Of a DNA stretch of 54,460 nucleotides, positions 1-54,460 are shown piece by piece. Made by a program: the position numbers and the translations under genes. Location of the stretch: positions 1 through 54,460 of the forward strand of contig JACSRX010000094.1 of assembly GCA_014879535.1 (NCBI GenBank), in the 5' to 3' direction. The stretch's first letter is position 1; the number at the start of each line of letters is the position of its first letter. The DNA comes from Chthoniobacterales bacterium. Its GTDB lineage: Bacteria; Verrucomicrobiota; Verrucomicrobiia; Chthoniobacterales; JACTMZ01. A model generated the notes under the pieces. That model ran no database searches. It was not told the DNA's origin and saw only the letters and a list, made by a program, of their open reading frames with translations.

Positions 1-433
1 CCGCCACCGCCGCACCCATCCCGGCACCACCCGCGGAAACCGCCGGCACACTCGCCGCCGAGGTTGTGGCGGAGGGCTTGACGATGGCGGACGGCATGAC
101 GATGGCGTCCATGGAGAAATCCAAGGGGTTCTGCCCGGTCGTGGTGATCGCCGCCACGGTGGTGTTCTGCGTGGGCGTGGTGACCGTGAACGTCGTGTCC
201 TGCGGCTGCACCTGCGACGCGCTCGGCGGCGTGGCGGCCTCCTCGCCGCCGGCAAGGAATCCGCCCTCGCCACCCTCGAAATCCGGAGGCTCCTGCATCG
301 CCTCGAACAGCACGGTGCCTCCGAAAATCACGATCAAAAGAACGTGGAGAACGAAGGAAATCGTGAAAAATCTCGAGTTGTTGAATTTCTCGATCAACCG
401 CTCGACCAAAGAGCTTTTTTCGGGGGCTTCCAT
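1..433 (-). CDS. Membrane-anchored protein, N-terminal part only
   Basis: The gene is read leftward and runs off the window; the 144 residues present are the N-terminus. After a charged start (MEAPEKSSLVERLIEKFNN) there is one hydrophobic segment at about residues 22-43 (FFTISFVLHVLLIVIF). A Gly/Glu-rich stretch and then a long Thr/Ser/Pro/Ala linker follow, so the protein looks like a single-pass inner-membrane protein with a periplasmic part. Similar N-termini occur on large vWA or DUF4159-type proteins of Verrucomicrobia, but the diagnostic domain lies outside the window and the function is not assigned. I chose the ATG at 433; an in-frame GTG at 466 is possible and would add 11 residues. 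No strong ribosome binding site separates them. Confidence 0.7.
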   Translation of the reverse strand, partial: MEAPEKSSLVERLIEKFNNSRFFTISFVLHVLLIVIFGGTVLFEAMQEPPDFEGGEGGFLAGGEEAATPPSASQVQPQDTTFTVTTPTQNTTVAAITTTGQNPLDFSMDAIVMPSAIVKPSATTSAASVPAVSAGGAGMGAAVA

Positions 434-525
434 GGGGAACTGTTCCAATATCTCCGCCAACAGCACAAAATCAACGCTGGACTGGACGCTTGGCGTTCTG
501 TGTCCCCTTTGCCAACCTCCGCCCG

Positions 526-1182
526 ATGCCGCCACGAACCGCAGAGCCCTCCACTGGCCAGCGTGTCGCCGCGGCGGCAGGCGCCCTGCTGCTGCGCGCG
601 CTGTTCTCCACACTGCGCCTGCGCGTCCACGACCCGGAAGGATTCCTTGCCGCCCCTCCCCCCGGTCCCGTCATCTACGCATTCTGGCACAACCGCATCC
701 TCGCCATCACCGCAGCCTTCCGGAGGGTTTATCCGCCCGGGCGCCGCGGCGTGCTCGTCCTCACCAGCGCCAGCCGCGACGGCATGTGGCTCGGCGAGCT
801 TGCCGCGCGCCTCGGGATGGGATCGGTGCGCGGCTCCAGTTCACGGCGCGGTGCCGTCGCCATGCGGGAGATGCTCGAGAAAGTTGCCCAAGGCTTCGAC
901 ATCGCCATCACGCCCGACGGACCCCGCGGTCCGAAATACCACCTCGGTGCCGGGCTGGTTTACCTGGCACAGAATGCCGGCCTCCCCGTGGTGACCATCC
1001 ATGCGGAGTTCGGACGATGCGCCCGCCTGCGTTCGTGGGACCGGTTCGCCATTCCCCTGCCTTTCTCGCGGTTGGATGTGACCCTCGGCCCCATCCTCAC
1101 CGTCCCGCAAACGGCGGACGAAGCAGCCTTTGAAGCCGAGCGGCGAAAAATCGAATCGGTTTTGCGCGACCGGGCGGATTAA
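526..1182 (+). CDS. Lysophospholipid acyltransferase family protein (DUF374)
   Basis: The 218-residue protein resembles the DUF374 branch of the lysophospholipid acyltransferase superfamily, which is related to LpxL-type lipid A acyltransferases. Visible motifs are FWHNRILAI (about residues 55-63), the [15 protein letters not shown] block followed by [11 protein letters not shown], and the hallmark [10 protein letters not shown]. The family probably transfers acyl chains to a lysolipid or lipid A precursor at the inner membrane; the substrate is not evident here. I took the ATG at 526 because the frame upstream has only a TTG at 490 and no family-like sequence. The gene ends 8 bp before folD, so the two are likely cotranscribed. 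Confidence 0.8.
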
Positions 1183-1190
1183 CTGGTCGG

Positions 1191-2072
1191 ATGCCGGACC
1201 TGATCGACGGGAGAAAAATCGCCGCAAGCCACTTGGCGAAGACGGCGGAGCACATCGGGGAACTGCGTCGCAGGGGCATCACCCCCGGTCTCGCCGTCGT
1301 TTTGATCGGGGAAGATCCCGCCTCCCTCGCCTATGTGCGATCCAAGGACAAAACCTGCCGCGAGCTCGGCATGCACTCGCGGAAAGTCGAGCTGCCGACC
1401 TCGACCACCCAGGAGGATGTCCTGCGCCTCATCACCGAATTGAATGCCGATCCCGCCATCCACGGCATCCTTGTCCAATCGCCGCCCCCGGCCCACATCG
1501 ACGAACAGGCCGTCGTCCGGACCATCGACCCCCGCAAGGACGTGGACGGCTTCCATCCGGTTAATGTGGCCGCGCTGGCCATGGACGATCCGGATGCCCT
1601 CGCGCCCTGCACGCCGCTTGGCTGCATCGAATTGCTGAAGGCGTCCGGCATTCCCGTGTCCGGCGCCCATGTCGTGGTCGTCGGACGCAGCCTCATCGTC
1701 GGCAAGCCCCTGGCGCTTCTCCTGCTTCGGAAAGGCACCGATGCGACCGTGACCGTCACCCATTCCCGCACCCGCGACCTCGCCTCCGTCACGCGCAGTG
1801 CCGACATCGTCGTCGCCGCCATCGGGCGCCCGAAGTTCCTCGGCGCGGAGCACGTCCGCGACGGCGCGGTGGTCATTGACGTCGGCATCAACCGCGTGGA
1901 CGATCCCTCCGCCCCGCGCGGCTACCGCCTCGTGGGGGATGTGGATTTCGATGCGGTGGCACCGCGATGCCGGGCCATCACCCCGGTGCCGGGCGGTGTC
2001 GGCCCCATGACCATCGCGATGCTCATGCACAACACCGTGCTGGCCTGCCGTCGGCTGACAGCCACACCCTGA
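1191..2072 (+). CDS. folD: Bifunctional methylenetetrahydrofolate dehydrogenase/cyclohydrolase FolD
   Basis: FolD interconverts 5,10-methylene-, methenyl- and 10-formyl-tetrahydrofolate in the cytoplasm, supplying one-carbon units for purines and formyl-Met-tRNA. The 293-residue length is normal for the family. Signature blocks are [13 protein letters not shown] (catalytic Tyr48 and Lys52), KDVDGFHP around residues 116-123, PCTPLG, the nucleotide-binding GRSLIVGKP, and the C-terminal [11 protein letters not shown]. One oddity is that the usual VQLPLP segment reads VQSPPP at residues 95-100. The Gln is kept but the following hydrophobic pair is changed. The gene starts 8 bp after the acyltransferase stop. 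It belongs to a housekeeping pathway unrelated to the transporter genes that follow. Confidence 0.97.
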
Positions 2073-2133
2073 AGTCACCGGGCATTTTATGCTGGCCAGA
2101 GGTCCCGGAGCGGACCATTGATTGCCTGTGGCG

Positions 2134-2967
2134 ATGAGCGACGCAATCGGAGCCGTCCCTCCGGGGCGGCGCTGGTGGCTCCCGCAGGGGCCCGCCATCC
2201 AGCGGGCCTTTTTCGGCGGCTGGACGATCGCCATCTTCGCGTTCCTCTACATCCCGATCCTGCTGCTGGTCATTTTCTCGTTCAACGAGTCGAAGCTGAG
2301 CCTCTACTGGGGTGGATTCACCACCAAATGGTATGCACAACTCTTCGGCAACCAAGTCCTGCTGGACGCCTTCAAAAACAGCCTCATTGTCGGCTCGGCG
2401 GCCACCGTGCTCTCCGTCTTCATCGGCACCACCGCCGCATGGCTTCTCTACCGCTACCGCTTCCCGGCCCAGCAGACACTCGGACTGCTCATTTTCATCC
2501 CCATGGTGATGCCCGAGGTGCTCATGGGCACAAGCCTGCTGGTGCTCTTCGTTTCGGCCGGCATCCCCCTCGGCTACACCACGCTGATCATCGCCCACAC
2601 AACCTTCTGTTTCCCCTTCGTGCTTGTGGGGGTGCAGGCGCGTCTGCAGGGGCTCGACCCCGCACTGGAAGAGGCCGCCTTGGATCTTGGCGCCACGCCG
2701 ATGCAGGCCTTCCGCCTGGTCATCATCCCCTACCTCATGCCCGCCATCGTCGCCGGCGCGCTCATGGCGTTCACCCTCTCGTTCGACGAATACATCGTCA
2801 CGGTCTTCACCAGCGGCGCGGAGTCGCAGACGCTGCCGCTCAAGGTTTACGGCATGGTCAAGCGCGGAGGCAGCCCCGAGCTCAACGCCCTCAGCGCCCT
2901 GTTCATCGGCGCCACCATTCTGCTGGTTCTCGGAAGCCAGTTCTTCACACGGAGGAAATCACCATGA
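2134..2967 (+). CDS. potC: Spermidine/putrescine-type ABC transporter permease PotC
   Basis: This is one of the two inner-membrane permeases of a polyamine-type ABC importer. The 277-residue protein has about six hydrophobic segments. It carries the permease EAA loop, EEAALDLGATPMQAFRLVIIPYLMP, which contacts the ATPase, and the PotC-typical ALMAFTLSFDEYIVTVFTSG. The ATG at 2134 is preferred over a TTG four codons upstream. Its stop overlaps the potD start in an ATGA. A small inverted repeat (GGTCC/GGACC, 2101-2116) lies just upstream. The order here is C-D-B, whereas potA-B-C-D is usual. No ATP-binding subunit occurs anywhere in the window. Confidence 0.93.
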   Translation: MSDAIGAVPPGRRWWLPQGPAIQRAFFGGWTIAIFAFLYIPILLLVIFSFNESKLSLYWGGFTTKWYAQLFGNQVLLDAFKNSLIVGSAATVLSVFIGTTAAWLLYRYRFPAQQTLGLLIFIPMVMPEVLMGTSLLVLFVSAGIPLGYTTLIIAHTTFCFPFVLVGVQARLQGLDPALEEAALDLGATPMQAFRLVIIPYLMPAIVAGALMAFTLSFDEYIVTVFTSGAESQTLPLKVYGMVKRGGSPELNALSALFIGATILLVLGSQFFTRRKSP

Positions 2968-4007
2968 AAACAAAACTGCCCAAGCTGATGGCCGCACTCT
3001 GCGCCGGAGCCCTGCTCCTCGCCGGTTGCGGGAAGAAGGATGACACGCTGCGCCTGTTCGTCTGGTCCGAATACGTGCCGCAAGCAGTGATCGACAAGTT
3101 CACCGAAGAGACCGGCATCAAGGTGGCTGTCGAGAACTACGCCTCCAACGAGGAGATGCTGGCCAAACTGCTGGCTGGCGGAGGTTCCTACGACATCATC
3201 CAACCCAGCGATTACGCCGTGCAGGGGCTCGTCAAAGACGGCGAACTGCAGGAGCTCGACCACGCGAAAATCCCCAACCTCAAGAACCTCGCCCCCGAAT
3301 TCCGGAACATGCCCTTCGATCCGGGCAACAAATACTCGGTTCCATGGATGGCCGGCTTCGTCGGCATCGTCTACAACGCCGAGGTCGTTCCCGGGCCGGT
3401 CGTCGGCTACCGCGACGTCTTCACCCCTGACCACGCGGGACGCATCGTCGTCCTGGATGACGCCCGTGAGATCGTCAGCTGGGGCCTTGTCACCGAGGGG
3501 ATCCCGATCAACGACGTGAGCAGCGCCAACCTCGCGAAGATCCGTCCGCTGCTGGCCGACTGGCTCTCGAAGGTGAAGGTTTACGACTCGGACAGCCCGC
3601 GCACCCCCATGCTCAGCGGCGACACCGACATCGGCGTCGTCTGGAGCGGCGAAGGCGCGCTTCTCTTCGAGGAAAATCCGAAGTTCCAATGGGTCATGCC
3701 CGCCGAGGGCGTGCACATGTTCGTGGACAACCTCGCCATCCCGAAAAACTCGAAGAACAAGGACAAGGCCGAGGAATTCATCAACTTCATCCTGCGTCCC
3801 GACATCAGCAAGATGATCTCGGACGATTTCCCCTACTACAATCCGAACGCCGAGGCCCGCAAGCTCCTCAGCGAGGACCAGCGCAACAACCCCGCCAGCT
3901 ATCCGCCCGGGTTCGACGTGACCAAGGCGGAAATCTTCTCCGACATCGGGGAGCAGGCCTCGGAGGTTGACGAACTGATCACCACGATCAAAGCCAAGTC
4001 GAACTGA
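2964..4007 (+). CDS. potD: Spermidine/putrescine-binding lipoprotein PotD
   Basis: This is the extracytoplasmic solute-binding protein of the importer. The 347-residue product begins with a lipoprotein signal ending in LLLAGC, so it is probably lipid-anchored rather than freely periplasmic as in E. coli. The mature part has the PotD/PotF fold pattern: LRLFVWSEYVPQAVIDKFTEETGIKV near the N-terminus, then SYDIIQPSDYAV, VPWMAGFVGIVYN, and the closing IDDFPYYNPN-like segment with C-terminal helices. A good ribosome binding site, GGAGG, lies at 2951-2955. The start codon overlaps the potC stop by 4 bp. The binding-pocket specificity (putrescine, spermidine or another amine) cannot be read from sequence alone. 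Confidence 0.95.
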   Translation: MKTKLPKLMAALCAGALLLAGCGKKDDTLRLFVWSEYVPQAVIDKFTEETGIKVAVENYASNEEMLAKLLAGGGSYDIIQPSDYAVQGLVKDGELQELDHAKIPNLKNLAPEFRNMPFDPGNKYSVPWMAGFVGIVYNAEVVPGPVVGYRDVFTPDHAGRIVVLDDAREIVSWGLVTEGIPINDVSSANLAKIRPLLADWLSKVKVYDSDSPRTPMLSGDTDIGVVWSGEGALLFEENPKFQWVMPAEGVHMFVDNLAIPKNSKNKDKAEEFINFILRPDISKMISDDFPYYNPNAEARKLLSEDQRNNPASYPPGFDVTKAEIFSDIGEQASEVDELITTIKAKSN

Positions 4008-4009
4008 CC

Positions 4010-4900
4010 ATGGCCGTCACGGGAGCAGCCACGGACATCGCCTCCGGTTCGTCGCACCAGCGGCGGGCCGGACTCGGGCCGTGGCTGTTCCTCACGCCCA
4101 TGCTGGGATGGCTCCTGCTCTTCGTCATCGTCCCCACCCTCATGCTGGTGGTGGTGAGCTTCGGCGAACGCGACAGCCTCGGCCGCGTCATATTCGCGTT
4201 CAACCTCGACAACTACGTCCGCGCCTTCGACTGGATCTGGCTGCGCATCCTCGGGGTCTCGGTCTGGTATGCCTTCCTCACCACGGTCATCTGCCTGATT
4301 CTCGGCTATCCCGTGGCTTATTTCATCGGCCGCTCCGACGAGCGCTGGCGAGGTCTTCTCATCATGCTGGTCATGATCCCGTTCTGGACGAGCTTTCTCA
4401 TCCGCACCTATGCATGGATTGCCATTCTTTCCCAGGAGGGTCTGCTCAACGCCCTGCTCATGGGCATGAAGCTCACCAGCGCCCCCATCGGCTTCATGTA
4501 TACCCCCTTCGCCGTGGTCCTCGGACTCGTTTACAATTTCCTGCCCTTCATGATCCTCCCGATCTACACGAGCGTGGAAAAACTCGACGGATCGCTCATC
4601 GAGGCCGCCTACGACCTCGGGGCGCGACCCGCGCGTGTCTTCGCGCAAGTGGTGCTTCCGCTGACCAAGCCCGGCATCGCCGCGGGCATCCTCCTGGTGT
4701 TCGTGCCCGCCATCGCCATGTTCGCCATCACCACGCTCATGGGCGGCGGAGGCAATCCGACGATAGGCGAGGTGATCCAGAACCAATTCACCCGTGCACG
4801 CAACCAGCCCTTCGGGGCCGCCCTCGGCGTGCTGCTGCTCATCCTCTTCATCTTCAGCCTCTGGGCCACCACCAAGCTCCGCCGCGGCGAGGAGGAATGA
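4010..4900 (+). CDS. potB: Spermidine/putrescine-type ABC transporter permease PotB
   Basis: This is the second permease subunit, 296 residues, with about six membrane segments. It has the EAA motif EAAYDLGARPARVFAQVVLPLTKPGIAAG and the family segment MIPFWTSFLIRTYAWIAILSQEGLLNALL, which distinguishes PotB from PotC. It starts 2 bp after the potD stop, so potC-potD-potB are one transcription unit. The gene ends 7 bp before the stop codon of the convergent sulfatase maturase, leaving no room for a separate terminator. The ATPase PotA must be encoded elsewhere or supplied by a shared ATPase. Confidence 0.94.
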   Translation: MAVTGAATDIASGSSHQRRAGLGPWLFLTPMLGWLLLFVIVPTLMLVVVSFGERDSLGRVIFAFNLDNYVRAFDWIWLRILGVSVWYAFLTTVICLILGYPVAYFIGRSDERWRGLLIMLVMIPFWTSFLIRTYAWIAILSQEGLLNALLMGMKLTSAPIGFMYTPFAVVLGLVYNFLPFMILPIYTSVEKLDGSLIEAAYDLGARPARVFAQVVLPLTKPGIAAGILLVFVPAIAMFAITTLMGGGGNPTIGEVIQNQFTRARNQPFGAALGVLLLILFIFSLWATTKLRRGEEE

Positions 4901-4907
4901 TCGCCCC

Positions 4908-6197
4908 TCACAACCGGCCGCGATGCCCCGACGTCATCTCGCGCATGATTTGCGCCGGCGGCCGCCCGTTTCGAAGCAACGCTGTCATGCGCTGCATCGC
5001 CGGTGCCGAATGGTTGAAGAAGCGTTTGTAGGCGCGGCAGAGAAAGTTCAACCCGGGATCGCCATCCGGCGCGCGGAGGAACCGGTGCTTGGGACACTCC
5101 CCGCGGCAGAGGTGGAGCACCTCGCAATCCCGGCAGCAGCGGGGAAGCGTCGCCGATTTGTCGCGACCGAACTGGCGCTGGAATCGGGAGGACACCAAGT
5201 CGCCCAGCCCCCTGTCCAGGATGTTCCCCAGCCTGTAATGCGGGTAAACATAGTGGTCGCACGAATACAGGTCGCCATTGTGCTCCATGGCCATCGCATT
5301 CCCGCATGTTTCGCTGAAAACACACAGGCCGGGCCCCTCGCCGGCCCAGTTGCCCAACGTGACGTCGAATATCTGCACGAAGGTCCTGCCCACGTCCCGC
5401 CGGATCCATTCGTCGAAGATCGCACAGAGGAACTCGCCGTATTGCTTCGGTTCAACGCTCCAATCCGTGACCGCCGGGGGCCGTCCCTCCTCTTCGTCCA
5501 CCCGGGGTGGCAGCGCAAGGTTGAGGCCGAGTCCGGCCGCCACGGCATCACCCGATCGCTCGACAAGCGGGATGAACTGCATGAACCCGGACCCCATGTC
5601 GCGGAGGAAGCGGTAAACTTCGAGGGGATGGCGGGCGTTGACCCGGTTGACCACGGTCAACGTGTTGAACTCGACGCGATGCCTCTTCAACACACGCAGT
5701 CCGCGCAGAACTTCGTCGTAGGTATCACGCCCCCTTTTGTCCACACGGTGGGCATTGTGAAGTCTGGCGGGCCCGTCGATGCTCAGACCCACCAGGAATT
5801 CATGGTCCCGAAGAAACGCCCCCCACCCGTCGTCCAGCAGGGTGCCGTTGGTCTGCAGCGCGTTGTGAACCCTCCTCCCGCCGGCATATTTGCGCTGCAA
5901 CTCCACCACTTTCCGGAAAAATCCAACTCCCAGCAACGTGGGCTCCCCGCCCTGCCATGCAAAGGAAACCTCGGGGACATCCTGGGTCTCGATGTATTGG
6001 CGGATGTAGGACTCGAGGACTTCGTCCGACATCTTGAAACGCTCGTTCCCGGGATACAGGTGCTCCTTCTCGAGATAGAAGCAGTATCGGCAGTCGAGAT
6101 TGCAGACGGGACCGATCGGCTTCGTCATCACGTGAAAGGCCCGCACCGCCCCCGAAGGACCTCCGGAGGCAACCGGATCTTTCATGGAAGTGGTCAT
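4908..6197 (-). CDS. Anaerobic sulfatase-maturating radical SAM enzyme (anSME)
   Basis: The enzyme oxidises an active-site Ser or Cys of type I sulfatases to C-alpha-formylglycine in the cytoplasm, using S-adenosylmethionine and iron-sulfur clusters. The 429-residue protein has the radical SAM triad CNLDCRYC (Cys32, Cys36, Cys39) followed by FYLEKE, then AWQGGEPTL. The C-terminal SPASM region is Cys-rich (GPGLCVFSETCG, GDLYSCDHYVYP, LPRCCRDCEVLHLCRGECPKHRF) for two auxiliary clusters. An internal ATG at 6185 is an alternative start. No sulfatase gene lies in the window, so its clients are elsewhere. A related radical SAM peptide-modifying role cannot be excluded, but the full motif set fits anSME. 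Confidence 0.9.
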   Translation of the reverse strand: MTTSMKDPVASGGPSGAVRAFHVMTKPIGPVCNLDCRYCFYLEKEHLYPGNERFKMSDEVLESYIRQYIETQDVPEVSFAWQGGEPTLLGVGFFRKVVELQRKYAGGRRVHNALQTNGTLLDDGWGAFLRDHEFLVGLSIDGPARLHNAHRVDKRGRDTYDEVLRGLRVLKRHRVEFNTLTVVNRVNARHPLEVYRFLRDMGSGFMQFIPLVERSGDAVAAGLGLNLALPPRVDEEEGRPPAVTDWSVEPKQYGEFLCAIFDEWIRRDVGRTFVQIFDVTLGNWAGEGPGLCVFSETCGNAMAMEHNGDLYSCDHYVYPHYRLGNILDRGLGDLVSSRFQRQFGRDKSATLPRCCRDCEVLHLCRGECPKHRFLRAPDGDPGLNFLCRAYKRFFNHSAPAMQRMTALLRNGRPPAQIMREMTSGHRGRL

Positions 6198-6246
6198 CCC
6201 GGTGCCCGGAAGCCGCGGCCCAAGCAGCCATGCGCCGGCGGCGCCC

Positions 6247-7107
6247 TCAGTCCCCCCGAGCGATGGGGGCGCGCACGCGGTTGCCCCACTCGGTCCACGA
6301 ACCGTCGTAGTTCCGGACCCTTTCGTAACCCAGCAGATACGTCAGGACGAACCATGTGTGGCTGGAACGCTCCCCGATGCGGCAATAGGCCACAATCCCT
6401 TCCTCAGGCCGCAGACCGCATCCCTGCGCGTAAATCCTTTCCAGTTCGCTGCGGGATTTGAATGTCCCGTCATCATTGACCGCGGTTTTCCACGGCACAC
6501 TTCTGGCACCCGGAATGTGGCCGCCGCGCAACACCCCCTCTTGGGGATACTCGGGCATGTGCGTGATCTCGCCGCGGAATTCCCCGGGTGAACGGACGTC
6601 GATCAGGGGCATCCGCCCCTCACTCTGGCTCAGCGCGTCCTCGTAAAAGGCGCGGATTTCCGCGTCGCGGCGCACAGCGGGAACGGGATAGTCCCTCCCG
6701 GCGTGGACCGGTTTGGCACGTGTGATCGTCCGCCCCTCGGCGATCCACTTGTCCCGGCCGCCATTCATGATTTTCACCTTCTCGTGGCCGAAAAGACGGA
6801 AGACCCAAAGCGCATAGCACGCCCACCAGTTCGATTTGTCCCCGTAGAAGACGCATGTTGTGTCCGGACCGATCCCGTTCTTCGCACATACCCCGGCAAA
6901 TCCTTCCGGCGTGATGTAGTCTCGCATGGTCTGGTCCTGCAGATCCCCGCGCCAATCGATGTGCACCGCACCGGGCACATGGCCGGTGTCGTAGAGGAGC
7001 ACATCCTCGTTGCTCTCGATGATCCGCACGGAAGGATCGTCCAGATGTTCCGCCACCCAGTCCGTGGAAACCAAGGCCTCGGGATGGGCGTATTCGTCGG
7101 GATCCAT
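6247..7107 (-). CDS. Two-domain thiosulfate/3-mercaptopyruvate sulfurtransferase (rhodanese)
   Basis: This tandem rhodanese moves sulfane sulfur to cyanide or other thiophiles. The 286-residue protein has an inactive N-terminal rhodanese domain (about residues 10-130, with [11 protein letters not shown] and MNGGRDKW). The active C-terminal domain (about 145-285) has [24 protein letters not shown], and the catalytic loop [11 protein letters not shown] with Cys242. The loop resembles rhodanese (CRxGxR) more than mercaptopyruvate sulfurtransferase (CGSGVT), so thiosulfate is the likelier donor. I start at the ATG at 7107 because the 33 upstream in-frame residues are low-complexity. It lies 49 bp downstream of the maturase on the same strand. 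Confidence 0.92.
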
Positions 7108-7228
7108 GCCTGGGATTGTGTGCAAAGCGGCGGATTCCCGCAAGTCAACCCCATCCCGGCGACGGGATGGCTCCCCCGGGTTGCCGCGACCCGAGTTATC
7201 TGGCATGGTTCAGGTTCCGGCGAACAAA

Positions 7229-7316
7229 GGAGGGGTGCCAGAGCGGTTGAATGGACCGGTCTTGAAAACCGGAGAGGCGCAAGTCTCCGTGGGTTCGAAT
7301 CCCACCCCCTCCGCCA
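7229..7316 (+). tRNA. tRNA-Ser (anticodon UGA)
   Basis: The 88-nt cloverleaf has acceptor stem GGAGGGG/CCCCTCC, a long variable arm typical of Ser, and T-arm GTGGG-TTCGAAT-CCCAC. The anticodon stem CCGGT/ACCGG encloses loop CTTGAAA, giving anticodon TGA. The discriminator is G and CCA is encoded (7314-7316). Its last 19 nt recur 99 bp downstream (see the repeat entry). Confidence 0.97.
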
Positions 7317-7415
7317 TTTCGCCGGAGGCGAAGTCGAAACCTTCCGGTGGGATGAGAACCGTTCGAGCGCGAAGCACAGGTTGCCGTCAGGCAACCAATC
7401 CCACCCCCTCCGCCA
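7298..7415 (+). repeat. tRNA-Ser tail cassette: 19-nt direct repeat of the tRNA 3' end with structured spacer
   Basis: The last 19 nt of tRNA-Ser (7298-7316, AATCCCACCCCCTCCGCCA, from T-loop position 58 through CCA) is repeated exactly at 7397-7415. The 80-bp spacer (7317-7396) contains a hairpin TTCGCC/GGCGAA (7318-7332), a block GCGAAGTCGAA (7328-7338) and CGCGAAGC (7368-7375). It ends in a perfect 7-bp-stem hairpin GGTTGCC/GGCAACC (7379-7396) that directly abuts the second copy. The tRNA-Gln gene at 53635 has the same architecture. An att-like origin or a functional tail element is possible; neither is shown by sequence alone. Confidence 0.85.
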
Positions 7416-7459
7416 CCTATTGCTTTGACTCGCCACGCGCGAAGAACCAGTGTTTTGCC

Positions 7460-7840
7460 ATGCGTCTGGCGTTCGTCTTCGGCATCTCCCTCCTTCTTTG
7501 CGGATGCGGCACCCCCTACGGGCTGGAGGGCTCGACCGGCGGGGTCAGAATCTGGGAGCACCCCAACGGCAAGATCGAAATCATCGCCATCGGAAGCCAT
7601 TACAACACCTACGACCAGCTGGCCAAAATGTGGAAGATCAAGGCCGATGAAGCCGCCATGCTGCGCGGCTCGAAAACCTACGAAGTGGTGTCGTTCTCGA
7701 CCGGGCGCGAGGTTTTGGGCCTCGAAGTGATGGGGGAAGGCAGCAATGTCGAGCGCTATGCCGATGACGCCGCCTTCTGGACCCCGAAGGTCGCCCGCGG
7801 CGTGATCAGGATCCCCCCCCGTTCCGCGCCTTCACGATAG
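7460..7840 (+). CDS. Small predicted lipoprotein, unknown function
   Basis: The 126-residue product begins MRLAFVFGISLLLCGCG, a signal peptide with a lipobox-like LLCGC, so it is probably lipid-anchored. The rest is soluble, with no family I recognise (GVRIWEHPNGKIEIIAIGSHYNTYDQLAKMWKIKADEAAMLRG is near the N-terminus). I chose the ATG at 7460 because the signal peptide starts there; the longer open frame upstream crosses the tRNA gene. A run of eight C residues at 7813-7820 lies eight codons before the stop. Slippage there would change the last residues. It ends 10 bp before the BASS transporter gene, suggesting cotranscription. Confidence 0.75.
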   Translation: MRLAFVFGISLLLCGCGTPYGLEGSTGGVRIWEHPNGKIEIIAIGSHYNTYDQLAKMWKIKADEAAMLRGSKTYEVVSFSTGREVLGLEVMGEGSNVERYADDAAFWTPKVARGVIRIPPRSAPSR

Positions 7841-7850
7841 GCTTTGGCCG

Positions 7851-8723
7851 ATGTCCGGGGAGGCCTTGAAAGAACTGCTTCTGCCGGTGGCGCTCTTCGC
7901 CATTCTTTTCGGAATGGGGCTGAGTCTGCGCCCGGCGGACTTTCTGAGGGTGATTCTTTCACCCAAGGCGAAACTGGTCGGGTTGGGGTGCCAGCTTGTC
8001 CTGCTGCCGGTCGTGGCTTTCATCCTGGCGCTGGCTTTCCGGCTGCCGGGTGAGCTTGCTGTCGGCCTCATGGTGCTGGCCGCCTGCCCCGGGGGCGCAA
8101 CCTCCAACGTGATCACGCACCTTGCCCGCGGTGACACAGCCCTTTCCGTCACGGTCACCGCGATTTCCAGCGTGGTCTGCGTGTTCACCATCCCGTGGAT
8201 CATCGGCATCTCGATGGATTACTTCCTCGGCGGTGCCGCAGCCATCCGCCTTCCGTTCTGGAAAACCCTTGCTCAACTGACTGCCGTCACCATTGTTCCG
8301 ATCATCCTCGGCATGGCTCTCAAGGGAGCACAGCCGGCGCTCGCCGCAAGGCTGGCGCGTCCGGCCAATGTGTTTTCACTGGCGTTTCTCGCCGCGATCA
8401 TTGTCGCCGCGGTTCTCCGGGAGGACGACCTCGTCCATCAATTCCGCGTGGCCGGGCCGGCAGCCATCACGCTCAATATCCTCACGATGAGCCTGGGCTT
8501 CGCCGTCGGTTCGCTGTTCGGACTTCCGCAAGCGCAAAAAATCACCATTGCAATCGAAGCCGGCATCCAGAACGGAACCCTGGCCTTGGGCATCAGCCTC
8601 GGCCTGCTTGAGAGCGCCCGGATTGCGATGCCATCCGTGGTTTATTGCCTCTTCATGTTCCTCACCGGCGGCTGCATGATCGCCCGCTACGGGCGGAGAA
8701 CTCCCCTGCGCCCGGTGTCGTGA
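7851..8723 (+). CDS. Bile acid:sodium symporter (BASS/SBF) family transporter
   Basis: The 290-residue integral membrane protein has about nine or ten hydrophobic segments. It carries the SBF-family motif ACPGGATSNVITHLARGDTALSVTVT (about residues 79-104) and the second conserved region EAGIQNGTLALGISLG. Bacterial members import small organic anions with sodium, for example bile-acid-like compounds, pantothenate or keto acids. The substrate cannot be predicted here. It ends 3 bp before a strong hairpin region shared with the convergent lipoprotein gene. Confidence 0.88.
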   Translation: MSGEALKELLLPVALFAILFGMGLSLRPADFLRVILSPKAKLVGLGCQLVLLPVVAFILALAFRLPGELAVGLMVLAACPGGATSNVITHLARGDTALSVTVTAISSVVCVFTIPWIIGISMDYFLGGAAAIRLPFWKTLAQLTAVTIVPIILGMALKGAQPALAARLARPANVFSLAFLAAIIVAAVLREDDLVHQFRVAGPAAITLNILTMSLGFAVGSLFGLPQAQKITIAIEAGIQNGTLALGISLGLLESARIAMPSVVYCLFMFLTGGCMIARYGRRTPLRPVS

Positions 8724-8725
8724 TC

Positions 8726-8762
8726 AAAAAAAAGAACCGCCGCCCGGTCATCGGGCGGCGGT
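8726..8762 (-). terminator. Rho-independent terminator for the 8788-9321 gene, probably bidirectional
   Basis: A perfect 11-bp GC-rich stem (8736-8746 with 8752-8762) closes a GTCAT loop. Read on the minus strand the hairpin is followed by TTCTTTTTTTT (A-run at 8726-8733), a canonical intrinsic terminator. It sits between convergent genes, so the hairpin can also stop the transporter transcript. Confidence 0.9.
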
Positions 8763-8787
8763 CTTGAACACGGATGGAATGACCGGA

Positions 8788-9321
8788 TCAGCGGTTGTCC
8801 AAGGTGTCTTGGTTGATCTCCTCCCCGACCTTCTTGGCCCCCTCGCCCACGTCTTCCGTGGCGCCCCAGACTCCGGTCGAAACATCGTCCACGGCGCGTC
8901 CGGCCGCATCGAGTGACCGCGCTCCGGCATCGTAGGCACCCTCGACACCCGTCTGGATGGAGGCACCGGCGGCATCGATTGTGGCCCCGGCATCGTGGGA
9001 CACGCCTTCAGCGACATCCTTGATGGCGGCCCCGGCGGCGTCCACGGAGGCGCCGACATCCTGGGCCGTGCCTTCGGCGGCATCCCTGATGGCTGCACCC
9101 GCTGCATCAACGGAGGCGCCGACATCATGGGCTGTTCCCTTGGCGGCGTCCTTCGTGGCATCCCATGCACCTTCCGTAACCGCCGCTGCTCCGGAAGCGG
9201 TCTCGGCAACAGCGTCACCGGTCTTCTCCACGGCCGTCTGTGTGTCCTGACCGGCCTTGTCACAAGCCGCCAGTCCGAACACCGTGACTGCGGAAACAAC
9301 GTATAAGAATTGGGTTTTCAT
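8788..9321 (-). CDS. Repetitive Ala/Asp-rich lipoprotein, LEA-like
   Basis: The 177-residue product starts with a lipoprotein signal peptide (LAAC, Cys20). The mature protein is built of short alternating Ala/Gly/Asp/Thr motifs predicted to form amphipathic helix. Residues 63-128 are three tandem 22-residue repeats of the type TAHDVGASVDAAGAAIRDAAEG, and weaker copies of the same pattern flank them. The composition recalls LEA and apolipoprotein-like stress proteins and the Lpp-type helical lipoproteins, but no family is certain. The start is the ATG at the signal peptide; the open frame continues upstream through noncoding sequence and is not used. Confidence 0.85.
   Translation of the reverse strand: MKTQFLYVVSAVTVFGLAACDKAGQDTQTAVEKTGDAVAETASGAAAVTEGAWDATKDAAKGTAHDVGASVDAAGAAIRDAAEGTAQDVGASVDAAGAAIKDVAEGVSHDAGATIDAAGASIQTGVEGAYDAGARSLDAAGRAVDDVSTGVWGATEDVGEGAKKVGEEINQDTLDNR
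8938..9135 (-). repeat. Three tandem 66-bp coding repeats
   Basis: These encode residues 63-84, 85-106 and 107-128 of the lipoprotein. The first two copies are nearly identical at protein level (GASVDAAGAAI in both) and the third is diverged (GATIDAAGASI). Internal duplication is the simplest origin. Confidence 0.85.
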
Positions 9322-9689
9322 AGCATCATCACGTTGGGCAATCGGAGGTGGAGGCGCAAACACTTTCTCAACTTTTATTCGCGCCAGCCGGAAGGGATTT
9401 GCGCGTTCGGCCTCGACCCCGGCACCGGCGTCGCTTGGAGCAACACTCTGGACGGCTGAAGGATTTCCATCCTCCACGCCTGCCGGAAGACACTCCTTTT
9501 CTGGCACTTTCATCAACACGCCCAATTCCTGCATGTTGCTTCCGGGACCTGAGGCGCAGCAACTGGCCGCCGGCACACGCTTCGTCCTCCCCTCGATGTT
9601 CATCCCCTCGGCTTGATCTGGCTTTGCATGGCAGGGGGAGAACTTCCGTGGATGGGCGTGGTAATCCACGGACTGCCCCCCCTCCCCGG
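9322..9689. other. Noncoding interval without a recognisable gene
   Basis: This 368-bp stretch lies between the lipoprotein start and the response-regulator stop. It has open frames on both strands, but none has a signal peptide, a known domain or plausible codon use. Apart from the inverted repeat at 9646-9671 and a promoter that must exist for the lipoprotein gene, I see nothing in it. Confidence 0.5.
9646..9671 (-). terminator. Possible transcription terminator of the pilus/two-component operon
   Basis: The perfect inverted repeat CCGTGGAT/ATCCACGG has a 10-nt loop and begins 19 bp beyond the response-regulator stop. It lacks a U-tract, so it may be only an mRNA-stabilising or Rho-assisted end. 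Confidence 0.4.
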
Positions 9690-10352
9690 TCAGGCCTCGA
9701 TGATGTGGTTGCGGATGGCGTATCGCACAAGCTCGCCGATCGAATGCAATCCGAGTTTGCGCATGATGGCCGCCCGGTGGGTCTCCACGGTCTTCACGCT
9801 GATGCCGAGCTTGTCGGCAACCTCCTTGTTGCCATAGCCCTCGGCCAGCAGCTGGATGATCTCCCTCTCGCGGGCGGTGGGTTTGTCTTCGGGCTCCGGC
9901 TCCCCATGCGGAAGGTTGCCGCCGCGCATGCTGTCGAAGATCACTTCCGAAATTTTCGAGCTGAAATAATGCCGCCCGTCGAGGACGCACTCGATGGCCT
10001 GCAGAAGCTGGCTGCCGGCGTCCGACTTGAGCACATAGCCGTGCGCACCGATGCGGAAGATCTCAACCACCACCTGCTCGGCATCATGGACCGTGAAGAC
10101 GAGCACCTTGGTCTGCGGGCACAGCTTGAGGATCTGCCTCGCGGCCTCGATGCCGTTCAATTCGGGCATCGTCACATCGACGATGGCCACGTCGGGCTGG
10201 AGTTCCGTCGCCATCTTGACGGCCTCACGTCCGCTCGTCGCCTCGCCGCAGCACACATAGCAAGGCTGGCTTTCCACCAGGTTTCTCACGCCTCCGCGCA
10301 CGATTTCGTGGTCGTCAGCAATGAGGATTTTACGCTTCTTCTTCGAGGACAT
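9690..10352 (-). CDS. NarL/FixJ-family response regulator
   Basis: The 220-residue transcription factor has a receiver domain (about residues 8-120) with acidic Asp13/Asp14, phosphoacceptor Asp59 in VAIVDVTMPELNG, Thr87 and Lys109. A LuxR-type helix-turn-helix follows at about 155-215 (TAREREIIQLLAEGYGNKEVADKLGISVKTVETHRAAIMRKLG). It is the cognate partner of the kinase upstream. Its start lies 23 bp inside the kinase gene, so the two are translationally coupled. Being last in the pilus operon, it may report on or control that machine; targets are unknown. Confidence 0.95.
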   Translation of the reverse strand: MSSKKKRKILIADDHEIVRGGVRNLVESQPCYVCCGEATSGREAVKMATELQPDVAIVDVTMPELNGIEAARQILKLCPQTKVLVFTVHDAEQVVVEIFRIGAHGYVLKSDAGSQLLQAIECVLDGRHYFSSKISEVIFDSMRGGNLPHGEPEPEDKPTAREREIIQLLAEGYGNKEVADKLGISVKTVETHRAAIMRKLGLHSIGELVRYAIRNHIIEA

Positions 10353-12090
10353 CGGCGTGGGATGAATTGAAAGCCAGGCGGCACTTTACCGAGACACCGT
10401 AGGGAGAGGAATCAACTTCCAACGCGCCACCGAGGTGATTCATGCGCTCCCTCATCCCGGCCAGACCCACCCCGGAGGATTGTCCGGGCAACTGGTTGTC
10501 CGGGAGGCCTTCCCCGTTGTCCCGGATCTCGAGGAACACGCCTTCGCTCTCACTGCTGCGCAGGGTGATCCAGGCCTTGGTGGCCCCGGCGTGGCGGTAG
10601 ATGTTGCTGAGGGCTTCCTGCACGATCCGGAATAGCGCCGTCTCCACGACGGGATCCAGCCGGTTGAAATCCACCGGGATATCCAGGGCCACCGGGATCC
10701 CGTTGCGGCTGGTGAACCCCTCGGAAAACCAGCGGATGGCGAAGGCCAGCCCCTGCTCCTCAAGCAGGGGCGGATGCAAAAGGTAGGAGATGTTGCGCAG
10801 TTCCAGGCAAACCTGCCGGCTGATGGCGCGCGTCTCGGCGGCGACCTTCCTGGCATGTTCGCCATCGGCAAGAGACTCCAAAACACTCGTGTTCATCTCC
10901 AGGGCGGAAAGACTCTGGGCCGTCGAATCGTGCAGTTCACGCGCTATGCGGCGGCGCTCCTCGTCCTGCAGGTTCATCAGGCGGCCGGAGAGGACCCGCA
11001 ACTCCCTCTGTGATTCCTGCAACCTCCGCCGGGCGCTCACCTCGGGAGTCACATCCACGGCGATCCACTGGCCGCCTGCCGACCGCCCATCCCCATGGAA
11101 ATTGGCGCGCAGGGTGCTGCGATACCACACGCTGAAGGAATTGTCCCTGGTCATGGCGTGGGTGAACGAACTCACCGGGGCGGATGCGGTGAGCCTCTCC
11201 ATTGTGTCGCTCACGAGGCGCATGGTCTCGGGGTCGAGACAGGCCTCCATGGAAGGCCGCAATCCCCGGGGCGGGCTGACACAGAGATCCTCAAACGCCC
11301 TGTTGTGCACGAGGATCCGGTTGTTCTCGTCGAACCGGCACACGCTTTCCGTCTGGTCCTCCACCACGTTGCGGTATTCGCGCTCCGCCGCCTGCACAAG
11401 GGAGGCCAGTTCCTCGATGCTGGAGGCCAGTTGGGCCAGTTCGTCATCCCCGGGGAAATCGAGCTTCACCGGCAACCGCTCGGAATCCTTCTCGTGTTCG
11501 ACCTTCTCGGCAAGCCGCTGGATGCGCCCCAGAATGGTCCTGTCCAGCACGATGAAGATCAGCAACAGCGTGACACCTCCCGCCACCGTCAGCCCCAGTA
11601 GAAAAAGCCTCGCGGCGATCTCCCCCGGGCGATTGAAGGGACTGCCGCCCTCGACTTCAATGGAGCCGATCACCCGACCGGACCCGTCGGTCCAAGGCAG
11701 CGATACGGGCGCCTGTCCATGGGCGGGAAGGCTCAGGAGCCCGGAGGCATCCGTCGCGGGCCGGAACGTGACATTGCGGCCGAGAATCAAGGTCACCTGT
11801 TGCAGCGCCCCGGCATCGGGCGCCGCGGCGCCTTCCCCGCTCTGCGCCACGAGAAACTCCCGGGCGCGCCCCGCCGCCGAGCGCAGTTCCTCCTCCCCGG
11901 CCAGATCAAACTGCCGGAACATCGCCAGCCACACTCCTGCGGATACGGCGCAACCCAAACCCAGGAGCAAAAGGGTGAGCACGAGCAGCGCGCGCGAATA
12001 CACCGTCTCCGACCGCAACCCCAGCAGCCGCCCCAGCCGCGTCAACACGCGACCGGCCAGCGAATCGGCCTCGGGAACGAAACGAACCAT
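10330..12090 (-). CDS. NarX/DegS-type sensor histidine kinase with PAS domain
   Basis: The 586-residue membrane kinase has membrane segments at about 33-57 and 160-182. These enclose a periplasmic sensor region of about 100 residues. A HAMP-like linker (183-235) follows, then a PAS-like domain (about 238-352, ending at the TPEVSARRRLQES junction). The HisKA_3 dimerisation region has RRRIARELHDSTAQ (His387). The HATPase_c domain has EALSNIYRHAGA, DNGEGLP and GVGLAGMRERM. It phosphorylates the NarL-type regulator encoded next. The ATG at 12090 lies 4 bp after the GspF stop, which places the pair in the pilus operon. The ligand is unknown. Confidence 0.95.
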   Translation of the reverse strand: MVRFVPEADSLAGRVLTRLGRLLGLRSETVYSRALLVLTLLLLGLGCAVSAGVWLAMFRQFDLAGEEELRSAAGRAREFLVAQSGEGAAAPDAGALQQVTLILGRNVTFRPATDASGLLSLPAHGQAPVSLPWTDGSGRVIGSIEVEGGSPFNRPGEIAARLFLLGLTVAGGVTLLLIFIVLDRTILGRIQRLAEKVEHEKDSERLPVKLDFPGDDELAQLASSIEELASLVQAAEREYRNVVEDQTESVCRFDENNRILVHNRAFEDLCVSPPRGLRPSMEACLDPETMRLVSDTMERLTASAPVSSFTHAMTRDNSFSVWYRSTLRANFHGDGRSAGGQWIAVDVTPEVSARRRLQESQRELRVLSGRLMNLQDEERRRIARELHDSTAQSLSALEMNTSVLESLADGEHARKVAAETRAISRQVCLELRNISYLLHPPLLEEQGLAFAIRWFSEGFTSRNGIPVALDIPVDFNRLDPVVETALFRIVQEALSNIYRHAGATKAWITLRSSESEGVFLEIRDNGEGLPDNQLPGQSSGVGLAGMRERMNHLGGALEVDSSPYGVSVKCRLAFNSSHADVLEEEA

Positions 12091-12094
12091 CGCG

Positions 12095-13375
12095 CTAGCT
12101 CCCCGGAACCGCGGGAGCGGACATCCCCGGGGGTGCCTTGCCGGGATGTTTCGTGTCGGGGATGATCACCTTGCTCAGGCCGAAGATCGGCCCGTAGATC
12201 GCGTAGATGATGCCGCCGACAACCGAGCCGAGGATCACAAGGACGAAAGGTTCGAGAATCTTGTCGAACTGCGCGGCGATCAGGTCCAGTTCCTCCTCGT
12301 AGTCCGAGGCGATCTGGTCGAGCACCTCGTTCATGCCCCCTGTTTCCCCCGCCATCTGCAGCACACCGGCGATCATGCGGCCGTCGGCCCCGAGGCGGTG
12401 CGCCTCCATGAGGAAACTCTCGGGCATGGACAGCCCGTCGTTGATGTGGTCCCGCACGGCCAGGAAAAACCCCTCGAACTCCACGTGATTGGCGGATTTC
12501 GCCGCGATCTGCAGGGCCAGCACCACCCGCACATTGGCCTGGAGCAGGAGCGCCAGCACACGGAAGCTCACCATCGCCGCCGTTTTCTTGATGATCATTC
12601 CGATGCTCGGGATTCTCGATAGGGCGATCTGCACCTGCGGGATGGCGTAAATTTTCGACCAGTTCTTGAAAAACACGATCAGGGCGATGACCGGAACCGC
12701 CGCCATGTAGGGCTGGTGGATGAGCATGTCCGAAAACGCGACCATGATCCTCGTCGCAAGCGGCAGCTGGACATTCATCGACGCGTAGAGCTTCGAAATG
12801 GAAGGCACCAGCGTGAAACTCATCAGCAGGATCACGACGAGTGCCAGCACGATGACAATGACGGGGTAAATGAGGCCCGCCCGCAGCTTCCGCAGGATGC
12901 GCAGCGATTTTTCCCTGCCGCTCGTGATCTGCTTGAACACCGCGTCGGTGTGACCCGATTCCTCGCCCGCCTGGATCAGGGCGAGCACGTCCTCGGTGAA
13001 CAGGTCGGGGTGCTGGGCAAAGCAGTCGCTCAATTTTTCCCCGGCCAGGATCCCCTTGCTGATCTCGGCGACCGCCCCGCGATAGCGCGGTGACTGCAGC
13101 CTCGGGGCCATCAGTTCGATACTCTTGTTGATCGCAATGTTTCGTTCGAGGCATCGTGCCAGGCCGCTGAAAAATCCCGCCGACTCCGCGAGGGTCGGCT
13201 TTTTCATCGTCAACCGGTGCACCCACTCATCGACACCGGTGATGTCCGTCACCGTCACGGTCTCATTGGGGGCCTTGCCGGCCCCGACGACCGCCCTGTC
13301 GTCATCGTCGGTATCCACCACGACCTCGGTCGTCCGGCCGTTGTAGATGTTCGAGAGGATGACCTTCTTCAGCAT
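12095..13375 (-). CDS. Type II secretion/type IV pilus inner-membrane platform protein (GspF/PilC family)
   Basis: The 426-residue protein has the duplicated T2SSF domain. The first copy is at about residues 64-190 (FFSGLARCLERNIAINKSIELM, then a membrane segment at 168-190). The second ends with the C-terminal membrane segment ILEPFVLVILGSVVGGIIYAIYGPIFGL. It forms the inner-membrane platform that couples the cytoplasmic ATPase to pilin movement. The N-terminal 60 residues, rich in Asp, precede the first domain, as is common. It follows the minor prepilin gene by 82 bp, the largest gap in this part of the cluster. Confidence 0.93.
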   Translation of the reverse strand: MLKKVILSNIYNGRTTEVVVDTDDDDRAVVGAGKAPNETVTVTDITGVDEWVHRLTMKKPTLAESAGFFSGLARCLERNIAINKSIELMAPRLQSPRYRGAVAEISKGILAGEKLSDCFAQHPDLFTEDVLALIQAGEESGHTDAVFKQITSGREKSLRILRKLRAGLIYPVIVIVLALVVILLMSFTLVPSISKLYASMNVQLPLATRIMVAFSDMLIHQPYMAAVPVIALIVFFKNWSKIYAIPQVQIALSRIPSIGMIIKKTAAMVSFRVLALLLQANVRVVLALQIAAKSANHVEFEGFFLAVRDHINDGLSMPESFLMEAHRLGADGRMIAGVLQMAGETGGMNEVLDQIASDYEEELDLIAAQFDKILEPFVLVILGSVVGGIIYAIYGPIFGLSKVIIPDTKHPGKAPPGMSAPAVPGS

Positions 13376-13457
13376 GACGAAGGCGTATTGTAGCGGATGG
13401 TGCGCCCTGTGGCACGCTTTGCCTTGGATGTGCCCCCCGGTGCCTGTCCCCCCGGAT

Positions 13458-13880
13458 TCATCGGATCACCGGCCGCAATATCTGCACGGTGTTCGTCCGC
13501 AACGGATCCGCATCATCCCCGGGAAGCGGCATGGCAAACACCATCGTGCATGTCGTGAACTCCAGCGGAATCGTCCCGCCGATGCTCACCGCGATGTTGG
13601 TTTGTTGCGGCTCCGAAAAGACGATCGAGAATGTCCCCTCGGCCGGGGAGGAATTCGTGCCGCATACCTCGGGCAGGATGGCGCGGATCTGGTCGCTGCC
13701 CAACCCGAGCCGGTGGAGCATCACGGCCTGCTCCTGCAAATTCGCCGCGCGCAGCGACGCGGCATTGACCTCCTCCTGGGCCATCAGGGTGTTGATCAGC
13801 ATGGCCGCGGCGGTCATGCCGATCCCGATGACAGCCACCGCCACCATCACCTCGACCAGGCTGTAGGCCCCCCGTCTCAT
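13458..13880 (-). CDS. Minor prepilin, PilV-like
   Basis: The 140-residue protein begins MRRGAYSLVEVMVAVAVIGIGMTAAAMLI. This is a type III signal with Glu at +5 of the mature protein and a hydrophobic stalk helix, so a prepilin peptidase should cleave before Tyr. The residue at -1 is Ala rather than the usual Gly. The short C-terminal head has two Cys (VCGTNSS and TTCTM) that could form a disulfide. The ATG at 13880 overlaps the preceding stop as ATGA, which supports it over an ATG eight codons upstream. By position it is a minor pilin of the PilV/GspI type. Confidence 0.85.
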   Translation of the reverse strand: MRRGAYSLVEVMVAVAVIGIGMTAAAMLINTLMAQEEVNAASLRAANLQEQAVMLHRLGLGSDQIRAILPEVCGTNSSPAEGTFSIVFSEPQQTNIAVSIGGTIPLEFTTCTMVFAMPLPGDDADPLRTNTVQILRPVIR

Positions 13881-15100
13881 AACGCGCGGTTGTCCTCCAG
13901 CCACATCATGCGGTCCGCGATGACGTCCAAGCCGCCCGGATCGGCCTCACGGGTGAAATAGGAGGCTCCGGCAGGGAACAGGACATCGGCGTCCGACCGG
14001 ATGCCGCCCGTGATCGGAAGCATTCCTGTGTTGAAGGTGACGTTCATTTTCGAGGCGCTCATCCCCAGCCGCCAGAACGTCGGGTTGTTCGTGGTCCTCA
14101 CCGTGAAGACATTGGTTGAAAATGCGCTGCGCTGGACGTTGACGTAAACCCGGCGCAGGTTGTTGTTGGTCAGGACAAGCGTTGTGACATTCGTGTTCGC
14201 CGCGGGCACCTCGACGTGCACGGGGAAATCGTAGGCCCCGCCCGGCGCGCCGCGGAGCTGGATCGCACGGACCGCATAGTTGCTCCCGTTCGTGAACGTC
14301 GCGGACTGAGGAACCGTGTATTTCAGCACCGAATTGGTGCCCGTCGGCACCGCGCTCAAATCAAGCACAGCCTGAAGGGTTGTGCTGTTCGTCCAGAGTT
14401 GGAAGGTCACATTGGTGAAATCCCCCGCTTGGGACGCCCCGATGGGAACGTCGAGATACCCCATGTATCCGGTGGTGTCATTGGTGTTCGTGTTGGTGAC
14501 CGAGCTGACCGGAAGCCGCGGCAGCCCCTCGTATCCCACGAAGGCACCCGCCGCCCCCATGTTGATGTAGGGTGCCGCGGCAAAGAGAACAGACGCGGTG
14601 GACGGCCGCTGCCGCACGAAAGTGTAACCCGCCGCGATCGGACTCCGTGTGCGGACCTGGAAGTTCCAGTCGACGTTCGTCATCCCGTCCCACACCTCAC
14701 CGGGAATCCACACGCGGTAAAAACCGCCCCGCTCCATCAGGTTGAACGGATTGATGTTGAGCATGGCGTTCGTGGACGTCTCCGAAGCGGTTTCCCAGAA
14801 ATTTCCCACATCACCCCGCGCGGTGAGTTCGAACCGGCCCAGCCCGTTGGTCGCGGTGACGGCCGGTGAACCGTTGGTGAACATGAACATGCGGGAAAGC
14901 AGGAACTGGCGTGCCATGGCCCGGCTGTTTTCCAGCGTGATCCGCCGCTGGGCGGCCGTCCATTCGGTCTGCCCCGCGACCGACTGGGTCGCGGTCATCT
15001 GGGCCACGCCTCCGAGCACGAGCGCCCCCACCACCAGCAGGAGGAGGGCGAACACCAGCACGGCTCCGGAACGCCCGGGATTCGGCGGGAGCGTCTTCAT
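13877..15100 (-). CDS. PilX/GspK-like minor pilin or pilus assembly protein
   Basis: The 407-residue protein begins MKTLPPNPGRSGAVLVFALLLLVVGALVLGG. This is a prepilin-like N-terminus in which position +5 is not Glu, as in GspK/PilX tip pseudopilins. The large Asn/Thr-rich ectodomain has no domain I recognise. It includes many TNT-type stretches and aromatic residues, typical of secreted Verrucomicrobial proteins. A GspK-like role at the tip of the pseudopilus is plausible from N-terminus and gene order. Both ends overlap neighbours as ATGA, so it is translated as part of a coupled string. Confidence 0.8.
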   Translation of the reverse strand: MKTLPPNPGRSGAVLVFALLLLVVGALVLGGVAQMTATQSVAGQTEWTAAQRRITLENSRAMARQFLLSRMFMFTNGSPAVTATNGLGRFELTARGDVGNFWETASETSTNAMLNINPFNLMERGGFYRVWIPGEVWDGMTNVDWNFQVRTRSPIAAGYTFVRQRPSTASVLFAAAPYINMGAAGAFVGYEGLPRLPVSSVTNTNTNDTTGYMGYLDVPIGASQAGDFTNVTFQLWTNSTTLQAVLDLSAVPTGTNSVLKYTVPQSATFTNGSNYAVRAIQLRGAPGGAYDFPVHVEVPAANTNVTTLVLTNNNLRRVYVNVQRSAFSTNVFTVRTTNNPTFWRLGMSASKMNVTFNTGMLPITGGIRSDADVLFPAGASYFTREADPGGLDVIADRMMWLEDNRAL

Positions 15101-16020
15101 TGTCCGGGAAAGGCGGGCAGCACGAAAAACAGCGATGTGCGCCGCGCCATGTTGGCGTATTCGGCCCGGGGCGTTCCGGCCGAGCCGGTGAGAACCGGGC
15201 GCCCGCTGAGATACGACACCAACGGATCGGGCCACCAGACGAACGAGAACGCCCCGTTGGGGGCGACCCGGAAAAGGTCCGCCGCAGGATCCCCCACGGC
15301 CTGCGCCGAACGCTCGAAAAAAGCGCCCAGGGGACGGAACGGATCCGTCGTGTTTGCATCGCCCGGGTAGAACACATGGTAGTAATCCGTCGGCACTGTC
15401 GCATTGGTCCCATACCGCCGCACCGAGGCGTAGGTTCCCGGAGGCGACGCGGTGGGGAGGAAATCCACCTCGTAGGTTGCCACCATGCGGAGGGTGTTGG
15501 CCGAGTCCGTGATGTTGTCGAGACCCCGCACGATGAAAATGCTGGCGTTGGTGGTCGCCAAAGCTCCCGACTGTGCCGCGGGAAAAACGGATGCCAAGTC
15601 GGCGTCGGCGTCGATCAGGAGACCGCGGAAGGCCGCGGGCGTCGTCACATTGCGGAAGTCGTTCGTGGACACGTCGATCGACGCGGGCCGCACCCCCCCG
15701 AGTTGGTTCCTCCCCAGCACGAACACGGCCGATCCGGCGGCGACATCGCTCATCAGCCGGTCCTTCATGCGGCGCGCCTGTGCGGCCTGGAAATAATTCG
15801 GGTTCTGGCCGATGGTGACGAAATTGGTTGTGACCCCGTAGAGCGTGCTGTGGTTTGCCGGGGTGATGGCCACATCCACGCGGCCCCCGCGCGTCGGCGC
15901 GCCGGCAACCGTGGAAAACCCGATCACCGCCGCGGCGATCAAGCCCGCCCCGACCACAAGGGTTACAAGCAGTTCGACGAACGTGAGGCCGCTATTGGCG
16001 GTCTGGAGGGGCGCTTTCAT
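15097..16020 (-). CDS. Minor prepilin, PilW/GspJ-like
   Basis: The 307-residue protein has the type III signal ANSGLTFVELLVTLVVGAGLIAAAVIGF: Gly at -1, Glu at +5, then a hydrophobic stalk. The head domain (about 270 residues) has no recognised fold and is rich in Thr, Asn and Asp. The start at 16020 is fixed by the signal sequence; earlier in-frame sequence overlaps the upstream gene in another reading frame. The coding region overlaps that gene by 29 bp. Size and order suggest a PilW/GspJ-type minor pilin. Confidence 0.85.
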   Translation of the reverse strand: MKAPLQTANSGLTFVELLVTLVVGAGLIAAAVIGFSTVAGAPTRGGRVDVAITPANHSTLYGVTTNFVTIGQNPNYFQAAQARRMKDRLMSDVAAGSAVFVLGRNQLGGVRPASIDVSTNDFRNVTTPAAFRGLLIDADADLASVFPAAQSGALATTNASIFIVRGLDNITDSANTLRMVATYEVDFLPTASPPGTYASVRRYGTNATVPTDYYHVFYPGDANTTDPFRPLGAFFERSAQAVGDPAADLFRVAPNGAFSFVWWPDPLVSYLSGRPVLTGSAGTPRAEYANMARRTSLFFVLPAFPGQ

Positions 16021-16753
16021 CCCGGGCCGGAGGCTTGGTGACGCCGAGCAGTTCGAGGGAACGGTCCACCATGCTCTCGTGTTTCTGCTCTTCGGCACCT
16101 TGGAGGAAATCTTCGACACCCGAGGTCTTGATCGGGGGCAATGCGGCCTCTCCCTCGGGACCGGCAGCCACGAACTCCAGGAACACGTCACCAGGCATCA
16201 GCGAACGGACCTTGGGTGCCACGTCGACGCTCACCCCGAATGTTCTCGGTTCCAGCGAGGAATCCGATTCCACAAATGTGAACGTCACTTCCCGCTCGGT
16301 GATGGATTTCACCCGGAGAACCTCGGCCTGATCGGCGAAAAGCTGCGGCACCAGCTCCCCCTCGCGGAGCATCAGCGGGCCGATCAGCACGCTGTAATCT
16401 CCAGGCGCTCCGGACATCCCGCTGATCCGCATGTTGGCCAGCACGCGCCGGATTTTCGCCTCCTCCGTCTCCGCGACCCCGGCAACGGCACCGCTTTCCG
16501 GCTCGGGAACCGAGACGAGCCCGAACGGGTTGCGCTCGTTTCCGACCACAGTCAGTGAAGTGAAGGACTGCGGACCCAGCAGTGCACGGTCGGGCCGGGG
16601 TCCGAGAGGAGCGGCCGCGGGGGAAGGTGGAGGCACAAGCGGAGTGGAAGCCGGCTTCGGTTGGCCGAAGGCCGCCCACGCCCCGAGGAGGACCACCGCA
16701 ACCGAAAGGGCCGCTCCGGATTTGCGCGACGGAATGCGGGACAAAAGCGTCAT
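15992..16753 (-). CDS. Pilus-associated protein in the PilP position, unrecognised family
   Basis: The 253-residue protein has an N-terminal hydrophobic segment (GAALSVAVVLLGAWAAFG) that may be a signal anchor. A Pro-rich linker and a central beta-rich region (SLTVVGNERNPFGLVSVPEPE onward, then VTFTFVESD) follow. Pro-rich linkers and a small periplasmic beta domain fit PilP-like proteins that link PilN/PilO to the secretin. However, I do not recognise a PilP signature and the assignment rests on gene order after PilM-PilN-PilO. It overlaps the PilO-like gene as ATGA. Confidence 0.75.
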   Translation of the reverse strand: MTLLSRIPSRKSGAALSVAVVLLGAWAAFGQPKPASTPLVPPPSPAAAPLGPRPDRALLGPQSFTSLTVVGNERNPFGLVSVPEPESGAVAGVAETEEAKIRRVLANMRISGMSGAPGDYSVLIGPLMLREGELVPQLFADQAEVLRVKSITEREVTFTFVESDSSLEPRTFGVSVDVAPKVRSLMPGDVFLEFVAAGPEGEAALPPIKTSGVEDFLQGAEEQKHESMVDRSLELLGVTKPPARDESAPPDRQ

Positions 16754-17310
16754 TTCGCTCCCTTCTGCTTCCTCAACGGGATCTCCACCGCCAGTTCCAT
16801 GCGCAAATCGTCGCCACGGGACCCCTTGCTCAACGCCGCACGCACGATCCTCATCGTCGGATAGACCGTCTCCAATTCGCCCAGCCAATTGAGCAGCTTG
16901 GCGTAATTGTCCTCGAAAACCAGCGAAGCCCGCACCAGCACGGGAAGCGACGTGCTGTCCTTGCCGTTCACCTTGTGCGGAATCTGCTGAAAACGCTGGG
17001 AAAGGTTGACCAAACTGCTCTCGCGCACCTTCATCGTGACCCGGGTTTCCGCGGCCTGCTGGTCCTCGACCATGGCGAAATACGGCTCCCACTCCGCAAC
17101 AAAGTCGATCAGGCCCTGCGACTGCGAACGGACTTCGGCCAGCCCCGCCTGCTCCAAGGCGAGCTGCCGGTTCAACTCCGCCTGCTCCACGGCAACCTTG
17201 TCCGCCTTGGCCTCCATCTGCTCCGCGCCCTTTCGGAAGGAAAGACCGAGCTGGACGATCCCGAACATGGCGGCAATCAGGAGAAGACTGGCAAGCTGCT
17301 TCGTGTTCAT
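16750..17310 (-). CDS. PilO-like inner-membrane alignment protein
   Basis: The 186-residue bitopic protein has one N-terminal membrane helix (about 8-26). A coiled-coil stretch (about 30-75, KADKVAVEQAELNRQLALEQAGLAEV and on) and a small alpha/beta periplasmic domain follow. This is the PilO architecture; sequence identity to classical PilO is not obvious, so the name rests on architecture and on its place right after PilN. PilN-PilO heterodimers connect cytoplasmic PilM to the periplasmic complex. Start and stop codons both overlap neighbours by 4 bp. Confidence 0.78.
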   Translation of the reverse strand: MNTKQLASLLLIAAMFGIVQLGLSFRKGAEQMEAKADKVAVEQAELNRQLALEQAGLAEVRSQSQGLIDFVAEWEPYFAMVEDQQAAETRVTMKVRESSLVNLSQRFQQIPHKVNGKDSTSLPVLVRASLVFEDNYAKLLNWLGELETVYPTMRIVRAALSKGSRGDDLRMELAVEIPLRKQKGAK

Positions 17311-17918
17311 GGCGTGGCCGGCTGCCCTCCTCCCTTGGTGGCTGCGGAACTCGCACCCGCACCCGGGTTCACCCAGACCAGGTTGGCGCGGTAATCGAGA
17401 TCGCCCCGGACCATGGTCTGCGTGGGTGAAAATTCGCGGTAATTCATCGCGCGGATGGCCTCCAAGGTCTTGTCGAGCTGCTTGTCGGACTCCGCGTTCA
17501 GGCGCAACGCGAGCTTGAGCTGCGTGGGATTCTCGGCATCGCGGTCGAGGGTGAGGTCCACGATCGAGGTCTTGGGAGCCATGCTGCGGATGATCGACAC
17601 AAGGAGCGGCTGCAGGGGCATCGCCGTCACAACCCAATCCTCAAGATCGGCGGCCTCCTTGATCTGCGCATCCAAAGCGGCCCGCTCGGCTTTCACCGCG
17701 GCAATACGGCCCTCGGTTTCCGCCACCCCCCGGAGCCCCTCGTCATAGCGCGTGGAAGCCCGCTTGGTGTTCCAGATCGCCAAGGCGCCCACGATCAGCG
17801 AGAAGCAGATCGAAAGGTAGAAAAGAATGGGCACGAGCCGCATGACCGGCGGCAGGGGCGGCATGATGTCCTTGCGGTCCGTCTTGAAGTCGTCGATCTG
17901 GCGCGCGTTGATCTGCAT
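17307..17918 (-). CDS. PilN-like inner-membrane protein
   Basis: The 203-residue protein has a short cytoplasmic N-terminus (about 25 residues, MQINARQIDDFKTDRKDIMPP) and one membrane helix at about 28-48. A coiled coil (about 52-90) and a periplasmic domain follow. In PilN the N-terminal tail binds a groove in PilM. The tail here lacks a clear INLLP motif but has the right length and place. It starts 1 bp after the PilM-like stop codon. Confidence 0.78.
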   Translation of the reverse strand: MQINARQIDDFKTDRKDIMPPLPPVMRLVPILFYLSICFSLIVGALAIWNTKRASTRYDEGLRGVAETEGRIAAVKAERAALDAQIKEAADLEDWVVTAMPLQPLLVSIIRSMAPKTSIVDLTLDRDAENPTQLKLALRLNAESDKQLDKTLEAIRAMNYREFSPTQTMVRGDLDYRANLVWVNPGAGASSAATKGGGQPATP

Positions 17919-17919
17919 G

Positions 17920-18786
17920 TCAGTTCACGTAAAGAAGCCGTGTCAGGAGGCCGGCCTCGGTGAGGTCGTTGATTTCGCGCCCCGGAAAAGCCCAGGCGAT
18001 GCTCTCGGCCAAGCCGGCGATCGGTTCGTCGCACACCAGGACCAACCCCGTGTCGGGTGCGATCCTCTCGTGGAATGGCGCGACCAGATCGATGAGGGGC
18101 TTGATATCGTGGTCATAGACATCCGATCGCGACCGCAACTCCACCCAGTTGTCCTTGTCCTGCGACAACACGCAGACCGAGCCTCCGCAGCACGCCACGT
18201 AAAGGGCGCTGAACGGGGTGTCCGACCCCTTCTTCGTGTTGGTGAGGGTCAGGGCATGGCGCAGAAGGACGTAGGTGCCGCAGCAAAGCCGCCCGACCTT
18301 GAGCTTCTGCTCCTGGCACAGCGACTCGACCTTCTTGATCTGCTCCTCGTCGTAGGCGAGCAGCAGGCTGGAATTCGTCTCCGGGTTGTGGGTCACCATG
18401 TAGCGCTTGCCCCGCTCATACCGTGCGTGCAGCACGCTCCGGGGATCCTTCTTCAACGCCTCCTCGGAACCCTTCTTGCGCGACAGGTTCGATTCCACCG
18501 TGATCATGTAGCGGCTGTCCAGCGACACGATGCACCAGCCGCCGTCCGTGGCATTGCGGATTGCCGGCCCGAACGAGTTGAATGCCTCCTTGAGATCGCC
18601 GCGCATCACCTCCCCGGTCGAACGCTGCCCCTTGCCGTCGATGAGACTGTAGGACAGCGAGGCGCGGCCGATGTGCAACTGCGCGGTCGGGCGCCCCTCG
18701 AAACGCGCCTGCCACGACGCACGGGGATCGTCGGCTTCGGGCCGGAAAGCCGAGAAATTCAGGACGGATTTGAGGTGGGCGAACAT
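17920..18786 (-). CDS. PilM-like cytoplasmic actin-fold protein (divergent)
   Basis: The 288-residue soluble protein has no signal or membrane segment. It lies directly between the ATPase and PilN-like genes, the usual PilM site. Segments such as LHIGRASLSYSLIDG and LVLVCDEPIAGLAESIAWAFPG look like the beta-hairpin and terminal elements of the PilM/FtsA actin fold, but the nucleotide-binding motifs are weak. It carries several Cys residues (LCCGTYVLLRH, VACCGGSVCVLS), which is unusual for PilM. It abuts the upstream stop codon with no gap. Confidence 0.68.
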   Translation of the reverse strand: MFAHLKSVLNFSAFRPEADDPRASWQARFEGRPTAQLHIGRASLSYSLIDGKGQRSTGEVMRGDLKEAFNSFGPAIRNATDGGWCIVSLDSRYMITVESNLSRKKGSEEALKKDPRSVLHARYERGKRYMVTHNPETNSSLLLAYDEEQIKKVESLCQEQKLKVGRLCCGTYVLLRHALTLTNTKKGSDTPFSALYVACCGGSVCVLSQDKDNWVELRSRSDVYDHDIKPLIDLVAPFHERIAPDTGLVLVCDEPIAGLAESIAWAFPGREINDLTEAGLLTRLLYVN

Positions 18787-19848
18787 TTAGGCGGAAATCT
18801 CCTCCTGGCGGTTCAGATACTCCGTGGATTCCTCCCAGCCGAATCCCGAGGCGACGATCTTGGTCGAGCTCACATAGCCTTCGTGCTCCCGGATCTCGAA
18901 ACTCTTCTGGAAATTGAACATCCCGCGCTTCCAGCCGGTTTCCAGCTCTTGGTCGAGCTTCTTGAAGTCCCCGCGACGGATGATGTTGATCACGCCATCA
19001 TACTGCAACAGAACCTCGTGCACAGGGAAGCGTTTCCGCTGCTTGTCGTCCAGCAGCAGGCGCTGGCACATGATCAGCCGCAGGCAGTCGGCCAGGCTCG
19101 CCTGCGAGCTTTCCAGCCGCTCGGACGGGATCAGTTTGAGGAACCGCTGGACGGTTTGCGCCGCCGACGAGGTGTGCAGCGTGGCCACCACCACGTGGCC
19201 GGTCTCGGAGGCCTGCAGCGCGATCTCCGCCGTCTCCCCATCCCGGATCTCGCCGATGATGATCACGTCGGGGGCCTGCCGCAGGGACGCCCGCAGGGCT
19301 GCCGCAAAATCGTGCTCGTCCGACCCCATCTCGCGCTGGGAGACGAGCGACGGGATGTGCCCGGGATAGACGAACTCGATGGGATCCTCGAAGGATATCA
19401 CGTGCTCCCGGCGCCGCTTCGCACGGTGCAGGACCATGGAGGCGATCGTGGTGGATTTGCCGCTGCCGGTCGCCCCGCAGATGAGGAACAGGCCGTTCTT
19501 GGCCTCGAGGAAGGCCTTCATGGCCGTGGCGGGGATCTTGATGTCTGCGGGACTCGGGATGTGCTCAGGCAGCAACCGGAGCACCCACCGCAGTTTCCCC
19601 CGGGTGACCATCTGGCTCACGCGGAAGCGGCGCCCATGGAGATCGATGGCCGTGTCCAGACAGCCCGGCTCCGGAGCCGCCGGCACATCGATGGCGAACA
19701 CCGTCTCGTCGTAATACAGCTGCCCGTTGAACCGGAAGACCATCGGCTCGTTCGCCGTGAGGTAAAAATCGCTGACCCTGTCGTCCTTGCTCAATTCCTC
19801 GATGCGCTGCCCGACCGGGGAATCGGGGGGAAGTTTCAGGTGATTCAT
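18787..19848 (-). CDS. PilT/GspE-family secretion ATPase, PilT-like
   Basis: The 353-residue hexameric ATPase is of PilT size, without the N-terminal T2SSE domain of PilB/GspE. Walker A is GATGSGKST (125-133). An Asp box is present (ISFEDPIEFVYPG), the Walker B region is DVIIIGEIRDGETAEIA (about 194-210), and the His box is ATLHTSSA (His225). The PilT-type AIRNLIRE element is degenerate (VINIIRRGD), so it may not be a pure retraction motor. It is the only ATPase in the cluster. Within this operon it may power assembly, retraction or both; an unlinked PilB/GspE is possible. Confidence 0.9.
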   Translation of the reverse strand: MNHLKLPPDSPVGQRIEELSKDDRVSDFYLTANEPMVFRFNGQLYYDETVFAIDVPAAPEPGCLDTAIDLHGRRFRVSQMVTRGKLRWVLRLLPEHIPSPADIKIPATAMKAFLEAKNGLFLICGATGSGKSTTIASMVLHRAKRRREHVISFEDPIEFVYPGHIPSLVSQREMGSDEHDFAAALRASLRQAPDVIIIGEIRDGETAEIALQASETGHVVVATLHTSSAAQTVQRFLKLIPSERLESSQASLADCLRLIMCQRLLLDDKQRKRFPVHEVLLQYDGVINIIRRGDFKKLDQELETGWKRGMFNFQKSFEIREHEGYVSSTKIVASGFGWEESTEYLNRQEEISA

Positions 19849-20010
19849 GCGGGTAGAAAAATGGCACAGGATCGGGGTTTGCTATGGCCCGCAAGGGACC
19901 CCTGCAGCAGGGCGGGACTGCTTTGTTCCATTCGCCTGCAGGCCGGATTCGGAAACATCGCGGATAAAGACATCTTTGCTCTGAAAGTCTGCAGAATCGG
20001 GAATGGAGGC

Positions 20011-22578
20011 CTATGGCGCGATCGGCGAGAGTGAGAAGTTGATGTTGACCCCGGCCGAGCCCGTCATCTGGAGTTTGTAGGCGGTCACCGACCCGTTGAA
20101 AATGGTGTTCTCCTGGATGGTGACCAGGCCCTTCGGGGCATTGATTTGCCCGTAGAAGGCGCCGGTCGAGGCGATCAGCACATGCTGTGTCGATGCGGAA
20201 GCCGCCGCGGTGGAATAGACATTCAACTGCAGCCACTCGGGATGGGCGCTGTTGCCGAAGAACCCGTTGTTGTCCACCCGCATGGTCGAACCGTATTTGA
20301 TGGTCACCACCACCTTGCCGACCACTTCGATTCCGGCCCCCCCGTTGACCTGCAGGCTCTCGAAGGAATAATACTGCACCGTGTCCGGGTTGGCCGCGTC
20401 GCCCAAGACCAGACGCCCGTTGTTGCTGGCCGACACGGTGCCGTAATTGCCCGGCAGCAGTTTCAAGGAGGCATTCGTGGTGAGAGTCACCCCGGAGTTC
20501 ACGGTCGGATCGACCGTGGTGGAATACCGGCCGGGGTTCGTCGGATCAAGGGTCCAACTGTGGTAGCTCCGCGAAACGTTGTTGGACTTCGTCCCCGGGT
20601 TGGAAACCGTGGGCAGCGATGGCGGAGTGATTCTGCGGAAGATCTTCCCCTCGATCTTCGCGGAATCCTGGATGAGGATGTGGTAGTTGGTGGGGTTGAC
20701 GCTCCCATTCAGGTTGATCACGCGGGGCGACGCGGGCTCGGTGGCCGGGATGACTTGATTGCCATTGTTGTCGAACTGCTTCCCAAGGATGTAATTGGTG
20801 AAGCTCGTGTCGTTGGTGGCAGACCACAACTGGTTGTCCCACTGGGAGGAAGCGACGTGATCCTTGTAAACGGCCGGCGTCCCCGGGACATACAGGTTCC
20901 CGATGATGCGGGAATTTCCGAAAAACGTCATGTTTGTCTGCGTGGCCTGTGCGGCAATGGTCATGCTTCCGCGGAACACCACATTGTTCTGCAATTCCGC
21001 CAGTGACACCAGAGCCCCCGCCGGCAGCCCCGAACCGGTGTTGGCCGCACCCGTGTAGGTGCGCGAAGCCGTGGCGCTCGCCGTGAACCAGTTGGTGAGG
21101 TAATTGCTGGGCGGAAATGCCGAAGCCGTCGCCGTCTTCTGCTCGTTGGCAGCGAAGGACGAAAATGCGAAGGGAGCACTGTAAACGATGCTGTTGGTGA
21201 CGGTTGGCGACACTCCGTTGGTCGTGTAGCGGATCACAAGATTGGCCCCGGTGGGTCCCGAGGTGGCCGGGTTGGTCATCACCACCGTCACCGAAGACCC
21301 CACGGTCTGGTTGGTCGGGGAAATGAGGGGGGTTGGAAGCACCACGGGGCTGGCCACGACGGTGGCCTCCGACACGGCCGAGGAAATGAAATAACTCGTA
21401 TTGATGGCGCGTGCCGCGGCCCGGAGATTCAGGGAGCCGTTCCCCCCCCAATTCGACACGGCGAGATTGATCGCCACCGAGGTGGATGTCCCGGAATTCG
21501 TAACCGCGGTTCCCGAACTCAGCGGATCGCTGCCATCCGTCGTGTGGAGAAACTGAAGGCCGTTCAGGTATTGGGAGGCGATGCCCGAGGTGAGGAGGCT
21601 GACCGTCGCCGAGGGGGCGAACTGCGTCGCCTCGCCGATCATGCTGCCGCCGGCTTGGGCGTAGGTGAGCGATGTCGGGGCGCTGAGCCCCACGGCCAGC
21701 TGGATCGGCGTCACGCCATAGGTGGCTGCTGCAGGTGCGCTGTCGGCATAGCGGGACTTGTCCAAGCTGACACACACCGCGGTCACCGCGCCCGGTCCGA
21801 TCGTGAACGGGGTGCTGAAAAGCACGTAAGGACCGCCGTTGAGGGAGTAATAAATCACGGACGAGCCCGTGGGGTTGGGGTTGGAGATCCCGAGGGTGAG
21901 CGGATACTCCAGAATCGTGCGCGATCCCTGCGCAGGGCTGATCACCGGGGGATCCAGTGTGATCACGGTCGTCCCGCTTTCGAAAACGGTCTGGTAATCC
22001 GTGGCGACAGGAACCGCCGCAGCACCTTCCTCGGGGGGCGCCTTGTCTTCGTAAGCCCAGATCCAACCGCTCTCCGTGTTCTGTGCCAAGGTCTGCTCCC
22101 GTGTCTCCGTGGCCGGGGCTGCGGCCGCCGCCGCCTCGTTCAATGCCAATTCCTTGATCCCCGCCGGACCCGCCGTCGCCGTGTAGAAACGCGGAGTCGG
22201 CGTCGCCGTGAAGTAGGCCCTCAACACCGGTGTTCCGGCTTCCGCGGCATTCTGCAGAACCAGCGTGGTGCGCGGGTCCACAAAGGAACCCGTGGCGCCG
22301 AGGGTGCGGGCGGCACTCGCCGCGGTGGCCCTCGTCTTGAGCTTCGCAAGGGCCGCGGACGCCGTGGTCACATTGTCCATGCTCCCGCCGGAAGCCATGT
22401 AGGAATCAATCGCGTTGTTGAGCACCGCCACATCCTGCTCCAGCTTGCTCGAGGCGGTTCCCTCCCGCACACCCGTCACGGCGATGTAGCCCACGGTGGA
22501 CAGCACCGAGATGACCGCCACCGCCACCAACAGTTCCACCAAGGTGAACGCCCATCCGGACTGGCGGGGATGCTTCAT
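20011..22578 (-). CDS. Giant prepilin-like protein with repeat and DUF7305-like C-terminal region
   Basis: The 855-residue protein begins with a type III signal, WAFTLVELLVAVAVISVLSTVGYIAVTG (Ala at -1, Glu at +5). It is therefore a prepilin about six times the usual size. After the stalk and a 150-residue head come several Ser/Thr/Asn-rich beta modules resembling chitobiase C-terminal-like or Big repeats (for example LYYSLNGGPYVLFSTPFTIGPGAVTAVC and VIRYTTNGVSPTVTNSIVYSAPF). The last 300 residues resemble polymer-forming or DUF7305-like regions seen on adhesins (ALVSLAELQNNVVFRGSMTIAAQ and later GIEVVGKVVVTIKYGSTM). It probably displays an adhesive or binding module on the pilus. It sits between secretin and ATPase genes, with 47 bp to the former. 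Confidence 0.82.
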   Translation of the reverse strand: MKHPRQSGWAFTLVELLVAVAVISVLSTVGYIAVTGVREGTASSKLEQDVAVLNNAIDSYMASGGSMDNVTTASAALAKLKTRATAASAARTLGATGSFVDPRTTLVLQNAAEAGTPVLRAYFTATPTPRFYTATAGPAGIKELALNEAAAAAAPATETREQTLAQNTESGWIWAYEDKAPPEEGAAAVPVATDYQTVFESGTTVITLDPPVISPAQGSRTILEYPLTLGISNPNPTGSSVIYYSLNGGPYVLFSTPFTIGPGAVTAVCVSLDKSRYADSAPAAATYGVTPIQLAVGLSAPTSLTYAQAGGSMIGEATQFAPSATVSLLTSGIASQYLNGLQFLHTTDGSDPLSSGTAVTNSGTSTSVAINLAVSNWGGNGSLNLRAAARAINTSYFISSAVSEATVVASPVVLPTPLISPTNQTVGSSVTVVMTNPATSGPTGANLVIRYTTNGVSPTVTNSIVYSAPFAFSSFAANEQKTATASAFPPSNYLTNWFTASATASRTYTGAANTGSGLPAGALVSLAELQNNVVFRGSMTIAAQATQTNMTFFGNSRIIGNLYVPGTPAVYKDHVASSQWDNQLWSATNDTSFTNYILGKQFDNNGNQVIPATEPASPRVINLNGSVNPTNYHILIQDSAKIEGKIFRRITPPSLPTVSNPGTKSNNVSRSYHSWTLDPTNPGRYSTTVDPTVNSGVTLTTNASLKLLPGNYGTVSASNNGRLVLGDAANPDTVQYYSFESLQVNGGAGIEVVGKVVVTIKYGSTMRVDNNGFFGNSAHPEWLQLNVYSTAAASASTQHVLIASTGAFYGQINAPKGLVTIQENTIFNGSVTAYKLQMTGSAGVNINFSLSPIAP

Positions 22579-22625
22579 GGCCTCGGCCTTAAATTACATC
22601 ACATTGCACCGCTTAGGCAACCCGC

Positions 22626-24971
22626 CTAAAAAACATTCTCCTGGGCGGCTGCGAGGGTCTTGTTGAGATCCACGAGGAGGGCGGTGGCTTGGGCGGCTTG
22701 CTCAACCAACCCCGGGGAACCGTAGACCCCATTCCCGACTTGCGCCAAGAGATACGACTCGAGCTGGCGGGCCAGCGCGATCACCGACCGCAAATCCCCG
22801 ACGGTCTTGTGACTCGTGCGGTTCTCGGTGTTGATCTGGCGGTAGAAGCGGAGTTGGAAATCAAGCCATGCCAGCGCCGTGGCGACCGAGCCCGGTCCCC
22901 CCACCAGATTGCCGTCGAATGTGAATTCCGGTGTCGGCGGAGGAACTCCGGGCTTGAGCGGAATCACGGCCTCCGGGTGCTCGGAAATTCCGGGCGTCTT
23001 GGCGGGATCGGTGATGAGATAAGGCGTGATGAAAATGATCAGGTTCGACTTGTCCCTGCTCCGGCCCTTGTTCTTGAAAAGGTAGCCGACTCCCGGGATG
23101 TCCTTGAGCACGGGGATGCCGCCGGTGGTGCTGCGGTCGGCCGTCTTCTCCAGTCCGCCCACCGCGAGGGTGTAGCCGGAATCCACCTGAAGGGAGGCAT
23201 TGTAAACACGCTGCGTGGTCACGGGGTAGAGGTTCTCGCCCGTGCCGAGGTTCAGGCGGACGTAATCCACGATCTGCGACACGGTGATGGCCACGGTGAG
23301 CGCGATCTGATTCTGGCCCACGCTCTTCGGCAGGATGTTGATCTGCGTGCCGACCGGGACGTATTCCAGCGAACCCACGTTCTGTCCGCCGACGGTCCCG
23401 CTCGACACATTCTGAACCCCCGAGTTGACCGGGGTGTTCTCCGCCGAGGTGATGGCCACCTCGCGGTTGTTGATCGTGAGGACGCGCGGGTATTGGACCA
23501 GCGAGCTGTCGCGGTCGAGCATGAACGCCTGCAACGCGACCGACACCTCGCTGGTGCTCAGGACCGCGGAGAACGGCGTCGCCGTGGTGAGGCTTGTCGC
23601 CTTGATGGAGGAACTGATCCCGTCCACCGTGCTGAAATTGTTCGTGCTGCTGTAGTTTCCGGCCGGATTGGCCTCCGCCCTTCCCCGCACCACCAAGCCA
23701 TCCCCGCCGAACGTGCCCTGCCAGTTGATGCCGAAATCGGTCTGCGGATTCTTGCGCGTCTCGAAGAACTTCACCTCGATCGCGATCAGATCCTGCGGTT
23801 TGTCCACCTTGCTCAGGTAATCGGCCACCCACCGGTGCTGCTTGCGCGTGGCCACCACCCAGAGGATGTTCGTGTCCGAGTTGTAGATGACCTGCGGTTT
23901 CTGCGGTGGAACATACACAGGGAACAGTGACGATCCGCCGCCTGCCGGCGTGGCCTCGTTGGTCCGCGCCGCGCTCATCGCCCCGTCGAAAGGCGGCAAT
24001 GCCATTCTCTGCGCCTCGGTGCCGCTCACGGAATCCGGATCGCTCACGGTTCCGTCGGCATTGTATTCAAGCGGCTTCATGCCGAGCATCACACGAATCT
24101 CGTTCACGATCCTCGGCGCCTTCGATTGGAAGACCCGCTGCGAGTATTGGAGCGGCAGGTTGGGGGTGCTCACCGACCCGCCGTAGCCGCCTCCTTGGTT
24201 GAAGTTTCCCGCCGCGCCGCCTTGCGAGGCGGACATGGCCCCGCCGTATCCGCCGCTGCCGTCGCGGAAATCCACCCGGTCCACCGGGTCGTGCTTGAGT
24301 TGGTAGATGACACCGACCAGTTCGTTGTCCGTCTCCACCGCTTGGGCGCGCTCGACATTGGCATCCTTGATGCGCATGAACCAGACACCGTCCTCATAAG
24401 TCAGCCCGATGTCATTCTGCCTCGCCACGCTCTCCAGCGCGACAAACGGGCTGGCCGTCATGCGGAACGTGACCAGTCGCTGGGCGGTCGCCGACCTCTC
24501 CGGGATTCCGATGTAGGGAATGCCCGCCTGCTCGGCCAGGAAGCGCATGACATCGCGCAGGGAGGACCGGTCGAACGTGAACGTCTCCGGAGGGGTGCTG
24601 CGGAGCAGCGTCGCCTTCCGGTTGCCTTCGGTGCCGTAATTCGCCCGTTCCGCCGGACGGCCGATCACGACCATCGGCTCGCTCCCCGCCGGACCCTCGG
24701 GTGTGGGATAGGCGACTTCCCTCGTGCGGGGGGAAGGCATCACGAGAGTGGTGGCCGCCTCGCGCAGGCTCTGCGTCGGCGGCGCGGCCGGGGACGGCGG
24801 AGGAACTTCGAGCGCATCGGAAGCGGCGCTGATCTCCGTGATCACTCCCGCCTCGGGTGGGGTCGGATTTCCATCCCCGTCCTGGGCGCGGAGATTCGTG
24901 GAACCGCAGAGGCACAGGAACACCGCACAGGCCGTCCACCGCAGAAAGGGACCGGCAAATCCCCAAGGCAT
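22626..24971 (-). CDS. Outer-membrane secretin (GspD/PilQ family)
   Basis: The 781-residue protein has a signal peptide (FLRWTACAVFLCLCGSTNLRAQ) and a Pro-rich linker. A secretin/TonB short N-terminal-like domain follows (FTFDRSSLRDVMRFLAEQAGIPYIGIPE). Next are an N1-type domain, a Gly-rich insert (GSGGYGGAMSASQGGAAGNFNQGGGYGG) and the C-terminal secretin core (EVKFFETRKNPQTDFGINW through VPVGTQINILPKSVG to GGLEKTADRSTTGGIPVLKDIPGVGYLFKNK, ending IIFITPYLI). It forms the outer-membrane channel of the pilus or secretion machine. I chose the ATG at 24971 because it sits correctly before the signal peptide; an in-frame GTG at 25022 is possible. The C-terminal 110 residues are an extra helical extension. 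Confidence 0.93.
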   Translation of the reverse strand: MPWGFAGPFLRWTACAVFLCLCGSTNLRAQDGDGNPTPPEAGVITEISAASDALEVPPPSPAAPPTQSLREAATTLVMPSPRTREVAYPTPEGPAGSEPMVVIGRPAERANYGTEGNRKATLLRSTPPETFTFDRSSLRDVMRFLAEQAGIPYIGIPERSATAQRLVTFRMTASPFVALESVARQNDIGLTYEDGVWFMRIKDANVERAQAVETDNELVGVIYQLKHDPVDRVDFRDGSGGYGGAMSASQGGAAGNFNQGGGYGGSVSTPNLPLQYSQRVFQSKAPRIVNEIRVMLGMKPLEYNADGTVSDPDSVSGTEAQRMALPPFDGAMSAARTNEATPAGGGSSLFPVYVPPQKPQVIYNSDTNILWVVATRKQHRWVADYLSKVDKPQDLIAIEVKFFETRKNPQTDFGINWQGTFGGDGLVVRGRAEANPAGNYSSTNNFSTVDGISSSIKATSLTTATPFSAVLSTSEVSVALQAFMLDRDSSLVQYPRVLTINNREVAITSAENTPVNSGVQNVSSGTVGGQNVGSLEYVPVGTQINILPKSVGQNQIALTVAITVSQIVDYVRLNLGTGENLYPVTTQRVYNASLQVDSGYTLAVGGLEKTADRSTTGGIPVLKDIPGVGYLFKNKGRSRDKSNLIIFITPYLITDPAKTPGISEHPEAVIPLKPGVPPPTPEFTFDGNLVGGPGSVATALAWLDFQLRFYRQINTENRTSHKTVGDLRSVIALARQLESYLLAQVGNGVYGSPGLVEQAAQATALLVDLNKTLAAAQENVF

Positions 24972-25095
24972 CTCCGCGGCGGATTTCGGGGGGATCACGG
25001 AATGAGAATCGGGGTAAGTCACAAAAGCTAAGGTGGGAGCCTGCTACACCTTCATTCCAAGGTCAAAAACCAAAATCGCGGTGTGGCGGTGCGTT

Positions 25096-26085
25096 TCATG
25101 TTTGACCTTCGGGCACATTGCCCTTGAGGAATTCCAGAGCGTCGTGGAAAAGCAGTCGGTTCCCAGGTGAGGAGGCTACCAGCGCCTCGTGCGCCTGGAG
25201 GATGGTTTCGCGGTGATCGGCATTGGTGGCCTTCGAGCCGGAGGCCATCCACTCGCCTTCGGGGGTGAAAACCGTGCCGTTGTTGGTGGAGATCTTGATG
25301 ATCTGGCCCAAGCCGTATTGATCCAGCTGCTCACGGCATTCGCGGCTGGCGCGGACGATGGTCAGTCCACCTCCCTGCTGCCGCAATTGCAGGCCGACCG
25401 CTATCAGGGTGCCGATGAATGTCGAGTCCATGATGTCGCAGGCCCCGAGATCGAGCCGGAAATCGCGGTGCCCGCGCAGGTTCATCTCCCGGGTCAGGTC
25501 CCGGAACGTCGTGCTGCTGGTGAACATCGCGTTGCCGTCAAGCCGGATGCATACTGCGTTTCCGTCCATTCCGATCCGCACCGCGGATGGGGTGATGCGG
25601 CGGGGGAATGTCTCGCGCACGAGACGGCGGATGGAATCGACCGTGTGTGTCTCGCCCGCCTTGACCCGGAGCACGGGGATGCCCGCGGCTTCGACGATTT
25701 TGTCCGCCCGCTCCTTCTCCCTGAGGTCGGCGGCCGACAATTTCGCCTCGCCATCCTGAAAGTCGACAACGCCGACAATGCGCAGGTCGTGAGGGTCGAG
25801 AATGGCGAAGTCCACGCACTGGGTGGCGAGTCCGTTGTTCCAGCGGACCTTGTGCCCCTCCCTCGCTTCCGCCAATTGCGCCAAGGCAACCTTGGGGAAA
25901 ACATACTGCACCTCCTTCACCGCCTCGCGCAGCAGGTTGAAAAAGTGATGCTCCTCCACGGAAAGCAGTGCGGCGCGCGCCACGATCTCCTTTTCGTGCC
26001 ACCGACTCCAAACCTTCACGGCAAGCCAGCCGACAAGGAAGAGTCCCGCCGTCAGCATACCCAAATACAGCAAGGCGTTGTCCAT
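25096..26085 (-). CDS. DUF2726-STAS domain fusion protein, membrane-anchored
   Basis: The 329-residue protein has one N-terminal membrane helix (about 3-27). A DUF2726 domain (about 38-157) is recognisable from LLSVEEHHFFNLLREAV, FPKVALAQLA, VDFAILDPHDLRIVGVVDFQD and EAAGIPVLRVKAGE. A C-terminal STAS domain (about 185-275) carries the anti-anti-sigma-like signature DIMDSTFIGTL with Ser221/Thr222 as candidate phosphorylation sites. DUF2726 has a PD-(D/E)xK-like layout and STAS usually binds partners or is regulated by phosphorylation. I do not know this combination from a described system. I use the ATG at 26085 rather than 26127 because the helix begins there. It is transcribed with the sirtuin gene upstream. 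Confidence 0.8.
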   Translation of the reverse strand: MDNALLYLGMLTAGLFLVGWLAVKVWSRWHEKEIVARAALLSVEEHHFFNLLREAVKEVQYVFPKVALAQLAEAREGHKVRWNNGLATQCVDFAILDPHDLRIVGVVDFQDGEAKLSAADLREKERADKIVEAAGIPVLRVKAGETHTVDSIRRLVRETFPRRITPSAVRIGMDGNAVCIRLDGNAMFTSSTTFRDLTREMNLRGHRDFRLDLGACDIMDSTFIGTLIAVGLQLRQQGGGLTIVRASRECREQLDQYGLGQIIKISTNNGTVFTPEGEWMASGSKATNADHRETILQAHEALVASSPGNRLLFHDALEFLKGNVPEGQT

Positions 26086-26133
26086 GGGGTTCAGGAGATT
26101 AATGAAGGGAACAACAGCGTTCGGCAATGCTAA

Positions 26134-26838
26134 TCACTCTGATCCCGCCAAATCGAGCTCACCGAGCATCCGGTCGGCCTCCGCCAACCCCTCACTTGCA
26201 CCCGACGCGATCACGGTGATTCCGGCGCCCGCCAGCCGCGGCGGATCGGGATCGATCAGGATGCGGACGGAGGATTCCGGCGCCTCGAAGGCGAGGGCCG
26301 CCGCCGGATACACCTGCAGCGAAGTCCCGACAATCACGAGCACATCGGCCCTCCGCACCTCGGCCTGCGCGAACGGCATCAGCGGCACCTCCTCGCCGAA
26401 CCACACGATATGGGGCCGCAACTGCGAGCCCCGAGGGCAGAGGTCACCCTCCTTCAGTTCCCCTCCCGCCACGGGGACAACCAGTTCCGGATCGCGCGTT
26501 GAACGAGCCATCATCAACTCGCCGTGAAGGTGCAGCACCCGCCGCGACCCAGCCCGCTCGTGGAGGTCGTCCACGTTCTGCGTGACCACGGTGACATCGT
26601 GATCCCGCTCCCACCCGGCGATGATGCGATGCCCGCGGTTCGGTTCCGCCGCCAGCAGGGCCTTCCTCCGCTCGTTGTAGAAGCGTAGAACAAGCGCCCG
26701 GTTGCGCCTCCAAGCCTCCGGCGTGGCCACATCCTCCACCCGGTGATCCTCCCACAGGCCGCCATTGTCCCGGAATGTGCGAAGCCCGCTCTCCGCGCTC
26801 ATCCCCGCACCGCTCAGCACCACAATGTGCCTCGTCAT
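26134..26838 (-). CDS. cobB: Sir2-family NAD-dependent protein deacylase, zinc-less CobB-like
   Basis: The 234-residue enzyme removes acyl groups from lysines using NAD, releasing nicotinamide and O-acyl-ADP-ribose. NAD-binding GAGMSAESGLRTFRD is at residues 10-24, TQNVDDLHERAG at 86-97, and the catalytic His105 lies in HLHGE. FYNERR places Tyr54 and Arg57 as in SIRT5/CobB desuccinylases, suggesting acidic acyl substrates. Only one Cys (Cys134) lies where the four zinc ligands normally sit, so the zinc ribbon is degenerate. A similar zinc-less form is common in Bacteroidetes. The start at 26838 precedes the Rossmann motif; in-frame sequence upstream is Gly/Arg-rich noise. Confidence 0.9.
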   Translation of the reverse strand: MTRHIVVLSGAGMSAESGLRTFRDNGGLWEDHRVEDVATPEAWRRNRALVLRFYNERRKALLAAEPNRGHRIIAGWERDHDVTVVTQNVDDLHERAGSRRVLHLHGELMMARSTRDPELVVPVAGGELKEGDLCPRGSQLRPHIVWFGEEVPLMPFAQAEVRRADVLVIVGTSLQVYPAAALAFEAPESSVRILIDPDPPRLAGAGITVIASGASEGLAEADRMLGELDLAGSE

Positions 26839-26867
26839 GGCGGCCGTGTGTCCCCCCGCGCCTTCCC

Positions 26868-28259
26868 TCAATGCAGCCTCTTCCCCAGGCTGCCGAGTTT
26901 CGCCTGCGGGTCGTCGTCCGGAACCTCCTCGAGATCCACCGTCACCGGAAAATGGTCCGAGTAGCGCTGCCGCCATGCCTCGGGGTTGCGCAGCCCCTCC
27001 TTGTTGTGCACCGCGAAGCTGCGCTCGTCGATCTCCTCGAACGTCCCCAGCGGCACGATGTTGTCGATCTGGCTGTCGAAATGGATGATCGAGCGGCCGG
27101 CATTCGGGCGCGTGAGGTAATGCGAGAATGCCTCGTCCTCCAGAATCCGGCTCTCGGGCGAAGTGTTGCTGTGGTTGAAGTCCCCCACCACCACGATGTC
27201 GTTGTCTTCATCCGGGTCGGTGGTGAGTTCCTGGAGAAATTTGCGCAGCGCCGAGAGTTCGCCCTCCCTTCGTTTGAAATCGTCCTCGGTCCTCCCCGCC
27301 TTGAGGTGCACCACGACCATTCGGAAATCCGGGCCTCCCGCACGATCGCGGAACGCCGCCACCACCGGTTCCCGGTGGAAAAGCGTTCCGGAGGATGTGG
27401 ATTCGCGCAGTTCGGAAAGTTCGCCTGCCGAGACCATTTCCACACGCGAGTCATCCCACAAAACCCCCGGCGCGATCTGGCCCTCGCTTCCGAGCTTGCC
27501 GCTGGTGCCGAGGACGAACTTCCACTCCGGGCCCAGCCGGCGGATGATGTCCTTGAGCGGCGCGGCTCCGTTGATCTCGCACACCCCCAGCACCTGCACA
27601 TTGAGGCCCCGGATGAAATCCGCAATCGCCTGCATGTCCTCGTCCGTCCGCGGTGGATCGTTCCTGCTGCCGAGGTGCTCCAAATTCCACGCCCCGATGC
27701 GCAAGGGAGTCATTCCGGGATGCGTCGCCGTCGTCCGTGTCGCCGTTTCGCGGGCGGCCAGTCGGCTCGCCTCCACCGCCTCCAAGGCCGCCTCCCAACG
27801 CGCCGCCCGTTCCCTCTCGCTCGCCTCGTGGAGGGCTCTCTCTTCTGCCAGCCTCGCGTCCAACTCCGCCTGGTTCGTCAGGCGCTGTTCGCGCAGGTCG
27901 TCCGCCAGATCAAGGTCACGCGTGAACCATGAGCGGGGGCGACGGGATTCGACGACCCCGTCCGTCACCACGTAGTAGCCCTCCTCCTGCCTCAGCAGCC
28001 GCACCTCCGCGCCCTCGGCGAAGCCCCGCACCCCCTCCTCGAAGGGTTCGCTGAAACGCTTGACCACATACAGGACACCCTCGGGGGCGATGCGGGCCTC
28101 GGGCTCCGGCTCGGCCGTCGTTTCGGGTGTTGGTTCGGGAGTGGGAGCCGGTGTTGCCTCGACCGCCGGAGGCTCCGGTGGTGGTTGCAGGTCGAGCCAG
28201 ATCCTGTAACCCAGATATGCCAAACCGGCGAAAATCAGCAATACGATCAGCCTGTGCAT
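26868..28259 (-). CDS. Membrane-anchored SH3-like/coiled-coil/EEP nuclease-family protein
   Basis: The 463-residue protein has an N-terminal membrane helix (about 3-20) and a Pro/Glu linker (26-58). A small SH3-like domain follows (about 60-112, GVLYVVKRFSEPFEEGVRGFAEGAEVRLL) with a coiled coil after it (about 120-172). An endonuclease/exonuclease/phosphatase domain spans about 186-455. The domain carries RIGAWNLEHLGS, VCEINGA, VVGDFNHSNTSPESRI, FDSQIDNIVP and the C-terminal SDHFPVTV. DNA, RNA or a phospho-lipid could be the substrate. The helix suggests it acts outside the cytoplasm. The start at 28259 fits the helix; upstream in-frame sequence does not. Confidence 0.85.
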   Translation of the reverse strand: MHRLIVLLIFAGLAYLGYRIWLDLQPPPEPPAVEATPAPTPEPTPETTAEPEPEARIAPEGVLYVVKRFSEPFEEGVRGFAEGAEVRLLRQEEGYYVVTDGVVESRRPRSWFTRDLDLADDLREQRLTNQAELDARLAEERALHEASERERAARWEAALEAVEASRLAARETATRTTATHPGMTPLRIGAWNLEHLGSRNDPPRTDEDMQAIADFIRGLNVQVLGVCEINGAAPLKDIIRRLGPEWKFVLGTSGKLGSEGQIAPGVLWDDSRVEMVSAGELSELRESTSSGTLFHREPVVAAFRDRAGGPDFRMVVVHLKAGRTEDDFKRREGELSALRKFLQELTTDPDEDNDIVVVGDFNHSNTSPESRILEDEAFSHYLTRPNAGRSIIHFDSQIDNIVPLGTFEEIDERSFAVHNKEGLRNPEAWRQRYSDHFPVTVDLEEVPDDDPQAKLGSLGKRLH

Positions 28260-28398
28260 GGGTCGATGAGAGGGTGCGGTCCGCGCGGTTTCCGCGGAAA
28301 AACGGATCAACAATTCCTGCACGCACCCGCGCCGTCAATCTCCGGCTTGATCCCGCGGCTCTCGCCAGCACCCGCCCGCGGCTTGTATCATCCGCGCC

Positions 28399-30756
28399 AT
28401 GGATCCCGCCACCTACGAAAAACTCGGGCAATTCTACCTCGGCCGCGAGGCGGGGGCCGACGGCAAGTCAACCGACATCCCGGTGCTCTACGATTCGAGC
28501 GACCTCACGACCCACGGCGTGTGCGTGGGCATGACCGGCAGCGGCAAGACCGGGTTGTGCATCGCGCTGCTCGAGGAGGCGGCCATGGACGGCATCCCCG
28601 CGCTCATCATCGATCCCAAGGGCGACCTCGGCAACCTGCTGCTGACCTTCCCCGCGATGGACGGCGCCGACTTCGCCCCGTGGGTCAACGAGGAGGATGC
28701 GCGCAAGGCGGGCGTCACGACCGCGGAATTCGGCGGCATGGAAGCGCAGAAATGGAAAAGCGGACTCGCGGACTGGGGCCAGTCGCCCGAACGCATCGCC
28801 GCGCTCCGCGAGAATGCGGACATCGCGATCTACACCCCCGGCAGCAGCGCGGGCATCCCATTGTCCATCCTCCGCTCGTTCGCCGCGCCGGATGCCTCGG
28901 TGGCCGGCGATCCGGAACTCCTCGCCGAGCGCGTGCAGAGCACCACGGCCGGCCTGCTGGGACTGCTCGGCATCGATGCGGACCCGCTGCGCAGCCGCGA
29001 ATTCAGCCTGCTCTCCGCCATCCTGCAGGAGGCTTGGAGGCGCGGGGAATCCCCCGACCTCGCCGCCCTCATCGGCCTGGTTCAGAACCCGCCATTCGCC
29101 AAAATCGGCGTCCTCGACCTCGACGACTTCTACCCGCCGAAGCAGCGCACCGGCTTGGTCATGGCGCTCAACAACCTGCTCGCCTCCCCCGGCTTCGCGG
29201 CGTGGACCGGCGGCCAGCCTCTCGACATCGACACCCTCCTCCGCACGCCCGCCGGCAAGCCCCGGCTCGCCGTGCTCAGCATCGCCCACCTGTCCGATGC
29301 CGAGCGCATGTTTTTCGTCACCACCCTGCTCCAGGAAACCATCGCGTGGATGCGCCGCCAGCCCGGCACGCCGTCGCTGCGCGCCCTGCTCTACATGGAC
29401 GAAATCTTCGGCTACCTGCCGCCGGTGGCCAATCCGCCGTCGAAAGGCCCGCTGCTTCTCCTGCTCAAGCAGGCGCGCGCCTTCGGGCTCGGATTGCTTT
29501 TCGCCACGCAGAACCCCGCCGACCTCGACTACAAGGCGCTGTCGAACTGCGGCACGTGGTTCATCGGCCGCCTGCAGACGGACCGCGACAAGCAGCGCGT
29601 GCTCGAGGGACTTGAAAGCGCCAGCGCGGGACGCGGGGCCGACCGCGCCACGCTCACCTCCCTGCTCAACGCCCTCGGCAAGCGCGTGTTCCTCCTCAAC
29701 AGCGTCCACCTCCCCGCCCCGCTCATGTTCCAGACGCGCTGGACCATGAGCTACCTGCGCGGCCCGCTCACCCGCGAGCAGATCCGCACGCTCTCCGATT
29801 CCACCCGGCCTGCCGAACCGCCGCTGCAGCCGGCAACTCCACCCGTCACCCCGGAATTTTCCGGCGCCGCCTCGCCCGAGCCGCCCGCCGCCGAACCCGG
29901 TGTCTGGCAACTCGTCGCCGATCCCGGCGCCGGCACGCTCCATCCGTCGCTCGGCTTCCGCGCCCGCGCCACGCTCGCATGCCGCCGCCCGGTGGCCGAA
30001 GCCGCCGCGGATTTCCTCGTGAGCGTCCCGCTCGGCCCGGACGGAACCCCGTCGTGGAAACATGCCGCCATCACCTGCGATCCCGCCGATGCCGTTCCGC
30101 CGGCACCTCATGGCGGATCCGTGTTCGCCCCCGCGCCGGGAACCGCGCTGCAAGCCGCAACCCAGTCGGCGTGGCAGCTTGAGGCGCGCCGCCAGCTCGG
30201 CGAATCCCTCGAAATCACCGTGCTGCGCTGCGGCCGCGTGACCGGAAAACCATTCGAGACCGAGATGGAATTCCGGCGGAACCTCGAGCAGGCCGCCCGC
30301 GAGCAGCGCGACGGGGAAATCCGCCGCCTGCGCCAGAAGTTCGCAGCCAAGACCGAGGCCGCCGCGAAGAAAATCACGCGTTGCCGCGAATCCGTCACCC
30401 AACAGCAGACTCAGGCCCGCACGGCCCAAGTGCAGACCGCCATCAGCGTCGGCACCTCGATCCTCGGCGTTCTCTTCGGCAAGAAGGCCACCGGCCTCGG
30501 CCACATCTCGCGCGCCGGAACCGCCGCCCGCGGCGCCACGCGCGCCATGAAGGAATCTGCCGATGTCGGCACCGCGCAGGAACGCCTCGCCGCCGCGGAA
30601 GCCGAGGCCGCCGCGCTGGAAAGCGAGGTCGAATCCCTCGCCGCCTCGCTCCCGGACCCCGCAGCTGCCGCCAATCAGCCGCTCGAATCCCTCCGCCTCA
30701 AACTCGTCCCCGCCACGCTGCGCATCGAATCCTCCGGGATCCTATGGATCGCATGA
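28399..30756 (+). CDS. HerA-like P-loop ATPase (DUF87/helicase HerA family), stand-alone
   Basis: The 785-residue protein starts DPATYEKLGQFYLGRE. Its HerA/FtsK-type ATPase core has Walker A GMTGSGKT (44-51), ALIIDPKGDLGN, Walker B ALLYMDEIFGYLPPVANPP and the sensor LFATQNPADLDYKALSN. The C-terminal 300 residues have a Pro/Ala linker, a domain of unknown function and a helical part (about 620-745) likely to form coiled coil. Homologues of this exact length and opening sequence are widespread and usually stand alone; their function is not settled, though DNA-related motor activity is inferred from HerA. It is divergent from the EEP gene. Confidence 0.88.
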   Translation: MDPATYEKLGQFYLGREAGADGKSTDIPVLYDSSDLTTHGVCVGMTGSGKTGLCIALLEEAAMDGIPALIIDPKGDLGNLLLTFPAMDGADFAPWVNEEDARKAGVTTAEFGGMEAQKWKSGLADWGQSPERIAALRENADIAIYTPGSSAGIPLSILRSFAAPDASVAGDPELLAERVQSTTAGLLGLLGIDADPLRSREFSLLSAILQEAWRRGESPDLAALIGLVQNPPFAKIGVLDLDDFYPPKQRTGLVMALNNLLASPGFAAWTGGQPLDIDTLLRTPAGKPRLAVLSIAHLSDAERMFFVTTLLQETIAWMRRQPGTPSLRALLYMDEIFGYLPPVANPPSKGPLLLLLKQARAFGLGLLFATQNPADLDYKALSNCGTWFIGRLQTDRDKQRVLEGLESASAGRGADRATLTSLLNALGKRVFLLNSVHLPAPLMFQTRWTMSYLRGPLTREQIRTLSDSTRPAEPPLQPATPPVTPEFSGAASPEPPAAEPGVWQLVADPGAGTLHPSLGFRARATLACRRPVAEAAADFLVSVPLGPDGTPSWKHAAITCDPADAVPPAPHGGSVFAPAPGTALQAATQSAWQLEARRQLGESLEITVLRCGRVTGKPFETEMEFRRNLEQAAREQRDGEIRRLRQKFAAKTEAAAKKITRCRESVTQQQTQARTAQVQTAISVGTSILGVLFGKKATGLGHISRAGTAARGATRAMKESADVGTAQERLAAAEAEAAALESEVESLAASLPDPAAAANQPLESLRLKLVPATLRIESSGILWIA

Positions 30757-30783
30757 TTTCCTGAACGCAAGGGAGGGCCGGAC

Positions 30784-30803
30784 GTCCCCGGCTGGCCGGG
30801 AAC
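30784..30803. terminator. Possible shared terminator between convergent genes
   Basis: A 9-bp stem with one mismatch (GTCCCCGGC/GCCGGGAAC, 2-nt loop) lies between the HerA-like ATPase and the convergent subtilase gene. There is no long T-run on either side, so strength is uncertain. Confidence 0.4.
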
Positions 30804-30876
30804 GCTCTTTCATGCAACACGGCGTCCTGCATCTGCGGGACCGTGCCGCCCTACCTGTCATTCATGGCATCGCCGC

Positions 30877-33800
30877 TCAAGGTGCCGTCACTTCAAGCTG
30901 CATGAACCGGTGGCCCTCTCCCGGCGCCACCGGCAAGGTGGCGCGACGGATCTGGTAGGTGCCGTGGTCGCTCAGGAACTCGTCGGTGATGCCATTGGTG
31001 CTCCAAGGCGTCGCGGTTTTCAGGTCCGCATGCCACTTCACCGCACCATTCACGCCCTGCATGTTCTTGTTGCGGCGGTAGTCCATCGTCATCACGCCGT
31101 TGGCGTAGTGGAACGACACCCCTTCATCGGGCGACTCGGCATTCAGCCCCATGAAGTATTCCGCAAGGTTCGGGATGCCATCGCCATCGACGTCCGCACC
31201 CTGCGAGGGATCCGTGAGACCATCGGACCAGCTTCCATAGGTTTCGCCGAGGACCGTGAGCGTCCCGGGTTCATAGGCGACTTCGTAATTGGCCAGGCTG
31301 AATGTCCCGCCGGTGGCGTCGCTCGGCTCGATCTCATACGTGCCCGAGGCGTCGTTCGCCCCGGTGCCCCCGCTCGCCGACAGCGTCACACTGCCGATCG
31401 TCTGTCCGAGCACCAAGCCGCTGGAATTGAACGCCGTCTGGCCGGCCCCGAGGGTCAAGGACTGCCCGTAGGGCTTCGCCTGATCGTTTGCCGTGATGGT
31501 GAGTTCCTTCTGCCGGACATTGCTTGACGGGATCGCCACATCGACCGAGGTGGCGCCGGCGCTGCTGCAGACCACATTGCCGGAATATTGTCCGGCCGTC
31601 GTCCCGACCGCGAGGCGGACGTAGATGTCGGTGTTCGAGATGGTGCCCGCCGCGCCGACAGTCTGGGTCGCCGCATAGCCGGAAGCCCCGCCCGCCGTCT
31701 GCGAAACCTCGAAGCCCGCCGGCGGCGTCACCAAGATGCCCGCCGACATGCTCGTGCCGGATAGCACGAAGCTCGAGGGAACCGGCGAGGCTGAGCCGTA
31801 GGTCGTGTTGACGGCAGAAAGCGATCCGACCGCTGAAATGGTCGGCGTGGAAGCGGAGAAGGAAGTGATGGCGATATCATCCACGTTGGCCCGACGGTTG
31901 CTTGAACCCGAAGCCTCCGTGCGAATGCGAATGCGCGAGGCACTTGACGAATTCACCGAAGCAGAGAAGTTGGCAGCGGCCGCCCCTGGTGTGAACCTGC
32001 CTGCCTCCGTCCAATTGGCACCGCTGTCCGTGCTGTAATCCACGATCCATTCGACCTGGGTGTCGGTTCCGTAGCGCCGGTGCACAAAACTGACGGTTCC
32101 AATGCCGCCGGTCTTGTCGGCAAGCATGGTCATGACCGATGTCGAGTAACCTCGCAGACGGGCAGATTTGAGGCCATTTTTGAAGTCATTGGAATCACCG
32201 GAACCGATCAATGCCTCGGTCATGTTCCAACTGGTTCCGTTGAGGGTCACATTTCCCGATGCATAGGACGCTTTGGTCCCATCCTCGAAATCGACAGTGT
32301 AGCTCGGCCCTCCCCCGCCGCCGGAAGGATTGACCGTGAGCACAAGGGTCTTCGAATCCGAGCCCGAGCCGTTGGTGGCCGTGATGGTGACATTCGACGT
32401 CCCGGCAATCGACGGCGTGCCCGAGATGATGCCCGAGGTGGTGTTGACACTCAGCCCGGAAGGCAGACCCACGGCATTGAAGGAAGTCGGCGTGTTGTTC
32501 GCGGTGATCTGGTAGGAGAACAATGTCCCGACCGTGCCGCTCGCAGTGAGCGGACTCGTGATCACGGGAGCAGACGCGCCACCGAAGGCGGCATTGCGCG
32601 GATTCGGCGTCGAGGCGGAGAAATCCACCGCGTTGTTGCCCGTGTCCGTCGCCCCGCCATCCGCCCGGAAAATGGCCGTGGTGGTCGAAGCCGCCGGCGC
32701 CGGGGAGGTTTCCGAAGCGTTCGCTGCGCCGTAACCGACAAAATCCTGCAAGCCCTCCCCTCCGATGGGCGAAGTGCCGGTGAACACCGTCGCGCTGTTC
32801 CGAAGTGCCACCTTTCCGGATGTGCCGCTCATGTCAAGGGTCGTGGACGTGGTGAAATCCGGCGTCGGCAGCGCGGTGCCGGACGAACCTCCCACCGTCT
32901 TGATCAGGAAATATTTGCCTGGAGCGATGGACCCGCTCAGCGTTCTGGCGGACCACGAAGTGCCCGAGGCGGAGGCGTATTGGATGGTCCAACCGGCGAC
33001 ACTGACCGTGCTGTCACTGCGGTTGTAGAGTTCGACATAGTCCGCGTTGTAAACCGCGCCGGTGTTGTTGCCGGCACCGTAAATCTGGCTGATCACCACC
33101 GGCGACTGCACCAAGGTGAAGTTGGAGGCGCTCACCCCTGTCCCGAAGGATGTCTGCACCGAAATCGGCCCGGTCGTGGCGGTATTGGGAACAGGGACCG
33201 TGATCTGCGTCGCCGAATCCACGATGTAACCGGCGGCATCCGCACCGTTGAATTTGACGGCTGTGACACCCGCAAGGTTCGAGCCGGTGATCACCACGGA
33301 CGTCCCGACCGGTCCGCTGGTCGGCGTGAAGGATGTCACCGTCGGCGTGCCGTCCCCGGTGAGCACGGTCAGGCGCGCGATCGCGGAAGTGGAGGTCGCC
33401 CCCTCGCTGTCCGTGGCACGGGCCGTGATGTTGTAGGTGCCGCTTCCGGGAGGTGTCCAAGTCGCCGCGTAAGGCGCCGAGAAGTCCTCGGAAATGACGG
33501 TGTTCCCGTGGAGGAACTCGACCTTGGTGACGACACCCGGTCCGCCGCCAATGACGGTGTCCGTGGCGGTGGCGGCGAGATTGATTTGGGTGCCGGGAAG
33601 AACTGCAGACCCGTCCACCGGCGCATCAAGCGACACCGTCGGCGGGGGGTTCACCGGCACATCCGCGCCGCCGGTGACGATGAGGGAGTAGATCTGGTTG
33701 GTGGTGAGGACATTTGTGCCATACATCCCGACCGTCACCGTGTAGGTGCCGGTTTGGGATGGCGTCGGAATGTCCACCCGCTCGACATTGTCCACCTTGT

Positions 33801-35667
33801 TGGTTCCGGTGACCGCCGCATTGGTCATCGAATTGGTCGTCCAGACGCCGACGAACGGCATCACGTAGGGCAGGTAGGTGGTCGTGCCGTTGGGCGCCGT
33901 GATCTTCAGGTCGAGGTCATGGATGAGGTTAGGCGTGCGGCTGTTGGAATTGGTCTGCGCCGCGCCGGCAGGATCGGTCCACACAAGCGTGGCACGGATG
34001 GGGCTGGTGCCGTCCCAGACAAAGGAGTTGGTCTGCACCTTGTTGGTGCCGGTGATGGTTCCCTCGATGAGTTTCGGGGCGCCGAGGCTGGCCTTGTGCG
34101 CGAGGATCACGTCGGCTGCGGCCTTCACGTTGATGAGACCCCAGCCGTATTGGTAGTCCGGACCGGGACGGCCGAGATCATCCGCCGTGTGGATGAGCAG
34201 ACCCTTGAGCGTGCTGGCCCGCATGATCTGGCCGGAGAAATTGGATTTGTAGAGCTGCTGAAGGAGGTTGGCGGACCCCACCGCGTTCGGCGTCGCCATG
34301 CTGGTCCCGCTGTAGGTGCCGTCATAGGCATTTGTCGCGGTGGACACGCAGGAATAAACGTTCACACCGTTGGCAACGATGTCGGGTTTGATGCGCCCAT
34401 CATCGCAGGGCCCCATGCTGGAGAAATAGGCGAGCGTCCCGTTGGTCGGACTACGCACGCCGCCCGAAACGGCGTCGTTCACCGCGCCGACGGTGATGAT
34501 GTTTTTCGCCAAGCCATTGAACGTGATCGATTGGTAGCCGCCCAAGGAGGTGAGTTCATCCTGCTCGTTCCCCGCGGCCCAGAAGATCTGGTAGAATGGC
34601 AGGCTCCTAGCCAGGGCATCCGTCGTGCTGGCCTCGGTCTCATAACGGCCCATGTCGGCATTTGTCGCCCCGTAGCCATAGGAGTGGTTAGAGAGGGGCA
34701 ACTTGGAGGTGTCCCCCGCCGTCGCGGCGCCCGCTGCGGTCATCTCGGCGTAGTCGTTGTCCCAGTTGTAGGAATTGATCAGGGTATTGGTGCCCATGCC
34801 CTTGGCCTTGGGATCCACGCCCTTGGCCGCAATGGTTCCCGCCACATGCGTGGCATGCTCGCTGTTGGAACTTGTTCCATCCTTAATCGTGATTTTGCCG
34901 AACAACTCGACGTGGTTGGTGCGCGCGCGCGCCTGGTCCCACACACCCACGGTCATCCCCTGTCCGTTAAGCCCGTAGGGTGCCTGATTCAGCAGGTTGG
35001 CCCCGGTGGAAATTGCCGCATTGGTGTTGAGGGTCTTGCGGTAGAGCGGCCCTTCCTCGCGGATGTCGTGAAGGATCGCAACATTGTGACCGGGGCCCTC
35101 GATGCGCACCGGGATGCCCATCTGTTCGGCCTTCGCCAAGACGGCCTCCATGCGCACCTCCTCAACCTCGGACATCTCGGCCACCGCCTGAGCGCGCTGC
35201 ACGGGATCGGTGAGATCCTTGCCCGCGAGGATTTCAACCGCCGAGCGCCTTCCGATGAAACCCGTGGGGACAGCCGGAGCCGGGCCGGTGGAAACGATGG
35301 CCGCCGACGCGGTGCCGGCGGCTGATCCTGCAACGGCCTGCGGCACCTGCAACACATCGGTGCGGACGGTGGAGGCGGGCCCGGAGGGAACGGCGGGCGC
35401 CGAAGCGGCGGCGGCAGGCGCCGCGGGTGAAACCTGCGGCGGCGCGACCGAAGCTGTGGACGGAACCGCAACCGGCACGTCGGCCGGAACGGAAGCGTCA
35501 AGCGCCCTCAGCGGATCCGAATTGGATGCCGGAGGGCTCTGGGAAACCTGGTCCTGCGGGGAGGCGGCCGGTTGCTCGGGGGGAGCGGTGGTCAGCAGGG
35601 AAACAAGGACGACAATAAAAGCGGCCAGCAGCAAGCTGGCCGCACCGAAACGCGATATGTTTTTCAT
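30877..35667 (-). CDS. Giant secreted subtilisin-like serine protease with multiple beta modules
   Basis: The 1596-residue protein opens with a signal anchor (SLLLAAFIVVLVSLL), then a 100-residue Ala/Pro/Ser-rich stretch and a prodomain-like part. The S8 catalytic domain (about 230-500) has Asp244 (VGVWDQA), His274 (HATHVAGT), oxyanion Asn367 (AAGNEQ) and Ser456 (YSGTSMATP). The C-terminal modules are a PPC-like domain, Ig-like repeats and an IPT/TIG domain (TSFTPTSGPVGTSVVITGSNL). A lamin-tail domain follows (VVISQIYGAGNNTGAVYNADYVELYNRS), then a He_PIG-type Ig domain and an MBG-type segment (ITANDQAKPYGQSLTL). DVDGDGIPNLAEYFMGLN, a calcium-loop-like motif, is near the end. It probably degrades external protein or anchors to surfaces. 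No sortase or PEP-CTERM signal is seen. Confidence 0.92.
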   Translation of the reverse strand: MKNISRFGAASLLLAAFIVVLVSLLTTAPPEQPAASPQDQVSQSPPASNSDPLRALDASVPADVPVAVPSTASVAPPQVSPAAPAAAASAPAVPSGPASTVRTDVLQVPQAVAGSAAGTASAAIVSTGPAPAVPTGFIGRRSAVEILAGKDLTDPVQRAQAVAEMSEVEEVRMEAVLAKAEQMGIPVRIEGPGHNVAILHDIREEGPLYRKTLNTNAAISTGANLLNQAPYGLNGQGMTVGVWDQARARTNHVELFGKITIKDGTSSNSEHATHVAGTIAAKGVDPKAKGMGTNTLINSYNWDNDYAEMTAAGAATAGDTSKLPLSNHSYGYGATNADMGRYETEASTTDALARSLPFYQIFWAAGNEQDELTSLGGYQSITFNGLAKNIITVGAVNDAVSGGVRSPTNGTLAYFSSMGPCDDGRIKPDIVANGVNVYSCVSTATNAYDGTYSGTSMATPNAVGSANLLQQLYKSNFSGQIMRASTLKGLLIHTADDLGRPGPDYQYGWGLINVKAAADVILAHKASLGAPKLIEGTITGTNKVQTNSFVWDGTSPIRATLVWTDPAGAAQTNSNSRTPNLIHDLDLKITAPNGTTTYLPYVMPFVGVWTTNSMTNAAVTGTNKVDNVERVDIPTPSQTGTYTVTVGMYGTNVLTTNQIYSLIVTGGADVPVNPPPTVSLDAPVDGSAVLPGTQINLAATATDTVIGGGPGVVTKVEFLHGNTVISEDFSAPYAATWTPPGSGTYNITARATDSEGATSTSAIARLTVLTGDGTPTVTSFTPTSGPVGTSVVITGSNLAGVTAVKFNGADAAGYIVDSATQITVPVPNTATTGPISVQTSFGTGVSASNFTLVQSPVVISQIYGAGNNTGAVYNADYVELYNRSDSTVSVAGWTIQYASASGTSWSARTLSGSIAPGKYFLIKTVGGSSGTALPTPDFTTSTTLDMSGTSGKVALRNSATVFTGTSPIGGEGLQDFVGYGAANASETSPAPAASTTTAIFRADGGATDTGNNAVDFSASTPNPRNAAFGGASAPVITSPLTASGTVGTLFSYQITANNTPTSFNAVGLPSGLSVNTTSGIISGTPSIAGTSNVTITATNGSGSDSKTLVLTVNPSGGGGGPSYTVDFEDGTKASYASGNVTLNGTSWNMTEALIGSGDSNDFKNGLKSARLRGYSTSVMTMLADKTGGIGTVSFVHRRYGTDTQVEWIVDYSTDSGANWTEAGRFTPGAAAANFSASVNSSSASRIRIRTEASGSSNRRANVDDIAITSFSASTPTISAVGSLSAVNTTYGSASPVPSSFVLSGTSMSAGILVTPPAGFEVSQTAGGASGYAATQTVGAAGTISNTDIYVRLAVGTTAGQYSGNVVCSSAGATSVDVAIPSSNVRQKELTITANDQAKPYGQSLTLGAGQTAFNSSGLVLGQTIGSVTLSASGGTGANDASGTYEIEPSDATGGTFSLANYEVAYEPGTLTVLGETYGSWSDGLTDPSQGADVDGDGIPNLAEYFMGLNAESPDEGVSFHYANGVMTMDYRRNKNMQGVNGAVKWHADLKTATPWSTNGITDEFLSDHGTYQIRRATLPVAPGEGHRFMQLEVTAP

Positions 35668-35787
35668 TCAGACTGCAGCGCGGACACCGGGCTGCGGTCC
35701 CACACTTGCTACAGTCTTCCGATTAGCACCGGTCGGCTCGGTCCGCAAATGGAATTTTTGTGGAGGGTCCGCCCCAACCCCGCCGGG

Positions 35788-37374
35788 TCAATCGATCAAA
35801 TCGTAGGCTGGCAATGTCAGAAACTCCTCGAACTCAGCGCTCTTGGACATTTCCGTGAAAAGCTCCGCCGCCTTGTTGTAATGGCCGCTGCGGAAACGTT
35901 CCGCCCCGACCTCGTTCTCGATCTTGGCCATCACCTGCGGAAGCCATTCGTCGTAGAGCGCCGGCGTGATGACCCGGCCGTCGTCGAGCTTGGCGCCGTA
36001 TTTCATCCACTGCCAGAGCTGGGTGCGCGAAATCTCCGCCGTGGCCGCATCCTCCATGAGGTTGTAGAGCGGCACGCAGCCGTTGCCCCCGAGCCATGCC
36101 TCTAGGTATTGGATGCCGACGCTCAAGTTCGAGCGCAGACCGGCCTCGGTGATCCTGCCCTCGGGAACGGCAACAAGCTCCCCGGGGGTGACATTGACGT
36201 CGTCGCGTTGGCGGAAGATCTGGTTGGGCGTCGGCATGTGCTTGTCGAACGCCTGCAAGGCCACCGGCACCAGGCCGGGGTGCGCCACCCATGTTCCGTC
36301 ATGCCCGTCGGAGGCCTCGCGCTCCTTGTCGGCGAGCACCTTGGCCAGCGCGGCCTGATTGGCCTCCTGGTCGCCCTTGATGGGAATCTGTGCGGCCATC
36401 CCGCCCATGGCGTGGGCTCCGCGCCGGTGGCATGTCTTGATCACGTGCAGGCAGTAGGCGCGCATGAACGGCACCGTCATCGTCACTTCCGCGCGCTCCG
36501 GCATCACAAAGCCCGGGCGGTTGCGGAATTTCTTGATGAAGCTGAAGATGTAGTCCCAGCGCCCGCAGTTGAGGCCGGCGGAATGGTCCCTCAACTCCCA
36601 CAGGATTTCCTCGGTCTCGAACGCCGCAAGGATGGTCTCGATGAGCACCGTGGCCTTGATCGTGCCGCGCGGGATGCCCAGCGCATCCTGCGCGTGCTCG
36701 AAGACGCGGTTCCACAGCCGCGCCTCAAGGTGGCTCTCCATCTTGGGCAGGTAGAAATACGGACCCGTGCCGTGATCCAGCGCCGCCTTCGCGTTGTGGA
36801 AGAAATGCAGTCCGAAGTCGAACAGTCCGCCGCTCACCCGTTCGCCATCGACCAGGAAATGCTTCTCCTCGAGGTGCCATCCGCGCGGACGCACCATGAG
36901 CGTGGCGGTCTTGTCGTTGAGCTTGTAGCTCTTGCCGCCGCCCTCGAAGGTGATCGTGCGGCGCACCGCGTCCTGCATGTTGATCTGGCCGGAAATGACA
37001 TTCGCCCACGTCGGCGCCGTCGCATCCTCGAAATCGGCCATGAACACCTTCGCGCCGGAATTGAGCGCGTTGATCACCATCTTGCGGTCCACGGGCCCCG
37101 TGATCTCCGTCCGACGGTCCTGCAAATCCGCCGGGACCGGCGCGATCTGCCAATGGTGGTCGGCGCGGATGTGCGCCGTCTCGCTGAGGAAATCCGGCAT
37201 CTCGCCCGCGTCGATGCGCTTCTGCCTGTCCACCCGGGCCTGCAGCAACCGCTTCCGCTCGGGGTTGAATTCGCGGTGCAATCCCGCGACGAACTCCATC
37301 GCCTCCGGCGTGAGCACGCGCTCCTGGCCGGGCTGATCCTGTCCTTTGATCTCGATTCCGTGGGGTGTCTTCAT
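35788..37374 (-). CDS. aceB: Malate synthase A
   Basis: The enzyme condenses glyoxylate with acetyl-CoA to malate. The 528-residue form lacks the long insertion of malate synthase G. Visible blocks are [15 protein letters not shown] (catalytic region), [62 protein letters not shown] and [16 protein letters not shown]. The start codon overlaps the ureidoglycolate amidohydrolase stop as ATGA. No isocitrate lyase is nearby, so here it most likely consumes glyoxylate made by ureide breakdown rather than the glyoxylate shunt. It is the last gene of the nine-gene cluster. Confidence 0.97.
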
Positions 37375-38627
37375 AGTGGTTGGTGCGAAAGCCGCGCCAG
37401 CGTTCCCGCAAGCACCCGCGCGCCCTGGGCGACATGCGCCGGGTCGCTGTATTCCTCGGGCCGGTGGCTGTAGCCCTTGAAGCAGGGTATGAAAATCATC
37501 GTCGTCGGGCAAACCCTCGCCATGAACAGCGAATCGTGGTAGGCGCGGCTGACCATGCGCCGGCTCGCGAGGTCGATCTGCAAGGCGACGTCCTCGGCGA
37601 TCTCGATCGTCCGCGGATCGCCGTCGGCCGGGGGATCGGCGTTGATTTCATCCCATGTGATGGTCACGCCCCGACGCGCCGCGATTTCCACGGACGCCTC
37701 CCGTGCCAGCATGAGCGCCCTCTCCCGCGTCTCAAGGCAGGTGTCGCGAAGGTCGATCTCCAGCACGGCATCGCAGGGGACGCTGTTGATCGCATTCGGA
37801 AAGATCTCCCACTTGCCCGTCGTCGCCACGGTGTCCGGGCTGCCCGAGGCAAGCGCCCCCTTCTCCACCGCAAGGGCGAACTCGGCCGCCGCCAAGGACG
37901 CGTCGTGCCGCCCCGGCATGAGCACCGCGCCGGCATGTCCCCCCTCACCCTTGATGCGCACCCGGTAAGCGCTGGGACCCGCAATGGCCTGCACGATGCC
38001 GATCGGCAGGTTCTCCTGCTCGAGCAGCGGACCCTGCTCGATGTGCAACTCGATGAAGGCGGAATAAAATCCCTTCGGCAGCGCCACCGATTCCAAAGCC
38101 CCGCGCAAGCCGGCCCGCGCGCGGAGTTCGTCGAATGTAAGGCCGTCCGGATCGCGGAGGCCCCTCACTTTGCCGAGCGGGATGGATGCCGCGAGCATCC
38201 TTGAACCAAGGCAGCCGATGCCGAAACGCGTCGGTTCCTCTGCCGTGAAAACTACAATCTCGATGCTCCGCATCGGACGGAAGCCGGATTCCTGCAAGGC
38301 CTCGATCGCGGAGAGGGCGCCCAGCACGCCGACCACGCCGTCGAATTTCCCCGCGTTCGGGATCGCGTCGATGTGCGACCCGGTCGCCACCGCCGGGGCG
38401 TCCGGCGCGCTCCCCTCCCACCGTGCGAACATGTTGCCCGCCTCGTCCACGCGCACCGCAAGCCCCGCCTCCTCGCAGAGGTTCCTCACGAATTGCCGCC
38501 CGCGCAGGTCGGAATCCGAGAACAGCACGCGCGTCACCACCGGCGGTTCCGCCTCGGTGATGAGGGACAATTCATCGATCCGCTTCTGCAGGAGCGGCGA
38601 GTTGATTTCGGGGGGGGTTGACGGCAT
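37371..38627 (-). CDS. Ureidoglycolate amidohydrolase (plant UAH-like, M20 family)
   Basis: The enzyme hydrolyses (S)-ureidoglycolate to glyoxylate, CO2 and ammonia. The 418-residue protein is very close to plant UAH in motif pattern: [87 protein letters not shown] and [29 protein letters not shown]. His, Asp and Glu ligands of the di-metal centre are in place. It follows allE, which makes its substrate. A run of eight C (38610-38617 on the plus strand as G) occupies codons 4-6, a possible slippage site. The ATG at 38627 overlaps the allE stop by 1 bp. Confidence 0.9.
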
Positions 38628-39364
38628 CAGGCGAGGCGCGGGGCGCGGTTCACGTCCTTGTAGTAGATGTAGCGGGCGGGTGACTTGCCCATCGCGACGA
38701 ACCATTGCGGACAATACGGGGCGAGCCACAGGGCATCCCCGGCCTCGACCGGATGCCAGTCGTCGCCGAGTTTGTAAACACCCGCCCCCTCGAGGATGAG
38801 CATGCCGTGCTCCATGATGTGGCATTCCACGAACGGCAGCGTCCCGCCCGGATCATACGTGAAGACATTCACCGCCATGTCGAACTCCGGACGGTCTGGC
38901 AGCAGCGCCTGCAGCCGCGCCGCCGGGTCGCCGAGGAACGGTTCGGAAGCCACCTTCCCCTCGTGTCCGAACAAGGCCTCGGGCACGGCGCAACCGGGAA
39001 ACACTTCGTAATGTTTTGCGAACAGCAGCAGCCGCACCCCTGGCGCGCTGGTGATCTCGAACGTGCCCCCCGCCGGAATGTAGGCGAATCCGCCCGCGGC
39101 GAGATCATGGCCGTTCACACGGCAGGCGCCCTCGACCACGTAATAAAAATGCTCCTCCCCGTGCGTGTGCCCGGCGCCGCCTCCACCCGCCTCGACCACA
39201 TAGAGCGTCTGCACCAGACGTGCCCCCATCCCCGGCGAAACCAGGGCGAACACCGCCGTCTGTTTCCACGCCGGCTCGATGCTCGGCACATGGCTGTCGG
39301 GCGCGATGAGCGCATACAAGGGACGCACCACCGTGCGCGTGGTGCCAAGGGGAGTCGGGATCAT
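38627..39364 (-). CDS. allE: (S)-ureidoglycine aminohydrolase
   Basis: The 245-residue bicupin manganese enzyme converts ureidoglycine to (S)-ureidoglycolate, keeping the stereochemistry needed by the next enzyme. Two cupin halves are visible. The N-terminal half has GHTHGEEHFYYVVEGACRVNG; the C-terminal half has VECHIMEHGMLILEGAGVYKLGDDWHPVEAGDALWLAPYCPQWF, with metal-binding His and Glu. The end KSPARYIYYKDVNR matches AllE/YlbA. The ATG at 39364 is chosen because MIPTPLGTTRTVVRPLYALIAPDSHVPS is the family start. It lies directly upstream of uah. Confidence 0.94.
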   Translation of the reverse strand: MIPTPLGTTRTVVRPLYALIAPDSHVPSIEPAWKQTAVFALVSPGMGARLVQTLYVVEAGGGGAGHTHGEEHFYYVVEGACRVNGHDLAAGGFAYIPAGGTFEITSAPGVRLLLFAKHYEVFPGCAVPEALFGHEGKVASEPFLGDPAARLQALLPDRPEFDMAVNVFTYDPGGTLPFVECHIMEHGMLILEGAGVYKLGDDWHPVEAGDALWLAPYCPQWFVAMGKSPARYIYYKDVNRAPRLA

Positions 39365-39415
39365 GCACCGCAAAAAATGCCGCCGCTCCCGCGCCCTGAC
39401 GAGCACAAACCTCGC

Positions 39416-40225
39416 TCAGCCGAGCAGGTCCCGGAACTCGCGCGGCCGCGGGGAGAGAAGAACCGGCCCCCGCCGCAGGGCCTCGCGGCGCAGGGTCTGC
39501 TTCGTCCTGGCGAGGTCGGGCGGCACGGAAAGCGTGCGGTGCTTCTTCAGCCAATCCTCGGCCATGCACACATCCTGGATTTCGCCAAGGATCTCTCCCA
39601 GACGGTCCACGCGACGCGTGAACCGGACGAGGCGTGCACGTCCGCCGAGGTATTCGCACTGGTAGAGCAGGCGCTTCACCCGCCGGCGCCAGTCGTGGAA
39701 CTCCGCGTCGGGGGCGTTCTTGTGCTCGGCAGCCCGCCATGCGCCGCGCGCGGCCCGGTAGGTTCCCACCGCACGGTCGGCGATGTCCTTCCATTCGATG
39801 GAATCCCATCGCACATAATCCCCCAACACCTTCGTGGCGGAGGCGATCAATTTTTCCGCACGCGCCAAATCCGGGGGTGCCGCCACCCGCAGATGCCTCG
39901 CCTCCCCCGGCGCATACCTCTCGGCCAACCCCTGCACGATCGTCGCATCCCGCGTCTCGGCGAACAGATCCTTGAGATCCCGGCACGGCGGAAGAAACGC
40001 GTCGCGCCACTTTTCCCCGCGGGGCACCAGGCGACACAACGATTGCAGCCGCTTCACGCGCGTCCTCAGGAGGTGGGCCATGCCTGCCGGATCTCCCGGA
40101 AACTTCTCCACCGCGCGCGACGCCTCGCGCAACAGTTGATAAAGCGACCCCAGCAACGACGGTCCCGGCGCAGGGGTGCGGGAGGACCGGGCCATAACCC
40201 GGCGATTCTCGCTCTGCTCCCGCAT
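39416..40225 (-). CDS. CHAD-domain protein
   Basis: The 269-residue helical protein has the CHAD pattern of two helical bundles with conserved basic residues. LLRTRVKRLQSLCRLV is near residue 55 and EFHDWRRRVKRLLYQCEYL near 175, with further Lys/Arg-rich helices. CHAD domains bind inorganic polyphosphate and often localise to polyphosphate granules. It has no obvious chemical link to ureide degradation yet sits inside that gene string, 51 bp from allE and 42 bp from allB. Its spacing is looser than that of most of the pathway genes, so it may be an insertion into the operon. An internal ATG at 40195 is an alternative start. Confidence 0.85.
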   Translation of the reverse strand: MREQSENRRVMARSSRTPAPGPSLLGSLYQLLREASRAVEKFPGDPAGMAHLLRTRVKRLQSLCRLVPRGEKWRDAFLPPCRDLKDLFAETRDATIVQGLAERYAPGEARHLRVAAPPDLARAEKLIASATKVLGDYVRWDSIEWKDIADRAVGTYRAARGAWRAAEHKNAPDAEFHDWRRRVKRLLYQCEYLGGRARLVRFTRRVDRLGEILGEIQDVCMAEDWLKKHRTLSVPPDLARTKQTLRREALRRGPVLLSPRPREFRDLLG

Positions 40226-40267
40226 TCCATCAAGAGGTAAGCTTGTGACAATCCCGGACGCAGCTTG

Positions 40268-41596
40268 CTAACCCGCCGGACGCAGGAAGCGCCCCTTGGA
40301 TACTCCCCGACCCGCCTTCCGTGACCAAGCCGGAATCCCCCGGATCCAGACCTCCGCGACCGCCGCGGGAAACATCCTGCCGGCATACGGACTCACCGCA
40401 TGCCTCGTCAGCAGATCCGAGGTTCGGCATTCGGAAGGTTTACCCGCATCGATCAACACCAAGTCGGCGTCGAGCCCCACGGCGATCGTGCCCTTGCGGT
40501 CCGCGAGACCGAACCGGGCGGCCGGAGATTTCGCCGTCAGCCGCGCAATCTCGGCGACGCCCAACCCTGCCTCCCACAAGGCCGGCAGGAATTGCTGCGC
40601 CCCCATGATCCCGCCCCAGATTTTGAAAAAGTCGTCCCCCACCTTCATCGACGGAGGACACGGCGAATGGTCGGTGCCGATGGTGTCCACCTCCCCGCCA
40701 CGCACGCGCATCAGCATGTCGGCACGGGTCACTTCCGACCGCAGCGGGGGCGCGCATTTCGCCAAAGCACCCAGGCGCACCGCATCCTCCTCGTTGAAGA
40801 CCAGATAATGCGGACACGTCTCCGCGGTGACATCGACGCCACGCGCGGATGCTTCTTCGATCGCAATCAATCCCTCGCCCGAACTCACATGCACCACATG
40901 CAGGCGGCAGCCCGTCTCGCCGGCGATCTCACAGGCTTCGCGGATCGCCGTCACCTCCGCCGCGATGGGTCTCGAATGAAGGTAGTCGAGCATCCCCGTG
41001 CGTCCCGCCTCCACCGCCTCCCGCGCCAGCGCCGACACCGTCTGCTCATCCTCGGCGTGCACCGCCACGGGAAGACCCAGCTCCGCCGCCCGCTTCATCC
41101 CCGCACGCAAGGTCGTGGCATCCGCACGCGGAAAATCCTCCATCCCGCTGGAGGACATGAACGCCTTGAAGCCGATCACCCCGCACTCCGCCAGTTCCCC
41201 GAGCTTGTCGAGGTTCACCGGCGTCAACCCTCCCCACAGCGCGAAATCCACCACCGACGACGCCCCGGCCGCCGCGAGCTTCCGCGCGAAACTCTCCGCA
41301 TCCAGCGTGGGGGGATCGGCATTGAGTGGCATTTCAAACACGCAGGTCGCCCCGCCTGCCGCCGAGGCCAGGGAACCGGTTGCCCACCCCTCCCAGTCGG
41401 TCCGCCCGGGCTCGTTGTAATGGACGTGCGCGTCAACCGCACCGGGCAGGAGAATCAATCCCTCCGCATCGATCTCCGCGGACGCGGTCGGCTCGCCGCC
41501 GATCCCGGCGATTTTTCCGTCCTCCACCGCAATGTCGGTCTCCACCGCCCCCTCGGGCAGGCAGACGCTGGCTCCCCTGATGACGAAATCAGCCAT
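40268..41596 (-). CDS. allB: Allantoinase (cyclic amidohydrolase)
   Basis: The enzyme opens the hydantoin ring of allantoin to allantoate. The 442-residue metal enzyme has DAHVHYNEPGRTDWEG (His57, His59), the carbamylated-Lys site GFKAFMSSSGMEDFP (Lys144), His180 in VAVHAEDE, His235 in HVVHVSSGEG, and Asp308 in TIGTDHSPC. The AAAGGATCVFEMPLNADPPT block is typical of allantoinase rather than dihydropyrimidinase. The start overlaps the allC stop by 8 bp. It is the only cyclic amidohydrolase in the window although pyrimidine genes are adjacent, so dual use on dihydropyrimidines deserves testing. Confidence 0.93.
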   Translation of the reverse strand: MADFVIRGASVCLPEGAVETDIAVEDGKIAGIGGEPTASAEIDAEGLILLPGAVDAHVHYNEPGRTDWEGWATGSLASAAGGATCVFEMPLNADPPTLDAESFARKLAAAGASSVVDFALWGGLTPVNLDKLGELAECGVIGFKAFMSSSGMEDFPRADATTLRAGMKRAAELGLPVAVHAEDEQTVSALAREAVEAGRTGMLDYLHSRPIAAEVTAIREACEIAGETGCRLHVVHVSSGEGLIAIEEASARGVDVTAETCPHYLVFNEEDAVRLGALAKCAPPLRSEVTRADMLMRVRGGEVDTIGTDHSPCPPSMKVGDDFFKIWGGIMGAQQFLPALWEAGLGVAEIARLTAKSPAARFGLADRKGTIAVGLDADLVLIDAGKPSECRTSDLLTRHAVSPYAGRMFPAAVAEVWIRGIPAWSRKAGRGVSKGRFLRPAG

Positions 41597-42761
41597 GACG
41601 CTTCGCAAGTTCAAGCACGGCGCGGACGAGCACGTCAACCGCCACGGCCACGTCGGATTCCTTGACGCTCTCGCCCGGATGGTGGCTCACGCCGCCTTTG
41701 CACCGCACGAAAAGCATCGCGGACGGGCAGCAGGCGGAAAACACCGCGGCATCATGCCCGGCGCCGCTGGGCATCCTCGGCACGCGGCTGCCGGCGGCCT
41801 TGAGCAAAAGTTTCGTCAGCGCCGGATCCATCGACGCCGTCGCCGTTTCCTGCACCGTCTCCCAGCGCAGTTTCAGTTTCCGCTTCCGCGCCACGGCGAC
41901 CGCCAGCCGCTGCAGCTTGGCGCACGCCGCGCGCCGTTTCGCATCCTTCACATCGCGCACATCGAGCGTGAACCGCACCAGCCCCGGGATCACGTTGCTG
42001 GCCCCGCGATCCACCTCAAGCTGCCCGACGGTCGCCAGCACGCCCATCTTCTCCGCCGCCAGCACGATCTCCGCGGCACCGGCCAGCGCGTCCTGCCGCA
42101 GGTGCATCGGCGTCGTGCCCGCGTGGCCCGCGCAGCCCGTGAGCGACGCACGGATTCGTGTCTGCCCCGCGATGGCCGTCACCACACCGACGGGACGGTT
42201 GGAAACCTCGAGCACCGGGCCCTGCTCGATGTGGGCCTCGAGGTAGGCGAGCATCTCCCGCACGGGACGCCGCGCCTTGGCGATGCCTTTCTCCTCGACG
42301 CGCGCGAGGTCCGCCGCACGCAGCAGGCCGCACATGCCCCGGCTTCCAAGGTAGGTCGTCTGATACCTCACACCCTCCTCGTCCGAAAACCCGACCACTT
42401 CGAGGTGGAACGGCAAAGCCGTCCCGCGGAGGCGCTCCGCGACGGCGATGCCGAGCAGCACGCCCAGCGGACCGTCGTATTTGCCCGCGTTGCGCACGGT
42501 GTCGAGGTGGGAGCCGATCAGGACGCACTTCGCACCGCGCCGCACCGAGGGCACGCGCCCGATCAGGTTGAACGCCGCATCCACCCGGACATCCATCCCG
42601 GCGCCGCCCATCCACGAAGCCACCAGCTTGTTCGCCCGCTGCATCGCCGGCGAATGGAACGTCCGCGTCAGGCACCCGCGCTCCTCGCTCACCGCCCCGA
42701 GCTCGTCGGAGCGGCGCATGATCTGCGCTGCAAGCGCAGAGGACTCTCGGGTTTTGCTCAT
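41589..42761 (-). CDS. allC: Allantoate amidohydrolase (plant AAH-like, M20 family)
   Basis: The enzyme hydrolyses allantoate to ureidoglycine, CO2 and ammonia with a di-manganese centre. The 390-residue protein matches plant AAH more than E. coli AllC in its signature blocks. These are RTFHSPAMQRANKLVASWM, LIGSHLDTVRNAGKYDGPLGVLLGI, FSDEEGVRYQTTYLGSR, EAHIEQGPVLE, AIAGQTRIRASLTGCAGHAGTTPM, VRDVKD and MPSGAGHDAAVF, then MLFVRCKGGVSHHPGE. It is the second of three M20 amidohydrolases here, each for a different ureide or carbamoyl compound. The chosen ATG at 42761 lies 27 bp after the uraH stop. Confidence 0.9.
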   Translation of the reverse strand: MSKTRESSALAAQIMRRSDELGAVSEERGCLTRTFHSPAMQRANKLVASWMGGAGMDVRVDAAFNLIGRVPSVRRGAKCVLIGSHLDTVRNAGKYDGPLGVLLGIAVAERLRGTALPFHLEVVGFSDEEGVRYQTTYLGSRGMCGLLRAADLARVEEKGIAKARRPVREMLAYLEAHIEQGPVLEVSNRPVGVVTAIAGQTRIRASLTGCAGHAGTTPMHLRQDALAGAAEIVLAAEKMGVLATVGQLEVDRGASNVIPGLVRFTLDVRDVKDAKRRAACAKLQRLAVAVARKRKLKLRWETVQETATASMDPALTKLLLKAAGSRVPRMPSGAGHDAAVFSACCPSAMLFVRCKGGVSHHPGESVKESDVAVAVDVLVRAVLELAKRHG

Positions 42762-42788
42762 CGGAAAATCAGGGGTTCGTTGTGCAGC

Positions 42789-43115
42789 TCAGCTCCCGCG
42801 GTAGGTCGAGTAACTCCAGGGCGTGCACAGCAGGGGCACGTGGTAGCCGGCGGATGCGTCGCTGATGCGGAAACGCACCGGCACCACATCGAGGAACTTG
42901 CTCTCGCCGAAATATTCCCCCACGTGGAAGGACAGCTCGTAATCCCCCACCGCGACCTCCTCCGGCCCGAGCACCAGCTCGTCCGTCCGCCCGTCGGCGT
43001 TGGTCGTGAGTGTCTTGACCGGCTCCGTGCCGGGAAGCCTCCGCAGTTCGATTTTCATGCCGGCGGCGGGGCGTCCGTGCATCGTGTCCAGAACGTGTGT
43101 GCTCAGTTTTCCCAT
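42789..43115 (-). CDS. uraH: 5-hydroxyisourate hydrolase (transthyretin-like)
   Basis: The enzyme hydrolyses 5-hydroxyisourate to OHCU after urate oxidation. The 108-residue length and the C-terminal YRGS are diagnostic. Catalytic residues are visible as His7 in LSTHVLDT, Arg43 and His92 in AGYHVPLL. The family works as a tetramer in the cytoplasm; there is no periplasmic signal here. The start overlaps the end of uraD by 13 bp, so the two successive steps are made together. Urate oxidase itself is not in the window. Confidence 0.97.
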
Positions 43116-43606
43116 AAAATGTCGTGCAGCCGCAGCGCGGCGATCTTGTGGATCTCCCCGAGAGCCGTCTCCCGCTCGGTCGCCGTGTCATTGGCCAGCC
43201 GCTGCGGAAAAGCCTCGAGGATGGCATCCTTCTTGTTCAGGCGCGCGCAGATGATGAACGGGAAGCCGAACTTCCCGCGGTAGGCCGCGTTGTAATCTTG
43301 GAAACGCCTGACCTCCTCCGGAGACAGCCCGTTCAAACCCGCCGCCGCCTGCTCGCCTTGTGATTCGGCGGTCAGCACCACGCGTCCCACCAAGTCCGGG
43401 TGGGCCATGATCAGCGCCATCTTCTCCTCGTCGCGCGCACCGTCCACCTCGGCCCGGAGCGCAACGCGCAACGCATCCGCGCTCGCAAACGGCCTCCGCG
43501 CCGCCACCCGCTCGGCGAAATGCGGCGAGTGCTCGTAGACCGGACCGATCGCCCGGACGAATTCGCCGGCCGGAGCCCGATTCAGCGCCGCAAGCTTCTC
43601 TGTCAT
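43103..43606 (-). CDS. uraD: OHCU decarboxylase
   Basis: The enzyme decarboxylates 2-oxo-4-hydroxy-4-carboxy-5-ureidoimidazoline to (S)-allantoin. The 167-residue all-helical protein has the catalytic His69 in [31 protein letters not shown], and the hallmark [14 protein letters not shown]. The ATG at 43606 overlaps the HyuC-like stop as ATGA, which fixes the start; a longer in-frame extension has no family similarity. It is placed between the carbamoylase and uraH. Confidence 0.96.
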
Positions 43607-44853
43607 GCCTGCGCCTTGATCCATGCCATGGTCCTTTCCGCCAGCCGGTCGAACGCCAGCACGCTCTGCGCCAGGTGCTCCTCCCTGGTGTCCTCGATCT
43701 TGTTGTGGCTGATCCCGTGCAGGCTCTGCACGAACATCATCACCGTCGGCACCCCGGCCATGCACACCTCGGCGGCGTCGTGGAGCGGGCCGGAAGGGAG
43801 GCGGTGCGACACACCGCACGTTTCCTTGATCGCCTCGTCGCAGAAGTTGACCAGATCGGCGTTGAACGGCGCGGGCGCGATGTGCCAGATCCTTTCCCAC
43901 GACACGGACACCCCGCCCTCGGCGGCGAACCGCTCGCTCGCCTCGCGCGCCTCGGCATGCATGCGGGCCAGCTTATCGGCGTCGAGATGGCGCTGGTCGA
44001 GCGTGAGGCGGCAGTCCTCGACCACGCTGGTGACGATGCCCGGCTTCGTCGTGCAGGACCCGATGGTGCACACGCCCATGCCGCTGCGCTCGGCGATGCG
44101 GTAAATCTCCGGGCTCATCTTCGCCGCCGCGAGAAAGGCGTCCTTGCGGCGGTTCATCGGTGTGCTGCCGGAATGCGCCGCCTGCCCGTGGAAATGGATC
44201 GCGTGGCGCTCGACGCCGAACGTCCCGAGCACCGCCCCCAGCGGCAGATCCAGATCGAGCAGCACCGGCCCCTGCTCGATGTGCAGCTCGAGGTAGGCCG
44301 CCGCGTTTTTCAATTCACTGCCGCAGTCCTTCGCCCGCTCGAACTCGATCCCGACCTCCCGGAGCGCGTCCGGCAGACGGATGCCGTCCTTGTCCACCAG
44401 GCCACGCGCTTCCTCCATGTCGAGGTTCCCCGAGCAGGCCGACGACCCGAAAAGGCTCTTCCCGAAGCGCGCCCCCTCCTCATCCGCCCAGTCCACCACG
44501 CGCACCGTGACCGGCGGACGTCCGTTGTATTCCTCGTTGATGCGCCGCAACACCTCGACCCCGGCCAGCGTGTTGAGGCACCCGTCGAGCCAGCCGCCGT
44601 TGGGCACCGAGTCGAAGTGGCCGCCCATGAGCAGTTCGCGATCGCTCTCGCCGCGCAGTGTCGCCCAGAAATTTCCCGCCGCGTCGCGGTGCATCTCCAC
44701 CGGCAGGCCGTCGAACCGCGACCTCAGGAACTCGCGCGCCGCGACCCATGTCGGGGTGAACGCCACGCGCTGCGCGCCGTCCTCGTTGCCTGTCAGCGAG
44801 CGCAGTTCCTTCAACTCGTTGATGGTGCGCAGGGGGTCCGGGGTCTTGCTCAT
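43603..44853 (-). CDS. M20 N-carbamoyl hydrolase, probable beta-ureidopropionase
   Basis: The 416-residue metalloenzyme is of the HyuC/AmaB type, which splits N-carbamoyl amino acids or N-carbamoyl-beta-alanine. Motifs are [94 protein letters not shown] and SLHGISHNKIEDT. It is clearly different from the allantoate and ureidoglycolate enzymes in the same cluster. It heads the cluster and faces preT-preA, so beta-ureidopropionase (last step of reductive pyrimidine breakdown) is the likeliest role, inferred from context. A carbamoyl-amino-acid substrate is the alternative. Confidence 0.8.
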   Translation of the reverse strand: MSKTPDPLRTINELKELRSLTGNEDGAQRVAFTPTWVAAREFLRSRFDGLPVEMHRDAAGNFWATLRGESDRELLMGGHFDSVPNGGWLDGCLNTLAGVEVLRRINEEYNGRPPVTVRVVDWADEEGARFGKSLFGSSACSGNLDMEEARGLVDKDGIRLPDALREVGIEFERAKDCGSELKNAAAYLELHIEQGPVLLDLDLPLGAVLGTFGVERHAIHFHGQAAHSGSTPMNRRKDAFLAAAKMSPEIYRIAERSGMGVCTIGSCTTKPGIVTSVVEDCRLTLDQRHLDADKLARMHAEAREASERFAAEGGVSVSWERIWHIAPAPFNADLVNFCDEAIKETCGVSHRLPSGPLHDAAEVCMAGVPTVMMFVQSLHGISHNKIEDTREEHLAQSVLAFDRLAERTMAWIKAQA

Positions 44854-44882
44854 GCCGTGATCTTGCGCACAGGCCGCCCAAA

Positions 44883-44896
44883 AAAAAGCGCTTTTT
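44883..44896. promoter_or_regulatory. Perfect 14-bp palindrome, candidate operator
   Basis: AAAAAGCGCTTTTT is exactly self-complementary. It lies in the 132-bp gap between the divergent purine cluster and preT-preA, just upstream of a plausible preT promoter. No regulator gene is nearby. Confidence 0.45.
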
Positions 44897-44900
44897 GGTC

Positions 44901-44928
44901 TTGCCCGCGGTGCGGCGAAATCTAATTT
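44901..44928 (+). promoter_or_regulatory. Candidate sigma-70-type promoter for preT-preA
   Basis: TTGCCC (44901-44906) and TAATTT (44923-44928) are separated by 16 bp. This is a reasonable -35/-10 pair about 55 bp before the preT ATG. The flanking AT-rich stretch stands out from the GC-rich background. Confidence 0.4.
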
Positions 44929-44985
44929 GCTACCAAGTCACGCGTTCCCCCCAACAGCGCGCCGACGACAACACACCAAGTCGTT

Positions 44986-46431
44986 ATGCCCATCCAACCG
45001 TTGCTCGACGCCGGGACGGCCGCCGCCAACATGGCGGAAATCAAGCCGCCCTACACCCCGCAGGAAGCCCTCATCGAAGCCAACCGGTGTCTCTTCTGCT
45101 TCGATGCCCCCTGCATCATGGCGTGTCCCACGGGCATCGACATCCCGTCTTTCATCAAGAAAATCGCCAACGGCAACCTCACCGGTTCCGCGCGCACGAT
45201 CCTCACATCCAACGTGCTCGGCGCCAGTTGCGCGCGCGTCTGCCCCACCGAGGTCCTCTGCGAGGGCGCCTGCGTCGTTCTCGACCTCGAAGGCGACCCG
45301 GTCAAGATCGGCCGCCTCCAGCGCCACGCCACCGACCACGTTTACGAGAACGGCATCGAGGTGCTCCACGCACCCGCGGAGAAGAACGGCAGGAGCGTCG
45401 CCGTCCTCGGCGCCGGTCCGGCCGGCCTCGGCTGCGCCGCGGAACTCGCGCAACTCGGCTACGGCGTCACCGTCTTCGACAAGAAACCGGAAGGCGGCGG
45501 ACTCAACACCTACGGCATCGCCTACTACAAGATGCGCCCCGAGATCAGCATCGAGGAGGTCCGCATGATCGGGCGTCTCGGCGTCGAATTCCGCTACGAC
45601 ACCGCCGTCGGCCGTGACATCTCCGTGGCCGACCTCGAGCGCGACTTTGACGCCCTCTTCCTCGGCCTCGGCCTCGGCGGCGCCAACCGCCTCGGCATCC
45701 CGGGCGAGGACCTTCCGGAGGTGGTCGATGCCCTCGACTTCATCGAGTGGATCCGCACCCGCCCCCTCCAGGATGTGCCCGTAGGACGCCGCGTGGCCGT
45801 GCTCGGCTGCGGCAACACCGCCATCGACGCCGTCACCCAATCGAAACGCCTCGGCGCCGACACCTCGACGATCATCTACCGCCGCGGCGAGGAGGACATG
45901 CCCGCCTACCACTTCGAATACGACCTCGCCAAGGCCGACGGCGCCGGCTTCCTCTTCCACACCATCCCGCTCGAGGTGCTGGGGGAAAACGGTCACGTCA
46001 AGGCCCTCCGCCTCGCCAAGACCGAAGTCCGCGACGGCAAGGTTTCCGTCGTCCCCGGCAGCGAATGGATCGAGCCCTTCGATCTCATCCTCAAGGCCGT
46101 CGGCCAGGAAAAACAGACCGAGCTGTTCACCTCCCTCTTCCCGGGCCTCAAGCTCGACCGCAAGGGCCGTGTCGAGCACGACCCCGCCACGATGCAGACC
46201 AGCCTGCCGAAGCTTTTCGTCGGTGGCGACTGCGCCAACGGCGGACGCGAGGTCGTCAACGCCGTCGCCGAGGGCCGGAAGGCCGCCCGCGGCATCCACG
46301 CCATGCTCGGCGGGGGCAGCGTCAGCGGGCCTGTTCAGCCCTCCCGCCACGGCGCCTCCGACGGGGCCGTCGGCTCCGGCTTCAACAACCCCATCCGCGT
46401 CCCAGAGCTTCTCGCCGCGATGTCCAAATAA
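44986..46431 (+). CDS. preT: NAD-dependent dihydropyrimidine dehydrogenase, PreT subunit
   Basis: PreT is the flavin/iron-sulfur electron-transfer partner of PreA in reducing uracil and thymine. The 481-residue protein has an N-terminal four-cluster region (CLFCFDAPCIMACPTGIDIP and GASCARVCPTEVLCEGAC). FAD-binding GAGPAGLGCAAELAQLGYGVTVFD, then NAD-binding GCGNTAIDAVTQSKRLGA, and the C-terminal FVGGDCANGGREVVNAVAEGR follow, as in glutamate synthase small subunits. It is the first gene of the divergent plus-strand unit and is 36 bp upstream of preA. GltD-like proteins look similar, but the PreA neighbour settles the name. Confidence 0.95.
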   Translation: MPIQPLLDAGTAAANMAEIKPPYTPQEALIEANRCLFCFDAPCIMACPTGIDIPSFIKKIANGNLTGSARTILTSNVLGASCARVCPTEVLCEGACVVLDLEGDPVKIGRLQRHATDHVYENGIEVLHAPAEKNGRSVAVLGAGPAGLGCAAELAQLGYGVTVFDKKPEGGGLNTYGIAYYKMRPEISIEEVRMIGRLGVEFRYDTAVGRDISVADLERDFDALFLGLGLGGANRLGIPGEDLPEVVDALDFIEWIRTRPLQDVPVGRRVAVLGCGNTAIDAVTQSKRLGADTSTIIYRRGEEDMPAYHFEYDLAKADGAGFLFHTIPLEVLGENGHVKALRLAKTEVRDGKVSVVPGSEWIEPFDLILKAVGQEKQTELFTSLFPGLKLDRKGRVEHDPATMQTSLPKLFVGGDCANGGREVVNAVAEGRKAARGIHAMLGGGSVSGPVQPSRHGASDGAVGSGFNNPIRVPELLAAMSK

Positions 46432-46467
46432 CCCGCCACTCGTCACCCATCACCCGTCACTCCTCTT

Positions 46468-47778
46468 ATGGCCGACCTCTCCATCAACTTCGCCGGGATC
46501 AAATCGCCGAATCCGTTCTGGGTCGCCAGCGCCCCGCCTTCCAACTCGGCCTACCAAGCCCACCGCGCCTTCGAAGCCGGATGGGGTGGCGTCGTCTGGA
46601 AAACCATCGGTGACCCGATCGTCAACGTCTCCTCCCGCTACTCCGCCCTCAACCTCGCCGGGGAGCGCATGGTCGGTTTCAACAACATCGAACTCATCAG
46701 CGACCGCGCTCCCGAGACGAACTTCCGCGAGATCCGCGAGGTCAAGGAGCGCTGGCCGAACCACGCCGTCATCGCCTCCCTCATGGTGGACACCCGCGAA
46801 CGCTGGCACGAATTCGTCAAACGCTCCGCGGACTGCGGCGCCGACGGCATCGAACTCAACTTCGGCTGCCCGCATGGCATGTGCGAGCGCGGCATGGGGT
46901 CCGCCGTCGGGCAGAACCCCGACGTCGCCGAGACCATCGTCGGTTGGGTCATGGAGGCCGCCGAGATTCCCGTCATCGTCAAGCTCACGCCGAACATCAC
47001 CAATGTCGTCTATGCCGCCCGCGCCGCCAAGCGCGCCGGGGCCGACGCCATCTCGCTGATCAACACGATCAACAGCATCACCAACGTCAACCTCGACACC
47101 CTGACCCCCGAGCCCTTCGTCGCCGGACTCAGCACGCACGGCGGCTACTGCGGACCCGCCGTGAAGCCCATCGCCTTGAACATGGTGCAGAGCTGCGCGG
47201 CCGACCCGGAAGTCAACCTTCCCATCTCCGGCATCGGCGGAATCACCACATGGCGCGACGCCGCCGAGTTCATCGCCCTCGGCTCCCTCAGCGTCCAAGT
47301 CTGCACCGCCATCATGCACTACGGCTTCCGCATCGTGGAGGACATGGCCGAGGGACTCTCCGACTACCTCGACTCCAAGGGCTACAAGAGCGTTGCCGAG
47401 TTCTCCGGCGCCTCCGTGCAGCGCCTCTCCGACTGGAAATACCTCGACCTGCACTACAAGCGCGTCGCCCGCATCGACTACGAGAAATGCATCGGCTGCA
47501 ACCTCTGCTACATCGCCTGCGAGGACGGCGCCCACCAGTGCATCGACCTCGTGGACTCCGCACCCTACGGACTCGGCCCCGGCCGCGTCCCCGGCAAACC
47601 CGTCCCCAAGGTTCGCGAGGAAGACTGCGTCGGCTGCAACCTCTGCTCGCTCGTCTGCCCGGTGGACAACTGCATCACGATGACCACCATCGAGACCGGA
47701 CGCGAGAAATTCAGCTGGGACGACTACCAGACCCGCCTGGCCGCCGGCCAGATGCAGCCCATCCCTGCGCATCCCTGA
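46468..47778 (+). CDS. preA: NAD-dependent dihydropyrimidine dehydrogenase, PreA subunit
   Basis: PreA carries FMN and reduces the pyrimidine ring. The 436-residue protein has a dihydroorotate-dehydrogenase-like barrel (MADLSINFAGIKSPNPFWVASAPPS, ELNFGCPHGMCERGMGSAVGQ, LTPNITN, SGIGGITTWRDAAEF). A C-terminal ferredoxin domain carries two 4Fe-4S motifs, CIGCNLCYIACEDGAHQC and CVGCNLCSLVCPVDNC. An oddity is the segment HGMCERG, with a Cys inside the loop near the active site. The spacer before the gene contains short CGTCAC/CATCAC repeats. With PreT it catalyses the first step of the reductive pathway. Confidence 0.95.
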   Translation: MADLSINFAGIKSPNPFWVASAPPSNSAYQAHRAFEAGWGGVVWKTIGDPIVNVSSRYSALNLAGERMVGFNNIELISDRAPETNFREIREVKERWPNHAVIASLMVDTRERWHEFVKRSADCGADGIELNFGCPHGMCERGMGSAVGQNPDVAETIVGWVMEAAEIPVIVKLTPNITNVVYAARAAKRAGADAISLINTINSITNVNLDTLTPEPFVAGLSTHGGYCGPAVKPIALNMVQSCAADPEVNLPISGIGGITTWRDAAEFIALGSLSVQVCTAIMHYGFRIVEDMAEGLSDYLDSKGYKSVAEFSGASVQRLSDWKYLDLHYKRVARIDYEKCIGCNLCYIACEDGAHQCIDLVDSAPYGLGPGRVPGKPVPKVREEDCVGCNLCSLVCPVDNCITMTTIETGREKFSWDDYQTRLAAGQMQPIPAHP

Positions 47779-47911
47779 CCCGCAGGTGCCTGCACCCGCT
47801 GCCGTTGTTTGGCATCATGAAGGAGTCGTGCTCCAGTGGTCCTGTCTTTCCCCGTGTTAAACATGGTTGCCAACAGGCGCCATTCGTCGGATTCTTGCCA
47901 TTCGTCTCGTA

Positions 47912-48634
47912 ATGCGCATCGCTCTTTTCGGTGATATCCACAGCAACTTGGAGGCCCTCCACTCGATTCTGGCCGACGCCCAGATCCAAGGCTGCACCCA
48001 CTACATCTGCCTCGGAGACATCGTCGGCTACAACGCCGACCCCGTGGGCTGCATCGATATCATCCGCAAACTGGATTGCCCCACCATCAAGGGAAACCAT
48101 GACGAGCAGGCCGTGATGGCCGGCGCGCCCAGCGGGTTCAACGACATGGCCGAGGAGTCCCTTGTCTGGACGCGCCGTCAGCTCGGCAGCGAGGACAAGG
48201 CCTGGCTGCGCTCCCTCCGGCTCCAGCGCGTCATCCGGGACTTCACGGTGGTTCACGCCACCTTGGACACCCCGCACAAGTGGGGCTACATCGTCACCCC
48301 CGGGGACGCCGCCGCCAGCTTCACCTACCAGAAAACGCCCGTTTGCTTCTGCGCCCATACGCACGAGCCGGTTCTCTTCCGCACCGGAATCGCCGTCCGC
48401 AAGCAGCCCTTCGACAAGATCACACTCACCCCCGGCTCCCACTACCTCATCAATGTCGGCAGCGTGGGGCAGCCGCGCGATGGCGACTGGCGCGCCGCCT
48501 ATGTCATTTACAAACCGGAGACGATGGACGTGGAGCTCCGCCGCATCCCCTACGACATCGAGACCACCCAGAAAAAAATCCTCGATGCCGGCCTGCATCC
48601 CGATTTGGCCGAACGGCTTGCGATCGGCCGATGA
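47912..48634 (+). CDS. Calcineurin-like metallophosphoesterase (YfcE/MJ0936-like)
   Basis: The 240-residue protein has metal-ligand motifs ALFGDIHSNLEAL (Asp and His), CLGDIVGYNADP, IKGNHDEQA, VHATLD and CAHTHEPVLF, in the standard order of the family. It is a cytoplasmic phosphodiesterase or phosphatase; the substrate is unknown. I begin at the ATG at 47912 (MRIALFGDIHSN); an earlier in-frame start at 47867 would add 15 atypical residues. It is followed by the glycosyltransferase 34 bp later. Confidence 0.9.
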   Translation: MRIALFGDIHSNLEALHSILADAQIQGCTHYICLGDIVGYNADPVGCIDIIRKLDCPTIKGNHDEQAVMAGAPSGFNDMAEESLVWTRRQLGSEDKAWLRSLRLQRVIRDFTVVHATLDTPHKWGYIVTPGDAAASFTYQKTPVCFCAHTHEPVLFRTGIAVRKQPFDKITLTPGSHYLINVGSVGQPRDGDWRAAYVIYKPETMDVELRRIPYDIETTQKKILDAGLHPDLAERLAIGR

Positions 48635-48668
48635 ACCCGGAACAGGTTTCGAAAAGTGGCCTCAGGCC

Positions 48669-49643
48669 ATGAATCCCTCCCGAATCCTCATCCTCAAGCC
48701 CAGCTCCCTCGGGGATATCGTCCATACGCTGCCGGCGGTCCGCGCCCTCCGGTCCAAATTTCCAGACGCGCACATCACATGGATGGTCAACTCCGAGTGG
48801 TCTCCCCTCCTCGAGGACAACCCGGACATCAACGACATCCTCATCTTCCCGCGCGCCGATTTCCGCGGCCCTTCCGGTTGGCTGAGATTCGCCCGGTGGC
48901 GGGCGGATTTGAAACACCATGCCACCCCCGATCTCATCCTCGACTTCCAAGGGCTGCTCCGCACCGGCCTGGTTGCGGGGGCCTTCCGCGGGGTGCCGGT
49001 TTGCGGGCTTTCGGATGCACGCGAAGGGTCGCGGTTCTTCCAGACCCGGACCGTCCAAGTCTCTTCCTCGGCCCACGCGGTTGAGCGTTACCTCGCCTTG
49101 GCAGCCTCGCTCGGCGCGGAAATCGGCGGGGCGCCGGTGTTCAACCTTCCCGCCGGACGCGCACCGGATGCCGTTCTCCCTGCCGCGCCCTTCGTGGCCC
49201 TCCATCCCATCTCGCGCGGACACCACAAGTCGCTCTCGCCCGAGGCCGTCCTCGCATTCTGCAGGACCGTCGAGCACCCCGTGGTGCTTGTCGGCCGCGG
49301 CACCGTGAACTTCGCCTCCACCCCCGCGAATATTGTCAACCTGCTCGACCGGACCTCCCTGCCGGAGCTCATCTGGCTCCTGCACCGCGCCGCTTTCATC
49401 GTCAGCGTGGACAGCGGCCCGATGCACCTCGCCGCCGCGGCGACCGACCGCCTTCTCGGCATCCACACATGGAGCGACCCGTGCCGCGTCGGACCCTACC
49501 GCCCCGGCGCCCATGTCTGGAAAGGCGGAGAAATCTTTCCCGCCTTGGATCCGGCGTCTTCCTCCGCTCCCACCACGGTTCCGGGGGCGCATGATACCGA
49601 AATGATGGCCCGCTGGCTGCGCCCGCGCATCACCACGGCCTGA
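48669..49643 (+). CDS. Family 9 glycosyltransferase (heptosyltransferase-like)
   Basis: The 324-residue protein has the GT9 opening RILILKPSSLGDIVHTLPAVRALRSKFPDAHITWMV, the middle LILDFQGLLRTGLVAGAFRGVPVCGLSDARE, and the C-terminal motif SVDSGPMHLAAAATDRLLGIHTWSDPCRVGPYRPG. It probably adds a heptose or related sugar to lipopolysaccharide core at the cytoplasmic face of the inner membrane. The protein is shorter than WaaF but typical of WaaC-like enzymes. It ends 6 bp before the convergent murJ. Confidence 0.93.
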   Translation: MNPSRILILKPSSLGDIVHTLPAVRALRSKFPDAHITWMVNSEWSPLLEDNPDINDILIFPRADFRGPSGWLRFARWRADLKHHATPDLILDFQGLLRTGLVAGAFRGVPVCGLSDAREGSRFFQTRTVQVSSSAHAVERYLALAASLGAEIGGAPVFNLPAGRAPDAVLPAAPFVALHPISRGHHKSLSPEAVLAFCRTVEHPVVLVGRGTVNFASTPANIVNLLDRTSLPELIWLLHRAAFIVSVDSGPMHLAAAATDRLLGIHTWSDPCRVGPYRPGAHVWKGGEIFPALDPASSSAPTTVPGAHDTEMMARWLRPRITTA

Positions 49644-49649
49644 CCGGAT

Positions 49650-51257
49650 TCATGCGCCCGGGGCCCCGATCGCCCGTCGGCTGATTTTGCGGCGGATCAA
49701 GGCCATGGCTTCCCGCGCTTCATCCACCCGCAGCAACGCGCAGAGGCTGAAATAAACAACACACCCGGCGCCGATCACGGCAAGAAGCGACCACGCGCGG
49801 TCGATCAAGTGGGGGCCATGCAGCCACGGCCCGAGCCAATCCTGTCCGGCGAGGCATGCTGCGGACAGCCCCGCGGCGGCCACCAGCATTTTGGCGAGCG
49901 AGCCTGTCACCGCCCCCGATTCCATGCCACCCGCGGCGTTTCGCATCAGCAGGTAAAGCACCAGGAAATTGGCCACTGCCGACAACCCCGTGGAAAGGGC
50001 CAACCCGCGGTGCCCCATGCCCATCCGGAACGTCAGCTGCCAGTTGAGCAGCACATTGAGCCCGATGGCTCCGAAACTCACGATCATCGGCGTCCACTTG
50101 CGATCCAACGCGTAGAACGCCGGCGAAAGCACCTTGATGCATGCGTAGGCCATCAGGCCGACCGCATAGAATTGCAGCGCCGCACCGGTCTGCAGCGTGT
50201 CCGTCGCGGTGAACCTCCCGCGCTCGTAGATCAGACCGATGATCTCGTTGCTCATGAAGACAAGCCCGACGGTCGACGGCAGCGTGAGGAACAGCGCGAG
50301 CCGGATCGCCTTCGACAAGGTTTCGCGGAAATGCTTCATGTCCCCGCCCACCGCGATCTTCGAGACCACCGGCAAAGTCACGGTGGCCACGGCCACGCCG
50401 AAAATCCCCAGAGGCAGCTGCATCAGGCGGAAAGCATAGGCAAGCCAGCTCACCGCCCCGTCACCCAGATACGAGGCGAAGATGCTGTTGACCATCACGT
50501 TGACCTGCACCGCACTCGCCGCGATCACCGCCGGCAGCATCAGGATGAGCACCCGCTTCACCTGGGGATCACCCCACCCGAAATCGAAATGGAAGCGGAA
50601 GCCGACCTTCCGAAGGCTCGGCAGTTGCACGGCCATCTGCAGGAACCCGCCGATCAGTGTCCCGATCGCCATGCCGATCAAGGCGCGCGGACCGAACGTC
50701 GGGTCCATCAACCACGCCAGCGTGACCCCGCCGAAAATCGAGCCGAGGTTGTAGAAACTGGATGCCAGCGCCGGCACGCCGAAGACGTTCCGCGAGTTCA
50801 GCATGCCCATTGCAAGGGCTGCCAGCGACACCAGCAGGATGAACGGAAACATGATCCGCGTCAGTTCCGCCGCGAAGGCGGCTTTTTCCGGATCGAACCC
50901 CGGCGCCAGGACGCCGATGAGCGGCGCGGAGAGAATGATCCCCAGCACGACCACAACGCTCATGAACACCAGCACCAGCGTCGCCATCTTGCGGGCAAGC
51001 TCCCACGACGCCTCGTATCCCCGCTCAACACCGAGTTTCGAAAACACCGTGACAAACGCCACCGACAACGCCCCCTCGGCGAAAAGATCGCGCAGCAGGT
51101 TCGGAGCACGATACGCCGTGAGATAGGCGTCCATACCCCGTCCCGCCCCGAACAACGCAGCGAAGATCAGCTCCCGCGCCAACCCCAGCACACGGCTGAG
51201 CATCACCGCCAATGCCACCACCCCGGCGGCCCGCGTATTGAGGCGCTCCTTAGTCAT
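49650..51257 (-). CDS. murJ: Lipid II flippase MurJ
   Basis: MurJ moves the peptidoglycan precursor lipid II across the inner membrane. The 535-residue protein has about 14 hydrophobic segments. The family start is MLSRVLGLARELIFAALFGAGRGMDAYLTAYRAPNLLRDLFAEGALSVAFV. Arg and Asp residues of the central cavity are visible there, and the internal GIFGVAVATVTLPVVSK follows. Its ATG overlaps the tsaC stop by 8 bp, forming a murJ-tsaC-purE string in which murJ is last. Confidence 0.95.
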   Translation of the reverse strand: MTKERLNTRAAGVVALAVMLSRVLGLARELIFAALFGAGRGMDAYLTAYRAPNLLRDLFAEGALSVAFVTVFSKLGVERGYEASWELARKMATLVLVFMSVVVVLGIILSAPLIGVLAPGFDPEKAAFAAELTRIMFPFILLVSLAALAMGMLNSRNVFGVPALASSFYNLGSIFGGVTLAWLMDPTFGPRALIGMAIGTLIGGFLQMAVQLPSLRKVGFRFHFDFGWGDPQVKRVLILMLPAVIAASAVQVNVMVNSIFASYLGDGAVSWLAYAFRLMQLPLGIFGVAVATVTLPVVSKIAVGGDMKHFRETLSKAIRLALFLTLPSTVGLVFMSNEIIGLIYERGRFTATDTLQTGAALQFYAVGLMAYACIKVLSPAFYALDRKWTPMIVSFGAIGLNVLLNWQLTFRMGMGHRGLALSTGLSAVANFLVLYLLMRNAAGGMESGAVTGSLAKMLVAAAGLSAACLAGQDWLGPWLHGPHLIDRAWSLLAVIGAGCVVYFSLCALLRVDEAREAMALIRRKISRRAIGAPGA

Positions 51258-52236
51258 GCGCCGCCCTGCGTAACCGATCCATCAGCGCCATGCCCAGTCC
51301 CGATTCCGGAATTGGCCGCGCATAGATCCGCCGCACATCCGAAGCATCAAGCCGGCGGAGGGCGGAAAAGAACAACGGGGCGGCCGCCACGGGGTCGGAA
51401 GGCAACTCCTCCACAACCGCGAACCCCCCCCCGCTCCCGAAGGCGAGCAGCCCGCTCTCCCCGGCATCGGCAGGCAACCCCTCTTGCTCCCCGAGTATCT
51501 TGAGGGGCGTCCGCGGGGCATAATGGCTTTCCAACATCCCCGGAGCGGCGACAGGCGTCTTCCCGGTCGCACGTTCCACCGGGGCGAACCGTTCCAAGTC
51601 CTCGCGAGTGACCGGCCCCGGACGCAACAACACCAACCGACCGTCTTCCACCTGCACGATCGTGGACTCCAGTCCGTGGCGGCACGGTCCCCCATCGACC
51701 ACCAAGGGGATGCGACCGTCCAATTCCTCGAGGACATGCTGCGCCGCGACCGGACTGATCCGGCCGAAACGGTTCGCACTCGGGGCTGCCACCGGACCGC
51801 CTAAAGACTCGATGACCGCCCTCATCACCGGATGGGCACTGCTTCGCAAAGCCACCGTCGGCAATCCGGATCGCACCAGATCCGGAACCGCAACCTCATC
51901 CCCTTCTTCGGCCGCCGGCAACACCATCGTCAGCGGCCCCGGCCAGAATTCCTCGGCCAGCCTCTGCGCCAGCGCGAGAACTGTGCCTTGCGCTGCAGTC
52001 AGCCGCTCGATCCATGGCGTTCCGGCCACATGCACGATCAGCGGATCGAAGGCCGGTCTTTCCTTCACCGCAAACACACCTGTCGCCGCCCGGGCATTCA
52101 ACGCATCGCACGCCAGTCCGTAAACCGTCTCGGTGGGCAGCGCGGCGCATTGCCCCTGCCGGAGCAAGTCCGCAGCCTCCCTCGCGGCTGCGGCAACCTC
52201 CGTCGCGCTTTGCGCGGGGATCACACGGGTCGTCAT
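51250..52236 (-). CDS. L-threonylcarbamoyladenylate synthase (Sua5/TsaC)
   Basis: The enzyme makes threonylcarbamoyl-AMP, the donor for t6A37 in tRNAs. The 328-residue protein is a long Sua5-type form, with the catalytic YrdC domain (about 1-210). It has [44 protein letters not shown] and [16 protein letters not shown] linker and a C-terminal Sua5 domain (about 240-328) follow. In this frame the ATG at 52236 overlaps the purE stop as ATGA. It links translation fidelity to the purE and murJ neighbours only by position. Confidence 0.93.
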
Positions 52237-52736
52237 GCCGTAGGCAGCACCGAGTCGAGCGCTTCGCGCGCCTGCTTCGAGCGGAATTTTTCCAGGCGCC
52301 GGCCGAGCACCTCGTTTCCGGGTGCCAGCAACGCCGCGGCGAAAAGCGCCGCATTTTTCGCCCCCGCCGCGCCGATCGAGAACGTGGCGACCGGCACACC
52401 CCCGGGCATCTGCACGATCGAAAGCAACGCATCGAATCCCTGCAGCGGCCCTGCAGGGACCGGAACACCCAGCACGGGAACCATCGTGTGCGCGGCCAGC
52501 ATGCCCGCCAAGTGCGCCGCACCGCCCGCTCCCGCAATGATCGCACGCAACCCCCGGCCCTTCGCAGCCTTCGCATACCGCGCCATGAAATCCGGCGTGC
52601 GGTGGGCGGAAACCACCTTGCACTCGTGGGCAATTCCAAGGGAATCAAGGACTTCAGCGGACGCCTTGAGCACCGGCCAGTCCGATTTGCTGCCCATCAC
52701 GATCCCGATGATCGGCTTGATATTCTCCCTTTTCAC
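52233..52736 (-). CDS. purE: 5-(carboxyamino)imidazole ribonucleotide mutase PurE
   Basis: The enzyme converts N5-CAIR to CAIR in purine synthesis. The 167-residue class I protein has [15 protein letters not shown] (substrate phosphate loop), [24 protein letters not shown] and [36 protein letters not shown]. The start codon is GTG at 52736; no ATG in frame is closer to the family start. It heads the purE-tsaC-murJ unit. PurK is not in the window. Confidence 0.96.
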
Positions 52737-52780
52737 AGGGCGGCATCATGCCCGCGCTCCACTGTTTTTCCAATATGCAT

Positions 52781-52809
52781 TTGACGCACTCCCCTCGGTC
52801 GACCATAAC
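52781..52809 (+). promoter_or_regulatory. Candidate sigma-70 promoter for the cold-shock gene
   Basis: TTGACG (52781-52786) and CATAAC (52804-52809) are separated by 17 bp. They lie about 40 bp upstream of the csp ATG in the divergent purE/csp gap. Confidence 0.45.
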
Positions 52810-52851
52810 GCGGGCGGCGCTGGGTAATTCTCACAAACCAAACCTGTTGGC

Positions 52852-53058
52852 ATGCCTCAAGGAATCGTCAAATGGTTTAACAACAAGAAGGGCTTCGGCT
52901 TCATCACCGACCCGAGTGGCGCCTCTGCCGACATCTTCGTCCATTACTCGGAGATTCGCGGAGAGGGCTACAAGACGTTGGAGGAAGGTGACACCGTCGA
53001 GTTCGAACTCTCCACGAGCGACCGCGGTCCCAAGGCCCTCAACGTGGTGAAGATCTGA
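52852..53058 (+). CDS. Cold-shock domain protein
   Basis: The 68-residue OB-fold RNA chaperone is of the CspA family. RNP1 is KGFGFI (13-18) and RNP2 is DIFVHY (27-32), with [14 protein letters not shown] at the N-terminus. It probably melts mRNA structure. The gene stops 4 bp before the GTG of aroK, so the two may share a transcript. Confidence 0.96.
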
Positions 53059-53062
53059 TCCC

Positions 53063-53593
53063 GTGTTCCGCAATCTGGTCCTCGTCGGCTTCATGGGATC
53101 CGGCAAATCCAGCGTCGGGCGCCTTCTTTCCTCGCTCACCGGGTTTGCCTTGGTTGACACGGACAACCTCGTGGCCCAGGAAGCACGGCTTTCCATCCCC
53201 GAAATCTTCCGCCGTCACGGGGAGCAGCACTTCCGCGAACTCGAAACCGCCGCCCTGCGCGGCCTCGTCGGGCGCATCGGCCTCATCGTGGCCACGGGCG
53301 GCGGCATTGTCATCTCCCCCGAAAACCGCGCACTGCTCCCCCGAATCGGTCCCGTCGCATGGCTTGACGCCAGCCCGGATCACCTCCACCAGCGGGTCCG
53401 CAACAGCAAGCGCCCGCTTCTGCAGACCGACGACCCGCGCGGCACACTGCTGGAACTCTACAAGGCCCGCGAGCACCTCTACCGGGAAACCGCAACCGTC
53501 CGCATCGATTCCAGCCATCTCACCCACCGCCAGACAGCCCAAGCTGTCCTCAAAACCCTCGAAGAGCTGCGGCCAGAGAACCTTTCCGGTTGA
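53063..53593 (+). CDS. aroK: Shikimate kinase
   Basis: The enzyme phosphorylates shikimate in aromatic amino acid synthesis. The 176-residue P-loop kinase has Walker A GFMGSGKSS (9-17), the shikimate-binding Asp34 in VDTDN, Arg58 in HFRELE, the Gly triplet ATGGGIV (Gly79-81), and the lid KRPLLQ with Arg117. The start is GTG at 53063; no suitable ATG exists in frame. It follows csp with no separate promoter visible. Confidence 0.95.
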   Translation: MFRNLVLVGFMGSGKSSVGRLLSSLTGFALVDTDNLVAQEARLSIPEIFRRHGEQHFRELETAALRGLVGRIGLIVATGGGIVISPENRALLPRIGPVAWLDASPDHLHQRVRNSKRPLLQTDDPRGTLLELYKAREHLYRETATVRIDSSHLTHRQTAQAVLKTLEELRPENLSG

Positions 53594-53607
53594 AAAACAC
53601 ACGCTTC

Positions 53608-53624
53608 CCGGGCATTTTACCCGG
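53608..53624 (+). terminator. Weak hairpin after aroK
   Basis: CCGGG/CCCGG with a 7-nt loop stands 15 bp after the stop, followed by a T-poor CTCTTCGT. It could be a weak terminator or the leader of the tRNA gene. Confidence 0.3.
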
Positions 53625-53634
53625 CTCTTCGTAT

Positions 53635-53708
53635 TGCCTCGTGGTGTAACGGTAGCACAAGTGATTCTGGATCACTTTGTCATGGTTCGAATCCATGCGA
53701 GGCAGCCA
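53635..53708 (+). tRNA. tRNA-Gln (anticodon CUG)
   Basis: The 74-nt cloverleaf has acceptor TGCCTCG/CGAGGCA, anticodon stem AGTGA/TCACT around loop TTCTGGA (anticodon CTG), and T-loop TTCGAAT. The discriminator is G and CCA is encoded (53706-53708). Its last 19 nt are repeated 90 bp downstream. Confidence 0.97.
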
Positions 53709-53798
53709 ATCTCGGATTCGCGAACTCGAATCATCCTCGGCACGCGAAGCCACCCCCGGAAAGGTCGCCACGGGCGACCAATCCATGCGAGGCAGCCA
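53690..53798 (+). repeat. tRNA-Gln tail cassette: 19-nt direct repeat of the tRNA 3' end with structured spacer
   Basis: AATCCATGCGAGGCAGCCA (53690-53708, from T-loop position 58 through CCA) recurs at 53780-53798. The 71-bp spacer has the inverted repeat GATTCG/CGAATC (53715-53732), GCGAACTCGAA (53720-53730) and CGCGAAGC (53743-53750). It ends in the 7-bp hairpin GGTCGCC/GGCGACC (53763-53779) that abuts the repeat. Each element has a counterpart in the tRNA-Ser cassette at 7298. Confidence 0.85.
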
Positions 53799-53846
53799 CG
53801 CGGAGCATAACCGCCCCGATCCCGATTTTTCCCGCGGGAACCATGA

Positions 53847-54278
53847 TCAGGAGGCGCCGCCATTCACCCGTGCCTTCAACTCGGCCTCCATCGCCCGCAG
53901 GGAGCCGAAGATATCCACGATGAAATAAACAAGAGACAGCGCGAGGCTGAGCAGGCTGATGAGAAAAAGGATGCTGACTGCGACCCGGATATCCACCGAG
54001 AGCAGAACGGAGAGAAACAGCACCAGCACGAGAAGCGCCGCGGCAAACATCGCGATGGCATTGAACAGGATCGCCGAGCGGATCCATACCGCTCTTTTCG
54101 AGATGATTTCCAACTGCGGAAGATGATGGGGTTGCGGCTGGCTGACCAGCTGCCGCGCTCGGTCGATGGCGCGTCCGAGGCGGTTGGTCAGGCTCAACAT
54201 GAGCAGGCCGTAGGCTGAAAGCAGGATCACCGGGCTGATCGCAAGTTGCAGGGCGTTGAAAACGTAAGTCTCCTTCAT
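53847..54278 (-). CDS. DUF2721-domain membrane protein
   Basis: The 143-residue protein has three predicted membrane segments (about 10-28, 70-93 and 97-125). The DUF2721 opening is LAISPVILLSAYGLLMLSLTNRLGRAIDRARQL. The family is of unknown function and small. The gene begins 71 bp downstream of the fmt stop codon on the same strand. Confidence 0.88.
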   Translation of the reverse strand: MKETYVFNALQLAISPVILLSAYGLLMLSLTNRLGRAIDRARQLVSQPQPHHLPQLEIISKRAVWIRSAILFNAIAMFAAALLVLVLFLSVLLSVDIRVAVSILFLISLLSLALSLVYFIVDIFGSLRAMEAELKARVNGGAS

Positions 54279-54349
54279 GAAGGCGATGGTGTGAGCCTAT
54301 GGACGATACGGACCGCCACGGCGCCCGGCAAGCACCCCTCCTCCGGTTT

Positions 54350-54460
54350 TCACCCGGAAACCCGCGTGACATTGTGGCCGCGAAGGAAATCTTCTGCCGT
54401 CATTCGGCGCCCCCCGACCGGCTGCAGTTCGAACACGCGGAGCACCCCCCCGCCGCCGCG
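54350..54460 (-). CDS. fmt: Methionyl-tRNA formyltransferase, C-terminal end only
   Basis: The last 36 codons of a gene entering from the right are present. The reading ends in GVLRVFELQPVGGRRMTAEDFLRGHNVTRVSG, which matches the C-terminal domain end of Fmt (the LQP..G..RM.AE.FLRGH pattern). The full enzyme formylates initiator Met-tRNA; the catalytic domain lies outside the window. Confidence 0.85.
   Translation of the reverse strand, partial: RGGGGVLRVFELQPVGGRRMTAEDFLRGHNVTRVSG

Follow-up and report, generated by a model that had tools for sequence, protein, structure and literature searches.

Why should the 3' end of a tRNA gene be repeated, letter for letter, a short distance downstream of the gene? 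The question is raised by two places in the window, i.e., the whole analysed stretch of 54,460 nucleotides. Behind tRNA-Ser(TGA), the last 19 nt of the gene, AATCCCACCCCCTCCGCCA, were found at 7298-7316 and again, without a mismatch, at 7397-7415, giving a unit of 99 bp. Behind tRNA-Gln(CTG), the last 19 nt, AATCCATGCGAGGCAGCCA, occupy 53690-53708 and 53780-53798. An earlier note, made from the sequence alone, had described the Ser duplication in these terms and had placed the start of both duplications at A58; both statements proved correct. The first 14 nt of the Ser and of the Gln tail occur at two places each in the whole window and no more, and the chance expectation for an exact 19-mer within 150 bp is about 5e-10. 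A chance origin of the two tail copies is excluded.

The units are laid out as leader, arm antisense to the tail, core consisting of a small hairpin between two GA, interior, terminal hairpin and tail from A58 to CCA (Table 1). In the Ser cassette the core is such a hairpin between GA..GA, with the stem GAAC..GTTC in relatives. Directly 5' of the second Ser tail stands the perfect 7-bp hairpin that had been reported there, and the Ser and Gln hairpins do share one form, GGTTGCC/GGCAACC versus GGTCGCC/GGCGACC, both abutting the tails. Folded without the tRNA, the Ser cassette formed a helix of 8 bp between arm and tail copy, P1, together with the terminal hairpin, as predicted. The two spacers had further been expected to align above chance. 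The elements GCGAA-S-TCGAA and CGCGAAGC are indeed present in both, but the similarity does not exceed chance: the best local alignment was the 11-mer alone with a score of 17, while dinucleotide-shuffled spacer pairs scored 14.2 ± 2.4 and 278 of 2000 reached or surpassed the real pair. It is the wider family, and not the Ser-Gln spacer pair alone, that establishes the kinship of the cassettes.

Table 1. Coordinates of the Ser and Gln cassettes and their host genes in the window.
Feature	Position	Strand	Basis
tRNA-Ser(TGA), host gene	7229..7316	+	ARAGORN and Rfam RF00005; tail A58-CCA is 7298-7316
Ser cassette leader, hairpin TTCGCC-GGA-GGCGAA (7318-7332), without T-run	7317..7345	+	sequence; terminator scan negative
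P1 5' arm GGTGGGAT, Ser cassette	7346..7353	+	complementary to tail-copy ATCCCACC, partner 7398-7405
RtT core GA-GAACCGTTC-GA-G, Ser cassette	7354..7367	+	R1 match 7344-7410, 63.8 bits; invariant alignment columns
Variable interior CGCGAAGCACA, Ser cassette	7368..7378	+	alignment A1
Terminal hairpin GGTTGCC-GTCA-GGCAACC, abutting tail copy	7379..7396	+	sequence, fold; covarying in relatives
tRNA-Ser tail, copy 2; first part is 3' strand of P1	7397..7415	+	exact repeat
tRNA-Gln(CTG), host gene	53635..53708	+	ARAGORN and Rfam RF00005; tail 53690-53708
Gln leader and interior, full RtT core not recognisable, GGAAAGG before hairpin	53709..53762	+	no R1 match
Terminal hairpin GGTCGCC-ACG-GGCGACC, Gln cassette	53763..53779	+	sequence, fold; perfect 7-bp stem
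tRNA-Gln tail, copy 2	53780..53798	+	exact repeat

Resemblance to the RtT RNAs

The earlier note missed that elements of this kind are known, namely rtT/RttR of E. coli (RF00391), whose defining features are the core GGATGAGAAC..GTTCGA and an arm that can pair with the tail. The RF00391 consensus contains GGAUGAGAA..GUuCGAg and ends with AAUCCuuCcCccaCCACCA. Both window units close, like those of E. coli K-12, with the host tail repeated from A58 through CCA (19 of 19 positions for Ser as well as for Gln). The Ser cassette in addition carries the core GGAUGAGAA..GUUCGA with its hairpin between GA..GA at 7350-7367, and it is closed by the 8-bp helix of arm and tail, which covaries over 23 tails. 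The GA..GA around the small hairpin fits the tandem GA motif of RtT, known from a published covariation analysis (PMC7657543).

The Rfam RtT model matched the Ser-GCT cassette of the host genome from end to end, tail included, with 45.8 bits, the cut-off being 45. This was the sole cassette of that genome above the cut-off, and neither the Ser nor the Gln cassette of the window was listed at E<=10. As a census tool RF00391 misses most verrucomicrobial units, and a covariance model, R1, was therefore built from relatives; against R1 the window Ser cassette scored 63.8 bits. Matches to the Rfam families sX4 and Plastid-psbl-rps4 were discarded, being below the cut-off and resting on the tRNA body. 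The search with R1 did not recover the window Gln cassette, in which the arm-tail pairing is reduced to GGA/UCC. Since the core is not recognisable there, only the Ser cassette of the window pair was assigned to RtT. The same reduced, coreless subfamily was found in G006 and G010. Its hairpin-plus-tail layout and the intermediate-looking Asn units may link the Gln cassette to RtT, a link that carries no scored match.

To our knowledge, the tyrT repeats of E. coli have been known for decades with no agreed function; the founding paper on rtT is said to be that of Bosl and Kersten in 1991. In the tyrT/tyrV locus of K-12 the tail copies, AATCCTTCCCCCACCACCA, recur at a spacing of 178 bp, each unit containing GGGGAAGGATGAGAAG..AAGGTTCGA, and the end of the annotated RttR (1287066-1287236) at 1287066 is exactly the 3' end (CCA) of a tail copy. 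Like the units described here, those of E. coli end in the exact tRNA tail from A58 to CCA, have the GGATGAGAA..GTTCGA core with a tail-complementary arm, and occur as head-to-tail tandem copies with GC-rich hairpins. They differ in being 178 bp long and placed behind tRNA-Tyr, whereas the window units measure 99 and 90 bp, and here many tRNA species are served, with arms particular to each tRNA and with a coreless reduced form as well. The E. coli array is common but variable, with a match in 4695 of 5426 complete genomes, at 1 to 14 places. In strain SK1144 the tyrT locus (L178) holds both tRNA-Tyr genes with no adjoining rtT unit, and desaturase genes follow directly.

Outside E. coli, a close likeness by description is with the RtT sRNAs Arrc20 and Arrc21 of Actinobacillus pleuropneumoniae (Pasteurellaceae), which lie beside Asn and Lys tRNA genes and are expressed (PMC4986893). 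Northern blots have revealed RtT RNAs in Actinobacillus (PMC4986893), transcript data have done so in Thioalkalivibrio (PMC8092127), and processed small RNAs of the family are known from E. coli as well as from Actinobacillus. They have been described as freed from tRNA operon transcripts, with a possible link to the stringent response (PMC4986893, PMC2965389).

Covariation of the arm with the tail of the host tRNA

From A59 onward the tail pairs with the arm, which stands before GAGAAC. At arm positions 5-9, i.e., outside GGAT, 83 of 115 pairs over 23 distinct tails were Watson-Crick pairs. When the tails were dealt to other arms, 41.7 ± 4.8 pairs were obtained, and none of 20,000 shuffles reached 83. 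Arm positions 10-14 gave no clear overall pairing excess over the 23 tails; longer pairing between arm and tail was seen in the single cases of Thr-TGT, Pro-GGG and Arg-ACG. In an alignment of 19 sequences both sides had changed in 30 cells, as against 10.8 ± 2.4, and the covariation score of P1 was 0.241, with slid partners scoring at most 0.079. Even GGAT, fixed elsewhere, changes with its tRNA: the cassette of a tRNA-Gly(GCC) with the tail AATCTC has the core AGATGAGAAC. One tRNA-His has AGTCCC in its own tail and AATCCC in the cassette copies, and the pair is thereby kept.

What is new here is that in each cassette one arm is rewritten so as to match, by base pairing, the tail of the tRNA it stands behind. 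A literature search of limited extent returned no report of RtT in Verrucomicrobiota or of arms matched to different tRNAs. The design of the E. coli tyrT repeat recurs in another phylum, behind many tRNAs and with an arm matched to the tRNA at hand, and this recurrence points to selection for pairing between cassette and tail.

Distribution and inheritance of the cassettes

That other tRNA genes would be followed by copies of their own tails was borne out, with several instances in the host genome and many in relatives. In the host genome (G000, 3.17 Mb in 97 contigs) seven tRNA genes have a cassette, one of them truncated by a contig end. Exact or near-exact tail copies follow Ser-TGA, Ser-CGA, Asn-GTT, Ala-CGC and Gln-CTG; Ser-GCT (contig C23) has two cassettes in tandem, and behind Ser-GGA (C71) the start of a unit is present and the contig ends inside it. 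Most of the remaining host-genome tRNAs were found without a tail copy. Except for the Gln unit, all units of this genome have in common GGATGAGAAC..GTTCGA and, ahead of it, a stretch able to base-pair with the beginning of the tail. The contigs C23, C29, C34, C36, C53, C58, C71 and C84 start or end in or beside tRNA genes, and tRNA-Ser(GCT) spans two contig edges, as C29 ends and C23 begins within the gene. These repeats probably interrupt the assembly, and the unit numbers may accordingly be too low. The same genome contains a dense, unusual tRNA array of phage- or plasmid-like appearance (G000:C90:5401-7633; L058, L049), where many T-arms read GTGCRA instead of GTTCRA.

Congeners were searched with a T-arm pattern. 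By core pattern and R1, units were found in 9 of the 11 genomes of the genus, host included, and in scattered cases in other Chthoniobacterales families. The tRNA-linked units in named MAGs belong mostly to Verrucomicrobiota (Chthoniobacterales, Terrimicrobiaceae, Akkermansiaceae). Two MAGs labelled as Bacteroidota (Chryseobacterium and Crocinitomicaceae) have arm and core behind Ser-GGA, with a tail copy in Chryseobacterium. The tRNAs followed by tail copies include Ser, Ala, Asn, Gln, Tyr, His, Arg, Pro, Thr and Gly. Among the tandem arrays is that of G010, where seven Gln tails enclose six 86-bp units; Ser-CGA of the same genome is followed by five units. A scan of the phylum for the exact core, an insensitive one, matched nine of 387 genomes, all of the same class, with none for the reversed-pattern control. 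Exact-core matches in other phyla (e.g., Nitrospirae, Thermotoga, Bifidobacterium) had no tRNA upstream and were set aside as chance-like. Seven viral contigs of IMG/VR (L167-L173) contain the exact core pattern.

The Ser-GCT cassettes of G005, G006 and G010 are orthologous: the tail is identical in 19 of 19 positions, the downstream flanks are 80-85% identical, and the interiors 86-91%, G010 differing by an indel of 34 nt. The units are thus inherited in place. The mean identity of interiors was 0.56-0.66 within the genus, irrespective of the tRNA, and 0.295 between groups, where the pair means ignore kinship; likewise with kinship ignored, it was 0.60 for different tRNAs of the same genome and 0.66 for the same tRNA in different genomes. 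To judge from these values, interiors appear to have spread or been homogenised within a lineage, with arm and tail staying tRNA-specific.

Some units are of mixed make-up. At L113 (G007:C6, minus strand) the Ser-TGA cassette has a hybrid tail, of which AATCCCACC is Ser-like and TCAGGAGCCA Asn-like, and about 1 kb upstream of it lies a tRNA-Asn with its own reduced cassettes. The hybrid tail suggests recombination between arrays. The long units L112, L128 and L229, found behind Ser-TGA and Ser-CGA, have an insert that splits the small core hairpin and resembles the interior of another unit type.

A probable trailer RNA and its alternatives

The Ser feature is probably a single-unit tRNA-tail cassette of the RtT type, which would act as a tRNA trailer RNA. 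To the observed anatomy, covariation, inheritance and tandem copies we add transcription and processing by analogy with RttR of E. coli. The cassette would be transcribed as the 3' trailer of its host tRNA, P1 would keep the second tail off the tRNA body, so that the tRNA could fold on its own tail, and tRNA processing would release a small, structured RNA with the tail copy at its end. Tandem units would likely be gained and lost by recombination between identical tails. The earlier note had proposed either a family of tRNA-targeted elements or a tail that affects maturation: a family at tRNA 3' ends it is, and as to mobility or maturation the evidence leans to a trailer RNA.

The main evidence to the contrary comes from an Akkermansiaceae MAG (G058), where each of two units behind tRNA-Thr has an intrinsic terminator ahead of its core, so that a trailer RNA would there need read-through. 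To the eye, the leaders behind Pro-GGG and at the two Bacteroidota-labelled loci resemble terminators; a terminator scan of the Pro-GGG locus called none. In the minimum-energy fold of the window tRNA-Ser and cassette alone, the 5' acceptor strand pairs with the second tail instead, which we also counted against a trailer RNA, as we did the failure of the Rfam RtT model to list the window Ser cassette and the coreless, R1-negative state of the Gln cassette.

The alternative with most in its favour, unlikely as we hold it to be, is a mobile mini-element that inserts at tRNA T-loops on the DNA level and duplicates the tail on insertion, its folded single strand (P1 and hairpins) serving as substrate for a recombinase or transposase supplied elsewhere. 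It owes its standing to the lineage-specific interiors (0.56-0.66 versus 0.295), which are shared across tRNAs while arm and tail fit the local one, and to the G058 terminator, which separates tRNA from core. Many tRNA identities are occupied, and the covariation suits folded single-stranded DNA as well as RNA. However, no unit contains a gene, the Ser-GCT cassettes have stayed in one place through inheritance, and no fresh pair of empty and filled sites was found. Nor do Y1 transposases (PF01797) track the cassettes: they were absent from the host genome, G001, G004, G005 and G006, all of which bear cassettes, and present in G008 and G009, where no cassette was found. A RAYT/REP-like element dependent on Y1_Tnp was rejected for this lack of co-occurrence. 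Somewhat more doubtful still is the idea of selfish elements that pass from one tRNA gene to another and fit themselves to each: by some hitherto undescribed mechanism the interior would move or be copied, the new host tRNA would supply the duplicated tail, and the antisense arm would be rewritten to match it.

A terminator or attenuator of the tRNA operon is very improbable. Hairpins do lie 3' of the tRNA, and a published list of candidate attenuators includes rtT-like elements (PMC2965389), but the window Ser cassette has no U-run and no terminator was called in it by the scan, the tail copy and the tRNA-specific arm would be superfluous for termination, and G058 has a separate intrinsic terminator before the core.

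Least credible of all is the attachment-site scar of a tRNA-targeted integrase, with an island shrunk by deletion to about 80 bp. Such integrases typically leave a duplicated tRNA 3' end behind, and this likeness speaks for a scar; duplicated ends of the present kind, however, need not mark integrase sites. The 80 bp between the repeats have no room for an integrase, island or cargo gene, as had been noted before, and hold instead a structured 80-nt unit with an arm matched to the tRNA. Such units are met with again behind some ten kinds of tRNA and in exact tandem arrays such as that of G010 Gln, and they show a shared core and covariation not expected of deletion scars.

What the first reader, a model, noticed from the sequence alone, without database searches (positions are those of the whole stretch)
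53690..53798. Second, related tail cassette on tRNA-Gln
An independent instance with a different tRNA sequence shows that the duplicated 19 nt follow the host tRNA, while the spacer blocks and hairpin are shared. That pattern is expected of an element that inserts at tRNA 3' ends and rebuilds them, or of a system that copies the tRNA end. Two out of two tRNA genes in the window have it, so it may be very common in this genome.
Basis: partly seen in the sequence, partly recalled or inferred. Interest (0 to 1): 0.8.

Follow-up and report, generated by a model that had tools for sequence, protein, structure and literature searches.

The report
tRNA-linked repeats at tRNA ends
The last 19 letters of this tRNA gene are copied a short way downstream because the gene carries a 'tRNA-linked repeat', a short repeated DNA tail known from E. 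coli since 1978 and shown here on 7 of 42 tRNA genes of this bacterium and in distant phyla, with one strand of the tail written as a mirror-complement of the tRNA it sits on.

Summary
Bases 53690-53708 (tRNA-Gln positions 58-76) are repeated exactly at 53780-53798, and tRNA-Ser(TGA) has the same layout; these are the only exact 19-mer direct repeats within 200 nt in the window. The elements belong to a known family, the tRNA-linked repeats (TLRs) of E. coli (tyrT/proK repeats; Rfam RtT RF00391). One copy in this genome passes Rfam's cut-off, and the anatomy matches the E. coli loci read here. TLRs sit on 7 of 42 tRNA genes of this genome, all with a TTCGAATCC T-loop (7/11 versus 0/31). A covariance model finds them in 33/97 genomes of the order and 40/288 of the phylum; exact motif hits lie beside tRNAs in Bacteroidota and Neomarinimicrobiota. 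New here: a spacer arm is the Watson-Crick complement of the host tRNA's 3' strand. It follows the tRNA's own copy rather than the distal one (about 10:1) and never copies the T-stem 5' strand at G·U pairs (20:0). Copy number at the Gln locus varies from 1 to 7 among species. No nearby integrase, no reverse transcriptase and no Y1 transposase was found. I favour a DNA-level tandem repeat with a foldback-templated arm over an integrating element. Function remains unknown.

The parts
53635..53708 (+). tRNA-Gln(CTG) gene
   Evidence: ARAGORN; Rfam RF00005 61.8 bits
53690..53708 (+). X1: tRNA positions 58-76 (AATCCATGCGAGGCAGCCA), first copy of the repeat
53714..53725 (+). arm GGATTCGCGAAC, inverted complement of the tRNA T-loop (GTTCGAATCC) with a 2-nt insertion
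   Evidence: covariation of this arm in relatives
53763..53779 (+). terminal hairpin GGTCGCC-ACG-GGCGACC abutting X2
   Evidence: such hairpins >=6 bp in 59% of elements versus 3% of shuffles
53780..53798 (+). X2: exact second copy of tRNA positions 58-76
7229..7316 (+). tRNA-Ser(TGA) gene with X1 at 7298-7316
7346..7353 (+). arm GGTGGGAT, perfect complement of tRNA-Ser positions 59-66
7354..7367 (+). core motif GAGAACCGTTCGAG (GAGAAC-loop-GTTCGA hairpin), conserved to E. coli
7379..7396 (+). terminal hairpin GGTTGCC-GTCA-GGCAACC
7397..7415 (+). X2 of the tRNA-Ser(TGA) element

Best explanation
It is a tRNA-linked repeat (TLR/RtT family). Shown: each unit is X (tRNA positions 58-76 and often some flank), a loop, an arm that is the inverted Watson-Crick complement of X, a GAGAAC-loop-GTTCGA core, a variable body and a terminal hairpin, followed by the next X; units occur singly or in tandem. 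Inferred: the repeat is kept and multiplied by DNA-level processes. Slippage or unequal recombination between X copies adds and removes units, which is why X always equals the host tRNA end. The arm is made or corrected by foldback (quasi-palindrome) copying from the tRNA's 3' strand, which selection on the tRNA holds fixed. Occasional exchange between TLRs at the shared TTCGAATCC box spreads the core to other tRNAs. The unit is probably co-transcribed with the tRNA as a structured 3' trailer, as RttR is in E. coli; whether that RNA has a use is open.
For: Family: E. coli tyrT, tyrV and proK read here have the same X-arm-GAGAA-GGTTCGA-hairpin-X layout. RF00391 hits this genome's Ser(GCT) element above its gathering score (45.8 against 45) and otherwise rang only in E. 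coli among 14 controls. PMC8144298 gives the 18-19 bp 3' identity as the TLR hallmark. Tandem origin: 7, 3, 3, 2, 2, 1, 1 and 1 copies of X downstream of the Gln(CTG) tRNA in 8 genomes of the genus, some units identical. DNA-level arm: complementarity peaks at positions 59-66 against shuffles; at T-stem G·U pairs the arm is always the complement of the 3' base, 20 to 0; no excess of G·U at the first break of the stem, 9 versus 10.7 expected; the arm follows X1 rather than X2, about 10:1 after removing misaligned cases. Target box: 7/11 versus 0/31 tRNAs, p=1.2e-5. Exchange: spacer bodies resemble each other more within a genus across tRNAs than across genera on the same tRNA; in genus g1 bodies of one genome are homogenised (permutation 12/1000).
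Against: The GAGAAC-GTTCGA core and the terminal hairpin recur across phyla, which suggests selection on RNA or DNA structure beyond passive repetition. Homogenisation was not seen in genus g9 (441/1000). The sharp start at A58 (63 of 66) is not explained by random duplication. No empty site with matching flanks was found, so gain was not observed directly. A selected DNA hairpin would also give Watson-Crick-only arms. Several E. coli TLRs (argQ, argZ) lack the core.
Confidence: 0.55

Rival explanations
1. RNA-level element: the trailer arm pairs with the tRNA's 3' half or with X2, controlling pre-tRNA folding or 3' processing, or yielding an sRNA.
For: Strong covariation of the arm with host tRNA (29 double-changed cells versus 9.4 shuffled and 3-8 slid). 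Predicted folds: the arm captures the tRNA 3' half in 44/62, and T-stem probability falls from 0.73 (tRNA alone) to 0.24, against 0.67 with shuffled trailers. E. coli RttR ends at the X2 CCA and 5S-linked TLR RNAs bind Hfq and CsrA (PMC8144298).
Against: Arms are Watson-Crick without the G·U tolerance expected of RNA helices; the arm does not track X2 as the Rfam consensus structure implies; presence is patchy and copy number fluctuates between close species; the function once claimed for rtT was retracted.
Confidence: 0.25
2. Footprint of an integrase-borne element at the tRNA T-loop: X1 and X2 are attL and attR.
For: Direct repeats of tRNA 3' ends are the classic sign of tyrosine-recombinase integration (established knowledge); a viral contig (L069) carries a copied Gln T-arm upstream of a TLR, read as a prophage junction.
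Against: None of the 13 integrase hits of this genome lies near a TLR tRNA; spacers are mostly 50-180 nt without genes, share a core across tRNAs and phyla, and carry an arm complementary to the host tRNA; identity starts at A58, not T54.
Confidence: 0.08
3. Reverse-transcription copying of the tRNA 3' end (X2 as a cDNA of mature tRNA, start at A58 as an RT stop).
For: X2 begins at position 58 in 63/66; in four loci X2 has CCA where X1 lacks it (L093, L132, L143, L168).
Against: X2 identity often continues past the tRNA end into genomic flank; no RVT_1 domain in this genome, whereas the same search rang in 3 control genomes.
Confidence: 0.04

Closest known systems
tRNA-linked repeats (TLRs) of E. 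coli K-12, incl. tyrT/tyrV 178-bp repeats and proK
   Same: 18-19 bp 3' end identical to the upstream tRNA, same A58 start, same arm GGAT-GAGAA, GTTCGA core, terminal hairpin, tandem units
   Different: In this genome on Ser, Asn, Ala and Gln tRNAs rather than Tyr/Pro/Arg; spacers shorter (about 67-125 nt here; E. coli unit 178); no 5S-linked copy was looked for
Rfam RF00391 RtT RNA
   Same: one element here scores 45.8 bits, above the 45-bit cut-off
   Different: the other copies fall below the cut-off (next 18.6 bits); Rfam pairs the arm with X2, whereas the covariation here follows X1
tRNA att sites of tyrosine integrases
   Same: direct repeat of a tRNA 3' end
   Different: no integrase nearby, tiny gene-free spacer, host-matched inverted arm, repeat starts at A58

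Membership tests
[quoted passage not shown]
   exact 19/19 at both window loci; starts at position 58 in 63/66 elements
tRNA-linked repeats (TLR) | located directly downstream of a tRNA or rRNA gene | tested here: met
   26/27 phylum-level loci at a tRNA 3' end (the model includes the T-arm, but core-motif hits without it were tRNA-adjacent in 9/11 and 8/10)
tRNA-linked repeats (TLR) | one to several tandem units per locus | tested here: met
   1 to 7 copies of X at the Gln locus across the genus; L065, L067
Rfam RF00391 RtT | score at or above the gathering threshold | tested here: met
   C23:67-191 (tRNA-Ser GCT of the same genome) 45.8 bits; the two window copies themselves gave no hit
Rfam RF00391 RtT | processed RNA released from the tRNA transcript | not testable with these tools
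   no transcriptome available
integrase-borne element at a tRNA att site | linked tyrosine recombinase | tested here: not met
   13 PF00589 hits, none near the 7 TLR tRNAs

The most novel reading that the evidence does not exclude
TLRs are a self-spreading DNA repeat, widespread in bacteria, that custom-builds its inverted arm and its end repeat from whichever TTCGAATCC tRNA it lands on, with no enzyme of its own, by replication template switching; the resulting trailer can capture the tRNA 3' half and so acts as a folding switch on its host tRNA.
Probability: 0.2. Interest if true: 0.65.

Novelty: new member of a known kind. Interest (0 to 1): 0.42.

Why it matters
TLRs have been known for nearly fifty years in E. 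coli with no accepted function or origin. Showing that they recur across phyla with a strict architecture, a target box and an arm templated by the tRNA turns an old curiosity into a family with testable rules. It also warns annotators: tRNA-end direct repeats are not by themselves evidence of an integrated element.

Tried and rejected
Mobile element or att site: no linked integrase. RT copying: no RVT_1, and X2 runs past the tRNA end. Y1 or REP-type transposition: no PF01797 hit. Phage-borne cassette: of 3 exact hits in viral contigs, two lie in unrelated coding-like sequence and one reads as a prophage junction beside a host TLR. Arm as a direct copy of the T-stem 5' strand: refuted 20:0 at G·U pairs. 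Kink-turn and integron attC readings of the GA/GA mismatch were considered and not tested further. Contig ends at tRNAs as a sign of long arrays: true for Ser(GCT) (C29/C23 share that tRNA), not for Gly(CCC). Neomarinimicrobiota 5.6-kb duplication as an integrated element: no integrase-like ORF recognised between the copies. Searching the E. coli genome with the model was not possible.

Full report
Observation. The tRNA-Gln(CTG) gene at 53635-53708 is followed by a second, exact copy of its last 19 nt (positions 58-76) at 53780-53798, separated by 71 nt that end in a hairpin. tRNA-Ser(TGA) has the same layout at 7298-7316 and 7397-7415. No other exact 19-mer is repeated within 200 nt anywhere in the window, and the two spacers align better than all of 500 shuffles.

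How common in the genome. The genome has 58 tRNA-model hits, including a dense atypical array on contig C90. Of 42 other tRNA genes, seven carry the element: Ser(TGA, CGA, GGA, GCT), Asn(GTT), Ala(CGC) and Gln(CTG). The Ser(GGA) copy is cut by a contig end, and the Ser(GCT) copy is read from contig C23, whose start overlaps the tRNA at the end of C29. Five of the seven were found from self-repeats downstream of every tRNA, not from a model; the two at contig ends were read by eye and by the model. All seven have the T-loop TTCGAATCC, which only four tRNAs without an element have (7/11 versus 0/31, Fisher p=1.2e-5).

What it is. The same anatomy stands behind E. coli tyrT, tyrV and proK: X, then an arm (GGGGAAGGAT or GAGGAT), GAGAA, GGTTCGA, a GTTGC hairpin, and X again. 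This family is known as tRNA-linked repeats: 22 in E. coli K-12, 18-19 bp identical to the upstream tRNA or rRNA end, no known function (PMC8144298). Rfam RtT (RF00391) hits the Ser(GCT) element of this genome at 45.8 bits (cut-off 45), and among 14 control genomes rings only in E. coli.

Distribution. The motif GGATGAGAACCTTGGTTCGAG, which contains no tRNA-specific part, was found exactly in Verrucomicrobiota, Bacteroidota and Neomarinimicrobiota genomes, nearly always beside a tRNA and often in tandem. A covariance model from 13 elements found matches in 33 of 97 genomes of the order and 40 of 288 of the phylum; 26 of 27 phylum-level loci begin in a tRNA T-arm. The model contains the T-arm, so that last figure is partly by construction. 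Hosts are mostly Ser tRNAs (55 of 101), then Pro, Ala, Tyr, Thr and others; no Leu.

Architecture. X2 starts at A58 in 63 of 66 elements. The arm covaries with the host tRNA. Its complementarity spans positions 59 to about 66 and then falls to background. Where the tRNA T-stem has a G·U pair, the arm is the complement of the 3' base and never a copy of the 5' base (20 to 0, with 2 that are neither). The paired run does not end in G·U more often than expected (9 versus 10.7). Where X1 and X2 differ, the arm fits X1: 18 to 1 as counted, about 10 to 1 after removing three loci in which X2 was misaligned. A hairpin of at least 6 bp ends within 4 nt of X2 in 59% of elements against 3% of shuffles.

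Dynamics. Downstream of the Gln(CTG) tRNA, the eight genomes of the genus in which the locus was read have 7, 3, 3, 2, 2, 1, 1 and 1 copies of X, with identical neighbouring units in the longest array. Spacer bodies are more alike between different tRNAs within a genus than between the same tRNA in different genera (0.55 versus 0.465). Within genus g1 bodies of one genome are homogenised (12 of 1000 permutations reach the observed value); within g9 they are not (441 of 1000). One Ser(TGA) array (L141) carries a unit end that matches the Asn tRNA 3' end, which I read as exchange between loci.

Mechanism. Shown: family, architecture, target box, copy-number variation, Watson-Crick arm. Inferred: tandem duplication and loss through X, foldback correction of the arm from the tRNA's constrained 3' strand, and rare exchange at the shared T-loop box. 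This explains why X and the arm follow the host without any copying machinery, and fits the absence of a nearby integrase and of RVT_1 and Y1 domains in this genome, which is about 96% complete. It does not explain the conserved core and hairpin, nor the exact start at A58; these may reflect an RNA role. Predicted folds show that the arm would capture the tRNA 3' half in most precursors, but thermodynamic folding of unmodified RNA is weak evidence.

Verdict. The finding is real, and it is a new set of members of a known kind.

Noticed in passing
G000 contig C90:5401-7633 (L036): Dense array of about 20 atypical, partly abutting tRNA genes with a weak integrase hit about 3 kb away, resembling phage or plasmid tRNA arrays.
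   Followed up: no
L061 tRNA-Arg(TCT) 412-486 and L065 tRNA-Arg(TCT) 6189-6263: In Crocinitomicaceae/Flavobacteriales, tRNA-Arg has an exact X repeat 164-170 nt downstream but without the TLR core motif: perhaps a second type.
   Followed up: no
L066:2598 and L060:166 (SCKJ01000003.1, 194598 and 200166): Two copies of a TLR core segment of about 43 nt lie 5.6 kb apart in a Neomarinimicrobiota genome; the distal one is followed by the tRNA-Arg X.
   Followed up: partly
L069:5780-5960 (IMG/VR contig): A copied tRNA-Gln T-arm directly upstream of a TLR, read as a prophage attachment junction beside a host TLR.
   Followed up: partly
G000 C89:18367, C7:25381, C84:75520: Integrase genes lie about 1-2 kb from three tRNAs that have no TLR (Met, Arg ACG, Thr CGT).
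   Followed up: no
L093, L132, L143, L168: X1 of the tRNA lacks an encoded CCA while the downstream X2 has it.
   Followed up: no
G000 contigs C58/C53 (Gly CCC) and C34, C84 starts: Several contigs end inside tRNA genes without TLRs, probably assembly breaks at other repeats.
   Followed up: partly
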